Source: Balneola sp.
GTDB taxonomy: Bacteria > Bacteroidota > Rhodothermia > Balneolales > Balneolaceae
Direction: 5' to 3'
NCBI GenBank assembly: GCA_002696035.1
Contig: NZQV01000010.1
Span: 434,001 to 498,000 of the forward strand
DNA length: 64,000 nucleotides
In this document: in pieces, positions 1 to 64,000 of the stretch
Numbering within the stretch: the stretch's first letter is position 1
How the letters are laid out: every line of letters starts with the position of its first letter
Notes under the pieces: generated by a model
Seen by the model: only the letters and a program-made list of their open reading frames with translations
Database searches by the model: none
What the model was told of the DNA's origin: nothing
Position numbers and translations under genes: made by a program

Positions 1-207
1 GGAAATTCTAACGCTGTTCAACTCTCTGATACAGAATCAAAGGTGTTAAAATTGCTGGCTGAGGGAGACTCCTACAAAGGAATTTCAAAGAAAGTCTTTC
101 TGTCAGTTGATGGCGTCCGGTACCATATCCGTAATATTTATACTAAACTTGAAGTAAGTAATAAAAGCGAGGCGGTGGCTAAGGCCCTTCGCAACAAATT
201 GATATGA
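1..207 (+). CDS. LuxR/NarL-type response regulator, C-terminal part (5' end outside window)
   Basis: The window begins inside this gene. The visible 68 codons end in TGA and encode a complete LuxR/NarL-type DNA-binding helix-turn-helix domain (LSDTE, then KLLAEG, then FLSVDGVRYHIRNIY and KLEV). The receiver domain must lie upstream. The same block recurs almost unchanged in the regulator at 3907-4551, which shares FLSVDGVR, HIRNIY and KLEV, so the two are close paralogues and may recognise similar DNA. The stop codon lies only 13 bases before the first copy of an 18-bp palindromic motif. The family assignment is secure; which kinase it pairs with cannot be seen. Confidence 0.9.
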   Translation, partial: GNSNAVQLSDTESKVLKLLAEGDSYKGISKKVFLSVDGVRYHIRNIYTKLEVSNKSEAVAKALRNKLI

Positions 208-220
208 GGTAGTCCAAATT

Positions 221-267
221 ACCGCATGATCATGTAGTGATTCTAAGACGAGGTTTGATCATATTCA
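221..267 (+). promoter_or_regulatory. Palindromic operator copy 1 plus -7-like box
   Basis: The motif ACCGCATGATCATGTAGT (221-238) matches the consensus ACCRCATAnnTATGTAGT formed by the four copies in this locus, and its core CATGATCATG is a perfect palindrome. An AT-rich box CATATTCA starts at 260, 21 bases after the motif, the same spacing as in the other three copies. It is the most divergent copy of both motif and box. It would drive the segment that ends at the terminator 358-393. Binding by one of the two LuxR-type regulators is an inference. Confidence 0.45.
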
Positions 268-271
268 AATG

Positions 272-393
272 TATCAAACAATCATCGTGGTTTGGGTTTT
301 TTGGGGTATAATATTCAAACCTGGATGTGTTTATTTTACTAACACTATAGAACTGCTAAAAGATCTGACCGTGAATGGTTAGATCTTTTTTTA
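272..393 (+). ncRNA. Possible short transcript between operator copy 1 and a terminator
   Basis: The 323-base gap 208-530 holds no recognised gene. If operator/promoter copy 1 is active, transcription would start near 270 and stop at the terminator 358-393, giving an RNA of about 120 bases. It contains GGTTTG and CAAACC arms that could form a stem around 291-331. A 37-codon frame (ATG at 269, stop at 380-382) with a hydrophobic start is present but begins at the predicted transcription start and ends inside the terminator, so it may be chance. The remainder of the gap (394-456) shows nothing else recognisable. Confidence 0.25.
358..393 (+). terminator. Intrinsic terminator
   Basis: AAAGATCT and AGATCTTT form an 8-bp stem that continues, after a G-T pair, with ACC/GGT around a GTGAAT loop, and is followed directly by a run of seven or more T on the plus strand. 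This is a strong Rho-independent terminator. It ends either the upstream regulator transcript or a separate short RNA from operator copy 1. Confidence 0.85.
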
Positions 394-456
394 TACCTGC
401 CTGTGTCAGATGACGAGACTGCTTTAAATTTCTCCTGATAGTAGTGCAATCATTTT

Positions 457-503
457 ACGGCATAACTATGTAGTGTAAGTGACAAATAATTTTTTTATAT
501 AAG
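457..503 (+). promoter_or_regulatory. Palindromic operator copy 2 plus -7-like box
   Basis: The motif ACGGCATAACTATGTAGT (457-474) agrees at 15 of 18 positions with the copy at 3835. After a 21-base spacer comes TATATAAG (496-503). The start codon of the next gene is at 531, so a transcript starting near 508 would have a leader of about 23 bases. The position just upstream of the gene and the fixed spacing support a regulated promoter; the binding protein is inferred. Confidence 0.55.
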
Positions 504-530
504 AAACAGACCAAAAATTTAACAAATCGG

Positions 531-920
531 GTGACTATGGCTGATCAAAAAATTCCACATAAACATACGCTGAGACTACGAAAGTTTACTCATCAGAAAT
601 TACAATATATGTTAATGGATGATCTGGGAGACTCAAATACATACACAGATGTAAATAATGATGATGAGATCAAAATTGAAGCAGCTCACAATTATATCAC
701 CATCAGGTATGAATATAAAAATAAGCATTCCGATGGATTCAGCATTATTGAGCTAACCGGCAGTATTCGGCTTATTGGGTACAATTTCAGGATGGAAAGA
801 GTGAAAGGGACTTTGTGGTGTATAAATGTCTTTAAGATCGAGAAAGGATCAAAAGAAGAATCTGAAGAACTTTCAGAACACGATACAGATATAGAACCAC
901 CTGTTAATAATCTCCCTTAA
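531..920 (+). CDS. Unknown 129-residue protein of the two-component locus
   Basis: I do not recognise this protein. It starts with GTG at 531; an ATG six bases downstream (537) is an equally good start, and no clear ribosome binding site decides between them. The product has no signal peptide or membrane segment. Its first half is mixed basic and acidic (KHTLRLRKFTH), the middle looks beta-rich (NYITIRYEYKN, FSIIELTGSIRLIGYNF), and the tail is acidic and rich in Glu and Pro. It lies 57 bases downstream of operator copy 2 and 24 bases before the histidine kinase gene in the same direction, so it is probably the first gene of that operon and may be an accessory or sensor-modulating protein. Confidence 0.6.
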   Translation: MTMADQKIPHKHTLRLRKFTHQKLQYMLMDDLGDSNTYTDVNNDDEIKIEAAHNYITIRYEYKNKHSDGFSIIELTGSIRLIGYNFRMERVKGTLWCINVFKIEKGSKEESEELSEHDTDIEPPVNNLP

Positions 921-944
921 AATGCAGATATATTCTATTTCTTT

Positions 945-3824
945 GTGAAGTATTTAGTCGTTTTTTTAGGGATGATAGTTACCGGCTTTTCACCGGTTCT
1001 TGCTCAGACATTTCATGGCTTTCCTCTGATCGAAAATTATTCACCTGAAGAGTACAATGGAAGTGTTCAGAACTGGGCATTTTCGGAAGACTCAAATGGT
1101 GTTTTATTTCTCTCAAATGTACAGGTCATAAAAAAGTATGATGGGGTGAACTGGCTCCCCATAAATGTGCCTAACAGCCGTACCTATTCCATCCATAGTG
1201 CTGCAGATGGACGATTATATGTTGGAGGAGTAAATGAAATTGGATATCTGGATGCACCAACGGATAGTTCCACCGCAATCGAACAGTATTATTCCCTCAG
1301 GTACCTTATTCCTGATTCTATAGAGTTCGGACGAGTTTTTGATGTCACCTCTGCAGGGAACGATATATACTTTCAGTCGAATGAGATCTTAATTCGCTAT
1401 GACGGATCTGAAGTCGATTATTTTGAGCCCAGTGTTCGCTTTTCTTCAACCTTCAATAAAGATGGAGTCATTTATGTTCGGGAGGCTTTGGAAGGCATAA
1501 AAGAAGTTACAGAAGACTCCCTTATTCTTATTCCGCGAGGAGACTATTTTGCCGAGAAAAACCTGATCAGTTATCTAAAAGTTCAAAATAAAGATGTGTT
1601 CTGTGCATACAATAAATGTGCAGAGTACAGAGACAATGAATTCTTAGAACTGGATATGGAAGTAGATTCATATTTGTCAGAATTTTATATGGATGAGGCT
1701 ATTGTTTTACAGGATGAAAGTATTGTTTTTGCGACAAGGCTCGGAGGAATTGTCCATACAAATAGTAAGGGAGATATACTCAACATTATCACTGAAGAGA
1801 CAGGGCTGATCAGTAATACCGTTTATGGTGTTTATGAAGACCGATATGGGAGTGTTTGGGCGGCAACAATCAATGGACTGTCCAGAATAGATTTTGGGCT
1901 GCCCCTTCGTGTTTTTGATGAACGCTCCGGTATTAATGAAGGTATTATGTCTGTAAGTAAGTATAACGACAAACTTGTTTTTGGTTCGTCAACTGCTGTA
2001 TATCATACTGACCGATCAGGATCGATCCAAAAATTTACTATGGGGGGAATATGTTCTGATTTAAAAGTGTTCTCATCGAAATTATTTGCGGCTTGTGCGG
2101 AAAGAATGTACGCCTATAATGGCTCGGATTATGATATGATAAGTGTCCCGGGGACTTATAAGATGGCTCTCTATGATGATCCCAATATGGTGGTGATGAG
2201 TAGTTCTCAAGGATTTTATGTAGGTACATTAGACGGAGATCAATTTGAGCAATTATATGCAATTGAGAATCTCTCCTCAGTGCCCACATCTTTGCTTGTG
2301 GATGCAGCAAAGAACGTATGGGTCAGCACAAAGATAGGAGTATATCGCGTCGTTCTTGAGTGGGAGGGAGACCGAGTTACCGGACATACTGTTGAACAAT
2401 ATCTGGTTGACCAGATCAACATCAGCGATGACAAAAGAACCAATGTAACGCAATTACAAGGGGAGCCAGCTTTCCTGACATGGGGGAAAGGAATACAGCG
2501 TTTTGATGAAAAAACAGGGTCGATGTATCAGGAAATGAATTTGCCCCAAATGTTTACCGATACCACTCGACAATATTATTTTGCAAATGAAGATGCAGAG
2601 GGCAATATATGGTTGCGGTCCGGAGGAGATTATCAGGGAGCCCTAAAGAATGAGGAAGGAAGCTACCAGGTTTTGGAAGGCCCGCTTAAGCTGGTAGATT
2701 ATAATCAAAATAATCTGATATTTACTGGAGATGATGATCACGTTTGGTATGGTACTGAACAAGGCGCAATACGTTATTCCAAGAACCATAATTTCGACCA
2801 TACCGCTTCTTATCATACACAGATCAACGAGGTATTGGTCAGAAATGATTCTTTGATCAATGGAGGCCAAACAGAAGAAGCCCCGGTTTTGAAATACATG
2901 AACAATGAACTGCGGTTTACATACGCGGCAGCAAGTTATTTTGCTCCGGAAGAGACCGAATACCGGGTTAAACTTTCCGGCTTTGACGAAGACTGGAGTA
3001 TCTGGAGTTCAGAGGCTCAAAAGGATTACACCAACATTCCTGAAGGAAGTTATAGCTTTGCTGTTCAAGCCAGAAACGTATTTGGCGTAATGAGCGAATC
3101 AGAAATATTTGAATTTAAAATTTTGCCCCCATGGTACCGGACCTGGTGGGCGTATTTGTTGTATAGCCTTACAATTGCAGGGATCTTATATACAGCGTAC
3201 CGAATTCGGGTTAACCAGTTGCTAAGAGTAGAACGAATCCGGAATAATATTGCAAGTGATCTCCATGACGAAGTGAGTGCTACTTTATCAAGTATAAGCT
3301 ATTTTGCCCAGGCCATACAAAGTGATAAAGTAACCGGAGATAAAAACCGATTTGTACGTTTAATTGCAGACAGTGCCGGTGATGCAAAAGAAAAGATCAC
3401 CGATATTGTATGGGCGATTAACCCTGAGCACGACGACTGGACCGGCTTTCTTTCCAAATGTCGCCGTTATGCCTCCGACTTACTCGAAAGCAAGAATATA
3501 AGCTATAGCCTTAAGATTACAGAACACATTCCTGGAAAATTAGACATGCAGCTGCGTCAACATTTGTGGCTAATATTTAAAGAGATGGTAACGAATGCGG
3601 CCCGCCATTCTGAGGCAAATAATCTGGATATCATCATAAAATTTAAAGACGGAATGTTCTCGTTAGTGGTACAGGATGATGGAACCGGAATGGATGTAGA
3701 TGGAGTTAAAAAAGGAAATGGTTTGATCAATATTAATAAGAGAGCTGAACTCATTGGAGCAGAAGTTGACCTGAGAACATCTGAAGGTTTTGGAACCCGC
3801 TGGAAGCTTAATGTGCGGGTTTAG
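945..3824 (+). CDS. Two-component-regulator-propeller sensor histidine kinase (NarX/HisKA_3 type)
   Basis: This 959-residue membrane kinase starts at GTG 945. Residues 1-20 form a signal peptide. A periplasmic seven-bladed propeller type region (two-component regulator propeller repeats such as DRYGSVWAATINGLSRI) covers roughly 25-640 and is followed by a Y_Y_Y domain (YRVKLSGFDEDW, about 665-725). A single transmembrane helix lies near 733-755. The cytoplasmic part has a HisKA_3 dimerisation domain with the phospho-acceptor His774 in SDLHDEVS, and a HATPase_c domain with the N box near Asn884 and glycine motifs QDDGTGMD and GNGLININ. It has no fused receiver or DNA-binding domain, unlike the hybrid propeller sensors of Bacteroides, so it should phosphorylate a separate LuxR-type regulator; the one encoded directly downstream at 3907 is the obvious partner. 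The ligand is unknown. Confidence 0.93.
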   Translation: MKYLVVFLGMIVTGFSPVLAQTFHGFPLIENYSPEEYNGSVQNWAFSEDSNGVLFLSNVQVIKKYDGVNWLPINVPNSRTYSIHSAADGRLYVGGVNEIGYLDAPTDSSTAIEQYYSLRYLIPDSIEFGRVFDVTSAGNDIYFQSNEILIRYDGSEVDYFEPSVRFSSTFNKDGVIYVREALEGIKEVTEDSLILIPRGDYFAEKNLISYLKVQNKDVFCAYNKCAEYRDNEFLELDMEVDSYLSEFYMDEAIVLQDESIVFATRLGGIVHTNSKGDILNIITEETGLISNTVYGVYEDRYGSVWAATINGLSRIDFGLPLRVFDERSGINEGIMSVSKYNDKLVFGSSTAVYHTDRSGSIQKFTMGGICSDLKVFSSKLFAACAERMYAYNGSDYDMISVPGTYKMALYDDPNMVVMSSSQGFYVGTLDGDQFEQLYAIENLSSVPTSLLVDAAKNVWVSTKIGVYRVVLEWEGDRVTGHTVEQYLVDQINISDDKRTNVTQLQGEPAFLTWGKGIQRFDEKTGSMYQEMNLPQMFTDTTRQYYFANEDAEGNIWLRSGGDYQGALKNEEGSYQVLEGPLKLVDYNQNNLIFTGDDDHVWYGTEQGAIRYSKNHNFDHTASYHTQINEVLVRNDSLINGGQTEEAPVLKYMNNELRFTYAAASYFAPEETEYRVKLSGFDEDWSIWSSEAQKDYTNIPEGSYSFAVQARNVFGVMSESEIFEFKILPPWYRTWWAYLLYSLTIAGILYTAYRIRVNQLLRVERIRNNIASDLHDEVSATLSSISYFAQAIQSDKVTGDKNRFVRLIADSAGDAKEKITDIVWAINPEHDDWTGFLSKCRRYASDLLESKNISYSLKITEHIPGKLDMQLRQHLWLIFKEMVTNAARHSEANNLDIIIKFKDGMFSLVVQDDGTGMDVDGVKKGNGLININKRAELIGAEVDLRTSEGFGTRWKLNVRV

Positions 3825-3834
3825 TGAAACTAAA

Positions 3835-3881
3835 ACCACATACCTATGTAGTTTGATTTATGAGATTACTGTCTATATTTA
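3835..3881 (+). promoter_or_regulatory. Palindromic operator copy 3 plus -33/-7-like boxes
   Basis: ACCACATACCTATGTAGT (3835-3852) is a near-perfect inverted repeat (ACCACATA, two bases, TATGTAGT). TTTG overlaps its right end (3852-3855) and TATATTTA starts at 3874, 21 bases after the motif, resembling the Bacteroidota TTTG / TAnnTTTG promoter. The response regulator start is at 3907, about 54 bases after the motif. This is the expected layout for autoregulation of the regulator gene. Confidence 0.6.
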
Positions 3882-3906
3882 ATTGTGAAACATTAACTTA
3901 GTGTGA

Positions 3907-4551
3907 GTGATTGTGATTAAAGTTGGGATCATAGAAGACAATGAGTACATGAGAGAGGGTTGGGAAACCTTTATAGATTATGAAGATGATCTTACCGTGA
4001 TCGGGAGTTTTGGCTCTTGTGAAGAGGCTTTTGAATCGGAAGAAATAAATAAGGTAGATCTGGTGATCATGGATATAGGACTTCCTGGTATGACAGGAAT
4101 TGAAGGGGTTAAGTATATGCGGGAACATCACCCGGATGTCAATATTATCATGGCAACCGTTCATGATGATGATGACCATATATTTGATGCTTTAAAAGCG
4201 GGTGCGGTTGGGTATCTGATGAAAAAAGTCACTCCTGATGAAATGGTAGAAGCTATTCGCAATGCACAGGATGGAGGCTCCCCGATCACCCCAAACATAG
4301 CCCGAAAAGTGATAGCTACTTTTCAGAAAGCTGCCGACCTGGAAGAAGAACTCAGCGAACGTGAAATTCAGATACTGAAAGAACTCGCAACCGGCAGGTC
4401 GTATGCAGCCATAGGCAAGAAAATATTCTTATCGGTTGATGGAGTTCGGCATCATATCCGAAATATCTATCAGAAACTGGAAGTTCACACAAGATCTGAA
4501 GCAATTGCAAAGGGGATTAATCAGCGCCTGATAAACCCAAATAGCGATTAA
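3907..4551 (+). CDS. LuxR/NarL-family response regulator
   Basis: This 214-residue cytoplasmic regulator has an N-terminal receiver domain (about 1-125) with acidic pocket residues Glu10 and Asp11, the phospho-acceptor Asp56 in DLVIMDIGLPG, Thr84 and Lys106, followed by a LuxR-type helix-turn-helix (about 145-210, LSEREIQILKELATG then FLSVDGVRHHIRNIY). GTG at 3907 is used as the start; GTG at 3913 is an alternative that would remove two residues. It lies downstream of the propeller kinase with its own operator/promoter copy between them. Its DNA-binding domain is very similar to the cut-off regulator at position 1, which makes a shared operator sequence plausible. Confidence 0.95.
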   Translation: MIVIKVGIIEDNEYMREGWETFIDYEDDLTVIGSFGSCEEAFESEEINKVDLVIMDIGLPGMTGIEGVKYMREHHPDVNIIMATVHDDDDHIFDALKAGAVGYLMKKVTPDEMVEAIRNAQDGGSPITPNIARKVIATFQKAADLEEELSEREIQILKELATGRSYAAIGKKIFLSVDGVRHHIRNIYQKLEVHTRSEAIAKGINQRLINPNSD

Positions 4552-4592
4552 TTTTCAGCAAAATGCAGCTTTTGTAGGGATAATTCATAAAA

Positions 4593-4639
4593 ACCACATA
4601 GGTATGTGGTTGCATTCCCTGAAGCACATTTTATATTAC
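4593..4639 (+). promoter_or_regulatory. Palindromic operator copy 4 plus -33/-7-like boxes, no gene downstream
   Basis: ACCACATAGGTATGTGGT (4593-4610) is a perfect inverted repeat of ACCACATA around GG. TTG overlaps its right end (4610-4612) and TATATTA begins at 4632, again after 21 bases. The only thing downstream before the terminator 4681-4716 is about 40 bases without an open frame, so this promoter would make a short noncoding RNA. Confidence 0.55.
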
Positions 4640-4643
4640 CAAT

Positions 4644-4716
4644 AGTTAGTCCTTCCAGACTTAACTAACCTAATAAACACAAACCCTGTCTTTTTGATAA
4701 AGGCAGGGTTTTTTAT
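4644..4716 (+). ncRNA. Candidate small RNA driven by operator copy 4
   Basis: The predicted transcription start lies about 7 bases after the TATATTA box and the RNA would end in the terminator 4681-4716, giving roughly 70 bases. The segment contains no ATG or GTG-started reading frame. Its position directly after the response regulator mirrors the candidate after the regulator at the window start. The existence of the RNA is inferred from promoter and terminator only. Confidence 0.35.
4681..4716 (+). terminator. Intrinsic terminator
   Basis: AAACCCTG pairs with CAGGGTTT, and the stem extends through a T-G pair and CTTT/AAAG around a TTGAT loop, giving about 13 base pairs followed by TTTTTTATTTT on the plus strand. 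It closes the two-component locus. Confidence 0.88.
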
Positions 4717-4781
4717 TTTAATGCAGTAAAAATATCCCGATATTCCGCGCGAATTTAAGTTGTATCAATCAAGCAGTTTTT

Positions 4782-6152
4782 ATGAAAGATTTTATCCGCA
4801 TCGCATCAGGTCAGGGATTTTGGGGAGACTTACCGAATGCCCCCGTAAATCAAGCTAAAAAAGGGCCTATCGATTATCTTGTGATGGATTACCTTGCTGA
4901 GGTAACCATGTCAATCATGCAAAAACAAAAAATGAAGAACCCGGAGTGGGGATATGCCCGGGATTTTGTACATGTGGTAGAACAGGTTCTTCCTGAAATT
5001 AAGAATGACGGAATTAAAGTCATTAGTAATGCGGGGGGCGTTAACCCAAAGGCTTGTAAGGATGAGATCCTTAAAATTGCTAAAGAGAAAGGCTACAACG
5101 AGCTCAAAGTAGCTGTGGTTGATGGTGATGATATCCTCGATCAGATCGATGAATTGATTAAAGCAGGACATACACTTGAAAATATGGAAGACGGTCGACC
5201 GGTTTCGGAGATCAAAGATGAGCTCTTGAGCGCGAATGTATATTTTGGATGTCAGCCAATTGTTGAAGCACTGAAATTGGGAGCGGATGTCATTATTACC
5301 GGACGTGTAACCGATACAGGATTGACCCTAGCCCCCATGATACATGAGTTTGGCTGGGATGCAGATGATTTTGACAAAATGGCTGTTGGAACCATTGCTG
5401 GGCACATCATTGAATGCGGTGCTCAGGTTTCAGGCGGAAATTTCACCGACTGGGAAAAAGTAGAAGATTTTGTTGATATCGGATTCCCGATCATAGAGTC
5501 ATATCCAAACGGAGATTTCTATGTTACCAAACATGAGGGAACCGGAGGATTGGTTAGTGAGATGACGGTGAAAGAACAGTTGCTTTACGAGATTGGAGAT
5601 CCTTCAGAATACATTACCCCTGATGTGATAGCTGATTTTACCTCCATTACGGTTGAAGAAACCGACCCAAACCGTGTTAAGATAACAGGTATTAAAGGTC
5701 ACCCGGATACACCAACTTATAAAGTATCCGCCAGCTATAATGATGGGTACAAGCTTTCATCAACATTGGTATACAGCTGGCCGGATGCGCTAAAAAAAGC
5801 CATCAAAGGTGCAGAGATCCTCGAAAAACGATCAGAGGCACTTGGTTTGAATTTTGATGAGTTTCACAAAGAATATATAGGCTATAATGGCACCAATGAG
5901 AACCCGGTAACCGATGAAGCGCTAAATACTGACTTCGACGAGATTCAAATGAGGATCTCAGTTTCCGGCCCAAGTAAAAATGACTTAAATCGCTTTGGGA
6001 TGGAATTAGCACCCCTTATCTTAACCGGGCCAAGTGGTGTAACCGGTTTTGCCGGGGGGCGCCCAAAAGCAAGTGGCGTTGTAGCTTACTGGCCGGCTTT
6101 ACTGGATAAAAATGCAGTAACGCCCCGGGTCACTTTATACGAAATTGATTGA
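4782..6152 (+). CDS. AtuA-family (DUF1446) protein
   Basis: The 456-residue product matches the AtuA/DUF1446 family from its start (KDFIRIASGQGFWGDLPNAP) through GGVNPKACKDEI, GRVTDTGLTLAPMI, GHIIECGAQVSGGNF and SYPNGDFYVTKHEGTGG. The family is named after the Pseudomonas acyclic-terpene utilisation cluster, but its enzymatic activity is not established; related genes often sit near carboxylases and acyl-CoA catabolism. The length is that of the short form, without the additional C-terminal ferredoxin-fold domain seen in longer members. The gene starts 66 bases after the terminator of the preceding locus and is followed by an FAD oxidoreductase in the same direction. Confidence 0.85.
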   Translation: MKDFIRIASGQGFWGDLPNAPVNQAKKGPIDYLVMDYLAEVTMSIMQKQKMKNPEWGYARDFVHVVEQVLPEIKNDGIKVISNAGGVNPKACKDEILKIAKEKGYNELKVAVVDGDDILDQIDELIKAGHTLENMEDGRPVSEIKDELLSANVYFGCQPIVEALKLGADVIITGRVTDTGLTLAPMIHEFGWDADDFDKMAVGTIAGHIIECGAQVSGGNFTDWEKVEDFVDIGFPIIESYPNGDFYVTKHEGTGGLVSEMTVKEQLLYEIGDPSEYITPDVIADFTSITVEETDPNRVKITGIKGHPDTPTYKVSASYNDGYKLSSTLVYSWPDALKKAIKGAEILEKRSEALGLNFDEFHKEYIGYNGTNENPVTDEALNTDFDEIQMRISVSGPSKNDLNRFGMELAPLILTGPSGVTGFAGGRPKASGVVAYWPALLDKNAVTPRVTLYEID

Positions 6153-6195
6153 TCTCAATTCTTAATAATTAACAATACATTTTAAATAGAGAAAC

Positions 6196-7230
6196 ATGAA
6201 GATCGCGGTTATTGGAGCAGGAATTTCAGGATTAGCTGCAGGCAGGGAATTGGCAAATGCAGGACATGAAGTAGTAGTATTTGAAAAGAGTGGAGGATAC
6301 GGAGGCCGCCTTGCTACACGCTATGCAGGTAAAAACAATGCTGAGAAGCTTGACCACGGAGTCCCATTTTTTACTGCAAAAGATCCAGAATTCACCAAAC
6401 TTATCACTGAGCTGGCAGAAAAAGATATTGTAACTACATGGGATGGCACCTTTGCCAATAGAGACAAAGATGGCAAGATCTCAACTGTAGAACATGAAGA
6501 CCCTTATTACATTGCTAGCGATGGAATGAATACCATCGGTAAGTTTTTGGGGCGGAACCTTGATGTTCGGTTTAATGAAAAGGTAGGAGGTTTGACTCAC
6601 ATTGGGGAAAACCGCCGCAAGAAAAGAAGTTGGATGTTGAATTTTCCAACAGCCAGAACCGAAAGTGCTGATGCCGTGATCATTTCAGCTCCCGCACGAC
6701 AGGCTTACGCTATTTTAAACACAACCATTGACGAGATCGAAACGCTGAAGATGGTTCGTGAAATTGATGAGGTTGAGTACGAATCTCAATTTACGCTGAT
6801 GCTTGGTTTTGACAATGCAGATCTTCCGGAATGGAATGCGCTTGATTGTGATGATGAAGTAATAAGTTGGATCTCTAATGAATCCACAAAGAGAAGTGGT
6901 ACTGCCAAGAATCTTGTGGTCCACACCACTTCTGATTTTGCAAAAGCCAATATAGATACAGATGCTGAGGTCATTCAAGAAGCTATTTTAGATCGTCTGA
7001 CCGATATTTTAGGAGGATGGGTTGCCTTGCCGGATTGGAGTCAGTTTCACTTTTGGAGATATAGCCAGGCTGTAAATCCACTTCCTCACGACTTTATGGA
7101 AATTAAAGGAAACGACACACCATTGGCTTTGGTTGGCTCTTATATGAATGGCAACACCGTTGAGTCGGCTTACCTATCTGGGTCAAGATTGGGACAGCAT
7201 TGGGTAGAGCAGTTTGCTGATAAAAAATAA
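6196..7230 (+). CDS. Renalase-like FAD-dependent amine oxidoreductase
   Basis: The 344-residue protein begins with a Rossmann FAD-binding motif GAGISG (residues 7-12) and continues with FEKSGGYGGRLATR, the pattern of renalase-like NAD(P)/FAD oxidoreductases. The C-terminal part contains LALVGSYMNGNTVESAYLSG, the second FAD contact typical of this group. No signal peptide is present, so it should be cytoplasmic. The natural substrate of bacterial members may be off-pathway dihydropyridine isomers of NAD(P)H, as for characterised renalases, but substrate assignment here is inference. It follows the AtuA gene by 43 bases. Confidence 0.85.
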   Translation: MKIAVIGAGISGLAAGRELANAGHEVVVFEKSGGYGGRLATRYAGKNNAEKLDHGVPFFTAKDPEFTKLITELAEKDIVTTWDGTFANRDKDGKISTVEHEDPYYIASDGMNTIGKFLGRNLDVRFNEKVGGLTHIGENRRKKRSWMLNFPTARTESADAVIISAPARQAYAILNTTIDEIETLKMVREIDEVEYESQFTLMLGFDNADLPEWNALDCDDEVISWISNESTKRSGTAKNLVVHTTSDFAKANIDTDAEVIQEAILDRLTDILGGWVALPDWSQFHFWRYSQAVNPLPHDFMEIKGNDTPLALVGSYMNGNTVESAYLSGSRLGQHWVEQFADKK

Positions 7231-7261
7231 AAATCCGCACAAACCAAACTAAAGGACAGGT

Positions 7262-9055
7262 TTGGGAGCACTTAAAGAGTTAAATAAATACATCAGGAAG
7301 TACAAGGGCACCATGATATTGGGAGCCTTGTTTTTGACTGCATCCAATTTTTTCTTGGTGTGGATACCTGTACTCATTCGCCGGACCATGGATCAGGTTG
7401 AATCATTAGGTGAAGGGGATTACAACGTACCTGAAAGTTTCCTCGATACACTATTTACATCAGAGGCGGCTGAGATATTGGCAACCAACTCACTGATGCT
7501 GATCGGTACCGTAATGCTGTACGGAATCCTGTTATTTGCTACCCGGCAAACGCTCATCGTTACCTCACGGAAAATTGAGTTTGATATTCGAAACGATATC
7601 GTAGAAAAGCTCATGGCCTTACCTCAGCGTTATTATGCAGAGAATGCCTCCGGCGAGACGTATGTACGAGCTACAGAGGATGTAGGGAAAGTCCGTGACT
7701 ACTATGGCCCGGTGATCATGTATAGCATTAATACAGTAACAAGGGCGGGCTTTGTGCTTACGATGATGTTTCTGGTCAATCCGGAATTAACATTCTGGGC
7801 ACTGATACCACTTCCTTTAATTTCATTTTTTGCTTACTGGATCACCGGATACATCCACAAGCACTCCACCATCATTCAGGAACAATATTCTACCCTGGCT
7901 GGGAGAGCTAAAGAAACATTCTCCGCCATCCGTCTGATCAAAGCTTACAATCGTATTGATCACGAGCAGAAGTTGTTTGAGGATGAAAGTGAATCTTACC
8001 GGAAGAAAAAGTTACGACTTGACATGATAGAATCGCTATTTCATCCGGCATTGAATTTCCTGATCGGGATCTCTTTGCTTATTGTGATTTGGAAAGGAGG
8101 GGAGATGGTAATAAATGAAACCATCACTGTGGGGAATATTGCTGAGTTTCTGATCTATGTGGCATACCTGATCTGGCCAGTTGCAGCTCTTGGATACACA
8201 ACCAATCGTTTTCAGCGGTCGCTTGCCTCATGGCATCGTATAAAAGAATTGATGGATGAGCCGGTAGAGATCAAAGACTCTGAAGAAAAAGTAGATCAGG
8301 AAATAGAAGGACTTATTGAATTCAAAAATGTAGGGTTCAAATATCCTGGTTCATCAGAAATGGTTCTCGAGAATGTAAACCTTTCCATTCAGCCAGGTGA
8401 AAATATTGCAATCGTGGGTAGAACAGGATCCGGCAAATCTACGCTGGTACAACTCATACCACGTTTATTTGACCCAACTGAAGGCCAGATCTTACTGGAT
8501 GGTATTGACCTGAAGAAATGGTCTTTAAGGAAAGTAAGAGACGCAATTGGTTTTGTTCCTCAGGAAACATTTTTATTTTCAGATACCATTGGGGATAACA
8601 TCGCTTTTGGTGTTGAGAATGCCTCCGATCAACTTATTGAGGAAGCTGCTGAGAAGGCACAGGTGAAAGAGAATATTTTGGATTTTGAGAAAAAATTTAA
8701 GACCATGCTTGGTGAGCGGGGTATTACGCTATCGGGTGGTCAGAAGCAAAGAACAGCTATTGCAAGAGCACTTATCAAAGATCCAAAGATTTTAATATTT
8801 GACGATTCACTCAGTGCTGTAGATACCAAAACCGAAGATGCCATACTGAAACATTTGAGACAGGAACTGAGCGGTCGGTCCACCATAATGATAAGTCATA
8901 GAATATCGACCATTAAAGACGCAGATAAAATTTATTACGTAGAAGAAGGACGCATAGCAGAATCAGGCACACACGAAGATCTGTTAGCAAAAAAGGGCAG
9001 ATATACTGCCATGTATAACAAACAATTGTTAGAACAAGAATTAGCAGAAATATAA
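7262..9055 (+). CDS. ABC exporter half-transporter with degenerate catalytic site (MdlA/YheI-like)
   Basis: This 597-residue protein has six predicted membrane helices (about 20-320) and a C-terminal nucleotide-binding domain with Walker A GRTGSGKST (about 384-392), signature LSGGQ (about 490) and Walker B ILIFDDSLSAVD. The residue after the Walker B aspartate is Asp515 instead of the catalytic Glu, the hallmark of the degenerate-site subunit in heterodimeric exporters (MdlA, YheI/BmrC, TM287). The second half-transporter at 10384 has the normal Glu, so the two probably form one pump. The start is TTG at 7262 preceded by an AGGACAGG purine-rich ribosome site. Substrate unknown; multidrug or lipid export is typical. 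Confidence 0.9.
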   Translation: MGALKELNKYIRKYKGTMILGALFLTASNFFLVWIPVLIRRTMDQVESLGEGDYNVPESFLDTLFTSEAAEILATNSLMLIGTVMLYGILLFATRQTLIVTSRKIEFDIRNDIVEKLMALPQRYYAENASGETYVRATEDVGKVRDYYGPVIMYSINTVTRAGFVLTMMFLVNPELTFWALIPLPLISFFAYWITGYIHKHSTIIQEQYSTLAGRAKETFSAIRLIKAYNRIDHEQKLFEDESESYRKKKLRLDMIESLFHPALNFLIGISLLIVIWKGGEMVINETITVGNIAEFLIYVAYLIWPVAALGYTTNRFQRSLASWHRIKELMDEPVEIKDSEEKVDQEIEGLIEFKNVGFKYPGSSEMVLENVNLSIQPGENIAIVGRTGSGKSTLVQLIPRLFDPTEGQILLDGIDLKKWSLRKVRDAIGFVPQETFLFSDTIGDNIAFGVENASDQLIEEAAEKAQVKENILDFEKKFKTMLGERGITLSGGQKQRTAIARALIKDPKILIFDDSLSAVDTKTEDAILKHLRQELSGRSTIMISHRISTIKDADKIYYVEEGRIAESGTHEDLLAKKGRYTAMYNKQLLEQELAEI

Positions 9056-9125
9056 TAATAAATAAACCTGGGCTAATTGTTTGAACGCATAGCCCATCAA
9101 AATACATACCACGGGAGATATAACA

Positions 9126-10373
9126 ATGATAGTAGTACCATTAGGAGTAGCGTCGGCAACCCCGACCGCCGTTCGTCACTTACCCTCAGTTGCGCTATGG
9201 AGAGAAGGAAGTGTTTTCCTTTTTGATTGCGGTGAAAACGCACAAATGCGCATGTTACAAGCCGGCATAAAACGGTCAAAGATAGAAGCCGTTTTTATCT
9301 CACATTTTGACATAGATCATTTTGGAGGGTTGATGGGACTTTTAGCTACACTACAGCTGCAGCGAAGAGATAAACCTATTTCGTTGATCGGGCCAAAAGG
9401 ATTAAAGGAATTTGTTGAGTTCAACCTTAAGTTTTCAAACATCGATCTTAATTTTGAAGTTAAGTACCACGAGATCGATGAAGACCTGGATGATGCAGAG
9501 CGTGTTTTCGATGATGAAGAAGTTTATGTGGAAGCGCGTCCGCTAAATCATACCAAGTTTTGTGTGGGTTATCGTTTCCAGGAAAAAGATCGTCCCGGTA
9601 AAGTAGATGCTGACAAAGCTGAACAGATGGGCATCAATAAAGATGAGCAATTCAAAGCCCTTAAAGCCGGCGAAGATGTAACTTTAGATGATGGAAGTGT
9701 GGTGAAGTCTTACGAGATCGTAGGTCATCCACGTCCCGGTGACAGTTTTGCATACGTCACAGATACTGAGTACACGCCTCAAGCTGTTAAGCTTGCGATG
9801 AATACCAACATTTTATATCACGAAGCTACATTCGGGAAAGATCTGGCAGACAAAGCCAAAGAAACCGGACACTCGTCAACAGCTGACGCTGCCCGCGTTG
9901 CTACTGAGGCCCAAACCAAATTACTGGTTATCGGTCACTTTTCAGCCCGATATACAAATGAGCATGACCTGCTTAAAGAAGCACGGGATGGGTTTTACCC
10001 AGCTTGGATCGCTAACGAATTGAGACCAATTTTCACTGATCCAACGCATGAACGTGGAATTATTACTCCTAAAGTTGAGTTAAATGAACTCAATAAGAAA
10101 TCAGGTGGAGGCGGAGGAAGCCGTGGCAAAAAGAGCTATAAAGGCGGTTCCAAGAAAAAATTCCGCAGCCGCAAAGGAGGAAGTCGAAGAAGCAGTTCAG
10201 GAAGTTCTTCTTCAAGCAAAAGCAGTGATAGCGGAAGTAGTTACAAAAAGCGTAAAAAGTACGGAAGCAGTACCTACAGCGCTAATATCAAAGATAAAAA
10301 AGACGATTCCGATTCAAGCAAACATCGCAAGATCACTCCAAGGTCTTCCTATGATGATTTTGACAGATTCTAA
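9126..10373 (+). CDS. rnz: Ribonuclease Z-like metallo-beta-lactamase protein with basic Ser/Lys/Gly tail
   Basis: Residues 1-315 carry the RNase Z pattern: FDCGENAQMRML, a metal motif SHFDIDHFGG (59-68), an exosite-like region, FAYVTDTEY, HEATF, GHSSTADAA and GHFSARY. RNase Z removes the 3' trailer of tRNA precursors. Canonical family members read HxHxDH; here the second His is Asp62 (His60, Asp62, Asp64, His65). The last 90 residues form a disordered tail of Ser, Lys, Arg and Gly (with GGGGGSRGKK and SSGSSSSSKSS), resembling RNA-binding tails of helicases. The start ATG 9126 follows GGGAGAT. The gene sits between two ABC half-transporter genes, with only 10 bases to the next. Confidence 0.85.
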   Translation: MIVVPLGVASATPTAVRHLPSVALWREGSVFLFDCGENAQMRMLQAGIKRSKIEAVFISHFDIDHFGGLMGLLATLQLQRRDKPISLIGPKGLKEFVEFNLKFSNIDLNFEVKYHEIDEDLDDAERVFDDEEVYVEARPLNHTKFCVGYRFQEKDRPGKVDADKAEQMGINKDEQFKALKAGEDVTLDDGSVVKSYEIVGHPRPGDSFAYVTDTEYTPQAVKLAMNTNILYHEATFGKDLADKAKETGHSSTADAARVATEAQTKLLVIGHFSARYTNEHDLLKEARDGFYPAWIANELRPIFTDPTHERGIITPKVELNELNKKSGGGGGSRGKKSYKGGSKKKFRSRKGGSRRSSSGSSSSSKSSDSGSSYKKRKKYGSSTYSANIKDKKDDSDSSKHRKITPRSSYDDFDRF

Positions 10374-10383
10374 AGAATAACCT

Positions 10384-12162
10384 GTGAGTAACAAACCTAA
10401 GTCTGAAGCCGTCGATACCAATCTCATTCGGCGGCTTTATTTTTTTCTAAGGCCTTACCGTTGGTATGTGCTGTTGGCTATTGTTCTGACCTTGTCAGCA
10501 TCCTACCTGGGGACTATCCGCCCGAAACTAACCCAAATTGCCGTAGATGAGTATATCGCCGATAAAGACTTTGAAGGTCTTTGGTGGATCATCACGTTGT
10601 TGGGGGGAGCTTTACTGGGTGAATTTATCCTTTTGGTCTTTAACACCTATATCACACGTTGGTTTGGGCAGAATGCGCTGTATTCGTTAAGGAATGCCGT
10701 CTTCAAAAAAATTCAAACCCTCAATGTTCAGTTTTTTGATAAGAACCCGATTGGGAAACTGATTACCCGCACCACCAGTGATATCGAGGCGTTAAGTGAG
10801 CTTCTTTCAGACGGTGTGGTAGCTATAATTGGAGACCTGTTCCGGATCATTTTCATTCTCTACTTCATGTTTAGCATGAACTGGGAATTGACGCTGGTTA
10901 CACTAACCGTACTTCCAATTCTATTCTATGCCACATTTTGGTTCAAGGCAAAAGTCCGCGTCACTTTTCTTGAGGTTCGGGATAAAATTGCCCAATTAAA
11001 TTCATTCGTACAGGAGCATATCAATGGGATGGATGTGGTACAGTTGTTTAACAGGGAAGAAAAGCAACGCGATAAGTTCGAAAAGATCAATGCTGGCCAC
11101 CGTGATGCCTACATCGAAACTATCTTTTACTTTGCAATATTCTGGCCCATTGTTGAAGTGACTGCAAGTTTGGCCATGGCACTCATTGTTTGGTATGGTG
11201 GCGCACGGGCACTCATGGATGGCGTGACTTTTGGTGTGCTTGTTGCCTTTATTCAGTATGCAAGGCAGTTTTTCCGTCCAATTCAGGGATTATCTGAAAA
11301 ATTCAACACCTTACAATCGGCACTTGCATCTTCTGAGCGCATATTCAATGTATTGGATACCGAGACTCAGGTTGTAGAGACCGACGATCCCAAGCAGATC
11401 AGTAATCCACAAGGGAAGATCGAATTTCAAAATGTTTGGTTCCGGTATAATGAGGAAGAAGATTATGTCTTAAAGGATGTTTCTTTTACGGCTGAACCCG
11501 GAGAGGCTATTGCCATTGTTGGAGCTACAGGAGCAGGAAAGACCACGATCATTAATCTGTTACTTCGCTATTACGATATTGAAAAAGGCAGTATCAAGGT
11601 AGATGACATCGATATTCGGGACCTGTCCCTAAAAGATCTTCGGTCTCATTTTGGATTGGTGCTTCAGGATAATGCTCTGTTTTCCGGCTCTATTTTGGAT
11701 AATATCACCCTGGGACATCCCGATATTACCCGCGAAGAAGTAATTGAAGCCTCCCATAAAGTTGAAGCTCACCGTTTTATAGAAAAACTTCCAGAAAAGT
11801 ATGATTACATTTTGCAAGAACGAGGAGCTTCACTTTCCATGGGTCAGCGACAATTGATCTGTTTTGTGAGGGCGTTGGTCTACAATCCTGAAATTTTGAT
11901 ATTAGATGAAGCCACATCCAGCGTAGACTCTGAAACCGAATCTTTGGTAACAGAAGCCAGTCGGGTGATGATGGAAGGGAGAACCTCTATCGTGATCGCT
12001 CACCGCATCTCAACTATTCAGCATGCCAACAAAATATTGGTAATGCATAAAGGAGTAATCAGGGAATCCGGAAATCATCAGGAGCTTATTATGAAAGAAG
12101 ATGGGATCTACAAGAAGTTGTATGAACTGCAGTATAAAGATCAGCTTATCCCCGGAGAGTAA
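10384..12162 (+). CDS. ABC exporter half-transporter with canonical catalytic site (MdlB/YheH-like)
   Basis: The 592-residue product has an N-terminal six-helix exporter domain (about 25-325) and an ATPase domain with Walker A GATGAGKTT, signature LSMGQRQ and Walker B LILDEATSSVD, where Glu509 is the catalytic residue. The YheH/MdlB/BmrD type of subunit normally pairs with a partner that has Asp at this place; the gene at 7262 fits. GTG at 10384 is the start. The two subunit genes are usually adjacent, but here the RNase Z gene lies between them in the same operon direction. Confidence 0.9.
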   Translation: MSNKPKSEAVDTNLIRRLYFFLRPYRWYVLLAIVLTLSASYLGTIRPKLTQIAVDEYIADKDFEGLWWIITLLGGALLGEFILLVFNTYITRWFGQNALYSLRNAVFKKIQTLNVQFFDKNPIGKLITRTTSDIEALSELLSDGVVAIIGDLFRIIFILYFMFSMNWELTLVTLTVLPILFYATFWFKAKVRVTFLEVRDKIAQLNSFVQEHINGMDVVQLFNREEKQRDKFEKINAGHRDAYIETIFYFAIFWPIVEVTASLAMALIVWYGGARALMDGVTFGVLVAFIQYARQFFRPIQGLSEKFNTLQSALASSERIFNVLDTETQVVETDDPKQISNPQGKIEFQNVWFRYNEEEDYVLKDVSFTAEPGEAIAIVGATGAGKTTIINLLLRYYDIEKGSIKVDDIDIRDLSLKDLRSHFGLVLQDNALFSGSILDNITLGHPDITREEVIEASHKVEAHRFIEKLPEKYDYILQERGASLSMGQRQLICFVRALVYNPEILILDEATSSVDSETESLVTEASRVMMEGRTSIVIAHRISTIQHANKILVMHKGVIRESGNHQELIMKEDGIYKKLYELQYKDQLIPGE

Positions 12163-12177
12163 TAACTCGCAGGACGA

Positions 12178-12195
12178 ACAGATTAGCCAGATTAA
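12178..12195. repeat. Two units of a 9-base repeat (ACAGATTAG/CCAGATTAA)
   Basis: Two near-identical 9-base units sit in the gap between convergent genes. Three similar units in the opposite orientation lie at 55529-55555 (CTGATT-type). Such remnants are common intergenic repeats in Bacteroidota genomes, but this pair alone is weak. Confidence 0.3.
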
Positions 12196-12240
12196 TAAAC
12201 GAAAAGAAGCTTCTGAATCAATCCGGTAAAAGTATAAAGA

Positions 12241-13173
12241 TCAAGCAGACCGAGCCTTTTCAATTCGGTTCATAAGAGCTGCGAAATAGGAAGGCTGTTC
12301 TGCTTTAAATTCCTCAAGCTCTTCAATGCACACGCTTTCAAATCCATGGAGATCAGCCTGACGAAAGCGGTCATATAATTCCCGTGAAAGCTTCCCAAGA
12401 TCGCCGTTGTAGTTAATGATATTTTTTTGATCAGGATATGCATTCGACTGCAACAGATATAAGTTATTTGGATCTATAGATTCAATTTCCCCATAAAAAA
12501 CATTAGCCTTAGGCTTGTAATGAGAGTATTTCTGTCCGGGGCTTTTCGGGGTTGATGCCCCCGAATCGGAAATAAGCACGCCTTTGCCTATAACACTTTC
12601 TAGCTCAGCGACTCCAATTTTTCCAGGGCGTAAGATCACAACCTGACCTTCACTCAGATCCACCACGGTAGATTCCAATCCTACTTGTGTAGCTCCTCCG
12701 TCTATCACCGGAAAATCGATCCCAAAGTCTGTTTTCACATGTTCGGCTTTTGTGGGACTGGGCCGGCCTGACCTGTTGGCACTTGGCGCCACGAGTGGAC
12801 CTGTTTTCGTTATAAATGATCGTGCGAGGTCATGGTCAGGAATGCGAAGTGCGACCGTATCTAAACCGGCTGTGATGAGATCTAAAACCTCAGGCTTTTT
12901 TTTGAGGACTATTGTCAAAGGACCCGGCCAGAAAGCATTCATTAGTTTCTGAGCCTTTTCAGGAATATGATCTGCAAAGTCCAATACCCGATCTTTGTTG
13001 GCAAGATGAACAATAAGAGGGTTGTCAGGCGGTCTTCCTTTTGTTTCAAACACTTTTTTAATAGCGCTGGGATTCCAGGCATTAGCGCCCAAACCATAGA
13101 CCGTTTCGGTAGGGAAGGCCACAACGTCGCCATTCTTAATACGCTGTATGTAAGGAGACAGATCTATTTCCAT
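12241..13173 (-). CDS. tsaC: L-threonylcarbamoyladenylate synthase (Sua5 type)
   Basis: The 310-residue protein makes threonylcarbamoyl-AMP from Thr, bicarbonate and ATP, the first step of the t6A37 tRNA modification. The YrdC domain (about 10-195) shows GDVVAFPTETVYGLGANAW, KGRPPDNPLIVH, WPGPLT and VAPSANRSGRPSPT. A C-terminal Sua5 domain (about 215-305, SPGQKYSHYKPKA) makes this the long Sua5 form rather than short TsaC. Its ATG overlaps the stop of mfd by one base (TAATG), so the two are translationally coupled. A lysine/aspartate-poor C-terminus and normal length suggest an intact enzyme. Confidence 0.95.
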   Translation of the reverse strand: MEIDLSPYIQRIKNGDVVAFPTETVYGLGANAWNPSAIKKVFETKGRPPDNPLIVHLANKDRVLDFADHIPEKAQKLMNAFWPGPLTIVLKKKPEVLDLITAGLDTVALRIPDHDLARSFITKTGPLVAPSANRSGRPSPTKAEHVKTDFGIDFPVIDGGATQVGLESTVVDLSEGQVVILRPGKIGVAELESVIGKGVLISDSGASTPKSPGQKYSHYKPKANVFYGEIESIDPNNLYLLQSNAYPDQKNIINYNGDLGKLSRELYDRFRQADLHGFESVCIEELEEFKAEQPSYFAALMNRIEKARSA

Positions 13174-16100
13174 TATGCAGGAACTTCTTGTTGTGCCAAT
13201 GTTTTTAAATATTCTACCGCTCCATCCAGATCGGGAATATTTTGAATGACAAAGCGGACGGTATCATTTTTTTGAACGACCTGAAAATTGTCCTTTTTGG
13301 TGGCTTCAATTTTCTCTAAAACTTCGTTGAACCTTCCTGAATCAAAGAAAGCTTTACCCATTTCAGAATCCTGTTTAGGGCAAACAAGCCACATTCTGTC
13401 TGCCCGCACGGTTACCTTTGTGAAGAAATTACGGGAAGCAAATAATTTGGCTTTGCTGGCAGATATCAGGTATTTAGATTGTTTAGGAATCGGTCCAAAC
13501 CGATCTTTGATCTCATCCTTCCATTCTTCGATCTGTTCCTCACTTTTAGCTTCAGACAGCTTACGGTACAGGTTGAGTCGCTCTACGTTGTCAGAAACAT
13601 ACTCTTGGGGCAGAAGGGCGGTCTCATCAAATTCGATGACTGTTTCAGGGAGATCAGGATCGATCTCTACATCATCAAACATATCGCTGAATTCGGATTG
13701 CTTGAGCTCTTTCACTGCGTCATTAAGGATCTTGGTGTAGAGGTCGAAGCCAATGTCATTTATAAAACCACTTTGCTCGGCTCCCAGAATATCTCCGGCT
13801 CCGCGAATATCAAGGTCACGCATGGCAATGTTGAATCCTGAGCCCAGATCGGAAAATTCCTCCAAAGCAAGCAATCGCTTTCGGGCCTCGGTACTTAATG
13901 TTCTGATCGGACTTGTGATGAGGTAACAAAATGCTTTTCTGTCAGATCTTCCCACGCGACCGCGCAACTGGTGCAACTCCGCAAGCCCAAAGTGATTAGC
14001 CTGATTAATGATAATGGTATTCGCATTGGCTATATCGATGCCATTCTCAACGATATTCGTGGAAACGAGCACATCAAACTTATGCTGATAAAAGTCGCCG
14101 ATGATCTTTTCAAGTTGTGAACCGCTCATTTGTCCATGTCCTACACGAACACGAATTTCGGGCACCAACCGACGAACCATTTCTGCAATTTCCTGAATAT
14201 TCTTCACCCGGTTGTGAATGAAGAAGATCTGTCCGCCCCGTGAGATCTCCTGAAGGATAGCATCCCTCAACAATTCCTCATCAAAGCTGTGAATTTCGGT
14301 ATAAACGGGCTGGCGGTTGGGCGGAGGAGTATTGATGATACTCAGGTCACGCGCGCCCATCAATGAAAACTGGAGCGTTCTGGGGATCGGTGTAGCTGTA
14401 AGAGTGAGCACATCTACGGAGGCCCGGAAATTTTTCAGCTTCTCTTTGGCAGCCACTCCAAATCGTTGTTCCTCATCCACAATGATAAGTCCGAGGTCTT
14501 TGAACTCCACATCTTTGGAAAGCAGGCGATGAGTGCCGATCACAATATCGAGTTCGCCTTTCTTTAGCTTTTCAATGGATGACTTTTGCTCTTTTGAAGA
14601 ACGGAAACGGGAAAGCGCCTCTACTTTAACCGGAAACTGTTTCATCCTTTTGATGAAGGTCTTGGCATGCTGTTCAGCAAGTATAGTTGTGGGAACGAGG
14701 ACTGCAACTTGCTTATGATCCAGCACTGCTTTAAAAGCAGCACGGACGGCCACTTCTGTTTTCCCGAAGCCTACATCACCACATACAAGCCGGTCCATGG
14801 GATGAACGCTTTCCATATCCTCTTTCACCGCAACGATAGCATCATGCTGATCTGGTGTTTCCTCAAATTCAAAGTTGGCTTCCATCTCTATTTGCCACTC
14901 ATTGTCAGGTGAAAAGTCATGAGCTGTCTCTGCCTTCCGTTTGGCGTACAACTGGATAAGCTCCCTTGCAATATCTTTGACCTTCTTCTTGGTCTGTGCT
15001 TTTTTGCGCGCCCATGCTCCCGATCCCAGTTTTGTGATGCGGGGAGCAGTTCCTTCTTTACCCGAATATTTTTGGAGTTTATGCAGACTGGTGACATTCA
15101 CATAGAGGGTGGAGTCATCCTTATATTGCAAGACTACAACTTCCTGCTCAGTATCCTTCACATTGATCTTTTTGAACCCCATGAACTTCCCGATGCCATA
15201 ATCTACGTGCACTACGAAGTCACCTCGGTTAAGATCTTTGAGTTCTTTGTGCGAAATTCCGCCATGGAAACGACGTCGCTTGGTCTTGGGGCGATGATAA
15301 CGGTTAAAGATCTGATGGTCAGTATAAACTGCTATCTTAGCTGGTTCATACACAAAGCCTTCATGCAGCGATTTGACGACCAGTCGATATTTGAAATCCT
15401 GGCTCGCTTCCCCCAATAATTCATCAAAACGTTCGTGTTGCCCGTCATTATCACAGAGAATAACGGTAACGATTCCGGCCTTGGAGTTTTGGGTGATGTT
15501 TTCCCTCAAAAGCTTGAAATTGCCATGAAAATCGGGCTGTGGACTGGTTTCCAGGGTGATCGTTTTGGCATCATTTTCAGAGACTCCTACATCCCCCACA
15601 AACAATTGATGCCTGAACTTTGCGAGCTCTTTCTGAAAGACATCCTCACTTACAAATTGTGTTTCTGGAGGATTCAATTCATCCTGATCTTCATGATCCT
15701 GATAGGCATTTTCCGCTTTAGCGTAGAATTCTTCGATCTTTGCCAGTATGACTTCTTTGCCGGAAGTGACAAGCAGTGTTTCTTCATCAAAATAAGAGAG
15801 GAAGGTGGATTTCTCTTTATCCGGAAGGTTGGTAAGATCTGGAATGATGCGGGCTTCATTCAAGAAAGCAATGGAGCGTTGAGAATCCGCATCAAACTCA
15901 CGAATGGTATCTACCTCATCCCCAAAAAATTCAAAACGAAGCGGATATTCGCCTGAATACGGAAAGACATCCAAAATACCACCGCGGATCGCAAATTCTC
16001 CAGGTTCATCTACAAATTTGACAGTGTCATAGCCTTGATCTACAAGCTCTTCCCGGATCTTATCGAGCTGAATCTCATCGCCTTTTTTGATCACCAGGCT

Positions 16101-16517
16101 CACCTCATTCAATGCAGCGGGAGGAGCGATCATTTCGTTGATAGCTTCCACAGATGTAACCACGATCTTCTGCTTTTGATCGTTGATGGCTTGCAATGCC
16201 TCTGACCTTTGAACTAATAAGCTGGTGTCCTTAAGCTGTTGACGGTCATAGGGTTTCTTGTTTGAAGAAGGGAAAAATGTAACGGGTTTTCCTTCTTCAA
16301 TCACATCCAGGTCAGCTTTAAGGAAGCGAGCACCTTCATCGGTTTCAGAGATCACCAAAAGGGTTGGCTGTCGATTGGAAAGATCAGAAAGAAGGAAGCT
16401 ATTCAGGGCGCCAATGCTTTTCTTCAGTGTGAGTGTTTGCTCATCGGCAAGACGCTCATAAATGCGATTAAAAACTCCATTTTTGTGGAGTTGCTCTTGG
16501 ATAAAAGAAATACTCAT
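13173..16517 (-). CDS. mfd: Transcription-repair coupling factor Mfd
   Basis: The 1114-residue ATPase removes RNA polymerase stalled at lesions and recruits UvrA. N-terminal UvrB-like domains (about 1-340) are followed by the CarD-type RNA-polymerase-interacting domain (GDFVVHVDYGIGKFMGF), then the superfamily 2 motor with Walker A CGDVGFGKTEVA, VDEEQRFG and TATPIPRTL, the RecG-like TRG region (HQLRGRVGRSDRKAFCYL) and the C-terminal TRCF domain. Length and all motor motifs are normal. Downstream coupling to sua5 by a one-base overlap is notable. Confidence 0.97.
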   Translation of the reverse strand: MSISFIQEQLHKNGVFNRIYERLADEQTLTLKKSIGALNSFLLSDLSNRQPTLLVISETDEGARFLKADLDVIEEGKPVTFFPSSNKKPYDRQQLKDTSLLVQRSEALQAINDQKQKIVVTSVEAINEMIAPPAALNEVSLVIKKGDEIQLDKIREELVDQGYDTVKFVDEPGEFAIRGGILDVFPYSGEYPLRFEFFGDEVDTIREFDADSQRSIAFLNEARIIPDLTNLPDKEKSTFLSYFDEETLLVTSGKEVILAKIEEFYAKAENAYQDHEDQDELNPPETQFVSEDVFQKELAKFRHQLFVGDVGVSENDAKTITLETSPQPDFHGNFKLLRENITQNSKAGIVTVILCDNDGQHERFDELLGEASQDFKYRLVVKSLHEGFVYEPAKIAVYTDHQIFNRYHRPKTKRRRFHGGISHKELKDLNRGDFVVHVDYGIGKFMGFKKINVKDTEQEVVVLQYKDDSTLYVNVTSLHKLQKYSGKEGTAPRITKLGSGAWARKKAQTKKKVKDIARELIQLYAKRKAETAHDFSPDNEWQIEMEANFEFEETPDQHDAIVAVKEDMESVHPMDRLVCGDVGFGKTEVAVRAAFKAVLDHKQVAVLVPTTILAEQHAKTFIKRMKQFPVKVEALSRFRSSKEQKSSIEKLKKGELDIVIGTHRLLSKDVEFKDLGLIIVDEEQRFGVAAKEKLKNFRASVDVLTLTATPIPRTLQFSLMGARDLSIINTPPPNRQPVYTEIHSFDEELLRDAILQEISRGGQIFFIHNRVKNIQEIAEMVRRLVPEIRVRVGHGQMSGSQLEKIIGDFYQHKFDVLVSTNIVENGIDIANANTIIINQANHFGLAELHQLRGRVGRSDRKAFCYLITSPIRTLSTEARKRLLALEEFSDLGSGFNIAMRDLDIRGAGDILGAEQSGFINDIGFDLYTKILNDAVKELKQSEFSDMFDDVEIDPDLPETVIEFDETALLPQEYVSDNVERLNLYRKLSEAKSEEQIEEWKDEIKDRFGPIPKQSKYLISASKAKLFASRNFFTKVTVRADRMWLVCPKQDSEMGKAFFDSGRFNEVLEKIEATKKDNFQVVQKNDTVRFVIQNIPDLDGAVEYLKTLAQQEVPA

Positions 16518-16607
16518 GAATAGTTTTTGAAGGCTTTGAGATCAAATGGAAGATACGCTGTTTTGGCAACGATTGGCAATAAAAGGAAATGATCAGAAGA
16601 TTAGCTT

Positions 16608-17603
16608 TTAGTGATCCTCAATACCACTCAAGATGGTTTTTCTGAGAATAAAACTGATCACAAAAAAAGCCAGTGAAAGTGCCAGATAGCGTTCATAAAG
16701 GTCTTTATAATCTGTATAAATAAGTTCTTCAACCTCGGTCTTTTCCAGCTCATCAATTTCTGCATAGATGTTTTCGAGTTCTTCAGAATCGGTAGCCCGG
16801 AAATAGCGTCCTCCGGTTACTTCAGCTACTCTGGTTAGCATATCCTCATCAATATTAACCTGTACGTTCTGATATCGACGCCCAAAAATGGGGTCCTGGA
16901 TAGGGTAGGGAGCCGTTCCGCGGGTTCCGGCCCCAATGGTATAAATTTTGATGTTATAGGTGGAAGCCAGATCGGCTGCAGTCACCGGATCGATTTCCCC
17001 GGCATTATTTTGTCCATCTGTAAGCAGGATGATCACTTTGCTTTCTGTGTTACTGTCTTTAAGTCGGTTTATAGCTGTTGCAATTCCCATACCAATGGCG
17101 GTTCCGTCTTCAATAATGCCCATCTCTAGTTCATCGATCAGGTTTTTAAGCAGTCGATAATCGAGCGTCGGAGGGACCACAGTGAAGCTTTTCATGGCGA
17201 AAGTAACCAACCCAATTCGGTCCGATTCCCGTTTATCCACAAAGTCTTTAGCTACTTCGCGGGCAGCTTCAAAGCGGTTTGGTTTAAGATCCTCGGCACG
17301 CATAGATGTGGAAAGGTCCAGTACCAGCACGATGTCGATACCTTCTGCGTTCCGTTCTACGGTTGTGAGTCTTTCCTGGGGACGGGCAAGCGCAACTATC
17401 AGAAATGCAATTCCGGCCCACATAAAAGCAGCCTGTAGCCAGTGAAGATGGATTTTCCAATTGCCCGGAAGATCATCCAAAAGGTTTAGGGATGAAAAGG
17501 TGAACGAAGTCTCTTTATTGAAGAAATATTGATAGAGGTAGAGCCCGATTAATGCTGGAAGTAAAGTCAGCGCCCAAAACCATTGTGGATTCGCGAATTC
17601 CAT
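16608..17603 (-). CDS. BatA-like VWA-domain membrane protein
   Basis: The 331-residue protein has two N-terminal membrane segments (about 8-25 and 55-75, the BatA N-terminal domain), a von Willebrand A domain (about 85-285) with an intact MIDAS motif DLSTSMRAED and later TDGQNN, and a C-terminal membrane helix (about 307-325). Proteins of this kind belong to the Bacteroides aerotolerance (Bat) group, which in other species works with MoxR ATPases and DUF58 proteins in envelope stress or maturation. Its start abuts the stop of the upstream BatD-like gene with no gap, so they form an operon. Confidence 0.87.
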   Translation of the reverse strand: MEFANPQWFWALTLLPALIGLYLYQYFFNKETSFTFSSLNLLDDLPGNWKIHLHWLQAAFMWAGIAFLIVALARPQERLTTVERNAEGIDIVLVLDLSTSMRAEDLKPNRFEAAREVAKDFVDKRESDRIGLVTFAMKSFTVVPPTLDYRLLKNLIDELEMGIIEDGTAIGMGIATAINRLKDSNTESKVIILLTDGQNNAGEIDPVTAADLASTYNIKIYTIGAGTRGTAPYPIQDPIFGRRYQNVQVNIDEDMLTRVAEVTGGRYFRATDSEELENIYAEIDELEKTEVEELIYTDYKDLYERYLALSLAFFVISFILRKTILSGIEDH

Positions 17604-18602
17604 CTAAGACTCCTTATTATTTATATGATCAGGTTCAGGTCGGAATTGAGCATCATATTTTGCTCTCAGTCTTCTGATCCGCGCCGAATCCGTTGATTTC
17701 GCACGTTCCAGGAAAGCAATGGCTTCCTCATAAGTCTGCCAGGCATCCTCAAGAGTTGGGGTAAACTTGGCAAATTTCACAAGATCCGCTTTTTTAAGGA
17801 TGATCCGTGTTTTCTCATTCAGGGTGTCATCAATGCCATATGCATCGAGATAACGAAGGAGCTCAGAGGAAGTGGATTCCAGCGCAGGAATGCCGTAAAG
17901 TTCCTCAAAATAAGTTCTTAAAGCATCGCCAATATCACTGTAAAAGACTTTGAAATCTTTAGTAACAGCAAGATCTGATTCTCGTTTTATTTTCTCTAAT
18001 TCGTCTTCTAACGCAACCAGAGGGTTATGGAAAGGTTTGATCTCAGGTGCTTGTTCTGCCTCCGTTTGCTCCTCTTTCTTTCTCAATTTAAACCACCAAT
18101 ACAGAAATCCGCCTAACAAAACTGCAGCTAACACCCAGGGCCACCAGACACGGGTAAATGTGAAATTTGGCTGCATAGGTTTTAGAGTAGTATCTCCCTC
18201 AGCTACTACATTCTTAAAGAAAAGGGTGACAGGGTCAGTTTGCAATGTGATGGAGTCTGTTTCAGCAAAAAGGGTTACTGATAACGGGGGTATGAAAAGA
18301 TCTTCGTTGTCAAAATACTGGAGTTTATAACTGATGCTGTCAGAAAACTCCGATAGCCTAAATTGTTTTCGCTCAATAAGTTCTACCGATGGGGGGAAAG
18401 CGCTGGTATCCGGAAATTGAATAGTTTCATATTCCTGATCGAGCTGTAAGGTGATGGAATAAATGAAAGCATCGCCAACGGAAACAGAGTCTGTATTTAC
18501 TCGTGTTTGCACGGTTTGAGCCGAAAGGGAGCTAAGCCATAAACTTGAAACCAATAAAGCCAGTACGCGTAGAATTCCGGGCTTCAAAATGGTGTTGATC
18601 AT
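17604..18602 (-). CDS. BatD-like / DUF4381-type membrane protein
   Basis: This 332-residue protein has a signal peptide (LVSSLWLSSLSAQ), a short beta-rich periplasmic domain (RVNTDSVSVGDAFIYSITL, similar to the BatD oxygen-tolerance domain), one membrane helix (about 147-167, WWPWVLAAVLLGGFLYWW) and a cytoplasmic helical domain (about 200-315) of the DUF4381 kind. It lies directly upstream of the BatA-like gene. It is much shorter than typical BatD (about 500-600 residues), so it is likely a condensed BatD/DUF4381 fusion. The role is inferred from context. Confidence 0.75.
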   Translation of the reverse strand: MINTILKPGILRVLALLVSSLWLSSLSAQTVQTRVNTDSVSVGDAFIYSITLQLDQEYETIQFPDTSAFPPSVELIERKQFRLSEFSDSISYKLQYFDNEDLFIPPLSVTLFAETDSITLQTDPVTLFFKNVVAEGDTTLKPMQPNFTFTRVWWPWVLAAVLLGGFLYWWFKLRKKEEQTEAEQAPEIKPFHNPLVALEDELEKIKRESDLAVTKDFKVFYSDIGDALRTYFEELYGIPALESTSSELLRYLDAYGIDDTLNEKTRIILKKADLVKFAKFTPTLEDAWQTYEEAIAFLERAKSTDSARIRRLRAKYDAQFRPEPDHINNKES

Positions 18603-18759
18603 TAATAGTTGATATGAATGAAATGTTACCGTTTACGATTGATTGGAAAATAAAACAAAGTGATGTAAATGTTTTACAAAACTCTGACAAAATGTGGTTT
18701 ATGAAAACCGCTTATTAATTCTTATCATTTCTCGGTTACAAAGAATCTACAGGTTATAT

Positions 18760-20052
18760 ATGTCTAAATTTAATATTGCACGGGGAATAGGTGTTTTTCT
18801 GTGTTTTACAATAATATTAACGGCTCTGGCTTTTCAATTTCAAAAAGAGAAACCGGTTCCTGAATTATCTATTTCAAGTGAAAATATGGTCGAGATATCA
18901 GAGGATCTTGACCTCGACAGTTATGGATTTAATCGGTTCAATGTTGAAGTAAATGAGGGGAAAGTCCGGCGAAATGAAAGCTTGTATCTGATCCTTAGAG
19001 ATCTGGATGTGTCACCTCAAAAGATCTATCAGATCAATCAGGCTTCAAAAGGTGTTTTCCAAAGTAATCGGCTAAAGCCGGGGCAAAAGTATTTAACTTA
19101 TACCGGGGAAGAAGGGACAGAACGATTGATCTTGCACACCAATGCGCTTGACTACATTGTGTTTGACTGGAAAGATGACATTGCCATCATAACCGGTAAA
19201 AAAGAGGTGACTACTAAAAGAGCTGAAACAGCAGGTGTTATCACATCCTCACTATACGAGACTTTAATGGATAACGAAGTTTCTACGCTTTTGGGACTTC
19301 GAATGAGTGAGATCTTTGCCTGGCAGATAGATTTTTTCCGCTTATATCCGGGCGATAATTTTAAAGTGATTTACGAGGAACGCTATGTAGATGGCGAGTT
19401 CTTAGGTATTGGTGATATTATAGCAGCAGAATTTACTGTTAAGGATCAAACTTATGATGCCTTCTACTTTGAGAACGAGACTACTGCCGGATTTTATGAC
19501 AGCCAAGGAAATGGAGTTCAGAAAGCATTGCTCAAAGCTCCATTCAAATTTTCTCAAAGGATCAGTTCATCATTTAACAGAAATCGTTTTCATCCCATTC
19601 TAAAGCGTAGAATTCCTCATCAGGGAGTGGATTATGCGGCTCCAATAGGTACGCCGGTATTATCCGTTGGTGATGGGCAGGTGACCGAGGCTCAGTACAG
19701 GGGCGCAAACGGTAATATTGTTAAGATCGAGCATAACGGCACGTATACTACCGCTTATCTACATTTGAATGGGTTCGCTAAAGGGATCAAAGCCGGCACC
19801 AGAGTGCGTCAGGGAGAGGTTATTGGGTATGTAGGTAAAACGGGCCGCGTAACCGGAGTTCATTTGCACTATATGATCTACAAGAACGGCCAGCCCGTAA
19901 ATCCTTTAACGATCGACCTTCCACCTTCAAAAGCATTACAGGGTGACGATCTCCAAAGATTTAAAGGGAAAGTTCAGCGGCTTGAAAAAGAACTTTCGGA
20001 CATTTCTATGGAAGGAGAAGAGACGGTAGCATCCCTTCTGAGTATTGATTAG
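18760..20052 (+). CDS. M23-family peptidoglycan endopeptidase
   Basis: I take ATG 18760 as the start because MSKFNIARGIGVFLCFTII opens a normal membrane anchor; an in-frame GTG at 18694 would add 22 residues without a sensible domain. The 430-residue protein has an N-terminal anchor, a LysM/OapA-like region (NESLYLILRDLDVSPQKIYQ, about 70-130) and a LytM/M23 domain (about 265-410) with zinc ligands His287 and Asp291 in HQGVDY and the HxH motif at 368-370 (HLH). All metal ligands are present, so it should be an active cross-link-cleaving endopeptidase in the periplasm. Its last codons overlap the convergent DUF58 gene by four bases. Confidence 0.93.
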   Translation: MSKFNIARGIGVFLCFTIILTALAFQFQKEKPVPELSISSENMVEISEDLDLDSYGFNRFNVEVNEGKVRRNESLYLILRDLDVSPQKIYQINQASKGVFQSNRLKPGQKYLTYTGEEGTERLILHTNALDYIVFDWKDDIAIITGKKEVTTKRAETAGVITSSLYETLMDNEVSTLLGLRMSEIFAWQIDFFRLYPGDNFKVIYEERYVDGEFLGIGDIIAAEFTVKDQTYDAFYFENETTAGFYDSQGNGVQKALLKAPFKFSQRISSSFNRNRFHPILKRRIPHQGVDYAAPIGTPVLSVGDGQVTEAQYRGANGNIVKIEHNGTYTTAYLHLNGFAKGIKAGTRVRQGEVIGYVGKTGRVTGVHLHYMIYKNGQPVNPLTIDLPPSKALQGDDLQRFKGKVQRLEKELSDISMEGEETVASLLSID

Positions 20053-20924
20053 TATCGATTTACTCTACGCTTGAAGAAGTTCATGAGCGGTTCTACGTAC
20101 GATTCATTTGTTTGCACTTCAACGGCATCGATCTTCATTTTGAGAAGCTTATCCTGAAGTCGGGCCTTTTGCTTCAATCGGCGCATTTTGTAGGCCTTTC
20201 GAACTTTCGAGCTTGAAGTGTCTATCATCTTCCGTTGTCCGGTTTCAGCATCACGAATTTTAACTATCCCCAGGTCAGGTAATTCATCTTCCAGCGGATC
20301 ATTGATCAAAATACTTACCAGATCATGCTTCTGATTGGTGATACGAAGCTGTTTATCGAATTCTTCATCCTGAAAGTCAGAAGCGAGAACAACGATCGCT
20401 CTTCTGTCCAGCAGCCGGTTGATGTAGGAAAGGGCATCTCCAATATCCGTTCCCGTTCCGGTGGGTTCCGTGGTATATAGTTCACGGATAAGCCGCAAGA
20501 CATGCGTTCTTCCTTTCTTGGGGGGAACTACTTTTTCAATATGGTCGCTGAATAGAACAAGGCCCACTTTATCGCTGTTTTTGATAGCACTGAAAGCCAG
20601 AACGGCGCAAAGCTCGATCGCCAGATCCATCTTGCTTTGATTTTGACTCCCAAAAGTACCGCTCTGTGAAATATCGATACAGAGCATCAGTGTTTGCTCG
20701 CGTTCTTCCTCAAATACTTTTATAAAAGGATCTCCGGTCCGGGCAGTCACATTCCAGTCAATTTGCCGGATGTCATCACCGTATGTGTAAGCACGAACTT
20801 CTGAGAATTCCATTCCTCGCCCTTTAAAAGCTGACTGATATTCGCCTCCAAACAAGGTGTTCACGATACCTTTGGTCTGAATTTCAAGCTTTCGAATTTT
20901 TTTGAGGATTTCCTTTGGGATCAT
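20049..20924 (-). CDS. DUF58 domain protein (Bat/MoxR-associated)
   Basis: The 291-residue soluble protein shows the DUF58 signature FSEVRAYTYGDDIRQIDWNV (about 38-57), then TGDPFIKVFEEEREQ, and a degenerate VWA-like fold (LMLCIDISQSGTFG, LSYINRLLDRRAIVVLASDF). DUF58 proteins usually lie between moxR and batD/batA genes. Here it is separated from the BatD/BatA pair by a gene on the other strand, and the MoxR-type gene of this window is 41 kb away. Its stop overlaps that of the M23 peptidase. Confidence 0.9.
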   Translation of the reverse strand: MIPKEILKKIRKLEIQTKGIVNTLFGGEYQSAFKGRGMEFSEVRAYTYGDDIRQIDWNVTARTGDPFIKVFEEEREQTLMLCIDISQSGTFGSQNQSKMDLAIELCAVLAFSAIKNSDKVGLVLFSDHIEKVVPPKKGRTHVLRLIRELYTTEPTGTGTDIGDALSYINRLLDRRAIVVLASDFQDEEFDKQLRITNQKHDLVSILINDPLEDELPDLGIVKIRDAETGQRKMIDTSSSKVRKAYKMRRLKQKARLQDKLLKMKIDAVEVQTNESYVEPLMNFFKRRVNRY

Positions 20925-21081
20925 AGTGTCTGTTTTTGGAGTGAACCGAAGATAAGAAATGGGTCTTTGAATACAGAACCCGAATCATAAATAAAGGAGG
21001 ATTTTCTCTAGTTCTAAAACCAATCGCATAACTTTTTCAGATGTAGAAAAACCATTAAGAAGTGTCAGTTTGGGTTTACAT

Positions 21082-21699
21082 TTATAGATCCATCTTAATT
21101 TCTACAGAATCATACTGTATGCGTTCCCATAGCGGATAGGAAAGAAATAACATCATTACGATCAAACCTATCCAGTACATGCTCCAGGCATAGAACATGT
21201 GGTCATCGAGTACTCCCTTCATGCTAAATAAATTAAAGAAATCGTGGGCTGATTTAGGGAGATTCCCGATCAGCGGTAATCGCCTGGAAACAGCATCGGC
21301 AGCGTAGGCAGAGGATTCTATCCAGGCGAAGGAGGTAAGCAACAATCCCATTTGTGCAGCGATTCGGCTGTAATTCCACCATCCGTAGACAAAGATCAGA
21401 AAAGGCAGAAGGATCTCGAACAAAGTTCCGCCAAGAATTCCGATAAACCGGGATCCCAGAAAACCAAAGAACGTATGACCGGCTTCGTGTACGATCAACA
21501 GGAAATTATCGATAAGAAAAAAGAATGGTGTAAGGAAAAAAGGGTAGTCATAAAGCCAGGCAAATGAGATCTCCCATTTCAGAGCCATCCAGTACTGGTC
21601 GGCCAAAACCCAGCAAAATGGGATGCATATCACCGAAAACCACCACTTCTTTATGTGGGGCATCGCTTTACTGAAGGATTGTTCCAGATTAAAGTTCAA
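21082..21699 (-). CDS. Membrane protein with HEAGH metalloprotease-like motif
   Basis: The 205-residue protein has about five hydrophobic segments and a membrane-embedded HEAGH motif at residues 71-75 (LIVHEAGHTFFGFLG), the HExxH arrangement of M50-type intramembrane zinc proteases. A second metal-ligand motif (NxxPxxxxDG) of classic S2P proteases is not evident, so it may be an M50B-like relative or an inactive homologue. No domain beyond this is recognisable. It is a single gene, divergent from aconitase (start to start about 75 bases), with nothing notable in the 157-base gap before DUF58. Confidence 0.65.
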   Translation of the reverse strand: MNFNLEQSFSKAMPHIKKWWFSVICIPFCWVLADQYWMALKWEISFAWLYDYPFFLTPFFFLIDNFLLIVHEAGHTFFGFLGSRFIGILGGTLFEILLPFLIFVYGWWNYSRIAAQMGLLLTSFAWIESSAYAADAVSRRLPLIGNLPKSAHDFFNLFSMKGVLDDHMFYAWSMYWIGLIVMMLFLSYPLWERIQYDSVEIKMDL

Positions 21700-21773
21700 G
21701 ATAATTGAATCATTTGGGCTTCTATCGAGTTGTAATAGTAGAAATTAAACAGATATCAAACAACAACATAACA

Positions 21774-23735
21774 ATGAGCAAACCACTTAACGTCACTCAG
21801 AAATTAATCAAAGATCACTTAGTTGAAGGAGAAATGACACCCGGTGAAGAGATCGGTCTCAAGATCGATCAGACTCTCACACAGGATGCTACCGGAACAT
21901 TGGTCATGCTGGAGCTGGAAGCCATGGAGCTGGATGATGCTAAAACAGAACTTTCCTGCCAGTATGTGGATCATAATCTTCTTCAAACAGATTTTAAAAA
22001 TCCTGATGATCACGTATTTCTGAAATCTGCAGCTGAGCGTTTTGGAATGTGGTTTAGTAGACCGGGAAATGGGGTAAGTCATCCCATAGAAACAGAGCGA
22101 TTTGCTATTCCCGGGAAAACACTTGCCGGATCTGATAGTCATACACCAGCATCGGGTTGCATGGGAATGTTAGCACTTGGAGCCGGTGGACTTGATGTAG
22201 CTTTTGCGATTGCAGGGGAACCGATGCATATCAAAATGCCGAAAGTTTTAGGGGTTGAATTAAAAGGAAATCTCCCGGACTGGGTGAGCGCCAAGGATGT
22301 TGTACTTGAAATGCTTCGCCGTTATGATGTAGACGGAGCTAATGGGTATGTGATAGAATATTTTGGGGAAGGTCTTAAGAATCTTTCCACTATGGATCGA
22401 CATGTGATCGCTAATATGGGTACAGAAATGGGTGCTACCAGCACTGTTTTTCCTGCTGATGAGGAAATTCATCGTTTTATGACATCTCAGGGCAGAGGGG
22501 ATGAATTTGTAGAATTGGTAGCCGACGAAGGAGCCGAGTATGATAAGTATGAAGAATTGATCCTGGATGATGTAGAGCCGCTGATCGCTCTTCCAAGTAG
22601 CCCCGGTAATGTAGTTCCGGTGCGTGAAGTGGAAGGCAAGTCGATCTATCAGTCTTATGTGGGATCTTCAGCCAATCCGGGCTATCGTGATTTTTGGATG
22701 GCTTCTGAAATAGTGAAGGGAAAAACAGCTCATGATAATGTTTCGTGGGACATCAACCCAACCTCACGGCAGATCATAGAGAATATGGTGAAGAATGATG
22801 TGATGTTTAATCTGGTGCAATCCGGGGCACGTATTCACCAGGCCGGCTGTAATGGATGTATTGGAATGGGACAGGCACCAGCATCCGGGCAAAATAGCCT
22901 CCGGACCGTTCCCCGTAACTTTCCAGACCGATCGGGTACCAAGGAAGATTCCGTGTTCTTAGTGAGTCCTGAGACCGCTGCTGCATCAGCATTGACCGGT
23001 AAGATCACGGATCCACGGGATCTGGAAGAGTTGTATCATATGAAATATCCCAAGTTTGAAGAGCTTAAGAATCTTATTGTGAATACCGAAATGCTAACCG
23101 AACCTGTTCCAATGGAAGAGCGGGGAGAGATCAAAAAAGGGCCAAATATTTCTACTATGCCTGATTTTGGTGAACTTAGTGACTTTGAAGTGCCTGTATT
23201 GCTTAAAATGCCGGATGATATTTCCACAGATGAGATCCTAAGAGCCGGAGCTGAAGTGTTACCTTTCCGAAGTAATATCCCGGAGATCAGTAAATTTACC
23301 CTGGATGTGGTTGATGAAAACTTCCACGATCGCGCACTGGAAGCTAAGGAAGAACATGGCGGGCATATGGTTATTGCCGGCGAGAATTACGCCCAGGGAT
23401 CCAGTCGTGAGCATGCAGCCATAGCCCCTCGGTATTTAGGGCAGCGAGCGGTAATTGCTAAAAGCTATGCCCGAATAGGCTGGCAAAATCTGGTGAACTT
23501 TGGAATACCACCTTTTGAGTTTGCGAATGATGAAGATTACGAAGATATCGATCAGGGAGATATTCTAAGATCTGAAAACATCCGGGCGAGTATCGAAAGT
23601 GGAAATACGGCCAAGCTCATCAATGTAACCAAAGGGAATGAGTATGTAGTTAAACACAACCTGAGCGATCGCCAGCGAGAAGCTGTTCTGGATGGCGGCG
23701 TCATCAACACATTCAAGAAAAAGAAAGCTTCATAA
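21774..23735 (+). CDS. Aconitate hydratase (about 650-residue bacterial type)
   Basis: ATG 21774 is chosen (MSKPLNVTQKLIKDH); an upstream in-frame start at 21705 has no homology. The 653-residue enzyme interconverts citrate and isocitrate. The N-terminal part shows SDSHTPASGCMGMLALGAGG and the swivel domain follows at about 485-640 with GENYAQGSSREHAA. Two cluster ligands are visible as Cys359 and Cys362 in AGCNGCIGMG. At the place of the third ligand, where classic aconitases have GSCTN, this protein reads VGSSAN with Ser299, 60 residues upstream, matching the normal spacing. The gene is monocistronic; a CCGCTCT/AGAGCGG inverted repeat lies downstream at 23758-23800 without a T tract. Confidence 0.9.
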   Translation: MSKPLNVTQKLIKDHLVEGEMTPGEEIGLKIDQTLTQDATGTLVMLELEAMELDDAKTELSCQYVDHNLLQTDFKNPDDHVFLKSAAERFGMWFSRPGNGVSHPIETERFAIPGKTLAGSDSHTPASGCMGMLALGAGGLDVAFAIAGEPMHIKMPKVLGVELKGNLPDWVSAKDVVLEMLRRYDVDGANGYVIEYFGEGLKNLSTMDRHVIANMGTEMGATSTVFPADEEIHRFMTSQGRGDEFVELVADEGAEYDKYEELILDDVEPLIALPSSPGNVVPVREVEGKSIYQSYVGSSANPGYRDFWMASEIVKGKTAHDNVSWDINPTSRQIIENMVKNDVMFNLVQSGARIHQAGCNGCIGMGQAPASGQNSLRTVPRNFPDRSGTKEDSVFLVSPETAAASALTGKITDPRDLEELYHMKYPKFEELKNLIVNTEMLTEPVPMEERGEIKKGPNISTMPDFGELSDFEVPVLLKMPDDISTDEILRAGAEVLPFRSNIPEISKFTLDVVDENFHDRALEAKEEHGGHMVIAGENYAQGSSREHAAIAPRYLGQRAVIAKSYARIGWQNLVNFGIPPFEFANDEDYEDIDQGDILRSENIRASIESGNTAKLINVTKGNEYVVKHNLSDRQREAVLDGGVINTFKKKKAS

Positions 23736-23890
23736 TTTGACCAAGTGATCCGTCTTTCCGCTCTTTGAATAGAACATTATGTTTGAATTTGAGAGAGCGG
23801 GTTGATGGATGTTCTTGGATATAATTTCAACTTTTGCTAGATCTTGAAACGAAGGAAAAATGTGTTATATCTAGCTTCGAAAAGTAGAGG

Positions 23891-24910
23891 TCACTTATTA
23901 AGATCGCTGAATTTGGTTATCCCTTTAGCAAAGTGTTGCCAAATGATACTGAGATCTAACATAGTTTCAGGATCTTCCTGAGCGACTCTTTTCTGCTGAA
24001 GTTCTTTCCGCTTTTGGCTGAGTTTTCCGATATTTCTCAGAAATTGGAAATGAGCCCTTGCTACAGCCCACCATTCTTTGGGCTTTCCGTCGGCGAGTGC
24101 TTTCCATGCAGCAACAATATCAAGCAGAATTCGAAGCGTTAATCGCTTTCGGAGGCTCACTGAGGAGTAATTCTTCCAAAGCATGAATAAGCTATTTCGG
24201 AAATTATAATAGACTTTTCGGGGTGAGCCCATAGGCAGTGAACCACCCCCAAGATGATATACGATGCTGTCAGAAGCATATCCAATTCTATGTCCCTGAT
24301 TTTGAAGGCGCCAGCACAGATCAATTTCTTCCATATGGAATTCAAAGTCTTCATCAAATCCACCTGATTCAACGAACAAATCTTTACGAACGGCTAAAGC
24401 AGCGCCTGATGCCCAAAACAGGTCCCGATCATTTTTGTACTGACCTTCATCTTTTTCAACATCTTCAAAAATGCGTCCGCGGCAGAAAGGATACCCAAAT
24501 TTGTCAATGAATCCACCGCCTGCTCCGGCATATTCGAAGTATTCAGGCTGTTTGTCGCTTAACATTTTGGGTTGAACAGCAGCTGTATTATCATCATTAA
24601 AGGCTTTATTGAGGCCATGGAGCCAGTTATTATCAACGCGCACGTCATTATTCAGGAACAATAAAATTTCTTTCTCAGCAAAGGGAACAGCTCTGTTATT
24701 TCCCCCGCAATACCCGTAGTTTGCATCAAAGGAAGCAATTTTAATGTCAGGATAGTTGGCTTTTACCCATTCTTTAGATCCATCCGTTGAGTTATTATCG
24801 GCAATGATGATCTCGAAATTCGGGTAGATAGTTTCCGTTACAGTTGGCAGATAATTCTTGAGATGGTTGAGCGCGTTCCATGTAACGATGATGATGCTGA
24901 AGCCTTTCAA
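23891..24910 (-). CDS. Family 2 glycosyltransferase
   Basis: The 339-residue GT-A enzyme starts with FSIIIVTWNALNHLKNYLP, has DNNSTDGSKEW and the metal-binding LFLNNDVRVD, and a later EIDLCWRLQNQGHRIGY motif, all typical of rhamnosyl- or related GT2 transferases for surface polysaccharides. It lacks membrane segments. Donor and acceptor cannot be deduced. It is a single gene convergent with aconitase; the gap 23736-23890 contains a GCTAGAT/ATCTAGC inverted repeat but no gene. Confidence 0.9.
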   Translation of the reverse strand: MKGFSIIIVTWNALNHLKNYLPTVTETIYPNFEIIIADNNSTDGSKEWVKANYPDIKIASFDANYGYCGGNNRAVPFAEKEILLFLNNDVRVDNNWLHGLNKAFNDDNTAAVQPKMLSDKQPEYFEYAGAGGGFIDKFGYPFCRGRIFEDVEKDEGQYKNDRDLFWASGAALAVRKDLFVESGGFDEDFEFHMEEIDLCWRLQNQGHRIGYASDSIVYHLGGGSLPMGSPRKVYYNFRNSLFMLWKNYSSVSLRKRLTLRILLDIVAAWKALADGKPKEWWAVARAHFQFLRNIGKLSQKRKELQQKRVAQEDPETMLDLSIIWQHFAKGITKFSDLNK

Positions 24911-25013
24911 TGAATGAATAAAATTTTAGGAATGTTAAAGATTTAGTGGAACAAGATAACGTAAAGCAGTTTCTTGTTTCTTTTTGTTGGAGAAGTAAGA
25001 TGATACAAAAAGT

Positions 25014-25529
25014 ATGATCAAAATAGGGCTCATTTCAGACACACATAATTACCTGGATCCACAGGTGTTGGAGTTTTTTGAAAACTGCGACGAAATTTGG
25101 CATGCCGGTGATTTTGGGACCATTGAGGTCGCCGATCAACTTCGGGAAATTGCCCCCGTTATTGGCGTGTATGGCAATATTGATGGACAGGATATCCGCT
25201 CTGAATATCCGTTGCACCAGCATTTTGAGCGCGATGGCATCAAGATTTGGATGACACATATTGGGGGCATCCCTGGACGTTACTGTTTACCGATACGGCA
25301 GGAGATGGATGCTAATCCCCCGGATATTTTTGTTTGCGGCCATTCTCATATCCTTCGCATTGCCCGCGATCAGGATCACAATAAAATGCTATATATGAAC
25401 CCCGGAGCAGCCGGCAGACAAGGCTTTCAACAACAGCGAACTATTGTTCGGTTTGAGATCGTGGAGGGTAAGATCCACAATGTTGAAGTTATCAACCTGG
25501 ATGTAGAGCAGGAAGAAGCCGCCGAGTAA
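25014..25529 (+). CDS. YfcE/MJ0936-family metallophosphoesterase
   Basis: The 171-residue cytoplasmic phosphoesterase has all motifs of the calcineurin-like YfcE family: ISDTHNY (7-13), HAGDFG, YGNIDG, and GHSH near 110. Family members hydrolyse phosphodiesters of unknown physiological identity with two metal ions. The C-terminal NPGAAGRQG motif is also characteristic. It is convergent with crtI, four bases apart. Confidence 0.92.
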   Translation: MIKIGLISDTHNYLDPQVLEFFENCDEIWHAGDFGTIEVADQLREIAPVIGVYGNIDGQDIRSEYPLHQHFERDGIKIWMTHIGGIPGRYCLPIRQEMDANPPDIFVCGHSHILRIARDQDHNKMLYMNPGAAGRQGFQQQRTIVRFEIVEGKIHNVEVINLDVEQEEAAE

Positions 25530-25533
25530 TTCA

Positions 25534-27009
25534 CTATTCCTCGTAGCGTTCGATCAGGTTGGCAGCATTAAAAGCTGACTGTATCACTAAAGGTATTCCA
25601 CCACCAGGATGGGTAGATCCTCCTGTAAAATATAGCCCTTCAATATTTCTTGATTTATTTCGGGGGCGAATAAAAGCTGAAAATTTGCTATTCGAAGAGG
25701 TTCCGTAGATGCTTCCTTTGTTAGATCGGTACTTTTCGTAAAAATCTTCAGGTGTGATATTTTCTCTGAATTGAATATGAGCCGAGAGATTCTCTAATCC
25801 TCTTTTCTCAAGCTCAGTAATTATGTTATCGCCATAGGCTTTTTTATTGGTTTCCCAGTCGTACTGATCGGACAAATAAGGAGCATTCACAAGGATAAAC
25901 AGGTTTGAGCCGCCTTCAGGAGCGTGTGAATGGTCTGAATGAGAAGTATTTGCTACATATATAGTCGGATCTTCCGGCATTACTTTTTCACGGAATATTT
26001 GCCTGAATTCTGTCTTATAATCTTCAGAAAAAAAGATATTGTGATGAGATAGGTGTTCGTATTTACGGTCTATCCCAAGCATCAACACAAAGCCGGAGCA
26101 GGAGGGTTCTATGGATTCAGCTTGTTGTTTTCTCCATGTGGGAATGGCTTCATCGGGAAGTAATTGGGTGATGGTTTCGGTGACATCACTGTTTGAAAGG
26201 ACCAGATCACTGTAGATCTCCTCACCATTTTCAAGTTTCAAGCCTTGGGCTTTCTTGTTTTTTGTGAGGATTGTTGTGACTCCGGCTCCGTAATGGAAAT
26301 TCACACCAAGAGATCTGGCGAGCGCTTCCAAAGATTCAGCCAGCGTATACAATCCGCCTTTGATGTAGTGCCCTCCAAGGTTTATCTCAACGTGTGGAAT
26401 AACATTCAATGTTGCGGGCGCCTGATAAGGGGAGGATCCGTTATAGGTGGTAAAGCGTTTAAAAAATTGCCGTAAATAGGATGATGTGAACATGGAATCG
26501 ATACGTTGGCTTACCGTTGTAAATGCATCGATCCCAAAAAAGCTGAGAAGATTGAGTTGCCTGAAATCGGAAAAATCATATAGCGGGTTGAAGATAAAGG
26601 CATCAGCGGTTCGATGGTACAGTGCCTGTGCATAGCCAAGAAACTGTTCGTATGCTTCAAGATCTTCAGGAGCAATCCGCTCGATCTCTTTTAAAGTAGC
26701 TTTATGATCCTCATAATTGGTGAAGGTTGTGCCATCCTGATAAAAATAGGTGCAGATCGGATCAAGTGGAAGAAGCTCGAGTTCGGCATGCAGTGATGTG
26801 CCACATTCTTCATACAACCGCTGGAGTACAAAAGGCATGGTGAGCAGACTTGGGCCGGTATCAAACCGAAATCCATCCTCTTTAAGCTCATTCATTTTAC
26901 CACCGGCAGACTCATTCTTTTCAAAAACCTCGATTTTATGTCCTTTTGCAGCAAGCAGACAAGCTGAAGATAATCCACCAATACCGGCACCAATGATCGA
27001 AATATTCAT
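25534..27009 (-). CDS. crtI: Phytoene desaturase (CrtI type)
   Basis: The 491-residue FAD enzyme dehydrogenates phytoene to lycopene or a related carotene. The N-terminal dinucleotide motif GAGIGGLSSACLLAAKG is followed by FEKNESAGGKMNEL and FDTGPSLLTMP, and the C-terminus has the bacterial CrtI motif GGSTHPGGGIPLV. Length is normal. No phytoene synthase or cyclase gene is in this window, so the carotenoid product is unknown. A VOC gene and a PH-domain gene lie upstream in the same direction. Confidence 0.93.
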   Translation of the reverse strand: MNISIIGAGIGGLSSACLLAAKGHKIEVFEKNESAGGKMNELKEDGFRFDTGPSLLTMPFVLQRLYEECGTSLHAELELLPLDPICTYFYQDGTTFTNYEDHKATLKEIERIAPEDLEAYEQFLGYAQALYHRTADAFIFNPLYDFSDFRQLNLLSFFGIDAFTTVSQRIDSMFTSSYLRQFFKRFTTYNGSSPYQAPATLNVIPHVEINLGGHYIKGGLYTLAESLEALARSLGVNFHYGAGVTTILTKNKKAQGLKLENGEEIYSDLVLSNSDVTETITQLLPDEAIPTWRKQQAESIEPSCSGFVLMLGIDRKYEHLSHHNIFFSEDYKTEFRQIFREKVMPEDPTIYVANTSHSDHSHAPEGGSNLFILVNAPYLSDQYDWETNKKAYGDNIITELEKRGLENLSAHIQFRENITPEDFYEKYRSNKGSIYGTSSNSKFSAFIRPRNKSRNIEGLYFTGGSTHPGGGIPLVIQSAFNAANLIERYEE

Positions 27010-27047
27010 TTTATGAAAAGAGTTATTTTAGATCAGAAAATCATTTT

Positions 27048-27428
27048 TTAATCAGCATCATTCACTTCTATCCAATATCCGTCCGGATCCCGGAAATACA
27101 CCTGATGCACACCATCAGCCCGTGTTGTAATCTGATCTGGCTCACCCTTGGAACTGTGTGGGGTGATCTTATTTTGATCCAATACAGTAAGAAAATCATC
27201 AAAATCTTCAACTTTCAATGCAAGGTGAACGCCTACGTTCGTTTGAATGTCAGAGGTATCGCCAGTTACCACATGAAGCTCTCCGGCCCCAAGTGAAAAC
27301 CATCGAATATGCGGCTTTTCCGTTCTGTTTTTGATCTGCTCCAATCCAATGACATTTACATAGAACTCGCAACTTGTTTCGAGTTCAGAGACTTTTATGG
27401 TGTAGTGATCAAATTGTGGAGTAGGCAT
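27048..27428 (-). CDS. VOC/glyoxalase-family protein
   Basis: The 126-residue protein has the two beta-alpha-beta-beta-beta modules of the vicinal oxygen chelate fold (FDHYTIKVSELETSCEFYVN and VYFRDPDGYWIEVND). Possible metal ligands are His7 in the first strand and Glu near 122. Family members include glyoxalases, dioxygenases and resistance proteins; the substrate cannot be predicted. It lies 38 bases upstream of crtI and five bases after the PH-domain gene. Confidence 0.88.
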   Translation of the reverse strand: MPTPQFDHYTIKVSELETSCEFYVNVIGLEQIKNRTEKPHIRWFSLGAGELHVVTGDTSDIQTNVGVHLALKVEDFDDFLTVLDQNKITPHSSKGEPDQITTRADGVHQVYFRDPDGYWIEVNDAD

Positions 27429-27432
27429 GGAT

Positions 27433-27954
27433 CTATTTTTGTAAATGTTGCTCTATTCTGTTCAATGAATTCCTGATCTCTTTAAGAACTTCTATTGTTG
27501 ATTCGCTTTCTGAAGAGGAGGCATTATCGGTTACTTTATCACGCTGATCAAAAACAAGCGAACGGAAGTCTGCCGCATCGATAATCCCGATCAAAGACAG
27601 GTCTGAAGTACCTTGTCCAGTATTTCCGGCCGTTTCGATCTTAAGGATGCTCAGCCCAAAGTGTTTGAGCAGTGGCCCTTCCTTAAAAGTGAGATCCTGA
27701 ATTTTGTCGAGAGGAATAGTTCGTTCGGTTTGGAAGATATAGCCTTTCTTGAATCGGAGGGAGCGAGTGGTGAGTTCACATTCAAGGCGTTCGAAGTATC
27801 TGTTCAGGTATGCAGTGCCGAATAGGAGCCAAATTGGAATAACAGGTATCAGAAAAATGGAAATAGTGCAGATCAAGACACCGTACCAAAGCACGTATTT
27901 CTTGATCTTCGGGTTGAAGGAAGCTTTTTTTAGAATGGTGGCTTTGGAGCTCAT
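27433..27954 (-). CDS. Bacterial PH-domain (YdbS-like) membrane protein
   Basis: The 173-residue protein has two adjacent membrane helices (about 22-50), then a bacterial PH domain of the YdbS/bPH2 type (LTTRSLRFKKGYIFQTERTIPLDKIQDLTF, about 60-110) and a C-terminal helical tail. Function is unknown for the family. It is transcribed toward VOC and crtI, with a terminator between it and msrB upstream. Confidence 0.82.
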   Translation of the reverse strand: MSSKATILKKASFNPKIKKYVLWYGVLICTISIFLIPVIPIWLLFGTAYLNRYFERLECELTTRSLRFKKGYIFQTERTIPLDKIQDLTFKEGPLLKHFGLSILKIETAGNTGQGTSDLSLIGIIDAADFRSLVFDQRDKVTDNASSSESESTIEVLKEIRNSLNRIEQHLQK

Positions 27955-27973
27955 ATGTTTGGAATGTAGTGAA

Positions 27974-28000
27974 TAAAAAAGGCGCCTTTTTAGACGCCTA
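27974..28000 (-). terminator. Intrinsic terminator after msrB
   Basis: On the minus strand AGGCG and CGCCT pair around a 10-base loop and are followed by TTTTTTATTC. It lies between msrB and the PH-domain gene and would separate their transcripts. Confidence 0.7.
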
Positions 28001-28038
28001 ATAATCTACAATGTTACGGGGAGTTCCAAGCAAGAAAG

Positions 28039-28599
28039 TTATTTTTGATAGGAAGCTACTTCTTCTGCGGGTACAAAATCCATAGCCGCAGAATTCATGC
28101 AATAGCGTAAACCTGTGGGCTCTGGACCATCATCAAAAACATGGCCTAAGTGACCACCACAATTTGAGCAAACGATCTCTGTACGGGTCATGAAATAGGA
28201 GTTATCCTCCCGTTCTCCCACAAGTGAATCGGCTATCGGTCGCCAGTAGCTCGGCCATCCTGAACCCGATTCATACTTGTGTTTGGAAGAAAACAGCTTC
28301 TGTCCACAACCGGCACAAACGTAAATTCCTTCTTCTTTATGGCCGTTAAATTCATTTACATAAGGAATTTCGGTGCCTCTGTCGCGTAGAATACGGTATT
28401 CCTTAGATGTTAAGATCTCTTTCCATTCAGCATCGCTTTTTTGAAAAGGATATTCCCCTGAAGGGAGAGTATCAGTTGCTGCTGCCTGATGCACATTTTC
28501 AATAGGTGCCGCATCAGTCTGCGACGAGGTCGAACTTAGAAGGAATGCAAAAATAACGGCTGTAATAATTGCCAAACCAAATATCAATGGGTACTTCAT
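28039..28599 (-). CDS. msrB: Peptide-methionine (R)-S-oxide reductase, exported
   Basis: The 186-residue MsrB has an N-terminal membrane anchor or signal (residues 5-25), then the SelR domain with two zinc CxxC pairs (CAGCG and CSNCGG), the motif SGSGWPSYW, GHLGHVFDDG and the catalytic cysteine in LRYCMNSAAMDF. It reduces methionine-R-sulfoxide in proteins. Because of the anchor it should act in the periplasm, probably repairing oxidised envelope proteins. It is a single gene flanked by terminators. Confidence 0.95.
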   Translation of the reverse strand: MKYPLIFGLAIITAVIFAFLLSSTSSQTDAAPIENVHQAAATDTLPSGEYPFQKSDAEWKEILTSKEYRILRDRGTEIPYVNEFNGHKEEGIYVCAGCGQKLFSSKHKYESGSGWPSYWRPIADSLVGEREDNSYFMTRTEIVCSNCGGHLGHVFDDGPEPTGLRYCMNSAAMDFVPAEEVASYQK

Positions 28600-28679
28600 G
28601 GGGATAAATTAGTTTACTGTGATCATTCGTATAACCTTAAATACGAACAATTAGTTTAAGTGGATTGAAAATACCAGAA

Positions 28680-28713
28680 ATAAAAAAAGCCGATGTGGTG
28701 CATCGACTTTTTA
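28680..28713 (-). terminator. Intrinsic terminator after the repeat protein
   Basis: AAAAAG.CGATG and CATCG.CTTTTT form a 11-of-12 stem around TGGTG, flanked by A and T runs, so it could work on both strands; the minus strand has the longer T tract. It follows the stop of the repeat-protein gene at 28737. Confidence 0.82.
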
Positions 28714-28736
28714 AAGTAGAAAAAGGTATAAAGAAG

Positions 28737-30224
28737 TTACCACTCCATTTCCCAGTTATCGAATTCGTCTTTGAAGCGCTCCGGAGCTTTTTGCTTGAAG
28801 ATGCGGATTCCTGCCGTAAAACCAACCCAAAATTGGTAATCACGACCTTTCCATTCCGGCGACCACATACTGTACCAGCTGTAATCATCAGCTCCCTGAA
28901 CACGAGACACCTGAGCGTTGAATGTGGGGCCACCGTAGACCGAGAATCCGTTCCCAAATCGTTTACCCAACAAATACTTATAGGAATAGATAAGGTTGAG
29001 ATCTCTGGACCATTCTTCCTCAAATTGGTGTGTCACAGAAAATTCCTGATTCACAAATACACTTTCACTTTGCCAGTTTGGAAAGGCATCCTGAATGTTC
29101 TTTTCAAGTCCCACTGCTAATCCCACTCTGTATACATTTCGATCGAGGAGGGTATTGTAGCCGAAAAGAGCGGAGTTATAGACCCGGTATGTTCCAAGCG
29201 TCAATCCGATGTCAGTAAAACCACCATCAGAAAAACGGACATCCAGGTTCTTACGTCCATTTCCGTAATAACTGATGAATCCAATGGGTACACCATGAAA
29301 TTCCTTCGCCACGTTGATCAGACCTATTTGCAGACCGGTTGCTTTTTGTGAGGCATTCAAAAATCCTGCAAATTGCAAACCGTTCAATTCCTTGGCGATG
29401 TTAGCTCCGCCGGAAATGGAAGCACCCTCCAGCTCATTTGCTATGTTCAATCCTCCCGCTATCAACAATCCGCTGGCATTTTTTCGGGCTACATTCACTC
29501 CTCCAGTAACCATAAGCCCTTCAATATCTCCTAAAGCTAAATTTGCAGCACTTGAGACCTGCAAACCCGAAAGGTCATCACCGGCAAAATTAATACCTCC
29601 GGATACTTGCAATCCTTCCACTGAGTTACGTGCGATATTTGAAATTCCTGCTACCTGCAGTCCTGAAATATCACCCCACGATGCATTTAAAATTCCAGCC
29701 CCCTGGAGTCCTTCAATATCTTCCCGGGCAATGTTGCCGATTCCTGCAAACTGTAACCCGCTGGAAGTTCCATTTGCTACGTTAAACAGTCCTGAAGCCT
29801 GAATACCTTCAAGGTCTTCTCCTGAAAAATTCCCAATGCCGGCAAATTGTATACCTGACATATCATCCGATGAAATATTGGCCAAACCCGCAATATTAAA
29901 TCCCGACATCTCGCCTCCGGTAGCATTTGCGAGGCCTGCAAACTGGAAGCCATTGGCATAATATTTATTGTAGTTCACAAGTCCGCCAAATTCTGCGCCA
30001 TCGAGTCCGCCATGGTATCCAACTAAAAGGTTTACTGAATATCGCGCGGTGAAATTGACCGCATCAGTACCATTGGTGCTTAATGGAGGGAAGAGGGTGA
30101 CTCGCCATTTACGATAGTCAAGATCTTCATCATTGTTCTGACTGAAGACATCTTGAGTTGGGAAGATAAGTATAGCTATGAGTAAGCCGAGGGAGGAAAG
30201 TTTCTTTAGCATAGTGGATACCAA
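28737..30224 (-). CDS. Exported protein with 16-residue solenoid repeats (LA_2272-like surface repeat)
   Basis: The 495-residue protein has a signal peptide (residues 1-29). From Gly92 to about 310 it is made of consecutive units with the pattern G[LI]Q.[AS]G..N.A..D.[ES]: ten units of exactly 16 residues, then three of 15 and one of 14. This matches the Leptospira LA_2272-type surface repeat that also occurs in Bacteroidota. The C-terminal 170 residues are beta-rich with aromatic strands and may form a barrel or a cap. The regular hydrophobic period predicts a beta-solenoid at the cell surface. Function is unknown. It is a single gene between two terminator-bounded neighbours. Confidence 0.8.
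   Translation of the reverse strand: MVSTMLKKLSSLGLLIAILIFPTQDVFSQNNDEDLDYRKWRVTLFPPLSTNGTDAVNFTARYSVNLLVGYHGGLDGAEFGGLVNYNKYYANGFQFAGLANATGGEMSGFNIAGLANISSDDMSGIQFAGIGNFSGEDLEGIQASGLFNVANGTSSGLQFAGIGNIAREDIEGLQGAGILNASWGDISGLQVAGISNIARNSVEGLQVSGGINFAGDDLSGLQVSSAANLALGDIEGLMVTGGVNVARKNASGLLIAGGLNIANELEGASISGGANIAKELNGLQFAGFLNASQKATGLQIGLINVAKEFHGVPIGFISYYGNGRKNLDVRFSDGGFTDIGLTLGTYRVYNSALFGYNTLLDRNVYRVGLAVGLEKNIQDAFPNWQSESVFVNQEFSVTHQFEEEWSRDLNLIYSYKYLLGKRFGNGFSVYGGPTFNAQVSRVQGADDYSWYSMWSPEWKGRDYQFWVGFTAGIRIFKQKAPERFKDEFDNWEMEW
29295..29951 (-). repeat. 48-bp protein-coding tandem repeats
   Basis: The DNA encoding residues 92-310 of the surface-repeat protein consists of diverged 48-base units (ten), then three of 45 and one of 42 bases, all in frame. 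The units differ strongly at DNA level while the protein pattern is kept, which suggests old duplications under selection rather than recent slippage. Confidence 0.85.
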
Positions 30225-30275
30225 ATTTTATTTAAAAGAATTTGGCATCCATTACGATAACTTTCTGAAAAAGTT

Positions 30276-30824
30276 TTACCAAAAATACAGTTTATAGACG
30301 GCAGCAGGCTTCAGGTTTTCGAATTGCTCATCCAAGGTCTCATTCCAGTACTGAACTTCGTCCATCTTTTTGAGAAGTTCTTCGTATTCGCCTTCAATAT
30401 TTATGGATTCGATTTCATCTCCTTGTGAGATCGAGTCTACAATTTCTTGTTCTTCGTCGGAAGTTACTTCGCCGAATACAGCATGTTTACCATCCAGCCA
30501 GGGAGTGGGGCCGTGCGTGATAAAAAACTGACTGCCATTAGTATTTGGTCCGGCGTTTGCCATCGACAGTTTGCCGGCTTTGTCATGGGTGAGTTCTTCG
30601 TGAAATTCATCTTCAAATTGATATCCGGGACCGCCACGGCCATCGCCATTTGGGCAGCCACCCTGTATCATGAAATCATTGATGACCCTGTGAAAACTCA
30701 GATTATCGTAGTATCCACGGGTAGCAAGATTTACAAAATTAGCTACCGTTCTGGGTGCTCGTTCATGGAACAGTTTTACATTGATGGTTCCTTTGGAGGT
30801 CTTTATTTCTGCAGTAATACTCAT
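30276..30824 (-). CDS. Cyclophilin-type peptidyl-prolyl isomerase
   Basis: The 182-residue cytoplasmic cyclophilin has the active-site pattern [41 protein letters not shown] and [11 protein letters not shown], so the catalytic Arg, Phe and Trp positions are kept. A C-terminal extension of about 30 residues ([20 protein letters not shown]) is longer than in minimal PpiB. It has no signal peptide. Confidence 0.94.
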
Positions 30825-30833
30825 GTGTTTAGT

Positions 30834-31436
30834 TTAATGAATGGAAAGGGTTAAAAATAGAAAATTTGAATCAAGGCCGGGATTTTCTTTGCCGGTTTCA
30901 GCATTCGAAATATGATGGAATTTATAACCTAATGAAATACCGGCAAAGTGGGATATGGGGATATTTGCTCCCAGGGTGACATCAAAAGTAAAATTGAAAC
31001 GACGAGCTTGGTCGGTAGGGAAATTGCTTTCCATATAAATAAACCCTCCCGTAGTTTGTATAAAAGGGTGGAGGAAGCTTTCGGTTCGCTGAAGTACAGT
31101 AAACCCAACTGGAGCAAGCCCAAAGCCTGTACGATTTACCATACGGTTTTCTTCATCTCTTTTTGGGTAATAGAAATGGAGATAGGGGACTATATCTGCT
31201 GTGTACCATAAAGAGCGGTTGTTGGGATATGATCTGACCTTTTGTTGGTATCCAATGGCAAAGATCTGTGTTTCAGAATTTCTGGTCTTCCCTAAAAATG
31301 GAATGGAATTAAATGAATAACCTCCCCAAAATGTAACCCGGTTTTGTATGTCAGTCTGTGCTACTGAAGAATTTGGTGTCAGGCACAAGAATGCCATAAT
31401 TATAGTACAGAATGGAAATAAATATAGGCGCAACAA
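30834..31436 (-). CDS. PagL-like acyloxyacyl hydrolase (lipid A deacylase family)
   Basis: The 200-residue protein has a signal peptide cut near AQTD and predicted outer-membrane strands. The C-terminal motif FHHISNAETGKENPGLD matches the PagL active site (His, Ser and a Glu) of lipid A 3-O-deacylases. It should sit in the outer membrane and trim lipid A acyl chains, which alters envelope recognition and permeability. Actual chemistry in this phylum is inferred. It lies nine bases upstream of the cyclophilin in the same direction. Confidence 0.78.
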   Translation of the reverse strand: MLRLYLFPFCTIIMAFLCLTPNSSVAQTDIQNRVTFWGGYSFNSIPFLGKTRNSETQIFAIGYQQKVRSYPNNRSLWYTADIVPYLHFYYPKRDEENRMVNRTGFGLAPVGFTVLQRTESFLHPFIQTTGGFIYMESNFPTDQARRFNFTFDVTLGANIPISHFAGISLGYKFHHISNAETGKENPGLDSNFLFLTLSIH

Positions 31437-31447
31437 TCTATGGTGAA

Positions 31448-31774
31448 TTACGATTTCTTCTTATTTGAGGATATATATTGAATCACCGAAAGTACCCAAA
31501 TAATTCCCCAGGCAGCTGCAAAGTAAAAATCTCCTATATATATAAGTGTTCCAAGGGTAAGTATATATATGATATGATATACATAAATTGGAACCTGGGT
31601 ATTATTAGCTCTGCGCTGCAGAGAAGGCATAAACAACGCAAGTACCTTACTTATAAATAACAGGCCTGTATATACCCATAAGATCACTTGTAATACTGAG
31701 TTTAGTGAAATTGCGTATGCGACAATAAATAACAGGATGATAATATCAACTACGGCATCCTTGATCCAGGCCAT
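31448..31774 (-). CDS. Small membrane protein, unknown
   Basis: This 108-residue protein has four hydrophobic segments (about 8-28, 31-50, 66-84 and 86-102) and no recognised domain. Its start codon lies one base after the stop of the cold-shock gene (TAGcATG), so it is translationally coupled and probably co-transcribed. It may therefore respond to cold, but its function is unknown. Confidence 0.65.
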   Translation of the reverse strand: MAWIKDAVVDIIILLFIVAYAISLNSVLQVILWVYTGLLFISKVLALFMPSLQRRANNTQVPIYVYHIIYILTLGTLIYIGDFYFAAAWGIIWVLSVIQYISSNKKKS

Positions 31775-31775
31775 G

Positions 31776-32015
31776 CTATCCTTCTTCTATTTGATCTTCG
31801 GCAGGATTTAGTGATACCACATCTTTGGCGTTAAGTCCTTTTTCACCTTCATCAAGAATAAACTCGACCTCTTCGCCGCGGCGTAACTTTTTAAAGCCAT
31901 CGGCTTGAATTTCTGAATAGTGAACAAAAGCATCTTCTCCGGTTTCGGTACTTATAAATCCATACCCTTTTGAGTTATGAAACCACTTTACTGTACCCTT
32001 TTCTTTATCTGACAT
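31776..32015 (-). CDS. Cold-shock domain protein (CspA family)
   Basis: ATG 32015 is chosen because MSDKEKGTVKWFHNSKGYGF begins the standard cold-shock domain with RNP1 KGYGFI and RNP2 DAFVHYSEI; an in-frame start at 32099 would add 28 residues of non-homologous sequence. The 79-residue OB-fold protein binds single-stranded RNA or DNA and melts mRNA structure. The preceding 105 bases contain no gene and could be a long leader as in other csp genes. Confidence 0.94.
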   Translation of the reverse strand: MSDKEKGTVKWFHNSKGYGFISTETGEDAFVHYSEIQADGFKKLRRGEEVEFILDEGEKGLNAKDVVSLNPAEDQIEEG

Positions 32016-32120
32016 AGAAAAACCCTTATTATTTAATCTTGTGTGCAAATTAACTCGCACTTTGTACATCAATGAAAATAATTTTTGGCGAGAATACAAT
32101 CAACCTCTAAATATCAGGCT

Positions 32121-32705
32121 TTAGAGCACCTGAAATTCTTCAACCCAAATGGCATATCCAGTTTTATTAATTCGGTCTGAAAGGGTTGTTGATGTTTTAA
32201 TATTGAAGCCGGAATCATTGTTCATATCAACTAAGAGGCCTTTTATCCGGATGATGTGACCATTTCGCAGTTGTTTTATCTTATCATCAATTGCTGAGGT
32301 TGAAGGAATAAGATGCCAAAGGTCGCTTTCCGCTCTGATAATTTTATCATCTATAGGAGCCTTGGTGTAGCGCGATTCAAAGCTGCGTCCCGAAAGTGTA
32401 AAGAATATATAGCTGATATTTCTCTCATCCGACATTTTATTCCATCCTACTATCACATCTGATGGTGAGTAACCGGAGAAGGCATCAAAATAATACCGCT
32501 CTTTATTTAAAATACGGACTTCAGCTTCTATAACTTTCCTGGGTTCTACAGTGGCACCTTTGTAGGTGAAAGGCTCATGCCAGGTCAGTGGAGTGATACG
32601 GGGAGCATTTTGAGCTGTTATTCCAGGTCCGTGGTTTACCGGAAATGAGATATATAAAAGATATCCTGCTGATACGCACACACAAAACATTAAGTACTTG
32701 ATCAT
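32121..32705 (-). CDS. Exported protein, unknown
   Basis: The 194-residue protein has an N-terminal hydrophobic segment (residues 4-22, with Cys8 and Cys10 inside it but no clear lipobox). The remaining sequence is beta-rich with DVIVGWNKMSD, ESDLWHLIPS and GHIIRIKGLLVDM, which resembles an OB-fold-like periplasmic domain, but I do not recognise the family with certainty. It is followed by the cold-shock gene in the same direction after about 105 bases. Confidence 0.6.
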   Translation of the reverse strand: MIKYLMFCVCVSAGYLLYISFPVNHGPGITAQNAPRITPLTWHEPFTYKGATVEPRKVIEAEVRILNKERYYFDAFSGYSPSDVIVGWNKMSDERNISYIFFTLSGRSFESRYTKAPIDDKIIRAESDLWHLIPSTSAIDDKIKQLRNGHIIRIKGLLVDMNNDSGFNIKTSTTLSDRINKTGYAIWVEEFQVL

Positions 32706-32878
32706 ATGAACTCCTTGATTTCTTTTTAATCAAGAGTAAGAAGATGACGGATTGTTACAAATTTATTAGAGCTTTTTAACTCCGAGGGAGATATTTTGTT
32801 TCCATATCCATCACAATAAAATCACCTTCCTTTAGAAATTTCTTATACTTAATGGATTAAAATTCTGATATTCGATCG

Positions 32879-34000
32879 ATGAACATTTTAGCGGTAGAAC
32901 CATTTTACAGCGGCTCGCATAAGGCTTTTTTAAAGGGGCTGGAGCGTCATTCCTCACATAACATCATTCCCATAAAATTGAATTCAAAAGGGTGGAAATG
33001 GCGTATGCATGGCGATTCCGTTTCGCTAACTGAAATGACCAACGACGTAGAGGAGGATATCGACCTATTGTTAACCAGCAGTATGACCAATCTTCCTGCT
33101 TTTATGGCCTTAACGAATCCCCGTTTTGCGCATACACCTACCGTCATGTATATGCATGAAAATCAATTTACCCGCCCAATTCCTGAAGGGGAGCAGCGAG
33201 ATCTGACCTATTGCTATATCAATTATTTAAGTATGCTGGTGGCCGACCGGCTCGTTTTTTCCTCTCAATTTCATCTTGAAGATCTGCTGGAAGCCTTGCC
33301 CGATTTTCTCGACAACTTCCCCAATGGGAAAGAGTATGATACAATAGACCGGATCAGAAATAAGAGCGTTGTTCTGTATCCCGGACTCGACCTGAAAAGT
33401 TTTGACGAACAGCCAGATACACGTGATCAAAATGAGACTCCAGTCATTGTCTGGAATCAACGCTGGCAGTTTGATCGAAATCCCGCCATGTTTTTTCGTG
33501 TGCTGAACAGGTTAAATGATATTGATCTGAAATTTGACCTTATTCTGGCCGGAGATACTCAACATGAAAAGCCCGAGGAATTTGAAAAAGCATGGCAACG
33601 ATTTGGGCAACAGATCACGCATTTTGGCTATGTGGATGACAAAGAGAATTACAGCAAGCTGCTTCATTCCGGAGATATTGTAGTTTCTACAGCTACTTAT
33701 GAATTTTTCTGTGTGGCTATAATGGAAGCGATCTATTGCGGGTGCCATCCTTTAGTGCCAAACCGTTTGCATTACCCTGAACTTATTCCAGAAAGTTTGC
33801 ACGATCCTCTTTTACATGCTCCGGTTCTATATCAAACCGAAGATGACCTATTCCATCACTTAAAAGATCTGCTAACCGGAAAAACGAAGCCGCTTCCAAA
33901 GTCATCACTCCAAAATATTAACAAGAATCTGGAGTGGTCAAAGCGTATTAAAGATTTTGACCGGCTTTTTGAGGAGATGTTAAGTTTAACAATTGACTAA
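32879..34000 (+). CDS. DUF3524 glycosyltransferase, relative of tRNA-queuosine alpha-mannosyltransferase
   Basis: The 373-residue protein aligns along its length with the DUF3524/GTDC1 family: EPFYSGSHKAFLKGLE (7-22), WKWRM, MYMHENQF, WNQRWQFDRNPAMFF, and the GT-B C-terminal motif FFCVAIMEAIYCGCHPLVP. Human GTDC1 (QTMAN) attaches mannose to queuosine in tRNA-Asp. Whether the bacterial protein has the same activity is inferred. ATG 32879 fits the family start exactly. It has its own gap of about 170 bases on the 5' side, in which I see nothing specific. Confidence 0.85.
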   Translation: MNILAVEPFYSGSHKAFLKGLERHSSHNIIPIKLNSKGWKWRMHGDSVSLTEMTNDVEEDIDLLLTSSMTNLPAFMALTNPRFAHTPTVMYMHENQFTRPIPEGEQRDLTYCYINYLSMLVADRLVFSSQFHLEDLLEALPDFLDNFPNGKEYDTIDRIRNKSVVLYPGLDLKSFDEQPDTRDQNETPVIVWNQRWQFDRNPAMFFRVLNRLNDIDLKFDLILAGDTQHEKPEEFEKAWQRFGQQITHFGYVDDKENYSKLLHSGDIVVSTATYEFFCVAIMEAIYCGCHPLVPNRLHYPELIPESLHDPLLHAPVLYQTEDDLFHHLKDLLTGKTKPLPKSSLQNINKNLEWSKRIKDFDRLFEEMLSLTID

Positions 34001-34141
34001 CTGGAATTATTTACCCCAAATATTTCCAGCATAGACTCATCGGGAGCACCCTCAGAATGACTTGGTAAGAAAATTGTGAAATTGGTAAAAGAGATGTTAG
34101 CTCTGAAAATAGGTTTCTAAGGATTTCACCTTTTGCAAAGC

Positions 34142-34183
34142 TCATTGTTATTGATCCCTGAATATTCAGCTTGATAACAATGA
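34142..34183. other. Inverted repeat between convergent genes
   Basis: TCATTGTTAT (34142-34151) and ATAACAATGA (34174-34183) are perfect complements; the 22-base loop contains the palindrome CTGAATATTCAG. It lies between the convergent glycosyltransferase and dnaB genes. Neither side has a T tract, so it is not a classic terminator. Confidence 0.5.
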
Positions 34184-34187
34184 TAGA

Positions 34188-35729
34188 TCAGAACGGAGCA
34201 TCCTCATCAGGGGCGGGATTGTGAGGAAGGGGAGCGGGACCTCCACTGTTTCCACCACCTTGGTTTGATCCGCCACCATTATTTCCGCCGTCTCCCATCA
34301 TAGGATTTTCGTTTTGGGCAGAAGTGAGGTTTTCAAAACGGGCATATTCTTTTACAAAATAGTGCATTCTGCTTCCTACAGGACCATTACGTTGCTTCCC
34401 AATGATCACTTCAGCAAGACCGTTGGTTGATTGTCCCTCGGGAGTAGTGGTAATTCCATAGTACTCAGGGCGATACAAAAACATCACAATATCGGCATCC
34501 TGCTCAATAGATCCCGATTCACGTAAGTCACTGAGTTGTGGCCGTTTGTCGCCACCGCGCTGTTCTACTGCACGCGAAAGCTGAGCCAAGGCAATTACAG
34601 GGACATCCAGTTCTTTGGCGAGGCCTTTCAGTCCACGAGAAATGGTAGCGATCTCCTGCTCACGGTTCCCGATATCTTTGGAATTCGCTTGCATCAACTG
34701 AAGGTAATCGATCACTATAAGGCCAATATCTTTTTCACTTTTAAGTCTTCGGCATTTGGTTCTGAGTTCCATCAAGCTGATGGCAGGCGTGTCATCAATA
34801 TAGATCTCTGCACTGAATAAACGACTGGCAGCATCAATAAGTCGGCGGAAGTCTTCGTCCTTCAACGTTCCTTTACGCGCCTCATCGGCCCGGACTCTCG
34901 CCTCCATGGTAAGTAAACGCTGAACAAGCGATTGATTAGACATCTCCAGGCTGAAAAGGGCAATACCTGTCCGTTTGTTTTCATCGGGATTCATTGCCGC
35001 ATTTCGAGCTGCGGTAAGCACGAACGCCGTTTTACCCATAGAAGGACGGGCTGCAATAATAATGAGGTCTCCTTTTTGCCATCCGGCGGTCATATCATCG
35101 ATAGCCAAGCCTGTAGGTACGCCTGTGATTCCCTGCTCTTGACCACGAAGGTCTTCCAGGTACGAAAGCGTATCCTTAAGCAGTTTCTCAACGGGAACAG
35201 CAGATGTTCGACTCTTTTGGTTGGATAGGTCAAAGATCCCTTGCTCGGCGTGATCCAGTACATCGTAAGCATCGGTAGTAGTGTCGTATGCTTCTTTGAT
35301 GGTATCATTACTCGTCAGGATCAGATTCCGTTTTATGGCTTTCTCGATGATGATCTGAGCATGATACTCAATATTGGCTGAGGAACTCACGGAACGTGTT
35401 AGATCAGAGAGGTACGTAGGGCCACCACAAACTTCCAGCAGATTGTTGTCCTTCAGTTCGTTCTCTACCGTAAGCAGATCCAGGGGATTATCGCGTTCAT
35501 ACAGATTCGTCAGTGTCTCAAAAATATGGCGATTGGCCGTTTTGTAGAAATCTTCCGGCTTCAGCATCTGTAGTGCAATAGTAGCGGCTCCATGTTCGAT
35601 GAGCATAGCTCCTAAAACAGCCTCTTCAACTTCAACGGCCTGGGGAGGTACACGCCCCGCTTTTTCCAGGGAATCAGAGTCATTACGCTGATACTTTTTA
35701 TTATAGGAAGAGCCGTTATTTTGAGCCAT
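34188..35729 (-). CDS. dnaB: Replicative DNA helicase DnaB
   Basis: ATG 35729 (MAQNNGSSYNKK) is preferred over an upstream in-frame start at 35774. The 513-residue hexameric helicase has the N-terminal domain (PQAVEVEEAVLGAML, about 28-135), then the RecA-like motor with Walker A ARPSMGKTAF, Walker B LIVIDYLQLM, and QLSRAVEQR. The C-terminal 40 residues are glycine and asparagine rich (GGNNGGGSNQGG), a low-complexity tail. No intein is visible. It unwinds DNA at the replication fork. Confidence 0.97.
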   Translation of the reverse strand: MAQNNGSSYNKKYQRNDSDSLEKAGRVPPQAVEVEEAVLGAMLIEHGAATIALQMLKPEDFYKTANRHIFETLTNLYERDNPLDLLTVENELKDNNLLEVCGGPTYLSDLTRSVSSSANIEYHAQIIIEKAIKRNLILTSNDTIKEAYDTTTDAYDVLDHAEQGIFDLSNQKSRTSAVPVEKLLKDTLSYLEDLRGQEQGITGVPTGLAIDDMTAGWQKGDLIIIAARPSMGKTAFVLTAARNAAMNPDENKRTGIALFSLEMSNQSLVQRLLTMEARVRADEARKGTLKDEDFRRLIDAASRLFSAEIYIDDTPAISLMELRTKCRRLKSEKDIGLIVIDYLQLMQANSKDIGNREQEIATISRGLKGLAKELDVPVIALAQLSRAVEQRGGDKRPQLSDLRESGSIEQDADIVMFLYRPEYYGITTTPEGQSTNGLAEVIIGKQRNGPVGSRMHYFVKEYARFENLTSAQNENPMMGDGGNNGGGSNQGGGNSGGPAPLPHNPAPDEDAPF

Positions 35730-35821
35730 AATTGAACGAAGAAGCCGATTGCTGATTGAAAAAGTGAATTTCAAAAATAGCTATAAATCAAACCAAATTG
35801 AGACTCTTTTTTGAACAAATT

Positions 35822-36364
35822 TTACACAACGTTATCCACGATCTTGGCAAAAACCTGAATGCTGAGGGGAAGCCCATTTTTGATCTCATAATCAATGAGC
35901 GTGCCTTCGTAGTTAAAACCTGCCTTGTTCAAAACCTTACTACTTGCCGAGTTCCCTACATTAACCCAGGCTTCAATACGATGCAGGTTCAACTGCCCAA
36001 ATCCGAATGCTAAAACAGCGGGAATCGATTCAGTCACGTATCCATTTCCCCAAAACTCGGGAAGCAGCCAAAAGCCAATTTCTCCCCGACGGTGTTCTTT
36101 TTTGATGTCATTCAAGCCAATAGCACCCACAAATTCTCCGGAATCCGTTTTTTCCATTGCCCACCAGGTCCCGGTTTCATTCTCCCGAAGCTGCAGGTAC
36201 CATTTCATTTGTTCCTTGGTTTCTTCCAGGGTAGAATAGCTGACTCCATAATGTTTTATCACCCTGGGATGGGAAAGGCCGTGATAAATATTTTCAAGGT
36301 CTTCATCCTGAATGGGGCGCATGCTAAGTCTTTGTGTTGTTAGTTCACTTACCGCCAAGCTCAT
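35822..36364 (-). CDS. GNAT acetyltransferase (RimJ/RimL-like)
   Basis: The 180-residue protein has the ribosomal-protein-type GNAT fold: LTTQRLSMRPIQDED, EFVGAIGLNDI, EIGFWLLPEFWGNGYVTESI (acetyl-CoA binding) and HRIEAWVNVGNSASSKVLNKAGF. It probably acetylates an N-terminal amine or an aminoglycoside-like substrate; the target is unknown. Its start overlaps the end of the uracil-DNA glycosylase gene by 20 bases, so the two are coupled. Confidence 0.93.
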   Translation of the reverse strand: MSLAVSELTTQRLSMRPIQDEDLENIYHGLSHPRVIKHYGVSYSTLEETKEQMKWYLQLRENETGTWWAMEKTDSGEFVGAIGLNDIKKEHRRGEIGFWLLPEFWGNGYVTESIPAVLAFGFGQLNLHRIEAWVNVGNSASSKVLNKAGFNYEGTLIDYEIKNGLPLSIQVFAKIVDNVV

Positions 36365-37169
36365 CGTAGCGTTTCCTTAATTTCTGGACATCTTCCCAGG
36401 TGGGTCGTTTATATTTTTGATTGTATAACAATGCCGCAGGATGATAAGTGACCATCAATTCCCGGCCGTGGAAAGAGTGAAATTGATTCCGCAGATCAGA
36501 CAGCGTTGTATCGGTTTCAAGTAATGTATTTCCGGAAACTTTGCCGACCGACAGGATTAATTTTGGATCGATAAGCTCAATTTGCCGCAACAGGTAGGGG
36601 AGACTTGCTGCAGCTTCCTCGGGTTTGGGGTCTCTGTTATTGGGCGGCCGGTGTTTGAGGATATTGGCTATATAAATGTCATTTCTTTGAAAGCCAATAG
36701 CGTCCATTATCTTATCCAACAACTGTCCGGCATCACCCACAAACGGTTCGCCTTGCTGATCTTCATTGTAGCCGGGCGCTTCCCCGATCACCATGAGGTC
36801 TGCTTGGGGATCACCTACGCCAAACACAAGGTTTGTGTCATCCAGGTCAGTGCGGAGTTCATCTGCATTTTTGCATAAGTCATGAAGTTCCTCCAAGGTG
36901 CTGCAAGCTGCAATTTTCTGCTCTGTGCTGAGCTCAGGCTCTTCTTTGGTCTCGGGTTGAACCGATTCTTGTTCTTTAGCTGCCGTTTCCTCATAACTTT
37001 CAGAAGGTTCTTGAACCTGATCCACTTCAGTATCTTGGGCTTTTTCGGATGATTGGGGTTCAGCCAGAGGTTGTTGCTTAGAAAAATTGACAGAAAAATC
37101 CCCATACATGTTTTGCTGTTGTTTAAGAAATCGTTCGGCTTTTGCTATCAGTTCTTTGGGATCAGGCAT
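36345..37169 (-). CDS. Family 4/5-like uracil-DNA glycosylase without iron-sulfur cysteines
   Basis: The 274-residue protein has a low-complexity acidic N-terminus (about 30-85, QPLAEPQSSE, KEEPELSTEQ) and a C-terminal uracil-DNA glycosylase domain with motif A GEAPGYNEDQQGEPFVG, KHRPPNNRDP and motif B TYHPAALL. Family 4 enzymes bind a [4Fe-4S] cluster by four Cys (an N-terminal CxxC, KCRPP, and CxPYL). Here the positions are occupied by other residues: no CxxC before LVFGVG, His163 in KHRPP and Ser179 in SLPYL. Cys89 and Cys99 exist but at unsuitable positions. The catalytic motifs remain, so it may be a cluster-free enzyme. Its product excises uracil from DNA. Confidence 0.85.
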   Translation of the reverse strand: MPDPKELIAKAERFLKQQQNMYGDFSVNFSKQQPLAEPQSSEKAQDTEVDQVQEPSESYEETAAKEQESVQPETKEEPELSTEQKIAACSTLEELHDLCKNADELRTDLDDTNLVFGVGDPQADLMVIGEAPGYNEDQQGEPFVGDAGQLLDKIMDAIGFQRNDIYIANILKHRPPNNRDPKPEEAAASLPYLLRQIELIDPKLILSVGKVSGNTLLETDTTLSDLRNQFHSFHGRELMVTYHPAALLYNQKYKRPTWEDVQKLRKRYDELGGK

Positions 37170-37279
37170 TGCAAAATCTTTTTGGTGAATATAAAATGAC
37201 TGGAACAGAATAATGGGAAAAAATTAGATGCTGCTAAAAAGATTTTAAGCTAAAATATGATGATTTAAGACTTAGCTCA

Positions 37280-37391
37280 CGGTCTGATGGCTCCCAGCCC
37301 ATATGACCGATGGTTGGACCTGGGCAACCAAGTCAACCTTTTCTATATCTAACATTCGAGCCTAATCCATCGATCAGACGGGTAATCCGTC
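37280..37391. other. Intergenic stem-loop cluster
   Basis: Within the 248-base gap 37170-37417 three stems are visible: CGGTC/GACCG (37280-37284 with 37305-37309), TGGTTG/CAACCA (37311-37316 with 37325-37330) and GACGG/CCGTC (37377-37381 with 37387-37391). No open frame, tRNA pattern or T tract was found. It may be a structured RNA on the minus-strand transcript, a repeat fragment, or chance. Confidence 0.3.
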
Positions 37392-37417
37392 AAATCAAGT
37401 ATCAGGTTGTGCTCACA

Positions 37418-37978
37418 CTAAGCTTTCCAAAGTTTTTCCAGCATTGCGTATAAGATGACACCTGCGGCTACGGAGACATTAAGGGAGTGTTTGTGACCGT
37501 ATTGAGGGATGGAAACAAACTCATCAACCAGGGGCAGTAGCTGATCTTCAATTCCAGATACTTCACTCCCCAATACAATACAGATCTTTTGATGCTTCCC
37601 GGCTTCAAAATCGGGGAGTTCGGTACTATTGTCGGTTTGCTCGAGACCAACGATGAAATAGCCTTCCTCTTTTAGTTCCTGAAGGACTTCTCTGGCATTT
37701 TCCTGATATCTCCAATTCACAAATTCCTCAGCTCCAATAGCTGTTTTGTTGATCTCGGGTCGGGGAGGAGTGGGGGTATAGCCGGATAGAATGATCTCAG
37801 AGATCCCAAATGCGTCGGCAGAGCGGAAAATTGAGCCCACATTATGCAAGCTTCGAATATTGGGAACCAGGATCTTGAGGGAACTCAGTTTTGAAGGAGC
37901 CGTCCTTGCCAGGTTTTCTTCCAGAATTTGTTTAGTAGAAAGTTTATTCAAAGGGTGATCAGGTGATTTTAATTTCAA
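37418..37978 (-). CDS. SpoU/TrmH-family RNA 2'-O-methyltransferase
   Basis: The 186-residue SPOUT methyltransferase shows the three family motifs: NIRSLHNVGSIFRSADAFG, KICIVLGSEVSGI and HSLNVSVAAGVILYAML, which form the knotted S-adenosylmethionine site. It lacks an N-terminal substrate-binding domain. Targets are tRNA or rRNA riboses; the specific site is unknown. It is transcribed toward the uracil-DNA glycosylase across the structured gap. Confidence 0.92.
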   Translation of the reverse strand: MKLKSPDHPLNKLSTKQILEENLARTAPSKLSSLKILVPNIRSLHNVGSIFRSADAFGISEIILSGYTPTPPRPEINKTAIGAEEFVNWRYQENAREVLQELKEEGYFIVGLEQTDNSTELPDFEAGKHQKICIVLGSEVSGIEDQLLPLVDEFVSIPQYGHKHSLNVSVAAGVILYAMLEKLWKA

Positions 37979-38030
37979 TCCAAAATAGGATTGTTAGGGG
38001 TTCATTTCATACAGTGATTTAAGGATTGGT

Positions 38031-39764
38031 TCACGCGCAATGCTCCAGGTAATCTTTAAGCCGGGATTCGCCATCCTGGTCGTCTTGTTTTTTGAGAGCT
38101 GCTTTGACGCCATCATGAACGGTATTAAAGAAACGATTTGATTTCACGAATGTGCTGATATCGGATTTTCGCAAGACGTCCCGAACGGGGCCAATCAAAC
38201 CAGAAATGTAGAGTTCAATTCCCTCTTTATTAAGGGTTTCGATGATCATCAGCAGGGAATCCATGGCAGAAACATCCAGGTCGCCAATGGTCGTACCGTC
38301 TATGATGACGTATTTGGGAGCATCAAGGCCATTTATGCTTTTGCTTAGAATGTAGTTTTTGAAGAATTCGGCATTCACAAAAGAGAAGGGGGCGTCAACC
38401 CGAAGAATCAGAACACCGGGAATAGCTTTGGCTTCAGAGAATCGCTTTTTGTTTTTAAAATCGCGGGTACCGGGCATAAGGCCTAATTCTGCCACTGTTG
38501 GTTTGCTCATCTTCAGAAGAATTGCCAGCACCGAAGTTACCAAACCAATGATGATCCCTTCCTGAATTCCGATCCCCAAAACACCTGCAAATGTAACGAA
38601 GGCTACGAAAGCATCGCGCCTTTTGGTCTGGATGAGAAAGCGAAGTTCCTTAATGTCAATCAAATTACTGACGGATACAACGATTATGGCTGCTAGCAGT
38701 GGTTGGGGTAAAATTTCAAAAAGGGGAGTCAGAAACAGGAGGGTAAAGAGGATCAGAATTCCTGCAAAAATATTATTGACAGAGGTTTCACAGCCTGACT
38801 GTTCTGCAATTGCGGATCGCGTAAAACTGGATGAAACCGGCAGAGACTGAAAGAAACTGCCTATCACATTGCTGCTTCCAATGGCAAGTAATTCTTGATT
38901 GGGATTAACGGTATATCCGTGCTTCCGGGCAAAGGATTTTGAAAGCGAAGCTATGGTCATGAACTGAATAAGTGCCAGCGTTATAGCATTGGGCGCAAGT
39001 TGTTTAAGCGTATCGTAATCAAGCGAATGGATAGCAAATTGTGGGAGTCCGATGGGGATGCTGCCTACTTGTTCGATTCCCCATTGCGACACACTTATAA
39101 AAGAAACCACAAGAATGGTGATGGCAACAAGGAGCACCGACTCCGGAAGTTTAGAATAAAAGCGTCGCATCAATACTAAGAAAAGAATAAAGAATATAGA
39201 CAGCCCAAGAGTGGGGTAGTGAATTTGGCTTAGCTGCTGCCCAACCTGATATAGGATCTCATGGATGTATTGGGTATTTGGGACTTCCACTTTAAGTAAT
39301 GTTCCAAGCTGGCTGGCTATAATAATTATAGGTGCAGCGATGGTAAATCCAGATATCACCGGCCGGGAGAATAAATTGAATACAAAACCCAGTTTAAAAA
39401 AGGCCATCAGGAGCTGAAAAATACCTGTCAGAAAAGCCGTCATTATCGCTAGGGTGACTTTATGGGTGATGTCATCTCCAGCCAAAAATCCCAAGCCTGC
39501 TGCAAGAATCAGCATATCAATGGCTACAGGACCGATGGAAATATGCCGCGAAGTACCCAACAACGGATAGATGAAAAGAGGGACGAGGCCGGCGTACAAT
39601 CCGTAGATGGGAGGCAAGCCTGCAATAACGGCATAGGCCATTCCCTGGGGTATCAATACAACCCCTACGGTAGAGCCCGAGACAAGGTCGGCCTTTAGCT
39701 TTTGGGTATCGTATTCTCTGAGGGTTTGAAGAATCGGTAAGTATTTAGTCAATAAATTCTTCAT
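38031..39764 (-). CDS. SulP-family anion transporter with STAS domain
   Basis: The 577-residue membrane protein has the SulP/SLC26 core (about 20-420) with GSTVGVVLIPQGMAYAVIAG and the signature region PRTR-like (SSSFTRSAIAEQSGC), and a C-terminal STAS domain (about 440-560, YVIIDGTTIGDLDVSAMD). Bacterial members carry sulfate, bicarbonate or dicarboxylates. It is six bases from the SLC13 gene upstream, so both are probably co-transcribed as an anion uptake pair. Confidence 0.93.
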   Translation of the reverse strand: MKNLLTKYLPILQTLREYDTQKLKADLVSGSTVGVVLIPQGMAYAVIAGLPPIYGLYAGLVPLFIYPLLGTSRHISIGPVAIDMLILAAGLGFLAGDDITHKVTLAIMTAFLTGIFQLLMAFFKLGFVFNLFSRPVISGFTIAAPIIIIASQLGTLLKVEVPNTQYIHEILYQVGQQLSQIHYPTLGLSIFFILFLVLMRRFYSKLPESVLLVAITILVVSFISVSQWGIEQVGSIPIGLPQFAIHSLDYDTLKQLAPNAITLALIQFMTIASLSKSFARKHGYTVNPNQELLAIGSSNVIGSFFQSLPVSSSFTRSAIAEQSGCETSVNNIFAGILILFTLLFLTPLFEILPQPLLAAIIVVSVSNLIDIKELRFLIQTKRRDAFVAFVTFAGVLGIGIQEGIIIGLVTSVLAILLKMSKPTVAELGLMPGTRDFKNKKRFSEAKAIPGVLILRVDAPFSFVNAEFFKNYILSKSINGLDAPKYVIIDGTTIGDLDVSAMDSLLMIIETLNKEGIELYISGLIGPVRDVLRKSDISTFVKSNRFFNTVHDGVKAALKKQDDQDGESRLKDYLEHCA

Positions 39765-39770
39765 AGTAAG

Positions 39771-41558
39771 TTAAAAGGGCCAAAAATAAGGAATTGAGAA
39801 GGTACCAATAATCCAGAATAAAATATTGAGCGGTGTACCAACTTTCAGAAAATCTATAAAAGTATATTGACCGGGACCAAAGATCATGGTGTTGGTTTGG
39901 TAACCGATGGGCGTCATAAAGCTTAAAGAAGCCGCAAGAGTAACCGCTACGAGCATAGGCGTAGGATCTACACCGATACTTGAAGCAGCTTCAATAGCTA
40001 TAGGTGCCAGTAAAACAGCTGTGGCGTTGTTTGAGATCACATTGGTCAACATCATAGATAAAAAGAAGAAGGCAGAAAGTACGGCCGTTGGTCCAAGTGA
40101 TTCCAGTTGTTGTATCAGCAATTCAACCAGTATTTCAGCCGCCCCGGTTTTTTGCATAGCTACTCCTAAAGGCAACACGCCTCCGAGTAAGAAAATGACT
40201 TTCCAGTTTATTGATTGATAGGCTTCTTCGTTTGAAATACATCCAGTCATGATCATCAAAATAACCCCGCAAATGGCAGAAGCTACAATGGGTAATATCC
40301 CAAGTGCTGCTAAGCCAACCACCCCGGCTATGATTCCAAGTGCAACAGGAATTTTGGATGTCTTGGAATCAGGGAGTTCGATTTCTGTGGCAAGTACAAA
40401 TTCTTCGGAAGTCTTGATGTCGTTCACACGTTCCTTTTTAGCATACAAAAGCAAGGAAGTTCCGCTTTGAAGGCGTATCTCGGACAAATGTTCTTGCTGT
40501 ACTTTTCCGCGCTGACGTATAGCTAAAACAATACCCTCATATTGATGATAGAGTTTGAGCTCGTCCATCTTTTTGCCTTCGTAGGTTGATTCAGGAGCAA
40601 TTACAGCCTCTACAAGTTGGGCATTTCCGAGCTCAAAGTCTTGGTCTTCCCATGTTTTGGTTGGTTTGATGATCACATCTTCGCGGTTCAACAATTTGTT
40701 GAGTTCCTTAACGCTGCCTCGAATTCTAAGTACATCATTGGCTTCAAGTTCGATGGATTCCCGATCGGTCTTGGAATTCATGTCGGTATCAAAAACTTCT
40801 ACAATATCCAGGTCAAGGTCCTGAATGAGTTTGGTGTTCTTGAGGGGCGTGCCTACGAAAGTAGAATTTGGTTCAAGTACGACATCGGTGAGATAGCTCT
40901 GCATGTCGAAGGTATCGGTGAGTGATTCATCCTTTCGTCGCTCAGGGATCATTTTCATCCCAACAGTAAAAATGTAGAGGAAGCCCGCTCCAAAAAAGAT
41001 GATGCCCACCGGAGCAAATTCAAACATCCCAAAACCTGCCAGATCGTTGTCCCGGGCAATGGAGTCAACGAGCAGGTTAGTGGAGGTCCCGATGAGTGTG
41101 CAAACTCCGCCAAACATGGCTGCGAACGACATCGGCATAAGAAGCTTGGAAGCACTCTCACCCAGATCTCGTGACAGGCTAATGATCACCGGAATAAATA
41201 TGGCAACAGCAGCCGTATTATTAATGAATGCTGAGATCACCCCAATAATACCCATAATTATAAATACTGCGAGGCGATAATTGAGTTTGCCGAGCTTGGA
41301 AAAATAGTCGCCTACTATATCCAGTGCGCCCGTTCTACGGAGTCCTTCACTTAAAATAAACATACAGGCTATAGTGACGGTAGCCGGATTGGAAAATCCT
41401 GAAAGTCCTTCTTCAGGAGTCAGGATGCCCGATACTACCAGAATAGCGAGGATAATAAGGGAGGTAATGTCGAATGGAATACGCTTGTTGACGAACAAAA
41501 TAATGGCCAACAGAATGAGAGCGTAAACAGACCAAATTTCTAAACCTATTCCCAGCAT
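39771..41558 (-). CDS. SLC13/DASS permease with two TrkA-C domains
   Basis: The 595-residue transporter has an N-terminal half of CitT/SLC13-type helices (NNTAAVAIFIPVIISLS, GGVCTLIGTSTNLLVD), then two RCK-C (TrkA-C) domains (about 210-295 and 310-385, ANDVLRIRGSVKELN and GTSLLLYAKKERV), then the second helical half (NVISNNATAVLLAPIAIEAA). This domain order is found in sodium/sulfate symporters. Together with SulP it suggests anion uptake such as sulfate, although dicarboxylates are possible. Confidence 0.92.
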   Translation of the reverse strand: MLGIGLEIWSVYALILLAIILFVNKRIPFDITSLIILAILVVSGILTPEEGLSGFSNPATVTIACMFILSEGLRRTGALDIVGDYFSKLGKLNYRLAVFIIMGIIGVISAFINNTAAVAIFIPVIISLSRDLGESASKLLMPMSFAAMFGGVCTLIGTSTNLLVDSIARDNDLAGFGMFEFAPVGIIFFGAGFLYIFTVGMKMIPERRKDESLTDTFDMQSYLTDVVLEPNSTFVGTPLKNTKLIQDLDLDIVEVFDTDMNSKTDRESIELEANDVLRIRGSVKELNKLLNREDVIIKPTKTWEDQDFELGNAQLVEAVIAPESTYEGKKMDELKLYHQYEGIVLAIRQRGKVQQEHLSEIRLQSGTSLLLYAKKERVNDIKTSEEFVLATEIELPDSKTSKIPVALGIIAGVVGLAALGILPIVASAICGVILMIMTGCISNEEAYQSINWKVIFLLGGVLPLGVAMQKTGAAEILVELLIQQLESLGPTAVLSAFFFLSMMLTNVISNNATAVLLAPIAIEAASSIGVDPTPMLVAVTLAASLSFMTPIGYQTNTMIFGPGQYTFIDFLKVGTPLNILFWIIGTFSIPYFWPF

Positions 41559-41705
41559 ATGGCTTTTATGAGACTATAGAATGACAGCTGAATATGTTAA
41601 GTATCATCATTTTATAAAAATGAAATAGGAAGAAAACGTTCAGTAAATCAACATGGAAATACAGGTAATAAGGTCTTATTTTAAAAGACAATTTAAATTT
41701 AATTA

Positions 41706-41740
41706 AAAAGCCATCTGCCGTTGGTAGATTGCTTTTTTTT
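41706..41740 (+). terminator. Terminator-like hairpin in the greA leader
   Basis: AAAAGC pairs with GCTTTT and, after one C-T mismatch, ATCTGCC pairs with GGTAGAT around a GTT loop; a run of eight T follows the stem base. It lies 31 bases before the greA ATG. Upstream, the nearest gene is on the minus strand and points away, so no plus-strand gene needs terminating here. It may attenuate greA. In E. coli, premature termination in the greA leader gives the GraL RNAs. Confidence 0.75.
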
Positions 41741-41771
41741 ATATGTAGAAACCGAACAAACGAAACGAATT

Positions 41772-42248
41772 ATGAGTAAAATTCAATATCTGACCCAAGA
41801 AGGTTTTGATAAGCTGGAAGCCGAATTAAAGGATCTTAAATCAAGAGGACGTAAAGAAATTGCTGAGGAGATCTCTGAAGCCCGTGCCAAAGGCGACTTG
41901 AGCGAAAATGCAGAGTATGATGCAGCCAAAGAGGCTCAGGGACATTTGGAAGATCGTATTACTAAGCTGGAAGATGCACTCGCAAATGCTCGTGTACTCG
42001 ATAAAAAGGATCTTGATCTTTCCAAAGTCCGGGTATTGACTACCGTGACCATCCTCAATAAAAAGATGGGAAAGGAAATGAAGTACACATTGGTTTCACC
42101 GAATGAAGCAGATTTTAAAGCCGGAAAGATCTCCGTTGAATCCCCGATCGGTCAGGCACTAATGGGACGCGAGATCGGTGAGTCTGTAGAAGTTGAAGTA
42201 CCCGCCGGAACGCTGGAACTGGAAGTTAAAAATATCGAGATCGATTGA
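41772..42248 (+). CDS. greA: Transcription elongation factor GreA
   Basis: ATG 41772 gives exactly the 158 residues of GreA; an in-frame start at 41721 lies within the hairpin and T tract and is rejected. The N-terminal coiled coil (residues about 1-75, with GDLSENAEYDAAKE holding the catalytic acidic tip) and the C-terminal domain (SPIGQALMGREIGESVEVEVP) are complete. GreA stimulates RNA cleavage by backtracked RNA polymerase. A Nudix gene follows 15 bases downstream. Confidence 0.97.
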   Translation: MSKIQYLTQEGFDKLEAELKDLKSRGRKEIAEEISEARAKGDLSENAEYDAAKEAQGHLEDRITKLEDALANARVLDKKDLDLSKVRVLTTVTILNKKMGKEMKYTLVSPNEADFKAGKISVESPIGQALMGREIGESVEVEVPAGTLELEVKNIEID

Positions 42249-42263
42249 TCTGCTGAGGCTTCC

Positions 42264-42719
42264 ATGAAAAAGCTAGTCGACGTTTATCCCTATAAGATCA
42301 AAAATGGAGTTCCGCTATTTTTGATCTTTAAGCGTTCTGCCAATAAGATCTATGCCAATCAATGGCGTATGGTAGGTGGAAAAGTGCAAGAAGGAGAATC
42401 ACGTTGGGAGACTGGTTTAAGGGAGTTGAAGGAAGAAACAGGTCTCACCCCGCTTAAATTCTGGACTATTCCGTCTGTAAATCAATTTTATGAGGCAAAG
42501 ACCGATTCGGTTCATACCATCCCCGCATTTGCTGCCCAAATTGATGCAGAGCAACAGATTGAACTGGATGATGAGCATACTGAATATAAATGGGTAGGAA
42601 TTGAAGGCATCGAGCCGTACATCCCCTGGCCCGAGCAACGGCGTTTAATGAAGCTGACGTATGATATTTTAACCGACCAATTTCTTCAGATCTTACCCGA
42701 GTGGCATATCGAAATTTAA
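42264..42719 (+). CDS. Nudix hydrolase
   Basis: The 151-residue protein has a complete Nudix box GGKVQEGESRWETGLRELKE followed by ETGL, with the metal-binding glutamates. The C-terminal part resembles dihydroneopterin-triphosphate or dATP pyrophosphohydrolases, but the substrate is not defined by sequence. Its end overlaps the barrel-protein gene by 19 bases. Confidence 0.9.
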   Translation: MKKLVDVYPYKIKNGVPLFLIFKRSANKIYANQWRMVGGKVQEGESRWETGLRELKEETGLTPLKFWTIPSVNQFYEAKTDSVHTIPAFAAQIDAEQQIELDDEHTEYKWVGIEGIEPYIPWPEQRRLMKLTYDILTDQFLQILPEWHIEI

Positions 42720-43918
42720 TAGCTTTTTTCTTATTGGGATTGTTTCCCGCCCTTGGGTTCGCCCAGTCAGATTCCTATAACCTGGATATCTATCCCGACC
42801 TGTGGTACAACAGCGTGGATGGCGCTCGGGTTGGTGGTTTTGTGTTGGGTGAAATGGAAGGCGAATTCCAAAGTGGACCACACCGGTTGGATGCCGGCGT
42901 TTGGTTGGGGACTAATTTCCCGGACCTGCCGGTTTCGTACTATATTTCTTTAACGGAGCCGATCAAACCATTTACGATGCCTGTCAATGAAGCAAATTTT
43001 AGGGTAGAAAGTAGTATTCGTACTGGATTGAGCCGCCACAAAATTTCGTTCAACAAACGTTGGCAACCCGGTTTTAACGAGCTGAATTTTCTAAGGGTTG
43101 GTATTTCGTTCTCCCGAGAGAAAATGTTTGATTCTGAATATCGTCCGTTTCCGCTGCTTTGGGAAAATCAATGGAAAAGTTTGGCTGGAGCTGATCTGCA
43201 ATTTAGCCAAAATCTTACTCCTGGTCGTTTCATGCTTAAAAGCTCCATAACACAAAACCTAAATGCAGATCTGTTCACTGTAGCAGATGTGGAAATCACT
43301 CAAACATTCGAACTTTATAAAGGATTCTATATTGATGTGAGAGGGTTTGCAGGCTATGTAAGTGAATATGCACGGCCAGAGTATTATTACGGAAGAAGTT
43401 ATCGTCCGGCAGCAGAATGGTTAGATAAGGGCATTAGCAGGTCAAAAGGAACGATACCACAGAGTCTCGTGGAAGATGGATTAGTTCATATGTCAGGCGG
43501 GGCCAACTTACGGGGGTACACCCAGCAAGATTTTGAAAACCCGGCCACAATGCCCAACACGAATTTCGATTTTGTTTCTTCATTAAATGTGGAGTTCGAA
43601 TTTCCTAATCCTGTAAACAGCTTGTTTAAAGGATCTATTGTGGAGAGTTTTGTTTCATTCAGATCCTATATTTTTGGTGATGCCGGGACATTTTCCCGCA
43701 AAAATTATGGAGTTCATAATCTTTCTGATTACAAAGGCCAATTTGCAGATGCCGGCATTGGGTTCCAGTTTTTCGTCAACATTCCCGACTATTTAGGCAA
43801 AGACCGTGGTTTTGCCCTGCGGTATGAAATTCCATTCTGGCTGTCCGATCCTGCCATGGATGAAAACAATTTCAAATTTCGTAATTTGATCGGCATTGGA
43901 GCAGTAATTTCACTCTAA
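42701..43918 (+). CDS. Exported beta-barrel protein, BamA-like C-terminal barrel
   Basis: The 405-residue protein starts at GTG 42701 with signal peptide MAYRNLIAFFLLGLFPALGFAQ. The rest is made of amphipathic strands, with GGANLRGYTQQDF, EFEFPNPVNSLFKGSI, SYIFGDAGTFSRK and a terminal strand ending in VISL, resembling the barrel of BamA/TamA or patatin-linked surface antigens (LRGY and FGDAG motifs). POTRA domains are absent. It may be a stand-alone outer-membrane channel or the barrel half of a split protein. Function unknown. Confidence 0.68.
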   Translation: MAYRNLIAFFLLGLFPALGFAQSDSYNLDIYPDLWYNSVDGARVGGFVLGEMEGEFQSGPHRLDAGVWLGTNFPDLPVSYYISLTEPIKPFTMPVNEANFRVESSIRTGLSRHKISFNKRWQPGFNELNFLRVGISFSREKMFDSEYRPFPLLWENQWKSLAGADLQFSQNLTPGRFMLKSSITQNLNADLFTVADVEITQTFELYKGFYIDVRGFAGYVSEYARPEYYYGRSYRPAAEWLDKGISRSKGTIPQSLVEDGLVHMSGGANLRGYTQQDFENPATMPNTNFDFVSSLNVEFEFPNPVNSLFKGSIVESFVSFRSYIFGDAGTFSRKNYGVHNLSDYKGQFADAGIGFQFFVNIPDYLGKDRGFALRYEIPFWLSDPAMDENNFKFRNLIGIGAVISL

Positions 43919-43930
43919 AACTCACTCAAC

Positions 43931-45148
43931 ATGAAAACGCTTGTCATTAACTGTGGAAGTTCTTCCATAAAATATCAGCTTATAAACACCGAAGATCGTG
44001 ACCGCCTTTGTAAAGGTTTGGTAGAGCGAATCGGGGCTGTTACTTCTATCATCAAACAGGAATTTAAAGGGGAGAAGCCCGTCAAAAAGACGATGGTCAT
44101 TGAAAACCATGTATCTGCTCTAAAAACGATCATGGAGCTCTTACTTGAGGCTGATAACGATCATCTGAAATCACTGGACGAGATCGAAGCGGTGGGACAT
44201 CGCGTAGTTCATGGTGGGGAGACCTTCAAAGACTCTGTGCTTATTGATGAAGACGTAGAAGAGGCCATTCAGCAAGCCTTTGATATTGCCCCGCTGCATA
44301 ATCCTCCAAACCTGGATGGAATTCGTGCCGCCAAAAAACACCTTCCAAATGTGCCTCACGTTGCTGTTTTTGATACAGCTTTTCATCACTCTATTCCAAA
44401 GCATGCGTTCTTATATGGAATTCCAAACAGACTGTATCGCCGGTATAAGATCCGGAAATATGGCTTTCATGGAACCTCTCACTATTATGTGAGCCGGATG
44501 TATCATAAGCTTTCAGATACGCCGAAAGAAGGGTCTAAAGTCATTACTTGTCATTTAGGAAATGGCTCTTCCATTGCTGCTATCAAAGACGGAAAATCGT
44601 ACGATACCAGCATGGGTTTTTCACCACTTGAAGGGCTTGTTATGGGAACACGAAGTGGAGACATTGATCCCTCTATCTTGTTCTACATCATAGACAAAGA
44701 GGAATTATCTCTCGCGAATGTTCACGCACTTTTGAATAAACATAGTGGACTTTTAGGTCTTAGTGGATACGCTGCAGACATGCGCGATCTGCTGGAAGAA
44801 GCCGATCGTGGTGACCGACGTTGTCAGGAAGCTATTGACGTATTTTGCTATCGGGTGAAGAAATATATTGGCTCTTACATTGCATCCCTGAATGGAGTGG
44901 ACGCCATCGTCTTCACCGGCGGAATTGGAGAGAATGCAGCTCCGGTTCGCCAAAAAATTCTGGAAGGCATGGATTATGCCGGAGTAACCCTGGATGAGCA
45001 GAAAAATTCTAATCTGGGTGACGACACAAAGATAAGTACGGCAGACTCAAAAGTTGATGTGCGCGTTATACCAACCAACGAAGAACTCGTAATTGCGATT
45101 GATGCGGCCAAAATTGCGACCGCTTCAAAACAAACCCCATGGGCATAA
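43931..45148 (+). CDS. ackA: Acetate kinase
   Basis: The 405-residue kinase interconverts acetate and acetyl phosphate. It shows VINCGSSSIKYQLI (5-18), HRVVHGGE, FHGTSHYYVS, HLGNGSS and GDIDPSILFYI, and VFTGGIGENAAPVR, all the acetokinase signatures. It works with phosphotransacetylase, encoded 2.6 kb downstream, with two other genes between. The start of the next gene overlaps its end by 10 bases. Confidence 0.96.
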   Translation: MKTLVINCGSSSIKYQLINTEDRDRLCKGLVERIGAVTSIIKQEFKGEKPVKKTMVIENHVSALKTIMELLLEADNDHLKSLDEIEAVGHRVVHGGETFKDSVLIDEDVEEAIQQAFDIAPLHNPPNLDGIRAAKKHLPNVPHVAVFDTAFHHSIPKHAFLYGIPNRLYRRYKIRKYGFHGTSHYYVSRMYHKLSDTPKEGSKVITCHLGNGSSIAAIKDGKSYDTSMGFSPLEGLVMGTRSGDIDPSILFYIIDKEELSLANVHALLNKHSGLLGLSGYAADMRDLLEEADRGDRRCQEAIDVFCYRVKKYIGSYIASLNGVDAIVFTGGIGENAAPVRQKILEGMDYAGVTLDEQKNSNLGDDTKISTADSKVDVRVIPTNEELVIAIDAAKIATASKQTPWA

Positions 45149-46872
45149 TAGATCGATTTAGCTGTATAGCGACTCTTTTGGTTGCTTTTCTTGTACTTAC
45201 TTCCTGCTCTACAACAAGCTGGGAAGTGGTGGATGAGAATGCAATGGATGTCAATGAATATCAAAAAATTGACAGTCGCTATTATATGGTGAGTACCAAC
45301 TCGGTCTCACCCGATCAGCCCATAATCCACTTCGATATCAGATCCATAAACACCTATGAGTATACCGAGCGGGTACTTACTGAACGCTACATTCAGCGGT
45401 ACCGTCCGCGATTGGGATATGTGTTATTGGGTGCTGCAGGATCGGGACTATCGCTTTATGCTGCCTTTTCGGATCAGTTGCTAACTCGTCCCTCCAATCC
45501 CCAGAAATATGCCTTAACCGGGGCAGGAGCGCTCCTTACAACTCTTTCATTCCTTAACATGAAACCGGTGGGTGAGCCGGCAAAAACGGGTGAAAGTCGC
45601 TTGTTGCGAAAAACAGGAACAGCTCAGGAAGTAGATACAACATTTGCCCGACCCTATAATGTGGAAACTCCAAGTATTCAGATCACCTATGGCGGGCGGA
45701 CATTACTGGAAAAAACAGAATGGAATTTTAATGATGGCAGGATCTCTATAAATCTTGCAGAAGAACTGGACGCCGGAGTTTTTAACGAAGATCCTGATTC
45801 GAAGATAACGGTCAATGCTGTTTATGATAGCTTAAGTCATATCAGGTCGCTGGAGGTAGCTTCCGTATTTGAGCGGTTTGTAGTAATTGAAAACCAGATC
45901 ACGGCACTTCGAAATCAACCTGAAAATAATTCAAATAACGTGTTAACGGAATTGGGAGAGGGGAGTCAGCTTAAGCTGGTATCTAAAGAAGACGAGTGGT
46001 TTAAGGTGATGTATGGGATTTCAGAAACCTGGATTGCTGCCAATGATGTGCGCGTAATATGGAGACCGTCAGAATTTGCCTCTGATCTGTCTGTGATCGC
46101 TATTCCCAATGTGCCCTTTGGTTCGGTAAGTGTTGAGCGGAATATTCCCGTTTTAGGCCGAAGTAATGTAGATCAGGCCGCATTCATTGTATCAAACAAT
46201 AAATACGAAGGAGAGCTTTCGGAGCGTGTGTATGGTGAACGGGACGCAAAGCTGATGGAAGAATATCTTATACAGGGATTTGGTGTCCGGTCCGGAAACC
46301 TGTTCAAGGCAACCAATATTTCCACAGATCAGCTCCTGGAGCGTGCGTACTCAAGGATGGCCAGTACAATTCGCGGAGATCAGCACAATATCTATGTTTA
46401 CATAAACGGATATGCGAAGCTGGTTGAGGATGAAGTGCATCTTATTGGAACTGGGTTGAATGAAGATGCCGAACAATTGATAAACCTTCCACGGTTCTTC
46501 AGAGCGCTAAACAACCTGAGTATTAACAATCTGATCGTCTTTGCTGATCTGGATTTTATTGAGGACACCGGTTCAGCTTCAGATCTGGAAGATCTTGCCC
46601 AAATCGTAACCAGTTCAAATACCGCAGCCACGGTATACTTCAGTTCCCGGCCCGATCAGCGTTCTGCGATCTATTCTTCAACCAACGGCGATCAAAACCG
46701 GCACAGTATATTTAGCTACTACCTGGCAGATGCGCTTAAGCAGGGGAAGATCAATACAGGCGAAATTCTAAATCACCTGGAAAGAAACGTCCCGTTTACA
46801 TCCCGCCGTTTGTATGACCGGCCCCAAAATCCACTTATGTTCGGGAACCGAGACTTACAACTCCTGAACTGA
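45139..46872 (+). CDS. Lipoprotein with SH3-like and catalytically dead caspase-like domain
   Basis: The 577-residue protein has a lipobox (VLTSC, lipid Cys near residue 23), a hydrophobic pair (about 92-125), an SH3b-like segment (LGEGSQLKLVSKEDEWFKV, about 272-312) and a C-terminal caspase-like fold (about 350-560): AFIVSNNKYEGELSERVYG, LFKATNISTDQLLERAYSRM, NIYVYINGYAKLVEDEVHLIG and NLIVFADLDF. In metacaspase-like peptidases these stretches carry the His of YYSGHG and the Cys of LDACFSG; here Tyr425 stands for the His and Leu471 for the Cys, so it should be a pseudo-protease. It is placed between ackA and pta. Confidence 0.72.
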   Translation: MGIIDRFSCIATLLVAFLVLTSCSTTSWEVVDENAMDVNEYQKIDSRYYMVSTNSVSPDQPIIHFDIRSINTYEYTERVLTERYIQRYRPRLGYVLLGAAGSGLSLYAAFSDQLLTRPSNPQKYALTGAGALLTTLSFLNMKPVGEPAKTGESRLLRKTGTAQEVDTTFARPYNVETPSIQITYGGRTLLEKTEWNFNDGRISINLAEELDAGVFNEDPDSKITVNAVYDSLSHIRSLEVASVFERFVVIENQITALRNQPENNSNNVLTELGEGSQLKLVSKEDEWFKVMYGISETWIAANDVRVIWRPSEFASDLSVIAIPNVPFGSVSVERNIPVLGRSNVDQAAFIVSNNKYEGELSERVYGERDAKLMEEYLIQGFGVRSGNLFKATNISTDQLLERAYSRMASTIRGDQHNIYVYINGYAKLVEDEVHLIGTGLNEDAEQLINLPRFFRALNNLSINNLIVFADLDFIEDTGSASDLEDLAQIVTSSNTAATVYFSSRPDQRSAIYSSTNGDQNRHSIFSYYLADALKQGKINTGEILNHLERNVPFTSRRLYDRPQNPLMFGNRDLQLLN

Positions 46873-47735
46873 TGGCCCTACTGTATATTACGCTGAGCGT
46901 AACCTGTTCGTTAAGCATTGCCCAAATTCTGAAGCTTGCCGAAAACAGAAAAATGCGGGTGCTCCATATACTCGTTATCAATTACATTGCCGGGGCTTTG
47001 ATCAGTTTAGCAGGATCAAATGAGTTGCAGTCACTTGCTGCCATTAACATTGAACTCCCTTATTGGCTACTCGGAATCATCCTTCTTTTGGGATTCATAT
47101 TTATTGCCAACATGGTGGTCTATAGCAAATCTATCGATCGCGTTGGGATGGGAGTGAGTATTGCGGCCATGCGAATGTCGCTTATTTTCCCCATTGCCGT
47201 CAGCTTGTTCGTTTTTGGGGAGATGATAGGATCGCTGAAATATCTGGGCATTGTAGCAGCACTTGTATCGCTATTGCTGATGGTTCCGCGAATCAGAACC
47301 CGACAGATCTCAGGTTTATCTGATGCCTGGTTACCGGTCATCATCTTTTTGTTTACCGGTGCTGCCGATGTGGGACTGAAAGTTTACGAGCGCATATTCT
47401 CTGCATCAATTTCTGAAAACCTTTTTGTTTCAGGGATCTTCTTTGTTTCTTTTTTAGTGGGAACAGGAATCCTCATAAAACGCGGAGAACTTCATTTTTC
47501 CTTCAAAGAAATAGGATATGGTATAGCCACCGGAGTCGTAAACCTGTATTCCTCCATATTTTTGATCTACGCCCTCAAGCTGATGCCCGGCTCACTTGTG
47601 TTCCCCATTGTAAATGTGAGCCTCGTAGTTTTAGGGACTTTTATTGGGATCTGGTTTTGGAAGGACAAACCCTCCGTTAAACAATGGTCAGGATTGGCCA
47701 TCGCAATAATTTCACTCATTTTACTTTTAGGATAA
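46872..47735 (+). CDS. EamA/DMT-family transporter
   Basis: The 287-residue protein has about ten predicted membrane helices and the drug/metabolite transporter layout of two five-helix repeats (MALLYITLSVTCSLSIAQIL and later GVVNLYSSIFLIYALKLMPG). The start overlaps the stop of the preceding lipoprotein gene by one base (TGATG). It sits between ackA and pta and may export acetate or another metabolite, but this is speculation. Confidence 0.82.
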   Translation: MALLYITLSVTCSLSIAQILKLAENRKMRVLHILVINYIAGALISLAGSNELQSLAAINIELPYWLLGIILLLGFIFIANMVVYSKSIDRVGMGVSIAAMRMSLIFPIAVSLFVFGEMIGSLKYLGIVAALVSLLLMVPRIRTRQISGLSDAWLPVIIFLFTGAADVGLKVYERIFSASISENLFVSGIFFVSFLVGTGILIKRGELHFSFKEIGYGIATGVVNLYSSIFLIYALKLMPGSLVFPIVNVSLVVLGTFIGIWFWKDKPSVKQWSGLAIAIISLILLLG

Positions 47736-47739
47736 CATC

Positions 47740-48687
47740 ATGGATATCATTCAAGACATCAGAGACAAAGCCTCCAGTAACCTGAAAACGATTGTACTAC
47801 CTCGCTCTTCGGATGCAAGAGTTATTGAAGCTGCCCTATATTTACAAGAGAATAAGCTGGCGAATCCCATTCTCATTCAAAATGAGGGCGCAAGTATTCC
47901 GGAAGGACTGACGATTGTTGATTTTGTTTCTGATGAAAGACTCAAATCGTATGCTCATTCTTTTTATGAACGCCGCAAGCATAAAGGGATTTCAGAAGCC
48001 GAGGCCATCGAAGTTGTTAAAGATCCATTGTTTTTTGCTGCTGCCATGGTATCTGCCGGTAATGCTGACGGAGCTGTTGCAGGATCGGTTTCTACTACCG
48101 GAGATGTTCTTCGCGCTGCCATCCAAACTATTGGGTTGAAGCCCGGGTCGAATGTCGTTTCCAGCATATTTTTAATGAGTTTTGAAGACGGACGTGTTTT
48201 CACCTACGGCGACTGTGCCGTGGTTCCTTATCCCAACGCTGAACAATTGGCTACCATTGCCATGGATTCGGCTCAAACCCACCAAAAAGTAACCGGAGCC
48301 GATCCCAGGGTAGCTATGCTCTCATTTTCTACCAAGGGAAGTGCAGTTCATGAAAGGATTGCTTTAGTACAAGAAGCACTCGAGATCGTAAAATCTCACA
48401 ATCTTAATTTTTCTGTGGATGGTGAGTTACAATTTGACGCAGCTATCGTTCCGGATATTGCCAAACGAAAGGCTCCCGACTCTGAAGTGGCAGGACAAGC
48501 AAATGTATTCATCTATCCTAACCTGGATGCAGGTAACATTGCCTATAAGATCACGGAGCGCCTGGCAGGAGCCACTGCAACGGGTCCTATTATTCAGGGA
48601 ATGGCAAAACCCATGATGGACCTTTCAAGAGGATGCAGTTGGGAGGATATTGTTAATACTGTATGTGTTACTGCTTTAATGAGCTGA
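47740..48687 (+). CDS. pta: Phosphate acetyltransferase
   Basis: The 315-residue short-form Pta converts acetyl-CoA and phosphate to acetyl phosphate. The PTA_PTB domain shows TIVLPRSSDARVIEAALYL, ADGAVAGSVSTTGDVLRAA, and DGELQFDAAIVPDIAKRKAP, with VFIYPNLDAGNIAYKI at the substrate site. It lacks the N-terminal DRTGG and regulatory domains of long Pta. With ackA it forms an acetate pathway, here within one operon of four genes. Confidence 0.93.
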   Translation: MDIIQDIRDKASSNLKTIVLPRSSDARVIEAALYLQENKLANPILIQNEGASIPEGLTIVDFVSDERLKSYAHSFYERRKHKGISEAEAIEVVKDPLFFAAAMVSAGNADGAVAGSVSTTGDVLRAAIQTIGLKPGSNVVSSIFLMSFEDGRVFTYGDCAVVPYPNAEQLATIAMDSAQTHQKVTGADPRVAMLSFSTKGSAVHERIALVQEALEIVKSHNLNFSVDGELQFDAAIVPDIAKRKAPDSEVAGQANVFIYPNLDAGNIAYKITERLAGATATGPIIQGMAKPMMDLSRGCSWEDIVNTVCVTALMS

Positions 48688-48777
48688 CCATTATCTCCTG
48701 ATCTAAATTCTGAAGACCCGAAGGTTCAGTCATAATTACATTCCGATAACTGTCATAGAAATTCTCAATCATTTCGG

Positions 48778-48809
48778 TTTAGTTAAGAGGGGGAGATTTC
48801 GTATATTTG
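48778..48809 (+). promoter_or_regulatory. suf operon promoter
   Basis: TATATTTG (48802-48809) fits the Bacteroidota -7 consensus TAnnTTTG exactly, with TTTA (48778-48781) 20 bases upstream as the -33 element. The predicted start lies about 90 bases before sufB. No SufR or IscR gene accompanies the operon in this window. Confidence 0.6.
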
Positions 48810-48826
48810 TACTCAATCTAAATAGG

Positions 48827-48871
48827 CTTGAAAAGCAATTTTTGCAATAAACAGAAATGTTGCTTTTCGAG
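48827..48871 (+). promoter_or_regulatory. suf leader hairpin
   Basis: CTTGAAAAGCAA (48827-48838) pairs with TTGCTTTTCGAG (48860-48871) with one G-T pair, forming a 12-bp stem in the 5' untranslated region. A competing small stem GCAA/TTGC at 48835-48845 would exclude it. It may regulate suf expression or only stabilise the RNA. Confidence 0.4.
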
Positions 48872-48909
48872 AGTATTAAATGATCAACCCCTAAGACTAA
48901 AAACAGCTA

Positions 48910-50352
48910 ATGAGCGAGACGCAAGCCTTAGAATCAATGATCGGAGAAGAGTACAAGTATGGCTTCTCTACTGATATTGAATACGAAGAATTTCCAAAAG
49001 GAATCAATGAGGATATTATCCGTGAGCTTTCCGCACGCAAAGAAGAGCCGGAGTGGATGCTTGAATTCCGCTTGAAGGCCTATCGTGCCTGGACGGAAAT
49101 GGAAGAGCCTGATTGGTTCAATGCAGAATATGAAAAACCAAAATTTGATACTCTGCAATATTATTCAGCCCCAAAAAATAAGCCGAAACTGGATAGCCTG
49201 GATGATGTAGATCCTAAGATCCGAGAGACCTACGATAAACTCGGAATTCCACTTGAAGAACAGAAAGCTCTTTCCGGGGTAGCTGTTGATGCGGTATTTG
49301 ATAGTGTATCTGTATTTACTTCCTTCAAAGAAAAGCTGGCTGAAGCAGGTGTGATCTTTTGTTCCATTTCTGAAGCGATCAAAAATCACCCTGAGTTGGT
49401 AAAAAAATATATGGGCTCGGTTGTTCCTGCCCGCGATAACTTCTATGCAGCACTAAACTCTGCGGTATTTTCGGATGGTTCTTTTTGCTATGTGCCTAAA
49501 GACACCATTTGTCCTATGGAGCTTTCTACCTATTTTCGCATCAATAATATGAATTCCGGTCAGTTTGAGCGGACGCTTATTATTGCGGAAGATAATTCTC
49601 ATGTGAGTTACCTGGAAGGCTGTACCGCTCCGATGTATGACGAGCATCAGCTGCACGCTGCTGTGGTTGAATTGGTGGCCATGGATAATGCTGAGATCAA
49701 ATACTCCACCATCCAAAACTGGTATGCCGGTGATGAAGATGGAAAAGGCGGTATCTACAACTTTGTAACGAAGCGTGGAGCCTGCCGTGGGAAAAATTCC
49801 AAAATTAGCTGGACTCAGCTTGAAACAGGTTCAGCCGTTACGCTGAAATATCCAAGTGTGATATTACAGGGCGATGGTTCAATCGGAGAATTCTATTCGG
49901 TTGCCGTTACCACCAAGCGTCAGCAAGCCGATACCGGTACGAAAATGATCCACCTTGGTAAGAATACCAAGAGTACCATCATTTCGAAAGGTATTTCAGC
50001 CGGACATTCAAACAACAGTTACCGCGGTGAAGTAAAAATTGGAAAAGGAGCTGACGGCGCCCGCAATTACTCGGTTTGTGACTCGATGTTGATCGGTCAG
50101 ACCTGTGGTGCCCACACATTCCCTTATATCTCTTCTCAAAACCCAACCGCAAGTGTGGAGCATGAAGCCTCAACATCACGAGTGGGAGAGGAGCAGATCT
50201 TCTACCTGATGCAGCGTGGGATCAGTGAGCAAGATGCTATATCCATGATCATCAACGGCTTTGTGAAAGAAGTACTGAAAGAGCTGCCGCTTGAATTCGC
50301 AACAGAAGCAAACGCCCTGCTGGATGTGAAACTGGAAGGTAGTGTAGGATAA
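48910..50352 (+). CDS. sufB: Fe-S assembly scaffold SufB
   Basis: The 480-residue scaffold subunit contains the SufBD beta-helix with [40 protein letters not shown] and [18 protein letters not shown]. The Cys and Glu residues used for sulfur transfer and cluster assembly are present. It is the first gene of the suf operon; the SufBC2D complex builds Fe-S clusters on it. The start is an ATG 101 bases after the -7 box. Confidence 0.97.
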
Positions 50353-50354
50353 GT

Positions 50355-50431
50355 AATTTTAAATGTTGAATGCTAAATGTTAAATGGAGCCGAGTGCTCA
50401 TTTAACATTCAAAATTTAAAATTCAACATTT
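50355..50431. repeat. Palindromic repeat copy A in suf operon
   Basis: This 77-base AT-rich inverted repeat begins with AATTTTAAATGTTGAATGCT and its 5' arm of 36 bases is identical to that of copy B at 54938. The 3' arm is a diverged reverse complement. It lies between sufB and sufC, away from any terminator signal. Confidence 0.85.
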
Positions 50432-50478
50432 CATAAAGAAGAAATTAGATAATCAAAAAAGACAAAAAGAACAGAAAC

Positions 50479-51252
50479 GTGTTAGAGATCAAAAACTTAC
50501 ATGCCTCGGTTGAAGGCGAAGACGAACAAATTCTAAAAGGTGTTAATCTCACCATCAACAAAGGAGAGATCCATGCTATTATGGGTCCGAACGGAAGTGG
50601 AAAAAGTACGCTGGCCAAAGTTGTATCCGGCCATCCTGAGTACGAGATCACCGAAGGCGAGATCCTTTTTGAAGGCGAAGACATCACCGAACTGGATGCC
50701 GATGAGCGTGCTCACCTGGGTATGTTCCTTGCATTTCAATATCCGATCGAAGTGCCGGGTATCACTAACAGAACGTTGCTTCGTGAGTCTTATAACACGA
50801 TTGCCCGCGAGAACGACCGTGAAGAACTCGATCCTCTCGAATTTGACGATTATTTGAAAGAACGACTCGAAGTGATCGACATGAAGGACTCTTTTCTCGA
50901 GCGTAGTATCAACACTGGGTTTTCCGGTGGTGAGAAGAAGAAGAATGAGGTTTTCCAGATGGCGGTATTAAATCCAAAACTGGCCTTTATGGACGAAACC
51001 GACTCCGGACTTGATATTGATGCGCTGAAGATCGTTTCAGACGGCATCAACAAAATTGCCGGACCTGAAAATGCGATCGTTTTGATTACGCACTATCAGC
51101 GTCTGCTTAACTACATCACCCCTGACTATGTGCACGTGATGATGAATGGTAAGATCGTGAAGTCTGCCGGTAAAGAGCTTGCACTTGAGCTTGAAGACCA
51201 GGGCTATGAGAAACTTGAAAAAGAATTTTCCCTAAACGGAGAGGCTCAGTAA
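50479..51252 (+). CDS. sufC: SufC ATPase
   Basis: The 257-residue ABC ATPase powers SufB/SufD scaffolding. Walker A MGPNGSGKST, the SufC-type FSGGEKKKNEVFQM signature and Walker B LAFMDETDSGLDIDAL are all intact. It lacks membrane segments. It is followed by sufD with a one-base overlap. Confidence 0.97.
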   Translation: MLEIKNLHASVEGEDEQILKGVNLTINKGEIHAIMGPNGSGKSTLAKVVSGHPEYEITEGEILFEGEDITELDADERAHLGMFLAFQYPIEVPGITNRTLLRESYNTIARENDREELDPLEFDDYLKERLEVIDMKDSFLERSINTGFSGGEKKKNEVFQMAVLNPKLAFMDETDSGLDIDALKIVSDGINKIAGPENAIVLITHYQRLLNYITPDYVHVMMNGKIVKSAGKELALELEDQGYEKLEKEFSLNGEAQ

Positions 51253-52589
51253 TGAGTATAGCAGTACAAGAAAAAGAAACTATACTGAACTTTTTGGACG
51301 GCGATTTCAGCATCTTATCAGATGTTGATGTAATTGCCGCTTTGAACCAAAAAGGAGCAGGAAATATCTCGGAATTTTCATTCCCCACTAAGAAAGATGA
51401 GGACTGGAGATTTACCGATCTGAGATCCATTAGCCGAAACCATTTTGTTCCTGTTGCAGAAGCAGGAGCGACTCCAGTGGGCGACATCAATGATCATTAT
51501 TTACCGGAAGCACAGGAAAGCCGTTTGGTTTTTGTGAATGGTGAATTTGATGCAGAACGATCTTCACTTGATGCCATTCCTGAAAATGTAACCGTAGGGA
51601 CGTTGGTTGAATACGGCGATTCTGAAGTGGTAAAAGAGCATCTTGGTAAATACACCACTTTTGATGAAGATCACGATGTTTTTAACGCCTTGAATGATGC
51701 CAATTTCAAGAATGGCGTGTTCATTCATGTTCCTAAAGAGACTAAAGTTGAAGCTCCGATTCACATCCTGAATGTATTCACGGATGCTGAAAAGCCGTTT
51801 TATGCAACTCCCCGAGTGTTATATGTTGGGGAAGCTTATTCAAAGTCAACGGTGGTTGAGGAGCATATTGGTCTTGCTGAAAATGAATATCTGAATATTC
51901 CAGTGGCTGAATTCAAGATGAAGGAAGGCTCTAATGTTCACCATGCCAGAATTCAGCGCGACAGTAAGAAAGCGAATCATGTTTCCCGCCCGATAGCGCA
52001 TTTGGATAAGTTCGCTGAATATCACTCGTACACTATTTGTTTGGGAGCCAAGTTATTCCGAAACGATCCGCGGGTTGTGCAAAATGATCAGGAAGTGAAT
52101 TTCACTATCGACGGTTTGGTATTGATAGATGGCGAGCAAATTGCGGACACACATTCTGCGATCGACCACCGCCACTGGCATGCGCAAAGTCACCAGCTGC
52201 ACAAGGTGGTAGTGAATGACAAGGCACATTCTATTTTCAACGGAAAGATCTTTGTACGGGAAGATTCCCAGAAGATCGATTCTTTCCAGGAAAACAGAAA
52301 CTTGTTACTCTCTGTTGACGGAACGGTTCACACCAAGCCACAGCTTGAGATTTTTTCTGATGATGTACTGTGTTCTCACGGTGCAACTATTGGTCACCTG
52401 AATGAAGATGAGGTGTTTTACCTGCATAGCCGCGGCTTGACCAAAAAGAAAGCTCGTGAGTTGCTGGTATACGCTTTCACTCTTGAAAGTATCGAGAATA
52501 TGGAAGTGGAATCAGTTCACAAATTATTATTGGATGAAGTAGTAAAATTCACCTCTCGCGACGAAGAATTTGTTGCGGTAGGGAGTTAA
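51252..52589 (+). CDS. sufD: SufD scaffold subunit
   Basis: The 445-residue SufBD-fold protein has the C-terminal core FNGKIFVREDSQKIDSFQ, EIFSDDVLCSHGATIGHL and DEVFYLHSRGLTKKKA, with Cys and His residues for the SufB-SufD interface. It completes SufBC2D. The following 175 bases before sufS contain a palindromic repeat. Confidence 0.96.
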   Translation: MSIAVQEKETILNFLDGDFSILSDVDVIAALNQKGAGNISEFSFPTKKDEDWRFTDLRSISRNHFVPVAEAGATPVGDINDHYLPEAQESRLVFVNGEFDAERSSLDAIPENVTVGTLVEYGDSEVVKEHLGKYTTFDEDHDVFNALNDANFKNGVFIHVPKETKVEAPIHILNVFTDAEKPFYATPRVLYVGEAYSKSTVVEEHIGLAENEYLNIPVAEFKMKEGSNVHHARIQRDSKKANHVSRPIAHLDKFAEYHSYTICLGAKLFRNDPRVVQNDQEVNFTIDGLVLIDGEQIADTHSAIDHRHWHAQSHQLHKVVVNDKAHSIFNGKIFVREDSQKIDSFQENRNLLLSVDGTVHTKPQLEIFSDDVLCSHGATIGHLNEDEVFYLHSRGLTKKKARELLVYAFTLESIENMEVESVHKLLLDEVVKFTSRDEEFVAVGS

Positions 52590-52668
52590 GCCTTAGTTGA
52601 ATTAAGATATTGAGCGCGGATGACACAGATATTGCGAATATTCGCGAGATGAATTATTGATTTAGAAA

Positions 52669-52750
52669 GTCATTCTGAGCGAAAGCGAAGAACCTGCAAA
52701 ATTATAACATGTGTAGATCCTTCGTCCCGACAAATCGGGATCAGGATGAC
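52669..52750. repeat. Palindromic repeat (GTCATTCTGA type)
   Basis: GTCATTCTGA and TCAGGATGAC pair around 60 bases; an inner stem CCCGA/TCGGG lies near the 3' side. The sequence type, starting with CATTCTGAGCGAAAGCGAAG and ending in CAGGATGAC, is a widespread intergenic repeat in Bacteroidota. It separates sufD and sufS. A GCGAATATTCGC palindrome (52634-52645) precedes it. Confidence 0.8.
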
Positions 52751-52764
52751 AATCATAAAACATT

Positions 52765-54012
52765 ATGCAAGAAACCCTGAAAACAGACATAAAAACCAAC
52801 ATTGACTGGAAAGCAATTCGCAGTCAATTCCCCGTTCTTCAACGTGAAGTGAACGGACAGCCGGTGGTGTATCTGGATAATGGGGCTTCTTCGCAAATGC
52901 CTCAGAGAGTGGTCGATCGCATAAATGCCTATCACTCCAATGAGCATTCCAATGTGCATCGTGGCATTCATACATTGAGTCAACAGGCTACAGATGCTTT
53001 TGAGGCAGCCCGCAAAAAAGTGAAAGAGCTGCTGAATGCTCGGTATCAGGAAGAGATCATATATACGACCGGAACCACAGATTCCATCAATTTGGTGGCA
53101 CAAAGTTACGGGCGAAAGCATTTCAAGGAAGGCGATGAGATCATTCTATCCGAGATGGAACATCACGCCAACATCGTGCCCTGGCAAATGATCGCTGAGG
53201 AAACGGGAGCCAAGATCAAGGTTATTCCAATGACCGAATCCGGTGAGCTGATTATGGATGAATACCATAAACTTCTTTCGGATCGCACCAAAATGGTGGC
53301 AGTGGTTCATGTTTCAAATGCACTCGGGACCATCAATCCGGTGGAAGAGATCATTGAAGCAGCTCACGCCAAAGACATACCAGTACTGGTCGATGGAGCA
53401 CAAGCTGTGCCTCATGCCAAGATAGATGTCCAACAATTGGACGCAGATTTCTACGCTTTCTCCGCTCACAAAATGTGTGGTCCAACCGGATTTGGAATTC
53501 TATATGGTAAAAAAGAATTGCTCGAAGAAATGCCTCCGTACAGAGGAGGAGGGGATATGATCGATAAGGTTACGTTTGAGAAAACTACATGGAACGACCT
53601 TCCTCATAAATTTGAAGCCGGAACTCCGCCTATTGCGGCCGGTGTTGGATTTGCTGAGACTATCGATTTCCTGAATGAAGTAGGGATGGAGAATATCGCG
53701 ACCCGTGAGCATGAGTTACTGGAATATGCCACTGCAAAACTAAACGAGATCGAAGGATTGAAGATCATTGGAACGGCGGAGAACAAAGCGTCGGTTATTT
53801 CGTTTTTATTAGAGGGAATTCACCCTACCGATGCCGGTACCATTTTAGACCAAAAAGGCATTGCAGTGCGAACCGGTCACCATTGCGCACAGCCGATCAT
53901 GGATCATTTTGAAATCCCGGGCACGGCGAGAGCATCTATTTCTTTCTACAATAATGAAGAAGATATTGACCGCTTAGCGGATGGAATTAAATACGTACAA
54001 GAATTTTTTTGA
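52765..54012 (+). CDS. sufS: Cysteine desulfurase SufS
   Basis: The 415-residue PLP enzyme delivers sulfur from cysteine. The PLP lysine is Lys236 in SAHKMCGPTGFG, and the active-site cysteine is Cys374 in RTGHHCAQP. EMEHHANIVPWQ and VDGAQAVPH complete the group II desulfurase pattern. No SufE or SufU gene is adjacent, so the sulfur acceptor is encoded elsewhere or absent. It is 19 bases upstream of nfu. Confidence 0.97.
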   Translation: MQETLKTDIKTNIDWKAIRSQFPVLQREVNGQPVVYLDNGASSQMPQRVVDRINAYHSNEHSNVHRGIHTLSQQATDAFEAARKKVKELLNARYQEEIIYTTGTTDSINLVAQSYGRKHFKEGDEIILSEMEHHANIVPWQMIAEETGAKIKVIPMTESGELIMDEYHKLLSDRTKMVAVVHVSNALGTINPVEEIIEAAHAKDIPVLVDGAQAVPHAKIDVQQLDADFYAFSAHKMCGPTGFGILYGKKELLEEMPPYRGGGDMIDKVTFEKTTWNDLPHKFEAGTPPIAAGVGFAETIDFLNEVGMENIATREHELLEYATAKLNEIEGLKIIGTAENKASVISFLLEGIHPTDAGTILDQKGIAVRTGHHCAQPIMDHFEIPGTARASISFYNNEEDIDRLADGIKYVQEFF

Positions 54013-54030
54013 CAACAAAAGAGAACCACT

Positions 54031-54582
54031 ATGGCTAAAATTAAAGAAATAGAACGCACACCAAATCCCGATGCCATGCGCTTTGTATTGGCTGAACCGC
54101 TGACCAACGGAACTACCCGTTCCTTTGAAAATGCGTCCGAAGCTGAAGGCGACGAACTGGCATCAGCACTGTTTGCAATTGATAGCGTGATCAACGTCTA
54201 TTATGTGGATAAATACATCACGGTAACACAGGACGGAAAGGCTGTGTGGTCGGAATTACTCCGAAAACTGGCTCCTCCAATTCGCGAAGCTGAAGCCGCT
54301 ACTCATGAAGAGGACGATACGGATGTCCACATGAGTAAAGAAGTTCAGGGTTCTGATGACCCTCGTCTGCAGGAAATTACCAAGATGCTGGATGAACAAG
54401 TTCGTCCATATCTGTTGGCAGATGGAGGCGGATTAAAGATTCTGGGACTTGAATCCAACAGGTTGAAAGTTCACTATCAGGGAGCTTGCGGAACTTGCCC
54501 AACAGCAACAACCGGAACGCTGTACGCCATCGAAAGTATGGTGAAGCGCATCGATCCTGAAATTCAGGTAGTTTCTGTTTAA
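54031..54582 (+). CDS. NifU-like Fe-S carrier (Nfu)
   Basis: The 183-residue protein has an N-terminal Nfu_N domain (about 1-85, ERTPNPDAMRFVLAEPL) and a C-terminal NifU domain with the cluster-binding CxxC in GACGTCPTATTGTLY. It carries assembled clusters to target proteins. It sits in the suf operon between sufS and the A-type carrier. Confidence 0.94.
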   Translation: MAKIKEIERTPNPDAMRFVLAEPLTNGTTRSFENASEAEGDELASALFAIDSVINVYYVDKYITVTQDGKAVWSELLRKLAPPIREAEAATHEEDDTDVHMSKEVQGSDDPRLQEITKMLDEQVRPYLLADGGGLKILGLESNRLKVHYQGACGTCPTATTGTLYAIESMVKRIDPEIQVVSV

Positions 54583-54600
54583 CTTTAAGTGAGAAGTATT

Positions 54601-54939
54601 ATGGAAGAACTTTCCATCACAGATCGTGCTACTGAACGCATCAACCTGATTCGCAAGGAACAAGCTGTTCCTGATGACGCGTTTCTCCGCGTAGGAGTGG
54701 TAAGTGGGGGATGCTCTGGACTCACCTATGATCTTGAATTCAATTCCGATGTGCAGCCTGAAGAGAATGACAAGATCTTTGATGTGGATGGATTAAAAGT
54801 GCTCGTTGATATGCGAAGTTTCCTCTACTTGGCGGGAACGGAACTGGACTACACCGAAGGGTTGAATGGACAAGGTTTCCACTTCAAGAATCCAAACGCT
54901 ACAAGGACTTGTTCCTGCGGCGAATCCTTTTCTATTTAA
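54601..54939 (+). CDS. A-type Fe-S carrier (SufA/IscA/ErpA family)
   Basis: ATG 54601 is the start; the in-frame GTG at 54589 would add four residues. The 112-residue protein has three conserved cysteines (GGCSGLTYDL, then CSCGESFSI). A-type carriers transfer clusters from scaffolds to apo-enzymes. It lies 18 bases after nfu and directly before palindromic repeat copy B. Confidence 0.94.
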   Translation: MEELSITDRATERINLIRKEQAVPDDAFLRVGVVSGGCSGLTYDLEFNSDVQPEENDKIFDVDGLKVLVDMRSFLYLAGTELDYTEGLNGQGFHFKNPNATRTCSCGESFSI

Positions 54940-55010
54940 TTTTAAATGTTGAATGCTAAATGTTAAATGGAGCTCCCCATTTAACATTTAGCATTTAAAA
55001 TTGAACATTT
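54938..55010. repeat. Palindromic repeat copy B in suf operon
   Basis: The 73-base element shares an identical 36-base 5' arm with copy A at 50355-50431 and has a better 3' arm (CATTTAACATTTAGCATTTA), so the hairpin stem is about 33 bp with few mismatches. It overlaps the final base pairs of the A-type carrier stop and ends four bases before the DUF2480 ATG. Confidence 0.88.
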
Positions 55011-55014
55011 CCCC

Positions 55015-55524
55015 ATGTCAGAAGATGCAATCGTCAATAAGGTTCAACAAAACACCAAACTGGTTACGCTGGACCTGCAGAAATTTCATGATGATACTCC
55101 GATCGAAGAGCTGGATATCAAACAGTTCTTGTTTCAGGAAATGTTGCTGAAGGAGAAAGATTTTCGGGAACAGCTGAAAGATTATGATTGGTCTCAATAT
55201 GAGGGGAAAAATCTCTGCGTGTACTGTAGCACTGATGCCATCATTGCTCCCTGGGCCTGGATGTTGATCACCTCTTACGCCAATTCATTTGCCAATGAAG
55301 TTTTCCTTGGAAAGAAAGAAGCTTTTCTACACCAACTCTACCAAAGAAAACTCGAAGAATACGATTGGGATCAATACGAAGATAAGTTCGTTCTCCTGAA
55401 AGGCTGCGGAAAGGTGCATGTACCTGATTCTATTTACATGTTGGCTACCAATAAGTTAATGGGTACAGCTAAGAAGATCATGTACGGAGAAGCTTGCTCG
55501 AACGTGCCTGTTTGGAGGAAGTAA
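55015..55524 (+). CDS. DUF2480 protein of the suf operon
   Basis: The 169-residue protein belongs to DUF2480, which in Bacteroidota is found in suf operons. It has exactly four cysteines, Cys68 and Cys71 in LCVYCSTD, Cys131 in KGCGKVHVP and Cys161 in EACSNVPVW, plus His135, which could bind a metal or Fe-S cluster. No membrane segment or signal peptide is seen. Its role in Fe-S biogenesis is inferred from its neighbours. Confidence 0.85.
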   Translation: MSEDAIVNKVQQNTKLVTLDLQKFHDDTPIEELDIKQFLFQEMLLKEKDFREQLKDYDWSQYEGKNLCVYCSTDAIIAPWAWMLITSYANSFANEVFLGKKEAFLHQLYQRKLEEYDWDQYEDKFVLLKGCGKVHVPDSIYMLATNKLMGTAKKIMYGEACSNVPVWRK

Positions 55525-55528
55525 GGAT

Positions 55529-55555
55529 CGCTGATTTCGTTGATTACACTGATTA
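55529..55555. repeat. Three 9-base direct repeats (CTGATT type)
   Basis: CGCTGATTT, CGTTGATTA and CACTGATTA follow each other without gaps between DUF2480 and the SDR gene. The reverse-complement type (TAATCAG) occurs near 12178-12195. Such 9-base repeat remnants are common in this phylum; the meaning is unclear. Confidence 0.5.
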
Positions 55556-55604
55556 GTTTATCTTTGCTCATCCTACCAATCAAAATGATAATAAAGGTCT
55601 TCGC

Positions 55605-56327
55605 ATGAAATTATTAGTCACCGGCACCTCTCGCGGAATAGGAAAATCTATCGCAGAACAGTTATTGGAAAGTGGTTATTTAGTTATTGGTACTTCCCGT
55701 TCCACTAATTCACCATTTTCCAATAACCAGAACTACCAGCACATCGCTTGTGATCTTTCCAAGCCTGAAGAAGTAGAGAAACTGAAGGCTGTCTTTCAGC
55801 AAAAAGAGATTCCCGAAGTGCTCATCAATAACGCCGGAATGTTTGAGGAGGCGCAGTTTGATATTTCCGATGAAGACTGGCTTGCCAACTGGGACAAAAC
55901 CATGCAGGTAAATTTACGTTCCTCAGCATTGATCTCGAAATGGGCGCTGAATGCGTGGACCAAAGCCGGAATAGAGGGAAGGCTGATCAATATTTCATCC
56001 CGGGCAGGCTATCGTGGTGATACGGGAGAATATGCCAGCTACGCCGCCAGCAAAGGAGGAATGGTTGCTTTCACCAAGAGTATTGCCCGCAGCTTTGGGA
56101 AGCACGGAATCACCGCCTACACCATCGCACCCGGATTTGTGGATACAGATATGGCACAGGGTTCCATTGAAGTGTATGGTGAAGACTATCTTACCAAAGA
56201 CCTTGCCCTAGATTCTATCGCTCCGCCTGAACAAATTGCAAACATTGTGCAACTATTAGCTGAAGGAAAGCTCATACACGCTACAGGACAAACCTTTCAT
56301 GTGAATTCGGGTTCCTATCTAATTTGA
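55605..56327 (+). CDS. Short-chain dehydrogenase/reductase
   Basis: The 240-residue oxidoreductase has the NAD(P) motif TGTSRGIGKS (6-15), NNAG, and the catalytic Ser and YxxxK in YASYAASKGG. Members of this classical SDR group reduce keto substrates or act as 3-oxoacyl-ACP reductases; the substrate is unknown. It is 80 bases downstream of DUF2480. Confidence 0.92.
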   Translation: MKLLVTGTSRGIGKSIAEQLLESGYLVIGTSRSTNSPFSNNQNYQHIACDLSKPEEVEKLKAVFQQKEIPEVLINNAGMFEEAQFDISDEDWLANWDKTMQVNLRSSALISKWALNAWTKAGIEGRLINISSRAGYRGDTGEYASYAASKGGMVAFTKSIARSFGKHGITAYTIAPGFVDTDMAQGSIEVYGEDYLTKDLALDSIAPPEQIANIVQLLAEGKLIHATGQTFHVNSGSYLI

Positions 56328-56477
56328 TGATTTAGAACCGGAGGTTCTGTCAGGCATTCCGAAACTTAGGTTCGGAACGAATAAAATGCAGATTTTTAAT
56401 AATTTACCCTTTAATTGTCATCCTTGTAGGTGTTAGACGATTCGATGACTAAATTTTAACCCTGTTCTTTTACAGAA

Positions 56478-56776
56478 GACCCTGAAAGGGTCATATATGA
56501 ATAGCCCAGGGTAAAACCGCATAGGCGGTAGCAACCCTGGGTTTAATCGTCAAAAGGGAAAACCCAAGTTGTGATAGGTACCAAATTTTCACCTGTAGAT
56601 CGCAGGGTTGCGGCAAGGTGCCGATAAAGAGATGGGTGCCCAAGCTTCGTCAACCCTGAATGGCTAAAATGAACTACCGGGCGAAGCTTTGTCTGATTTC
56701 TACCTATTTCCCCCGACTGCTTCTATGCTGTCGCATTTCATTGTCGGGGGCTATTCATGTTTTACCCTTTCAGGGT
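56478..56776. mobile_element. MITE-like element with terminal inverted repeats and internal stems
   Basis: The 521-base gap 56328-56848 contains no gene. Within it, ACCCTGAAAGGGT and ATGAATAGCC at 56478-56506 recur inverted at 56749-56776 (about 25 of 29 bases). Inside are nested stems CCCAGGGT/ACCCTGGG with ACCGC/GCGGT, CGGCA/TGCCG, AAGCTTCG/CGAAGCTT and CCCCCGAC/GTCGGGGG. No open frame for a transposase is present, so it would be a non-autonomous element or structured RNA. Flanking bases show nothing else. Confidence 0.6.
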
Positions 56777-56848
56777 GTTCATCCCAAATAAGCTGTCAAC
56801 AAATTACATGACATCTACAAGATTGAAAACTCTCAGCAGTGCTTAACT

Positions 56849-57325
56849 TTAATCCCTTCGTTCTTTAAAAAAGGCTTTGAGCAAGTGTTCACTTTCAGCC
56901 TCCATTACGCCCTGGATGACCTCTGCCTTATGATTTAGCTTGTTATTTGATGCAATGTTGAACAGCGTTCCACAGGCACCGGCCTTGGTATCTGCAGCTC
57001 CGAAAACGATGGTTCCCATTTTGCTCCAGACCGAAGCCCCGGCACACATGGGGCAGGGTTCAAGTGTAACATATAGAGTGCATTCCGAGAGATATTTTTC
57101 ATCGATCGTTTCGCAGGCAGCAGATATAGCTAGCATTTCGGCGTGGGCGGTGGGGTCATTTAGTCGTTCAACCTGATTGTAACCCTTCCCAATGATCTGA
57201 TCTTTGTGAACCACAACGGCTCCAACGGGAACTTCACCTTCATCAAAAGCCTGCTCAGCAAGCATAAAAGCCCTTGCCATAAATCGTTGGTGTTTCTGCC
57301 ATATTGGTAGGTCAATTTCACGCAT
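56849..57325 (-). CDS. tadA: tRNA adenosine(34) deaminase TadA
   Basis: The 158-residue deaminase converts A34 to inosine in tRNA-Arg. The HAEMLAI motif (zinc ligand and catalytic Glu) and PCPMCAGA motif (two Cys ligands) are intact. The length and ending (LLKAFFKERRD) are typical of TadA. It is divergent from apt with a 58-base gap. Confidence 0.95.
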   Translation of the reverse strand: MREIDLPIWQKHQRFMARAFMLAEQAFDEGEVPVGAVVVHKDQIIGKGYNQVERLNDPTAHAEMLAISAACETIDEKYLSECTLYVTLEPCPMCAGASVWSKMGTIVFGAADTKAGACGTLFNIASNNKLNHKAEVIQGVMEAESEHLLKAFFKERRD

Positions 57326-57383
57326 AATACTTGATTGCTATTGTTGGATTTAAGTACTTTGGCGCGAACTTAATCCAATTCTG

Positions 57384-57926
57384 ATGAAAAAAGTAGAGCA
57401 AAGCATAAAAGATTTTATTTCTAAAAATATTCGCACCATTCCTGATTTCCCAAAGGAAGGAATTCAGTTCAAGGATATTACCACGTTATTACAAGACAAG
57501 AGAGCGCTTGAGCTAACTTCCTTTATGCTTGCTCAGCCTTTTCGGAACAGATCGGTGGATTTTGTAGCGGGCCTGGAATCCCGCGGGTTTTTGTTTGGAA
57601 CAAATTTAGCACAGGACCTGAATGCCGGATTCATCCCCGTACGTAAACCCGGAAAACTTCCTGCAAATACCCTATCAGAAACCTACGAACTAGAGTATGG
57701 AGAGGATAGCATGGAGATCCATGACGATGCTATTTTTGAAGGGGCCAAAGTAATCATTCACGATGACCTTATTGCAACCGGTGGAACGGCATCAGCAGCT
57801 TCAAAATTGATTCAGAGGCTCGGGGGTGAAGTCATAGGCTATTCATTTATCATTGAGCTCTCCTTTCTTAAAGGCAGGGAAATGCTGATCCCCAAGGTTC
57901 CTGTAGATAGCATTATTATAGAATAA
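57384..57926 (+). CDS. apt: Adenine phosphoribosyltransferase
   Basis: The 180-residue enzyme salvages adenine to AMP with PRPP. It has the family start IPDFPKEGIQFKDITTLL, GLESRGFLFGTNLA and the PRPP loop VIIHDDLIATGGTASAA. The preceding 58 bases contain TTG and TACTTTG 21 bases apart as a possible promoter. It is followed by an unknown lipoprotein. Confidence 0.96.
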   Translation: MKKVEQSIKDFISKNIRTIPDFPKEGIQFKDITTLLQDKRALELTSFMLAQPFRNRSVDFVAGLESRGFLFGTNLAQDLNAGFIPVRKPGKLPANTLSETYELEYGEDSMEIHDDAIFEGAKVIIHDDLIATGGTASAASKLIQRLGGEVIGYSFIIELSFLKGREMLIPKVPVDSIIIE

Positions 57927-57984
57927 AGGAACAATTTTTGGTTTTTGTCCTACAACTGATTGAACACAAAAATCAATTGAGGAC

Positions 57985-58482
57985 ATGAACATGAAACTAC
58001 CCAATCTATTTCCCGTTTTTTTGGTGGCGGCCACAATGCTGGTGGGAACAGCCTGCAATCAGTTTGTGGTCGAGGATGTAAACTATTCACAACCCATAGA
58101 ATCTGTACTTACGCCTGATGAAAATGGACAAGTTGAAGATGTTCGTCATGGCATCACTTTCAATATAACCCCGTTTGAAAAGCAGGAATTTGGAGACCAA
58201 GATTCGCTGAAGATCGATCAGGTCAGATTGATCAGAAATGCGGACGGGTTTTACTACATCACGGCTAATAACTTTAAACATGTGTACGTGATGGAGCCCG
58301 GTAAAGGGGAGCTTAAGCTGAACAATAAGATCAAGATCTCTGAAGAACGACTTGCTTCTCCGGCGTTCAATATGCGCGACGGACAGGTTCAATTGATAAA
58401 AACAGATACCAATCAGGTTATCAGCTTAACCGAAGATGGAATTCAGGAAAATCAGGATAAAAACGAGGAGGAAAAATCATGA
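57985..58482 (+). CDS. Lipoprotein, unknown
   Basis: The 165-residue protein has a lipobox MLVGTAC with the lipid Cys at about residue 24. The mature part is beta-rich (GITFNITPFEKQEFG, FYYITANNFKHVYVM) and ends in an acidic run (NQDKNEEEKS). I do not recognise a family. It overlaps the following coiled-coil gene by four bases (ATGA), so the products are made together. Confidence 0.65.
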   Translation: MNMKLPNLFPVFLVAATMLVGTACNQFVVEDVNYSQPIESVLTPDENGQVEDVRHGITFNITPFEKQEFGDQDSLKIDQVRLIRNADGFYYITANNFKHVYVMEPGKGELKLNNKIKISEERLASPAFNMRDGQVQLIKTDTNQVISLTEDGIQENQDKNEEEKS

Positions 58483-59705
58483 AACGATTGATCAACACAT
58501 CTATATTTGTACTGCTGCTAATTTTTGGAGGTCAGAGCGTATTCGCTCAAACATCCGACTACAAAGTAAAACAGAATTTTGAAGGGTCGTATCAGGAACT
58601 TAAAACATCGCTTCAGAATGCTGGTTCTTCCATTACGCTGGACAGCCTGAAAAACGAGATCAGTGATCTTCAAAATAAGTATGAAGAAAAAGAAGAAATA
58701 CTGGACAAGGCATTATATCCCACAACGTTTGATGGCGCCATTGATGAATTGGAAGATTATGCGAGATCAGCGAAGTCTAAAGTGATGGTCATTGAAGATC
58801 AGAACAATAAGCTGGCAAATTTATCCGATGAACTGGCTTCCTATCGGAGTGAAGTGAACCGATTAAACAACAGAACAGATTCACTGCGAACGGCCATTCG
58901 CACGTCTGAGAAAAGTGAACGCGATCTTTCGGCACTGGTTCAGCGTTATCGTGAAAGCATGGAGCAACGCGATCAGTATATGCTAAACATGATCGATTCT
59001 CTGTTTATGACCTACAAGGACATGCAGAATGAAGAATTTCGCGAACTGGCAGGGAAAGAAAAGCAACGTATTCTAAACGAATCAGAAAATCCTCTTCAGG
59101 TATTACAGTCGGTTATTGATGAGAACCTGGCTACGTTAAAGGCCAGCGGAGAGTCGCTGCAAACGGAAGACTACCTTAGAATCTATGTAGTTCAGAACCG
59201 TTTTGATGAAGTTTGGGATCAGATCGGCGGCGATCTTGTGAATATGTATGGTGGCTCTAACAAATCTCAGTGGAAGACTAATATTGAGTCTTCGCTCAAA
59301 GACTGGGGAGCAAGCGCATCAAAAAATATGTGGTCTTCTCTGGATACTTTCCTTGAGGAGAACAATGTAGAACTAACTGCTTTTGACAGCAACGAGAGTT
59401 TCTATAAAGCTATTGATGATTTTGTGAAAGACGCCACTAAATCAAGCCGTGATAAAGTACTGACCGAAGAGAATTATGAAACGTTCCAGGCCTTTTATGA
59501 TATTTGGAATGGCAAGATCAAAAAAGATTGGGGACAATTTGTTCAGGAAGGTGAAGTACTTACAATGAGTCAGATCTCAACAATCGATAATGAGATGATG
59601 AACTGGAAAGAACAAGCCCAACCCAAGTCATTCCTGATCCCGATCCTGTTTGGATTGAGCTTGCTTACCATTATTGGGTTGATCATCGTTTTGGCCCGAA
59701 GATAA
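58479..59705 (+). CDS. Coiled-coil exported membrane protein, unknown
   Basis: The 408-residue protein has a signal peptide (about 1-24), a heptad-rich coiled coil (about 45-145, with LANLSDELASYRSEVNRLNN), an all-alpha middle and a C-terminal membrane helix (FLIPILFGLSLLTIIGLIIV) that would anchor it to the inner membrane. It is coupled to the lipoprotein upstream by an ATGA overlap. A terminator follows. Function unknown; a periplasmic bridging pair is one possibility. Confidence 0.68.
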   Translation: MKRLINTSIFVLLLIFGGQSVFAQTSDYKVKQNFEGSYQELKTSLQNAGSSITLDSLKNEISDLQNKYEEKEEILDKALYPTTFDGAIDELEDYARSAKSKVMVIEDQNNKLANLSDELASYRSEVNRLNNRTDSLRTAIRTSEKSERDLSALVQRYRESMEQRDQYMLNMIDSLFMTYKDMQNEEFRELAGKEKQRILNESENPLQVLQSVIDENLATLKASGESLQTEDYLRIYVVQNRFDEVWDQIGGDLVNMYGGSNKSQWKTNIESSLKDWGASASKNMWSSLDTFLEENNVELTAFDSNESFYKAIDDFVKDATKSSRDKVLTEENYETFQAFYDIWNGKIKKDWGQFVQEGEVLTMSQISTIDNEMMNWKEQAQPKSFLIPILFGLSLLTIIGLIIVLARR

Positions 59706-59730
59706 AACAACTTGCAACTTTCATCCGAAA

Positions 59731-59757
59731 AGCCGGTATTACAACCGGCTTTTTTTT
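59731..59757 (+). terminator. Intrinsic terminator after coiled-coil gene
   Basis: AGCCGGT and ACCGGCT pair around ATTACA and are followed by seven or more T. It separates the coiled-coil gene from the histidine phosphatase, and shows that the phosphatase start must lie at 59796 or later. Confidence 0.88.
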
Positions 59758-59795
59758 ATGTCCATACTTTCTGTTCACCCCAAGAATTATTGATC

Positions 59796-60311
59796 ATGAA
59801 ATATTTGTTAACGTTTCTTCTGATGTTGATTTCTGTAGGAAGTTTGCAAGCTCAGCTAACTTCATTCCAGGAAAAGGAGACAACGCTTATTTTTGTCCGT
59901 CATGCCGAAAAAGCGGATGATGGAACAAAAGATCCTCCACTGAATGAAGAAGGAGTTAAAAGAGCTGAAGTACTTAGCAAGTTGATGACCGAGAACTTTT
60001 CGATATCCGCGGTCTTCAGCACACCATATAAACGAACCTTGCAAACGGCCCAGCCATTGGCTGAGAAGATAGGGCAGGTCGTACAAGTCTATAATTTTAC
60101 CGATCCGGGGGAACTCTTGAACTCAATAAAAGAGGCTCATTCCGGTTCTGCTGTTTTGATCGTGGGACATTCCAATACAACTCCCATGCTGGTGAACATG
60201 TTGTTGGGAGCAAAGAAGTACGAACAGCTTCCAGAAGATGAATATGGAAAGTATTTTGTGGTGCAATTACATCCTGACGGGGCAGTTACAGATCAAAAAT
60301 TGAGTTATTGA
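59796..60311 (+). CDS. Exported histidine phosphatase family protein
   Basis: ATG 59796 begins a signal peptide (MKYLLTFLLMLISVGSLQAQ); an upstream frame start at 59712 overlaps the terminator. The 171-residue protein has the phosphatase core FVRHAEKADDG with catalytic His, the second His in IVGHSNTTPM and Glu/Arg residues, as in SixA or periplasmic phosphatases. The substrate is unknown. Confidence 0.85.
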   Translation: MKYLLTFLLMLISVGSLQAQLTSFQEKETTLIFVRHAEKADDGTKDPPLNEEGVKRAEVLSKLMTENFSISAVFSTPYKRTLQTAQPLAEKIGQVVQVYNFTDPGELLNSIKEAHSGSAVLIVGHSNTTPMLVNMLLGAKKYEQLPEDEYGKYFVVQLHPDGAVTDQKLSY

Positions 60312-60313
60312 TC

Positions 60314-62413
60314 TTAAGGAAGGGAGTAATATTTACGCAGGAACCACTCACTGCCAAGTAGTAAAATAACCAGCAAAAACCAGTAATAGGAGCGAACAGG
60401 GAAGAAATAGTTTTCTACTATCTCGCTTTGCATCTGAAGGAGATCTGCGGATTGCAGGCTGTCTCGCAACGAAGTGACTTCGTTATAAGTAAAGAAAGCC
60501 CCGCCGGAATTTTGGGCGATATCCTGAAGCAGCTGATCATTTCTGATGGTATTTGTAAGCTCCATGCTGGAGTTAGACACCAAAAACTCACCATTTTGTG
60601 AATCCAGTTGCCGGTCGCCTTTGCGGGCTGTGGCAGTATATTCATATAAACCTTCAGAAAGCCGGGGCAGGTCAAGCCGGTAGTTTCCGTTGCCTGCGTT
60701 TTCCATATTGAACGTTCGGGCTTGATCATTGGGGCCCGTAAGTTCAACTTCAATGATGGCATTTTCCTCAGGTCTTTCCTGTTCGTTTTGAAGACTGGCT
60801 CCTAAAAAAGGATTTTCTGCAGTACTGAACGTTTGCTTTTGCGGGGAGATACGAAGCAGGCGGTTATCCGGATCGCTGGATGTCCAGGCTACCAAGTGTG
60901 AAATAAGTTCAACCGTGAAATTCCTATGACTTTGGCTGGTACTTTGAGCAAGCTTGAACCATCCCCAGGGGAGCACTTGTGTCCGGCGAATATTGCCGAT
61001 CTCAAGTATTGCTATTGCCGGATAATCTGTTTCAACTCCATCATATCTGAGATTGAATAATACAGTGCTTTGAGGTTCAGTAACATCAGAGCGAAGCGGA
61101 GATTGCAAATAGGGAGTTTCCAGTAAGTTGATCTCGGGTAATTCAAGAATAGGATGATCCCGTTCACCTAAAACCTGATGTAAAAGAACAGGCAAAGCCT
61201 GGCGGTTAGAGGTAGAAATGAGCTGTGCAGTACGGATCTGTTGCGGTAGAACTCCAATTTGTGGACTTAAAGTAAAATGCAGCGTAGGGGTCTCAGAAAG
61301 CTCATCCAGAAAATCAAATGATCTGTTTTGAGACGGAGTGCCATGTATAATGACAAGGTCATATTCTTCATCGGCATCCGGCACTTCTTCTACAAAATTG
61401 TTTCCGCCTAACCAGGTGAGTGTAGTGATCTCATTGCTTTCATCCCGTTCAATAATGGAACGAATGGCTTTTACATCGGGGTGAATTTGATATGCAACGT
61501 GCAATATCTTGGTCTTGCTGTCCAGAACATCGATTGAAAAAACACTGCTGTTGTTATTCTCTGTCCATTCTTCCGGTAACGGAGATACGTTGATCTCATA
61601 TTGTTTTAAACCCGGTTCGGTAAGTTCAATATCAAATCGGATCTGACTAACCTGATTATCAGCATCAAAAGTGACCTGTTGTTCCTGTAAAACATCTCCA
61701 TTCGTCTCAAGGCTAACGTTCACGGTATTATTAGGGAATCCTGTCTGTGAGATCTCGGCTTCAATGGAATGCTGTGTATTTGTGTAGCCCGTGGTATTGG
61801 TGACAACATTGGTAACTGAAACATCTCTCACTCGGGAGGTATCTCCAACGGCCACTGTATATATGGGTATAGTAGAATTGAAGGCGCTGATAGCCGGATT
61901 TCTTCCGTAGGTAATGATTCCGTCCGTAATGAAAACAGCGGCCTGTACTTCACGCTCCATTTCAAGCAGAGAAGTGACCGGAGCCGAAAGGTTAGTAAGT
62001 TGTTCGGATGCATTGAGAGAGTCGGGGGAAAATGATGCTACTTGCTCTCCAATGGAATAATAATTGATCGCAGCATTACCCAGATTATCGAAACTGATTG
62101 TGTTCAGTGTATTCTGATAGCTTTCCAGTCCATTATAATCACCTTTTGAAATGCCGATGCTTTCAGAATTATCCAGAAATACCGCGATCTTTGGAGGAAT
62201 ATCCATTTCCCTTGACGAGTAGAAATATGGATTTAACAAAAGGAGGAATAATAAGATAAGTGCGCTCGCTCGCAAAGAGATCAAAAACCAGCGGGAGAGG
62301 GGTGTGATGCTCGTGAATTTCCGGTAGGCATACCAGGATAATATGATCAGAAACAGGGATACCAGTATTATGATTGCCGGCGATATAATATGTTGAAAAC
62401 CCTGAAATTCCAC
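60314..62413 (-). CDS. VWA-like/glutamine-amidotransferase-like membrane protein
   Basis: The 699-residue protein has two N-terminal membrane helices (about 11-60), a VWA-like domain with IAVFLDNSESIGI (incomplete MIDAS) and VFITDGIITYG, Ig/CARDB-like beta domains in the middle and a C-terminal membrane helix (about 670-690). It resembles large Bat-cluster proteins. It starts 26 bases after the MoxR gene, so they share an operon with the PpiC gene upstream. Function inferred as envelope chaperoning. Confidence 0.75.
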   Translation of the reverse strand: MEFQGFQHIISPAIIILVSLFLIILSWYAYRKFTSITPLSRWFLISLRASALILLFLLLLNPYFYSSREMDIPPKIAVFLDNSESIGISKGDYNGLESYQNTLNTISFDNLGNAAINYYSIGEQVASFSPDSLNASEQLTNLSAPVTSLLEMEREVQAAVFITDGIITYGRNPAISAFNSTIPIYTVAVGDTSRVRDVSVTNVVTNTTGYTNTQHSIEAEISQTGFPNNTVNVSLETNGDVLQEQQVTFDADNQVSQIRFDIELTEPGLKQYEINVSPLPEEWTENNNSSVFSIDVLDSKTKILHVAYQIHPDVKAIRSIIERDESNEITTLTWLGGNNFVEEVPDADEEYDLVIIHGTPSQNRSFDFLDELSETPTLHFTLSPQIGVLPQQIRTAQLISTSNRQALPVLLHQVLGERDHPILELPEINLLETPYLQSPLRSDVTEPQSTVLFNLRYDGVETDYPAIAILEIGNIRRTQVLPWGWFKLAQSTSQSHRNFTVELISHLVAWTSSDPDNRLLRISPQKQTFSTAENPFLGASLQNEQERPEENAIIEVELTGPNDQARTFNMENAGNGNYRLDLPRLSEGLYEYTATARKGDRQLDSQNGEFLVSNSSMELTNTIRNDQLLQDIAQNSGGAFFTYNEVTSLRDSLQSADLLQMQSEIVENYFFPVRSYYWFLLVILLLGSEWFLRKYYSLP

Positions 62414-62438
62414 ATCAATCCCTTTTTAATTTTTGATT

Positions 62439-63431
62439 TCAGGCTTCTTCAATCAGCATGTTAATGAGTTTTACCGTTGTATACCCGTCTGCTTCAGCGG
62501 CATAATTGTTTACGATACGGTGACGTAGAACGGGGGTAGCCAGAGCTTTGATGTCTTCTTCCGTAACATGATACCGACCTTGCGAAAGTGCGCGGGCTTT
62601 ACCGCCTAAGATCAAATATTGGGAGGCTCTTGGTCCGGCTCCCCAGCTCATGTATTTATTCACGTAGTCAGGAGCCATATCGGTGCCGGGACGGGTTTTT
62701 GAAACCAGTTCAACAGCAAAATCGAGTACATTTTCAGGGACAGGGACTTCGCGAACCAGCTCCTGCAACTTTTTCAGCTTTTCTTTGGATACCAGCGGCT
62801 CAATACTGTATTGCTGATGAGCCGTGGTTTTACTGACTATCTCTTTCTCTTCGGCAAGTGTAGGATAGTCAACCCAGATGTTGAACATAAAACGGTCGAG
62901 CTGAGCTTCCGGCAGTGGATAGGTTCCTTCCTGCTCAATGGGGTTCTGCGTGGCTAATACAAAGAAAGGAAGATCCAGGTCATACGTTTTGCCGGCTGTT
63001 GTTACATGATATTCTTGCATGCCTTCAAGCAGTGCAGCCTGAGTTTTTGGGGGCGTTCGGTTGATCTCATCTGCCAAAACGATATTGGCGAAGACCGGTC
63101 CTTTGATAAAGGTAAATTCTTTGCGACCTGAATCTTTGTTTTCTTCAATTACTTCCGTTCCGGTGATGTCGCCGGGCATAAGGTCTGGAGTGAACTGAAT
63201 CCGGTTGAAGCTAAGGTTTAATGAATCTGCTAATGTTCTTATGAGCAAGGTTTTAGCAAGGCCCGGAACGCCGATCAGGACACAGTGTCCTTTCGAAAAA
63301 AGACTGATCAAAAGCAGATCTATGATGTCATCCTGTCCAATGACGGCTTTGTGAATCTCTTTCTTAATACTGTGGAAAGTCTCATGAAATTCATCCGCCA
63401 GCTTTACGGCGTCTTTATCATCAAAGTTCAT
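62439..63431 (-). CDS. MoxR-family AAA ATPase
   Basis: The 330-residue ATPase has Walker A GVPGLAKTLL, Walker B VLADEINRTPPKTQAALLE, and the sensor NPIEQEGTYPLPEAQLDRFMF. MoxR ATPases act as chaperones together with DUF58 and VWA proteins, here possibly with the neighbouring VWA-like protein. Its start overlaps the PpiC stop by four bases (ATGA). Confidence 0.95.
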   Translation of the reverse strand: MNFDDKDAVKLADEFHETFHSIKKEIHKAVIGQDDIIDLLLISLFSKGHCVLIGVPGLAKTLLIRTLADSLNLSFNRIQFTPDLMPGDITGTEVIEENKDSGRKEFTFIKGPVFANIVLADEINRTPPKTQAALLEGMQEYHVTTAGKTYDLDLPFFVLATQNPIEQEGTYPLPEAQLDRFMFNIWVDYPTLAEEKEIVSKTTAHQQYSIEPLVSKEKLKKLQELVREVPVPENVLDFAVELVSKTRPGTDMAPDYVNKYMSWGAGPRASQYLILGGKARALSQGRYHVTEEDIKALATPVLRHRIVNNYAAEADGYTTVKLINMLIEEA

Positions 63432-64000
63432 CGTGTATCTCCTGTACTTCCTGCAGGACTAAGTTCTTCCATGGTGTTTTCAATTTTTTTATCACTTGGA
63501 GTGTCGATGGTATACTCGACATAAATGGTTTCACGTAAGTTCTGCATCCATTTTTGCATGATGCGATATTGCTTTTGCTGTAAGGCAATGTTCTTGATCC
63601 GTTCATAATCCTGTTGAAGATTTGCAATATGTTCCGGGATCTGTCGGTCGAGCCGTACAATACGATATGCTTTTTTATTTTGACGTTGAAGTGTAAAGGA
63701 CTTCGGTTCAGATATAGTTCCTACCTCATCCATCAACAACACAATACGATACATAGACGGATCCAGTCTGTTGAGTGGAATAAGACGTTCACCACTTTGT
63801 GGGTCAAATATCTTTCCGCCGAGGTTGGCCGTATTTGGATCTTCGCTGTATTTGCGGGCTACATCAGAAAATTCAACATCAAGGTTATTCACAATGCTGT
63901 CGCGAAGAGCTTCGAGCCTGTTAATAGCATACTGCTCATCCAACTGATCTTCATCAATTGATATAAGGATATGATTGGTTTCGATCTGATCGCCAACACG
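63428..64000 (-). CDS. PpiC/SurA-type peptidyl-prolyl isomerase, C-terminal part (5' end outside window)
   Basis: The reading frame stays open to the window edge (190 visible residues, beginning RVGDQIETNHILIS). The PpiC rotamase core is visible in EFSDVARKYSEDPNTANLGGK followed by QSGERLIPLNRL, as in SurA-like periplasmic foldases. It ends in a Ser/Gly-rich tail. Its stop overlaps the start of MoxR by four bases, so it heads the MoxR-VWA operon. Confidence 0.88.
   Translation of the reverse strand, partial: RVGDQIETNHILISIDEDQLDEQYAINRLEALRDSIVNNLDVEFSDVARKYSEDPNTANLGGKIFDPQSGERLIPLNRLDPSMYRIVLLMDEVGTISEPKSFTLQRQNKKAYRIVRLDRQIPEHIANLQQDYERIKNIALQQKQYRIMQKWMQNLRETIYVEYTIDTPSDKKIENTMEELSPAGSTGDTR

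Follow-up and report, generated by a model that had tools for sequence, protein, structure and literature searches.

In streptococci, a single response regulator, that of the CiaRH system, drives several csRNA genes (PMC3091779). The two-component locus described here lies in the first part of the window (the whole 64,000-nucleotide stretch of Balneola sp. DNA that was analysed, G000:C14:434001-498000, within a 3.97-Mb draft genome) and shares with CiaRH the construction of its candidate small RNA genes, each of which is intergenic and consists of an operator-promoter followed by a terminator. However, CiaR is an OmpR-type regulator, whereas the regulator RR2 of our locus has a LuxR-type HTH, so the locus cannot be identified as a CiaRH system; it also differs in phylum, promoter type and RNA families, and its sensor is exchanged between species. 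A LuxR-type regulator, a palindromic site and activation of small RNAs are features in common with the GacS/GacA-RsmY/Z (BarA/UvrY-Csr) pathway (PMC3171408), but no CsrA was found here, so that the criterion of CsrA/RsmA titration is not met, and our RNAs lack the repeated GGA-loop design; many protein targets are also predicted. In its RNA output the locus resembles the CiaRH/csRNA and GacA-type systems but belongs to neither.

On the sensor side, the nearest parallel is ComQXPA (PMC4008528), in which a small gene lies beside the kinase and co-varies with its sensor half, while the kinase and regulator stay constant and alleles cross species borders. Unlike ComQXPA, the present locus has no recognised ComQ-like processing enzyme, and a large periplasmic propeller serves as its sensor; in addition, no ligand has been shown, and the output includes small RNAs. 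The kinase architecture itself is already known: the domain order of the sensor kinase HK2 (Reg_prop, Y_Y_Y, HisKA_3, HATPase_c) is that of the Bacteroidota Reg_prop/Y_Y_Y hybrid two-component sensors, although HK2 is encoded with a separate LuxR-type regulator, no sugar-utilisation locus was seen, and a swapped sensor with a small partner protein and a small RNA output sets it apart from them. We did not find this combination of features described in the literature that we searched.

Layout of the locus and geometry of the operator

The gene order is TPR-type histidine kinase HK1, RR1, sRNA1, a small orphan protein, HK2, RR2 and sRNA2, and the nearest named relatives are Gracilimonas (one record 86% identical in RR2) and other Balneolaceae, which makes a Gracilimonas-like member of Balneolota the most likely source. 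Within the window the features are as follows.

1..207, + strand: C-terminal end (HTH) of RR1 (Pfam GerE/Response_reg); full 208-aa gene at G000:C14:433581-434207
221..238, + strand: operator copy 1, ACCGCATGATCATGTAGT, before sRNA1; syntenic in five genus members
260..267, + strand: AT-rich box of copy 1, CATATTCA, with TA at +23 instead of +21; based on sequence and orthologues
271..395, + strand: sRNA1 candidate, core GGTTTGGGTTTTTYGGGG, intrinsic terminator at ~357-392; 5' end not fixed exactly
457..474, + strand: operator copy 2, ACGGCATAACTATGTAGT, upstream of the small protein-HK2 operon; marks the left edge of the cassette exchanged in relatives
496..503, + strand: -7-like box of copy 2, TATATAAG, from sequence
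537..920, + strand: small orphan protein, hypervariable, 127 aa; start ATG 537, with GTG 531 also possible
945..3824, + strand: HK2 sensor kinase, 959 aa (Pfam Reg_prop / Y_Y_Y / HisKA_3 / HATPase_c)
~945-2860, + strand: propeller part of HK2, corresponding to the exchanged half
3835..3852, + strand: operator copy 3, ACCACATACCTATGTAGT, RR2 promoter
3874..3881, + strand: -7 box of copy 3, TATATTTA, 21 nt past the operator
3907..4551, + strand: RR2, NarL/LuxR-type response regulator (Pfam, orthologues); presumed activator
4593..4610, + strand: operator copy 4, ACCACATAGGTATGTGGT, before sRNA2
4632..4639, + strand: -7 box of copy 4, TATATTAC, 21 nt past the operator
4642..4714, + strand: sRNA2 candidate, ~72 nt, intrinsic terminator at 4681-4711

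The interval 238-457 is where four relatives in the genus carry a gene for a 1900-aa protein; this gene is absent from the window's genome, leaving sRNA1 and the HK2 operon as direct neighbours.

The 18-bp palindrome that the initial annotation placed at 221, 457, 3835 and 4593 was recovered at all four positions. Its supposed confinement to the locus holds within the window, where a scan allowing up to 3 mismatches returned 7 strand-hits, all at these sites (0.57 expected; maximum of 3 in 100 shuffles), but not beyond it: weaker sites occur elsewhere in the genome. The locus itself includes a fifth site just outside the window, before RR1, which has the variant sequence ACCGCCGATTCGGGTAGT followed by 21 nt and TATATA. 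A box does begin 21 nt past every copy, as had been claimed, but its TA falls at +21 in copies 2-4 only, and orthologues of copy 1 deviate as well.

The spacing, whose loss in relatives would have counted against the initial annotation, is kept. A site with 0-1 mismatches lies upstream of RR2 in 26/30 orthologues, and in 24/30, drawn from several families of the order, the TA stands exactly at +21 (binomial probability ~3e-19, at a rough chance of 0.1 per locus and ignoring shared ancestry). Across 14 related loci, TANNTT was counted 19 times at offset 21; no other offset (0-33) had more than 5. At copy 1 and at the HK2-operon site the spacing is looser in relatives.

The box resembles TAnnTTTG, the published -7 element of flavobacteria, which was mapped in Flavobacterium at -12 to -5 (PMC9723704). 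If transcription starts are placed as they are there, the palindrome spans ~-51 to -34 with its centre near -42. A site centred near -42 has the geometry of a class II activator. The criterion for a class II promoter, a site near -41.5 fixed relative to the core promoter, is met, with the reservation that the start sites are predicted from the Flavobacterium work (PMC9723704) and unmapped.

Both RR1 and RR2 qualify as NarL/FixJ-type regulators, each with a receiver and a LuxR-type (GerE) HTH scoring above the Pfam cut-off. The two LuxR-type domains had been called nearly identical, which is true of their recognition helices, almost identical, but not of the regulators, which are 56% identical overall; likewise, positions 1-207 do encode such a domain, but as the last part of a full-length response regulator of 208 aa. 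Regulators of this type bind as dimers to inverted repeats, and the locus does contain palindromic sites. From sequence, without binding data, we infer that the palindrome is a putative RR2 binding site. RR1 probably binds it too, again without binding data; the two regulators have their recognition helix in common.

The centre near -42, upstream of the -7 box, argues for activation over repression, although the direction of the effect is itself inferred. Could the regulator instead block RNA polymerase from a palindrome overlapping the -33 region, giving negative feedback? The end of the site at ~-34 would allow overlap with a -33 element, autorepression is generally common, and our promoter scan does not cover this promoter type. 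However, base-exact spacing fits contact with polymerase rather than a block, since a repressor site would be free to slide, and small RNAs and surface genes controlled by response regulators are usually activated, as in CiaRH (PMC3091779). We therefore regard repression as unlikely and retain activation from a class II site as our reading.

Some further features of these promoters were noted. At the RR1 and 1900-aa gene promoters (L046-L050), two kinds of operator half-site are seen, CAT..ATG and CCT..AGG, and the operator of the 1900-aa gene is a hybrid of both, which might reflect mixed binding by RR1 and RR2. In family f3 (L028-L032), the RR2 leaders are long (~170-200 nt) and contain a repeated hairpin of the CCGGTGC...GCACCGG type between promoter and gene.

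Candidate small RNAs and predicted regulon

Two operator copies had been said to lead to terminator-ended segments, and both segments proved to be conserved candidate small RNAs. The first part of sRNA2 is a 5' hairpin with a CUUCCA loop, followed by a ACUAACCUAA linker and an intrinsic terminator; it contains no AUG. Besides being conserved across seven genomes, sRNA2 folds more stably than shuffled sequences (z -5.1) and shows compensatory changes, chiefly in the terminator stem. Its model, R1, scored 80-96 bits solely in genomes with RR2, the next score being 38 bits. Weak R1 matches in many genomes (<39 bits) were discounted as probably terminators, except for one in G021 that is syntenic.

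For sRNA1, alignments revealed a near-invariant core, and the fold z is -3.7. Among genus members with RR2, five scored 111-145 bits with its model, R2, and a sixth gave a weak match in the right place; segments similar to sRNA1 follow operators in G033 and G018. High scores for the RNA models were limited to genomes with RR2. A third candidate, sRNA3, lies under the same operator in five genus members and was not found in the window's genome; its neighbour looks, by sequence, like the end of an ssb gene. The layout of a small RNA regulon is met, in that sRNA1, sRNA2 and the sRNA3 of relatives each have an operator-promoter and a terminator, although transcripts have not been shown. Searches of Rfam gave no match for the window segments. 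Neither Hfq nor CsrA was found in the studied genome, and CsrA titration was dropped as a role for the RNAs because CsrA was not found there.

A ACTAACCTAA-like linker before the terminator (window 4661-4672 and 337-346) is common to sRNA1 and sRNA2 in relatives, and the GTTAGT of sRNA2 could pair with it. In G031, G033 and G018 (L054, L055, L057), the stretch from the RR2 promoter to the RR2 gene contains a GTCCTTC element and a terminator-like hairpin, so attenuation of the RR2 transcript may be what yields the small RNA in these genomes.

Searches for the regulon were pattern-based (motif, 21 nt and box), and counts take in both strands of the palindromic site. The motif alone was uninformative without the box, with 17 genome-wide matches at 2 mismatches vs 14 for the control. 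Operator-box pairs numbered 7-17 per genome in six genus members with RR2 and 0-3 in four without it, the reversed-pattern control also giving 0-3. Random occurrence across genomes, which would have undermined the initial annotation, can thus be set aside: the excess over the control is confined to genomes with RR2. Sites recur upstream of RR1; of the 1900-aa T9SS protein (Por_Secre_tail); of an 805/771-aa protein that has a DUF5723 partner and is orthologous between G000 and G001; of a 169-aa T9SS protein paired with an S74 protein (for the 169-aa partner, G000 and G001 are 69% identical); and of a PEGA/FG-GAP operon. Apart from the small RNAs, the predicted targets comprise both two-component pairs and proteins that are secreted or on the surface. 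Single, non-recurrent sites elsewhere are candidates only.

Hypervariability of the HK2 sensor and the neighbouring small protein

In two close species, G001 and G007, the DNA is 90-99% identical over nearly all of the region; the similarity ends at the first bases past operator 2 and resumes shortly ahead of the Y_Y_Y domain of HK2. RR2 is 100% identical between the two, the HK2 kinase domain 98-99%, RR1 98% and the HK1 sensor 99%; the beta-propeller of HK2 is 30-39% identical (the range depending on the domain cut) and the small protein ~24%. As a control, six other shared Y_Y_Y proteins are 92-99% identical in the same part. A second pair, G031 and ih13, gave corresponding values of 89 for the kinase and 32 for the sensor.

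In the tree of kinase and RR2, the genus forms one clade (99/97). In the sensor tree, G001 groups with G031, G025 and ih13, with G005 and G007 apart from it, and G000 and G004 lie near G026 and G013. A single genus clade was rejected for the sensors (AU p 9e-5; group fixed by taxonomy, long branches present), and well-supported sensor groups are common to different genera. Sensor and small protein evolve smoothly in family f3; swapping is therefore not universal. No close second (silent) copy of the sensor was found in the genus, the weak matches looking like other Reg_prop proteins.

Several of the genomes are drafts, and secreted domains evolve fast, so that the divergence might reflect an assembly or binning artefact, or one fast-evolving gene without exchange. 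That account is very hard to reconcile with sharp edges at functional borders, intact open reading frames, the repetition of the pattern in G031 vs ih13 and the well-supported sensor groups that cross genera, and we give it almost no weight beside exchange of the sensor half.

A 1900-aa T9SS protein is encoded divergently beside the cassette (L047:5399-11101 and orthologues L048-L050). Its N-terminal ~300 aa are polymorphic, at 49-61% between G001 and G007 against 94-100% for the rest, and its N-terminal alleles, alike in G004 and G007, are not in step with those of the sensor.

With kinase and RR2 similarity removed, similarity of the small protein tracks that of the sensor (partial Mantel r 0.77, p 0.0005, 20 genomes; 0.54, p 0.0005, in 13 genomes of one family), and across genera this co-variation runs against the species tree. 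As a tendency, the C-terminal tail of the small protein goes with the sensor group: GH(I/V)CxP...C in group II, an HP motif in group III and, as a looser match, acidic tails with prolines in group I; ih13 has a group III tail, though its sensor falls beside group II. We take the small gene to be coding, because dN is below dS in the less divergent pairs of relatives. No credible match to the small protein was found in Pfam or NCBIfam, and AlphaFold gave no usable model for two of the small proteins (mean pLDDT 31 and 49). A signal peptide is apparent in some alleles only, and the half without an obvious one fits poorly with a ligand of a periplasmic sensor.

Of the features of pherotype systems (ComQXPA, agr type), one is present: the small gene and the sensor are linked and vary together, while kinase and regulator are constant. 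For another, a secreted peptide that derives from the small gene and activates its own sensor, the evidence is limited to signal peptides in some alleles. By analogy with pherotype systems, the cassette has the appearance of a ligand and receptor that diversify through exchange, and the joint swap of sensor and small protein appears to be the pattern expected of a self-recognition or private-signal system. In the absence of ligand data, we infer that the small protein, or its product, is the partner or ligand of the HK2 propeller. It is still possible that the operator circuit stands as described while the sensor half adapts to environmental ligands such as glycans, the small protein being an accessory. 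Reg_prop/Y_Y_Y kinases of gut Bacteroidota are reported to sense polysaccharides (PMC3243724), and the small proteins without a signal peptide would be accommodated. However, other Y_Y_Y sensors are invariant between the same genomes, the small protein varies with the sensor, and no sugar-utilisation genes were seen in the locus. We hold this alternative to be a real possibility that falls somewhat short of an even chance, and continue with the small protein as a recognition partner of HK2.

Proposed circuit and its meaning

Conservation, spacing, co-occurrence, RNA conservation, cassette exchange and co-variation were computed. Together with inferred binding, activation, RNA function and ligand role, they lead us to consider it likely that the locus is a self-activating two-component circuit: its operator would be of class II, its outputs fixed, and its input an exchangeable cassette of small protein and sensor. 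Phosphorylated RR2 would act as a class II activator from the palindrome directly upstream of the -7 box, switching on RR1, the small protein-HK2 operon and RR2 itself; its predicted outputs are the small RNAs, of which there are two here and three in relatives, and, at other places in the genome, proteins that are secreted or on the surface. The cassette, made up of the HK2 sensor half and the small protein and bounded by the operator and the Y_Y_Y domain, differs from one close species to another, whereas the kinase, the regulator, the operators and the small RNAs do not change, so that a lineage-specific signal may feed a conserved output. More tentatively, and with somewhat less than even confidence, we propose that this is a new polymorphic, pherotype-like recognition system in Balneolota, whose cassette, directly beside a conserved operator, is swapped as a unit across species and genera and drives small RNAs and T9SS surface proteins.

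Regulation in Balneolota is nearly unstudied, and in our literature search no work turned up on either small RNAs or a polymorphic sensor of the group. Three small RNA families would come from the locus, in a genus whose studied genome has no detectable Hfq or CsrA, along with a clean test case for how a Bacteroidota-type promoter is activated. Allele-specific tests are direct where two close species differ in their alleles. If the reading of the cassette is true, the system would be the Gram-negative equivalent of a pherotype system, assembled from different components.
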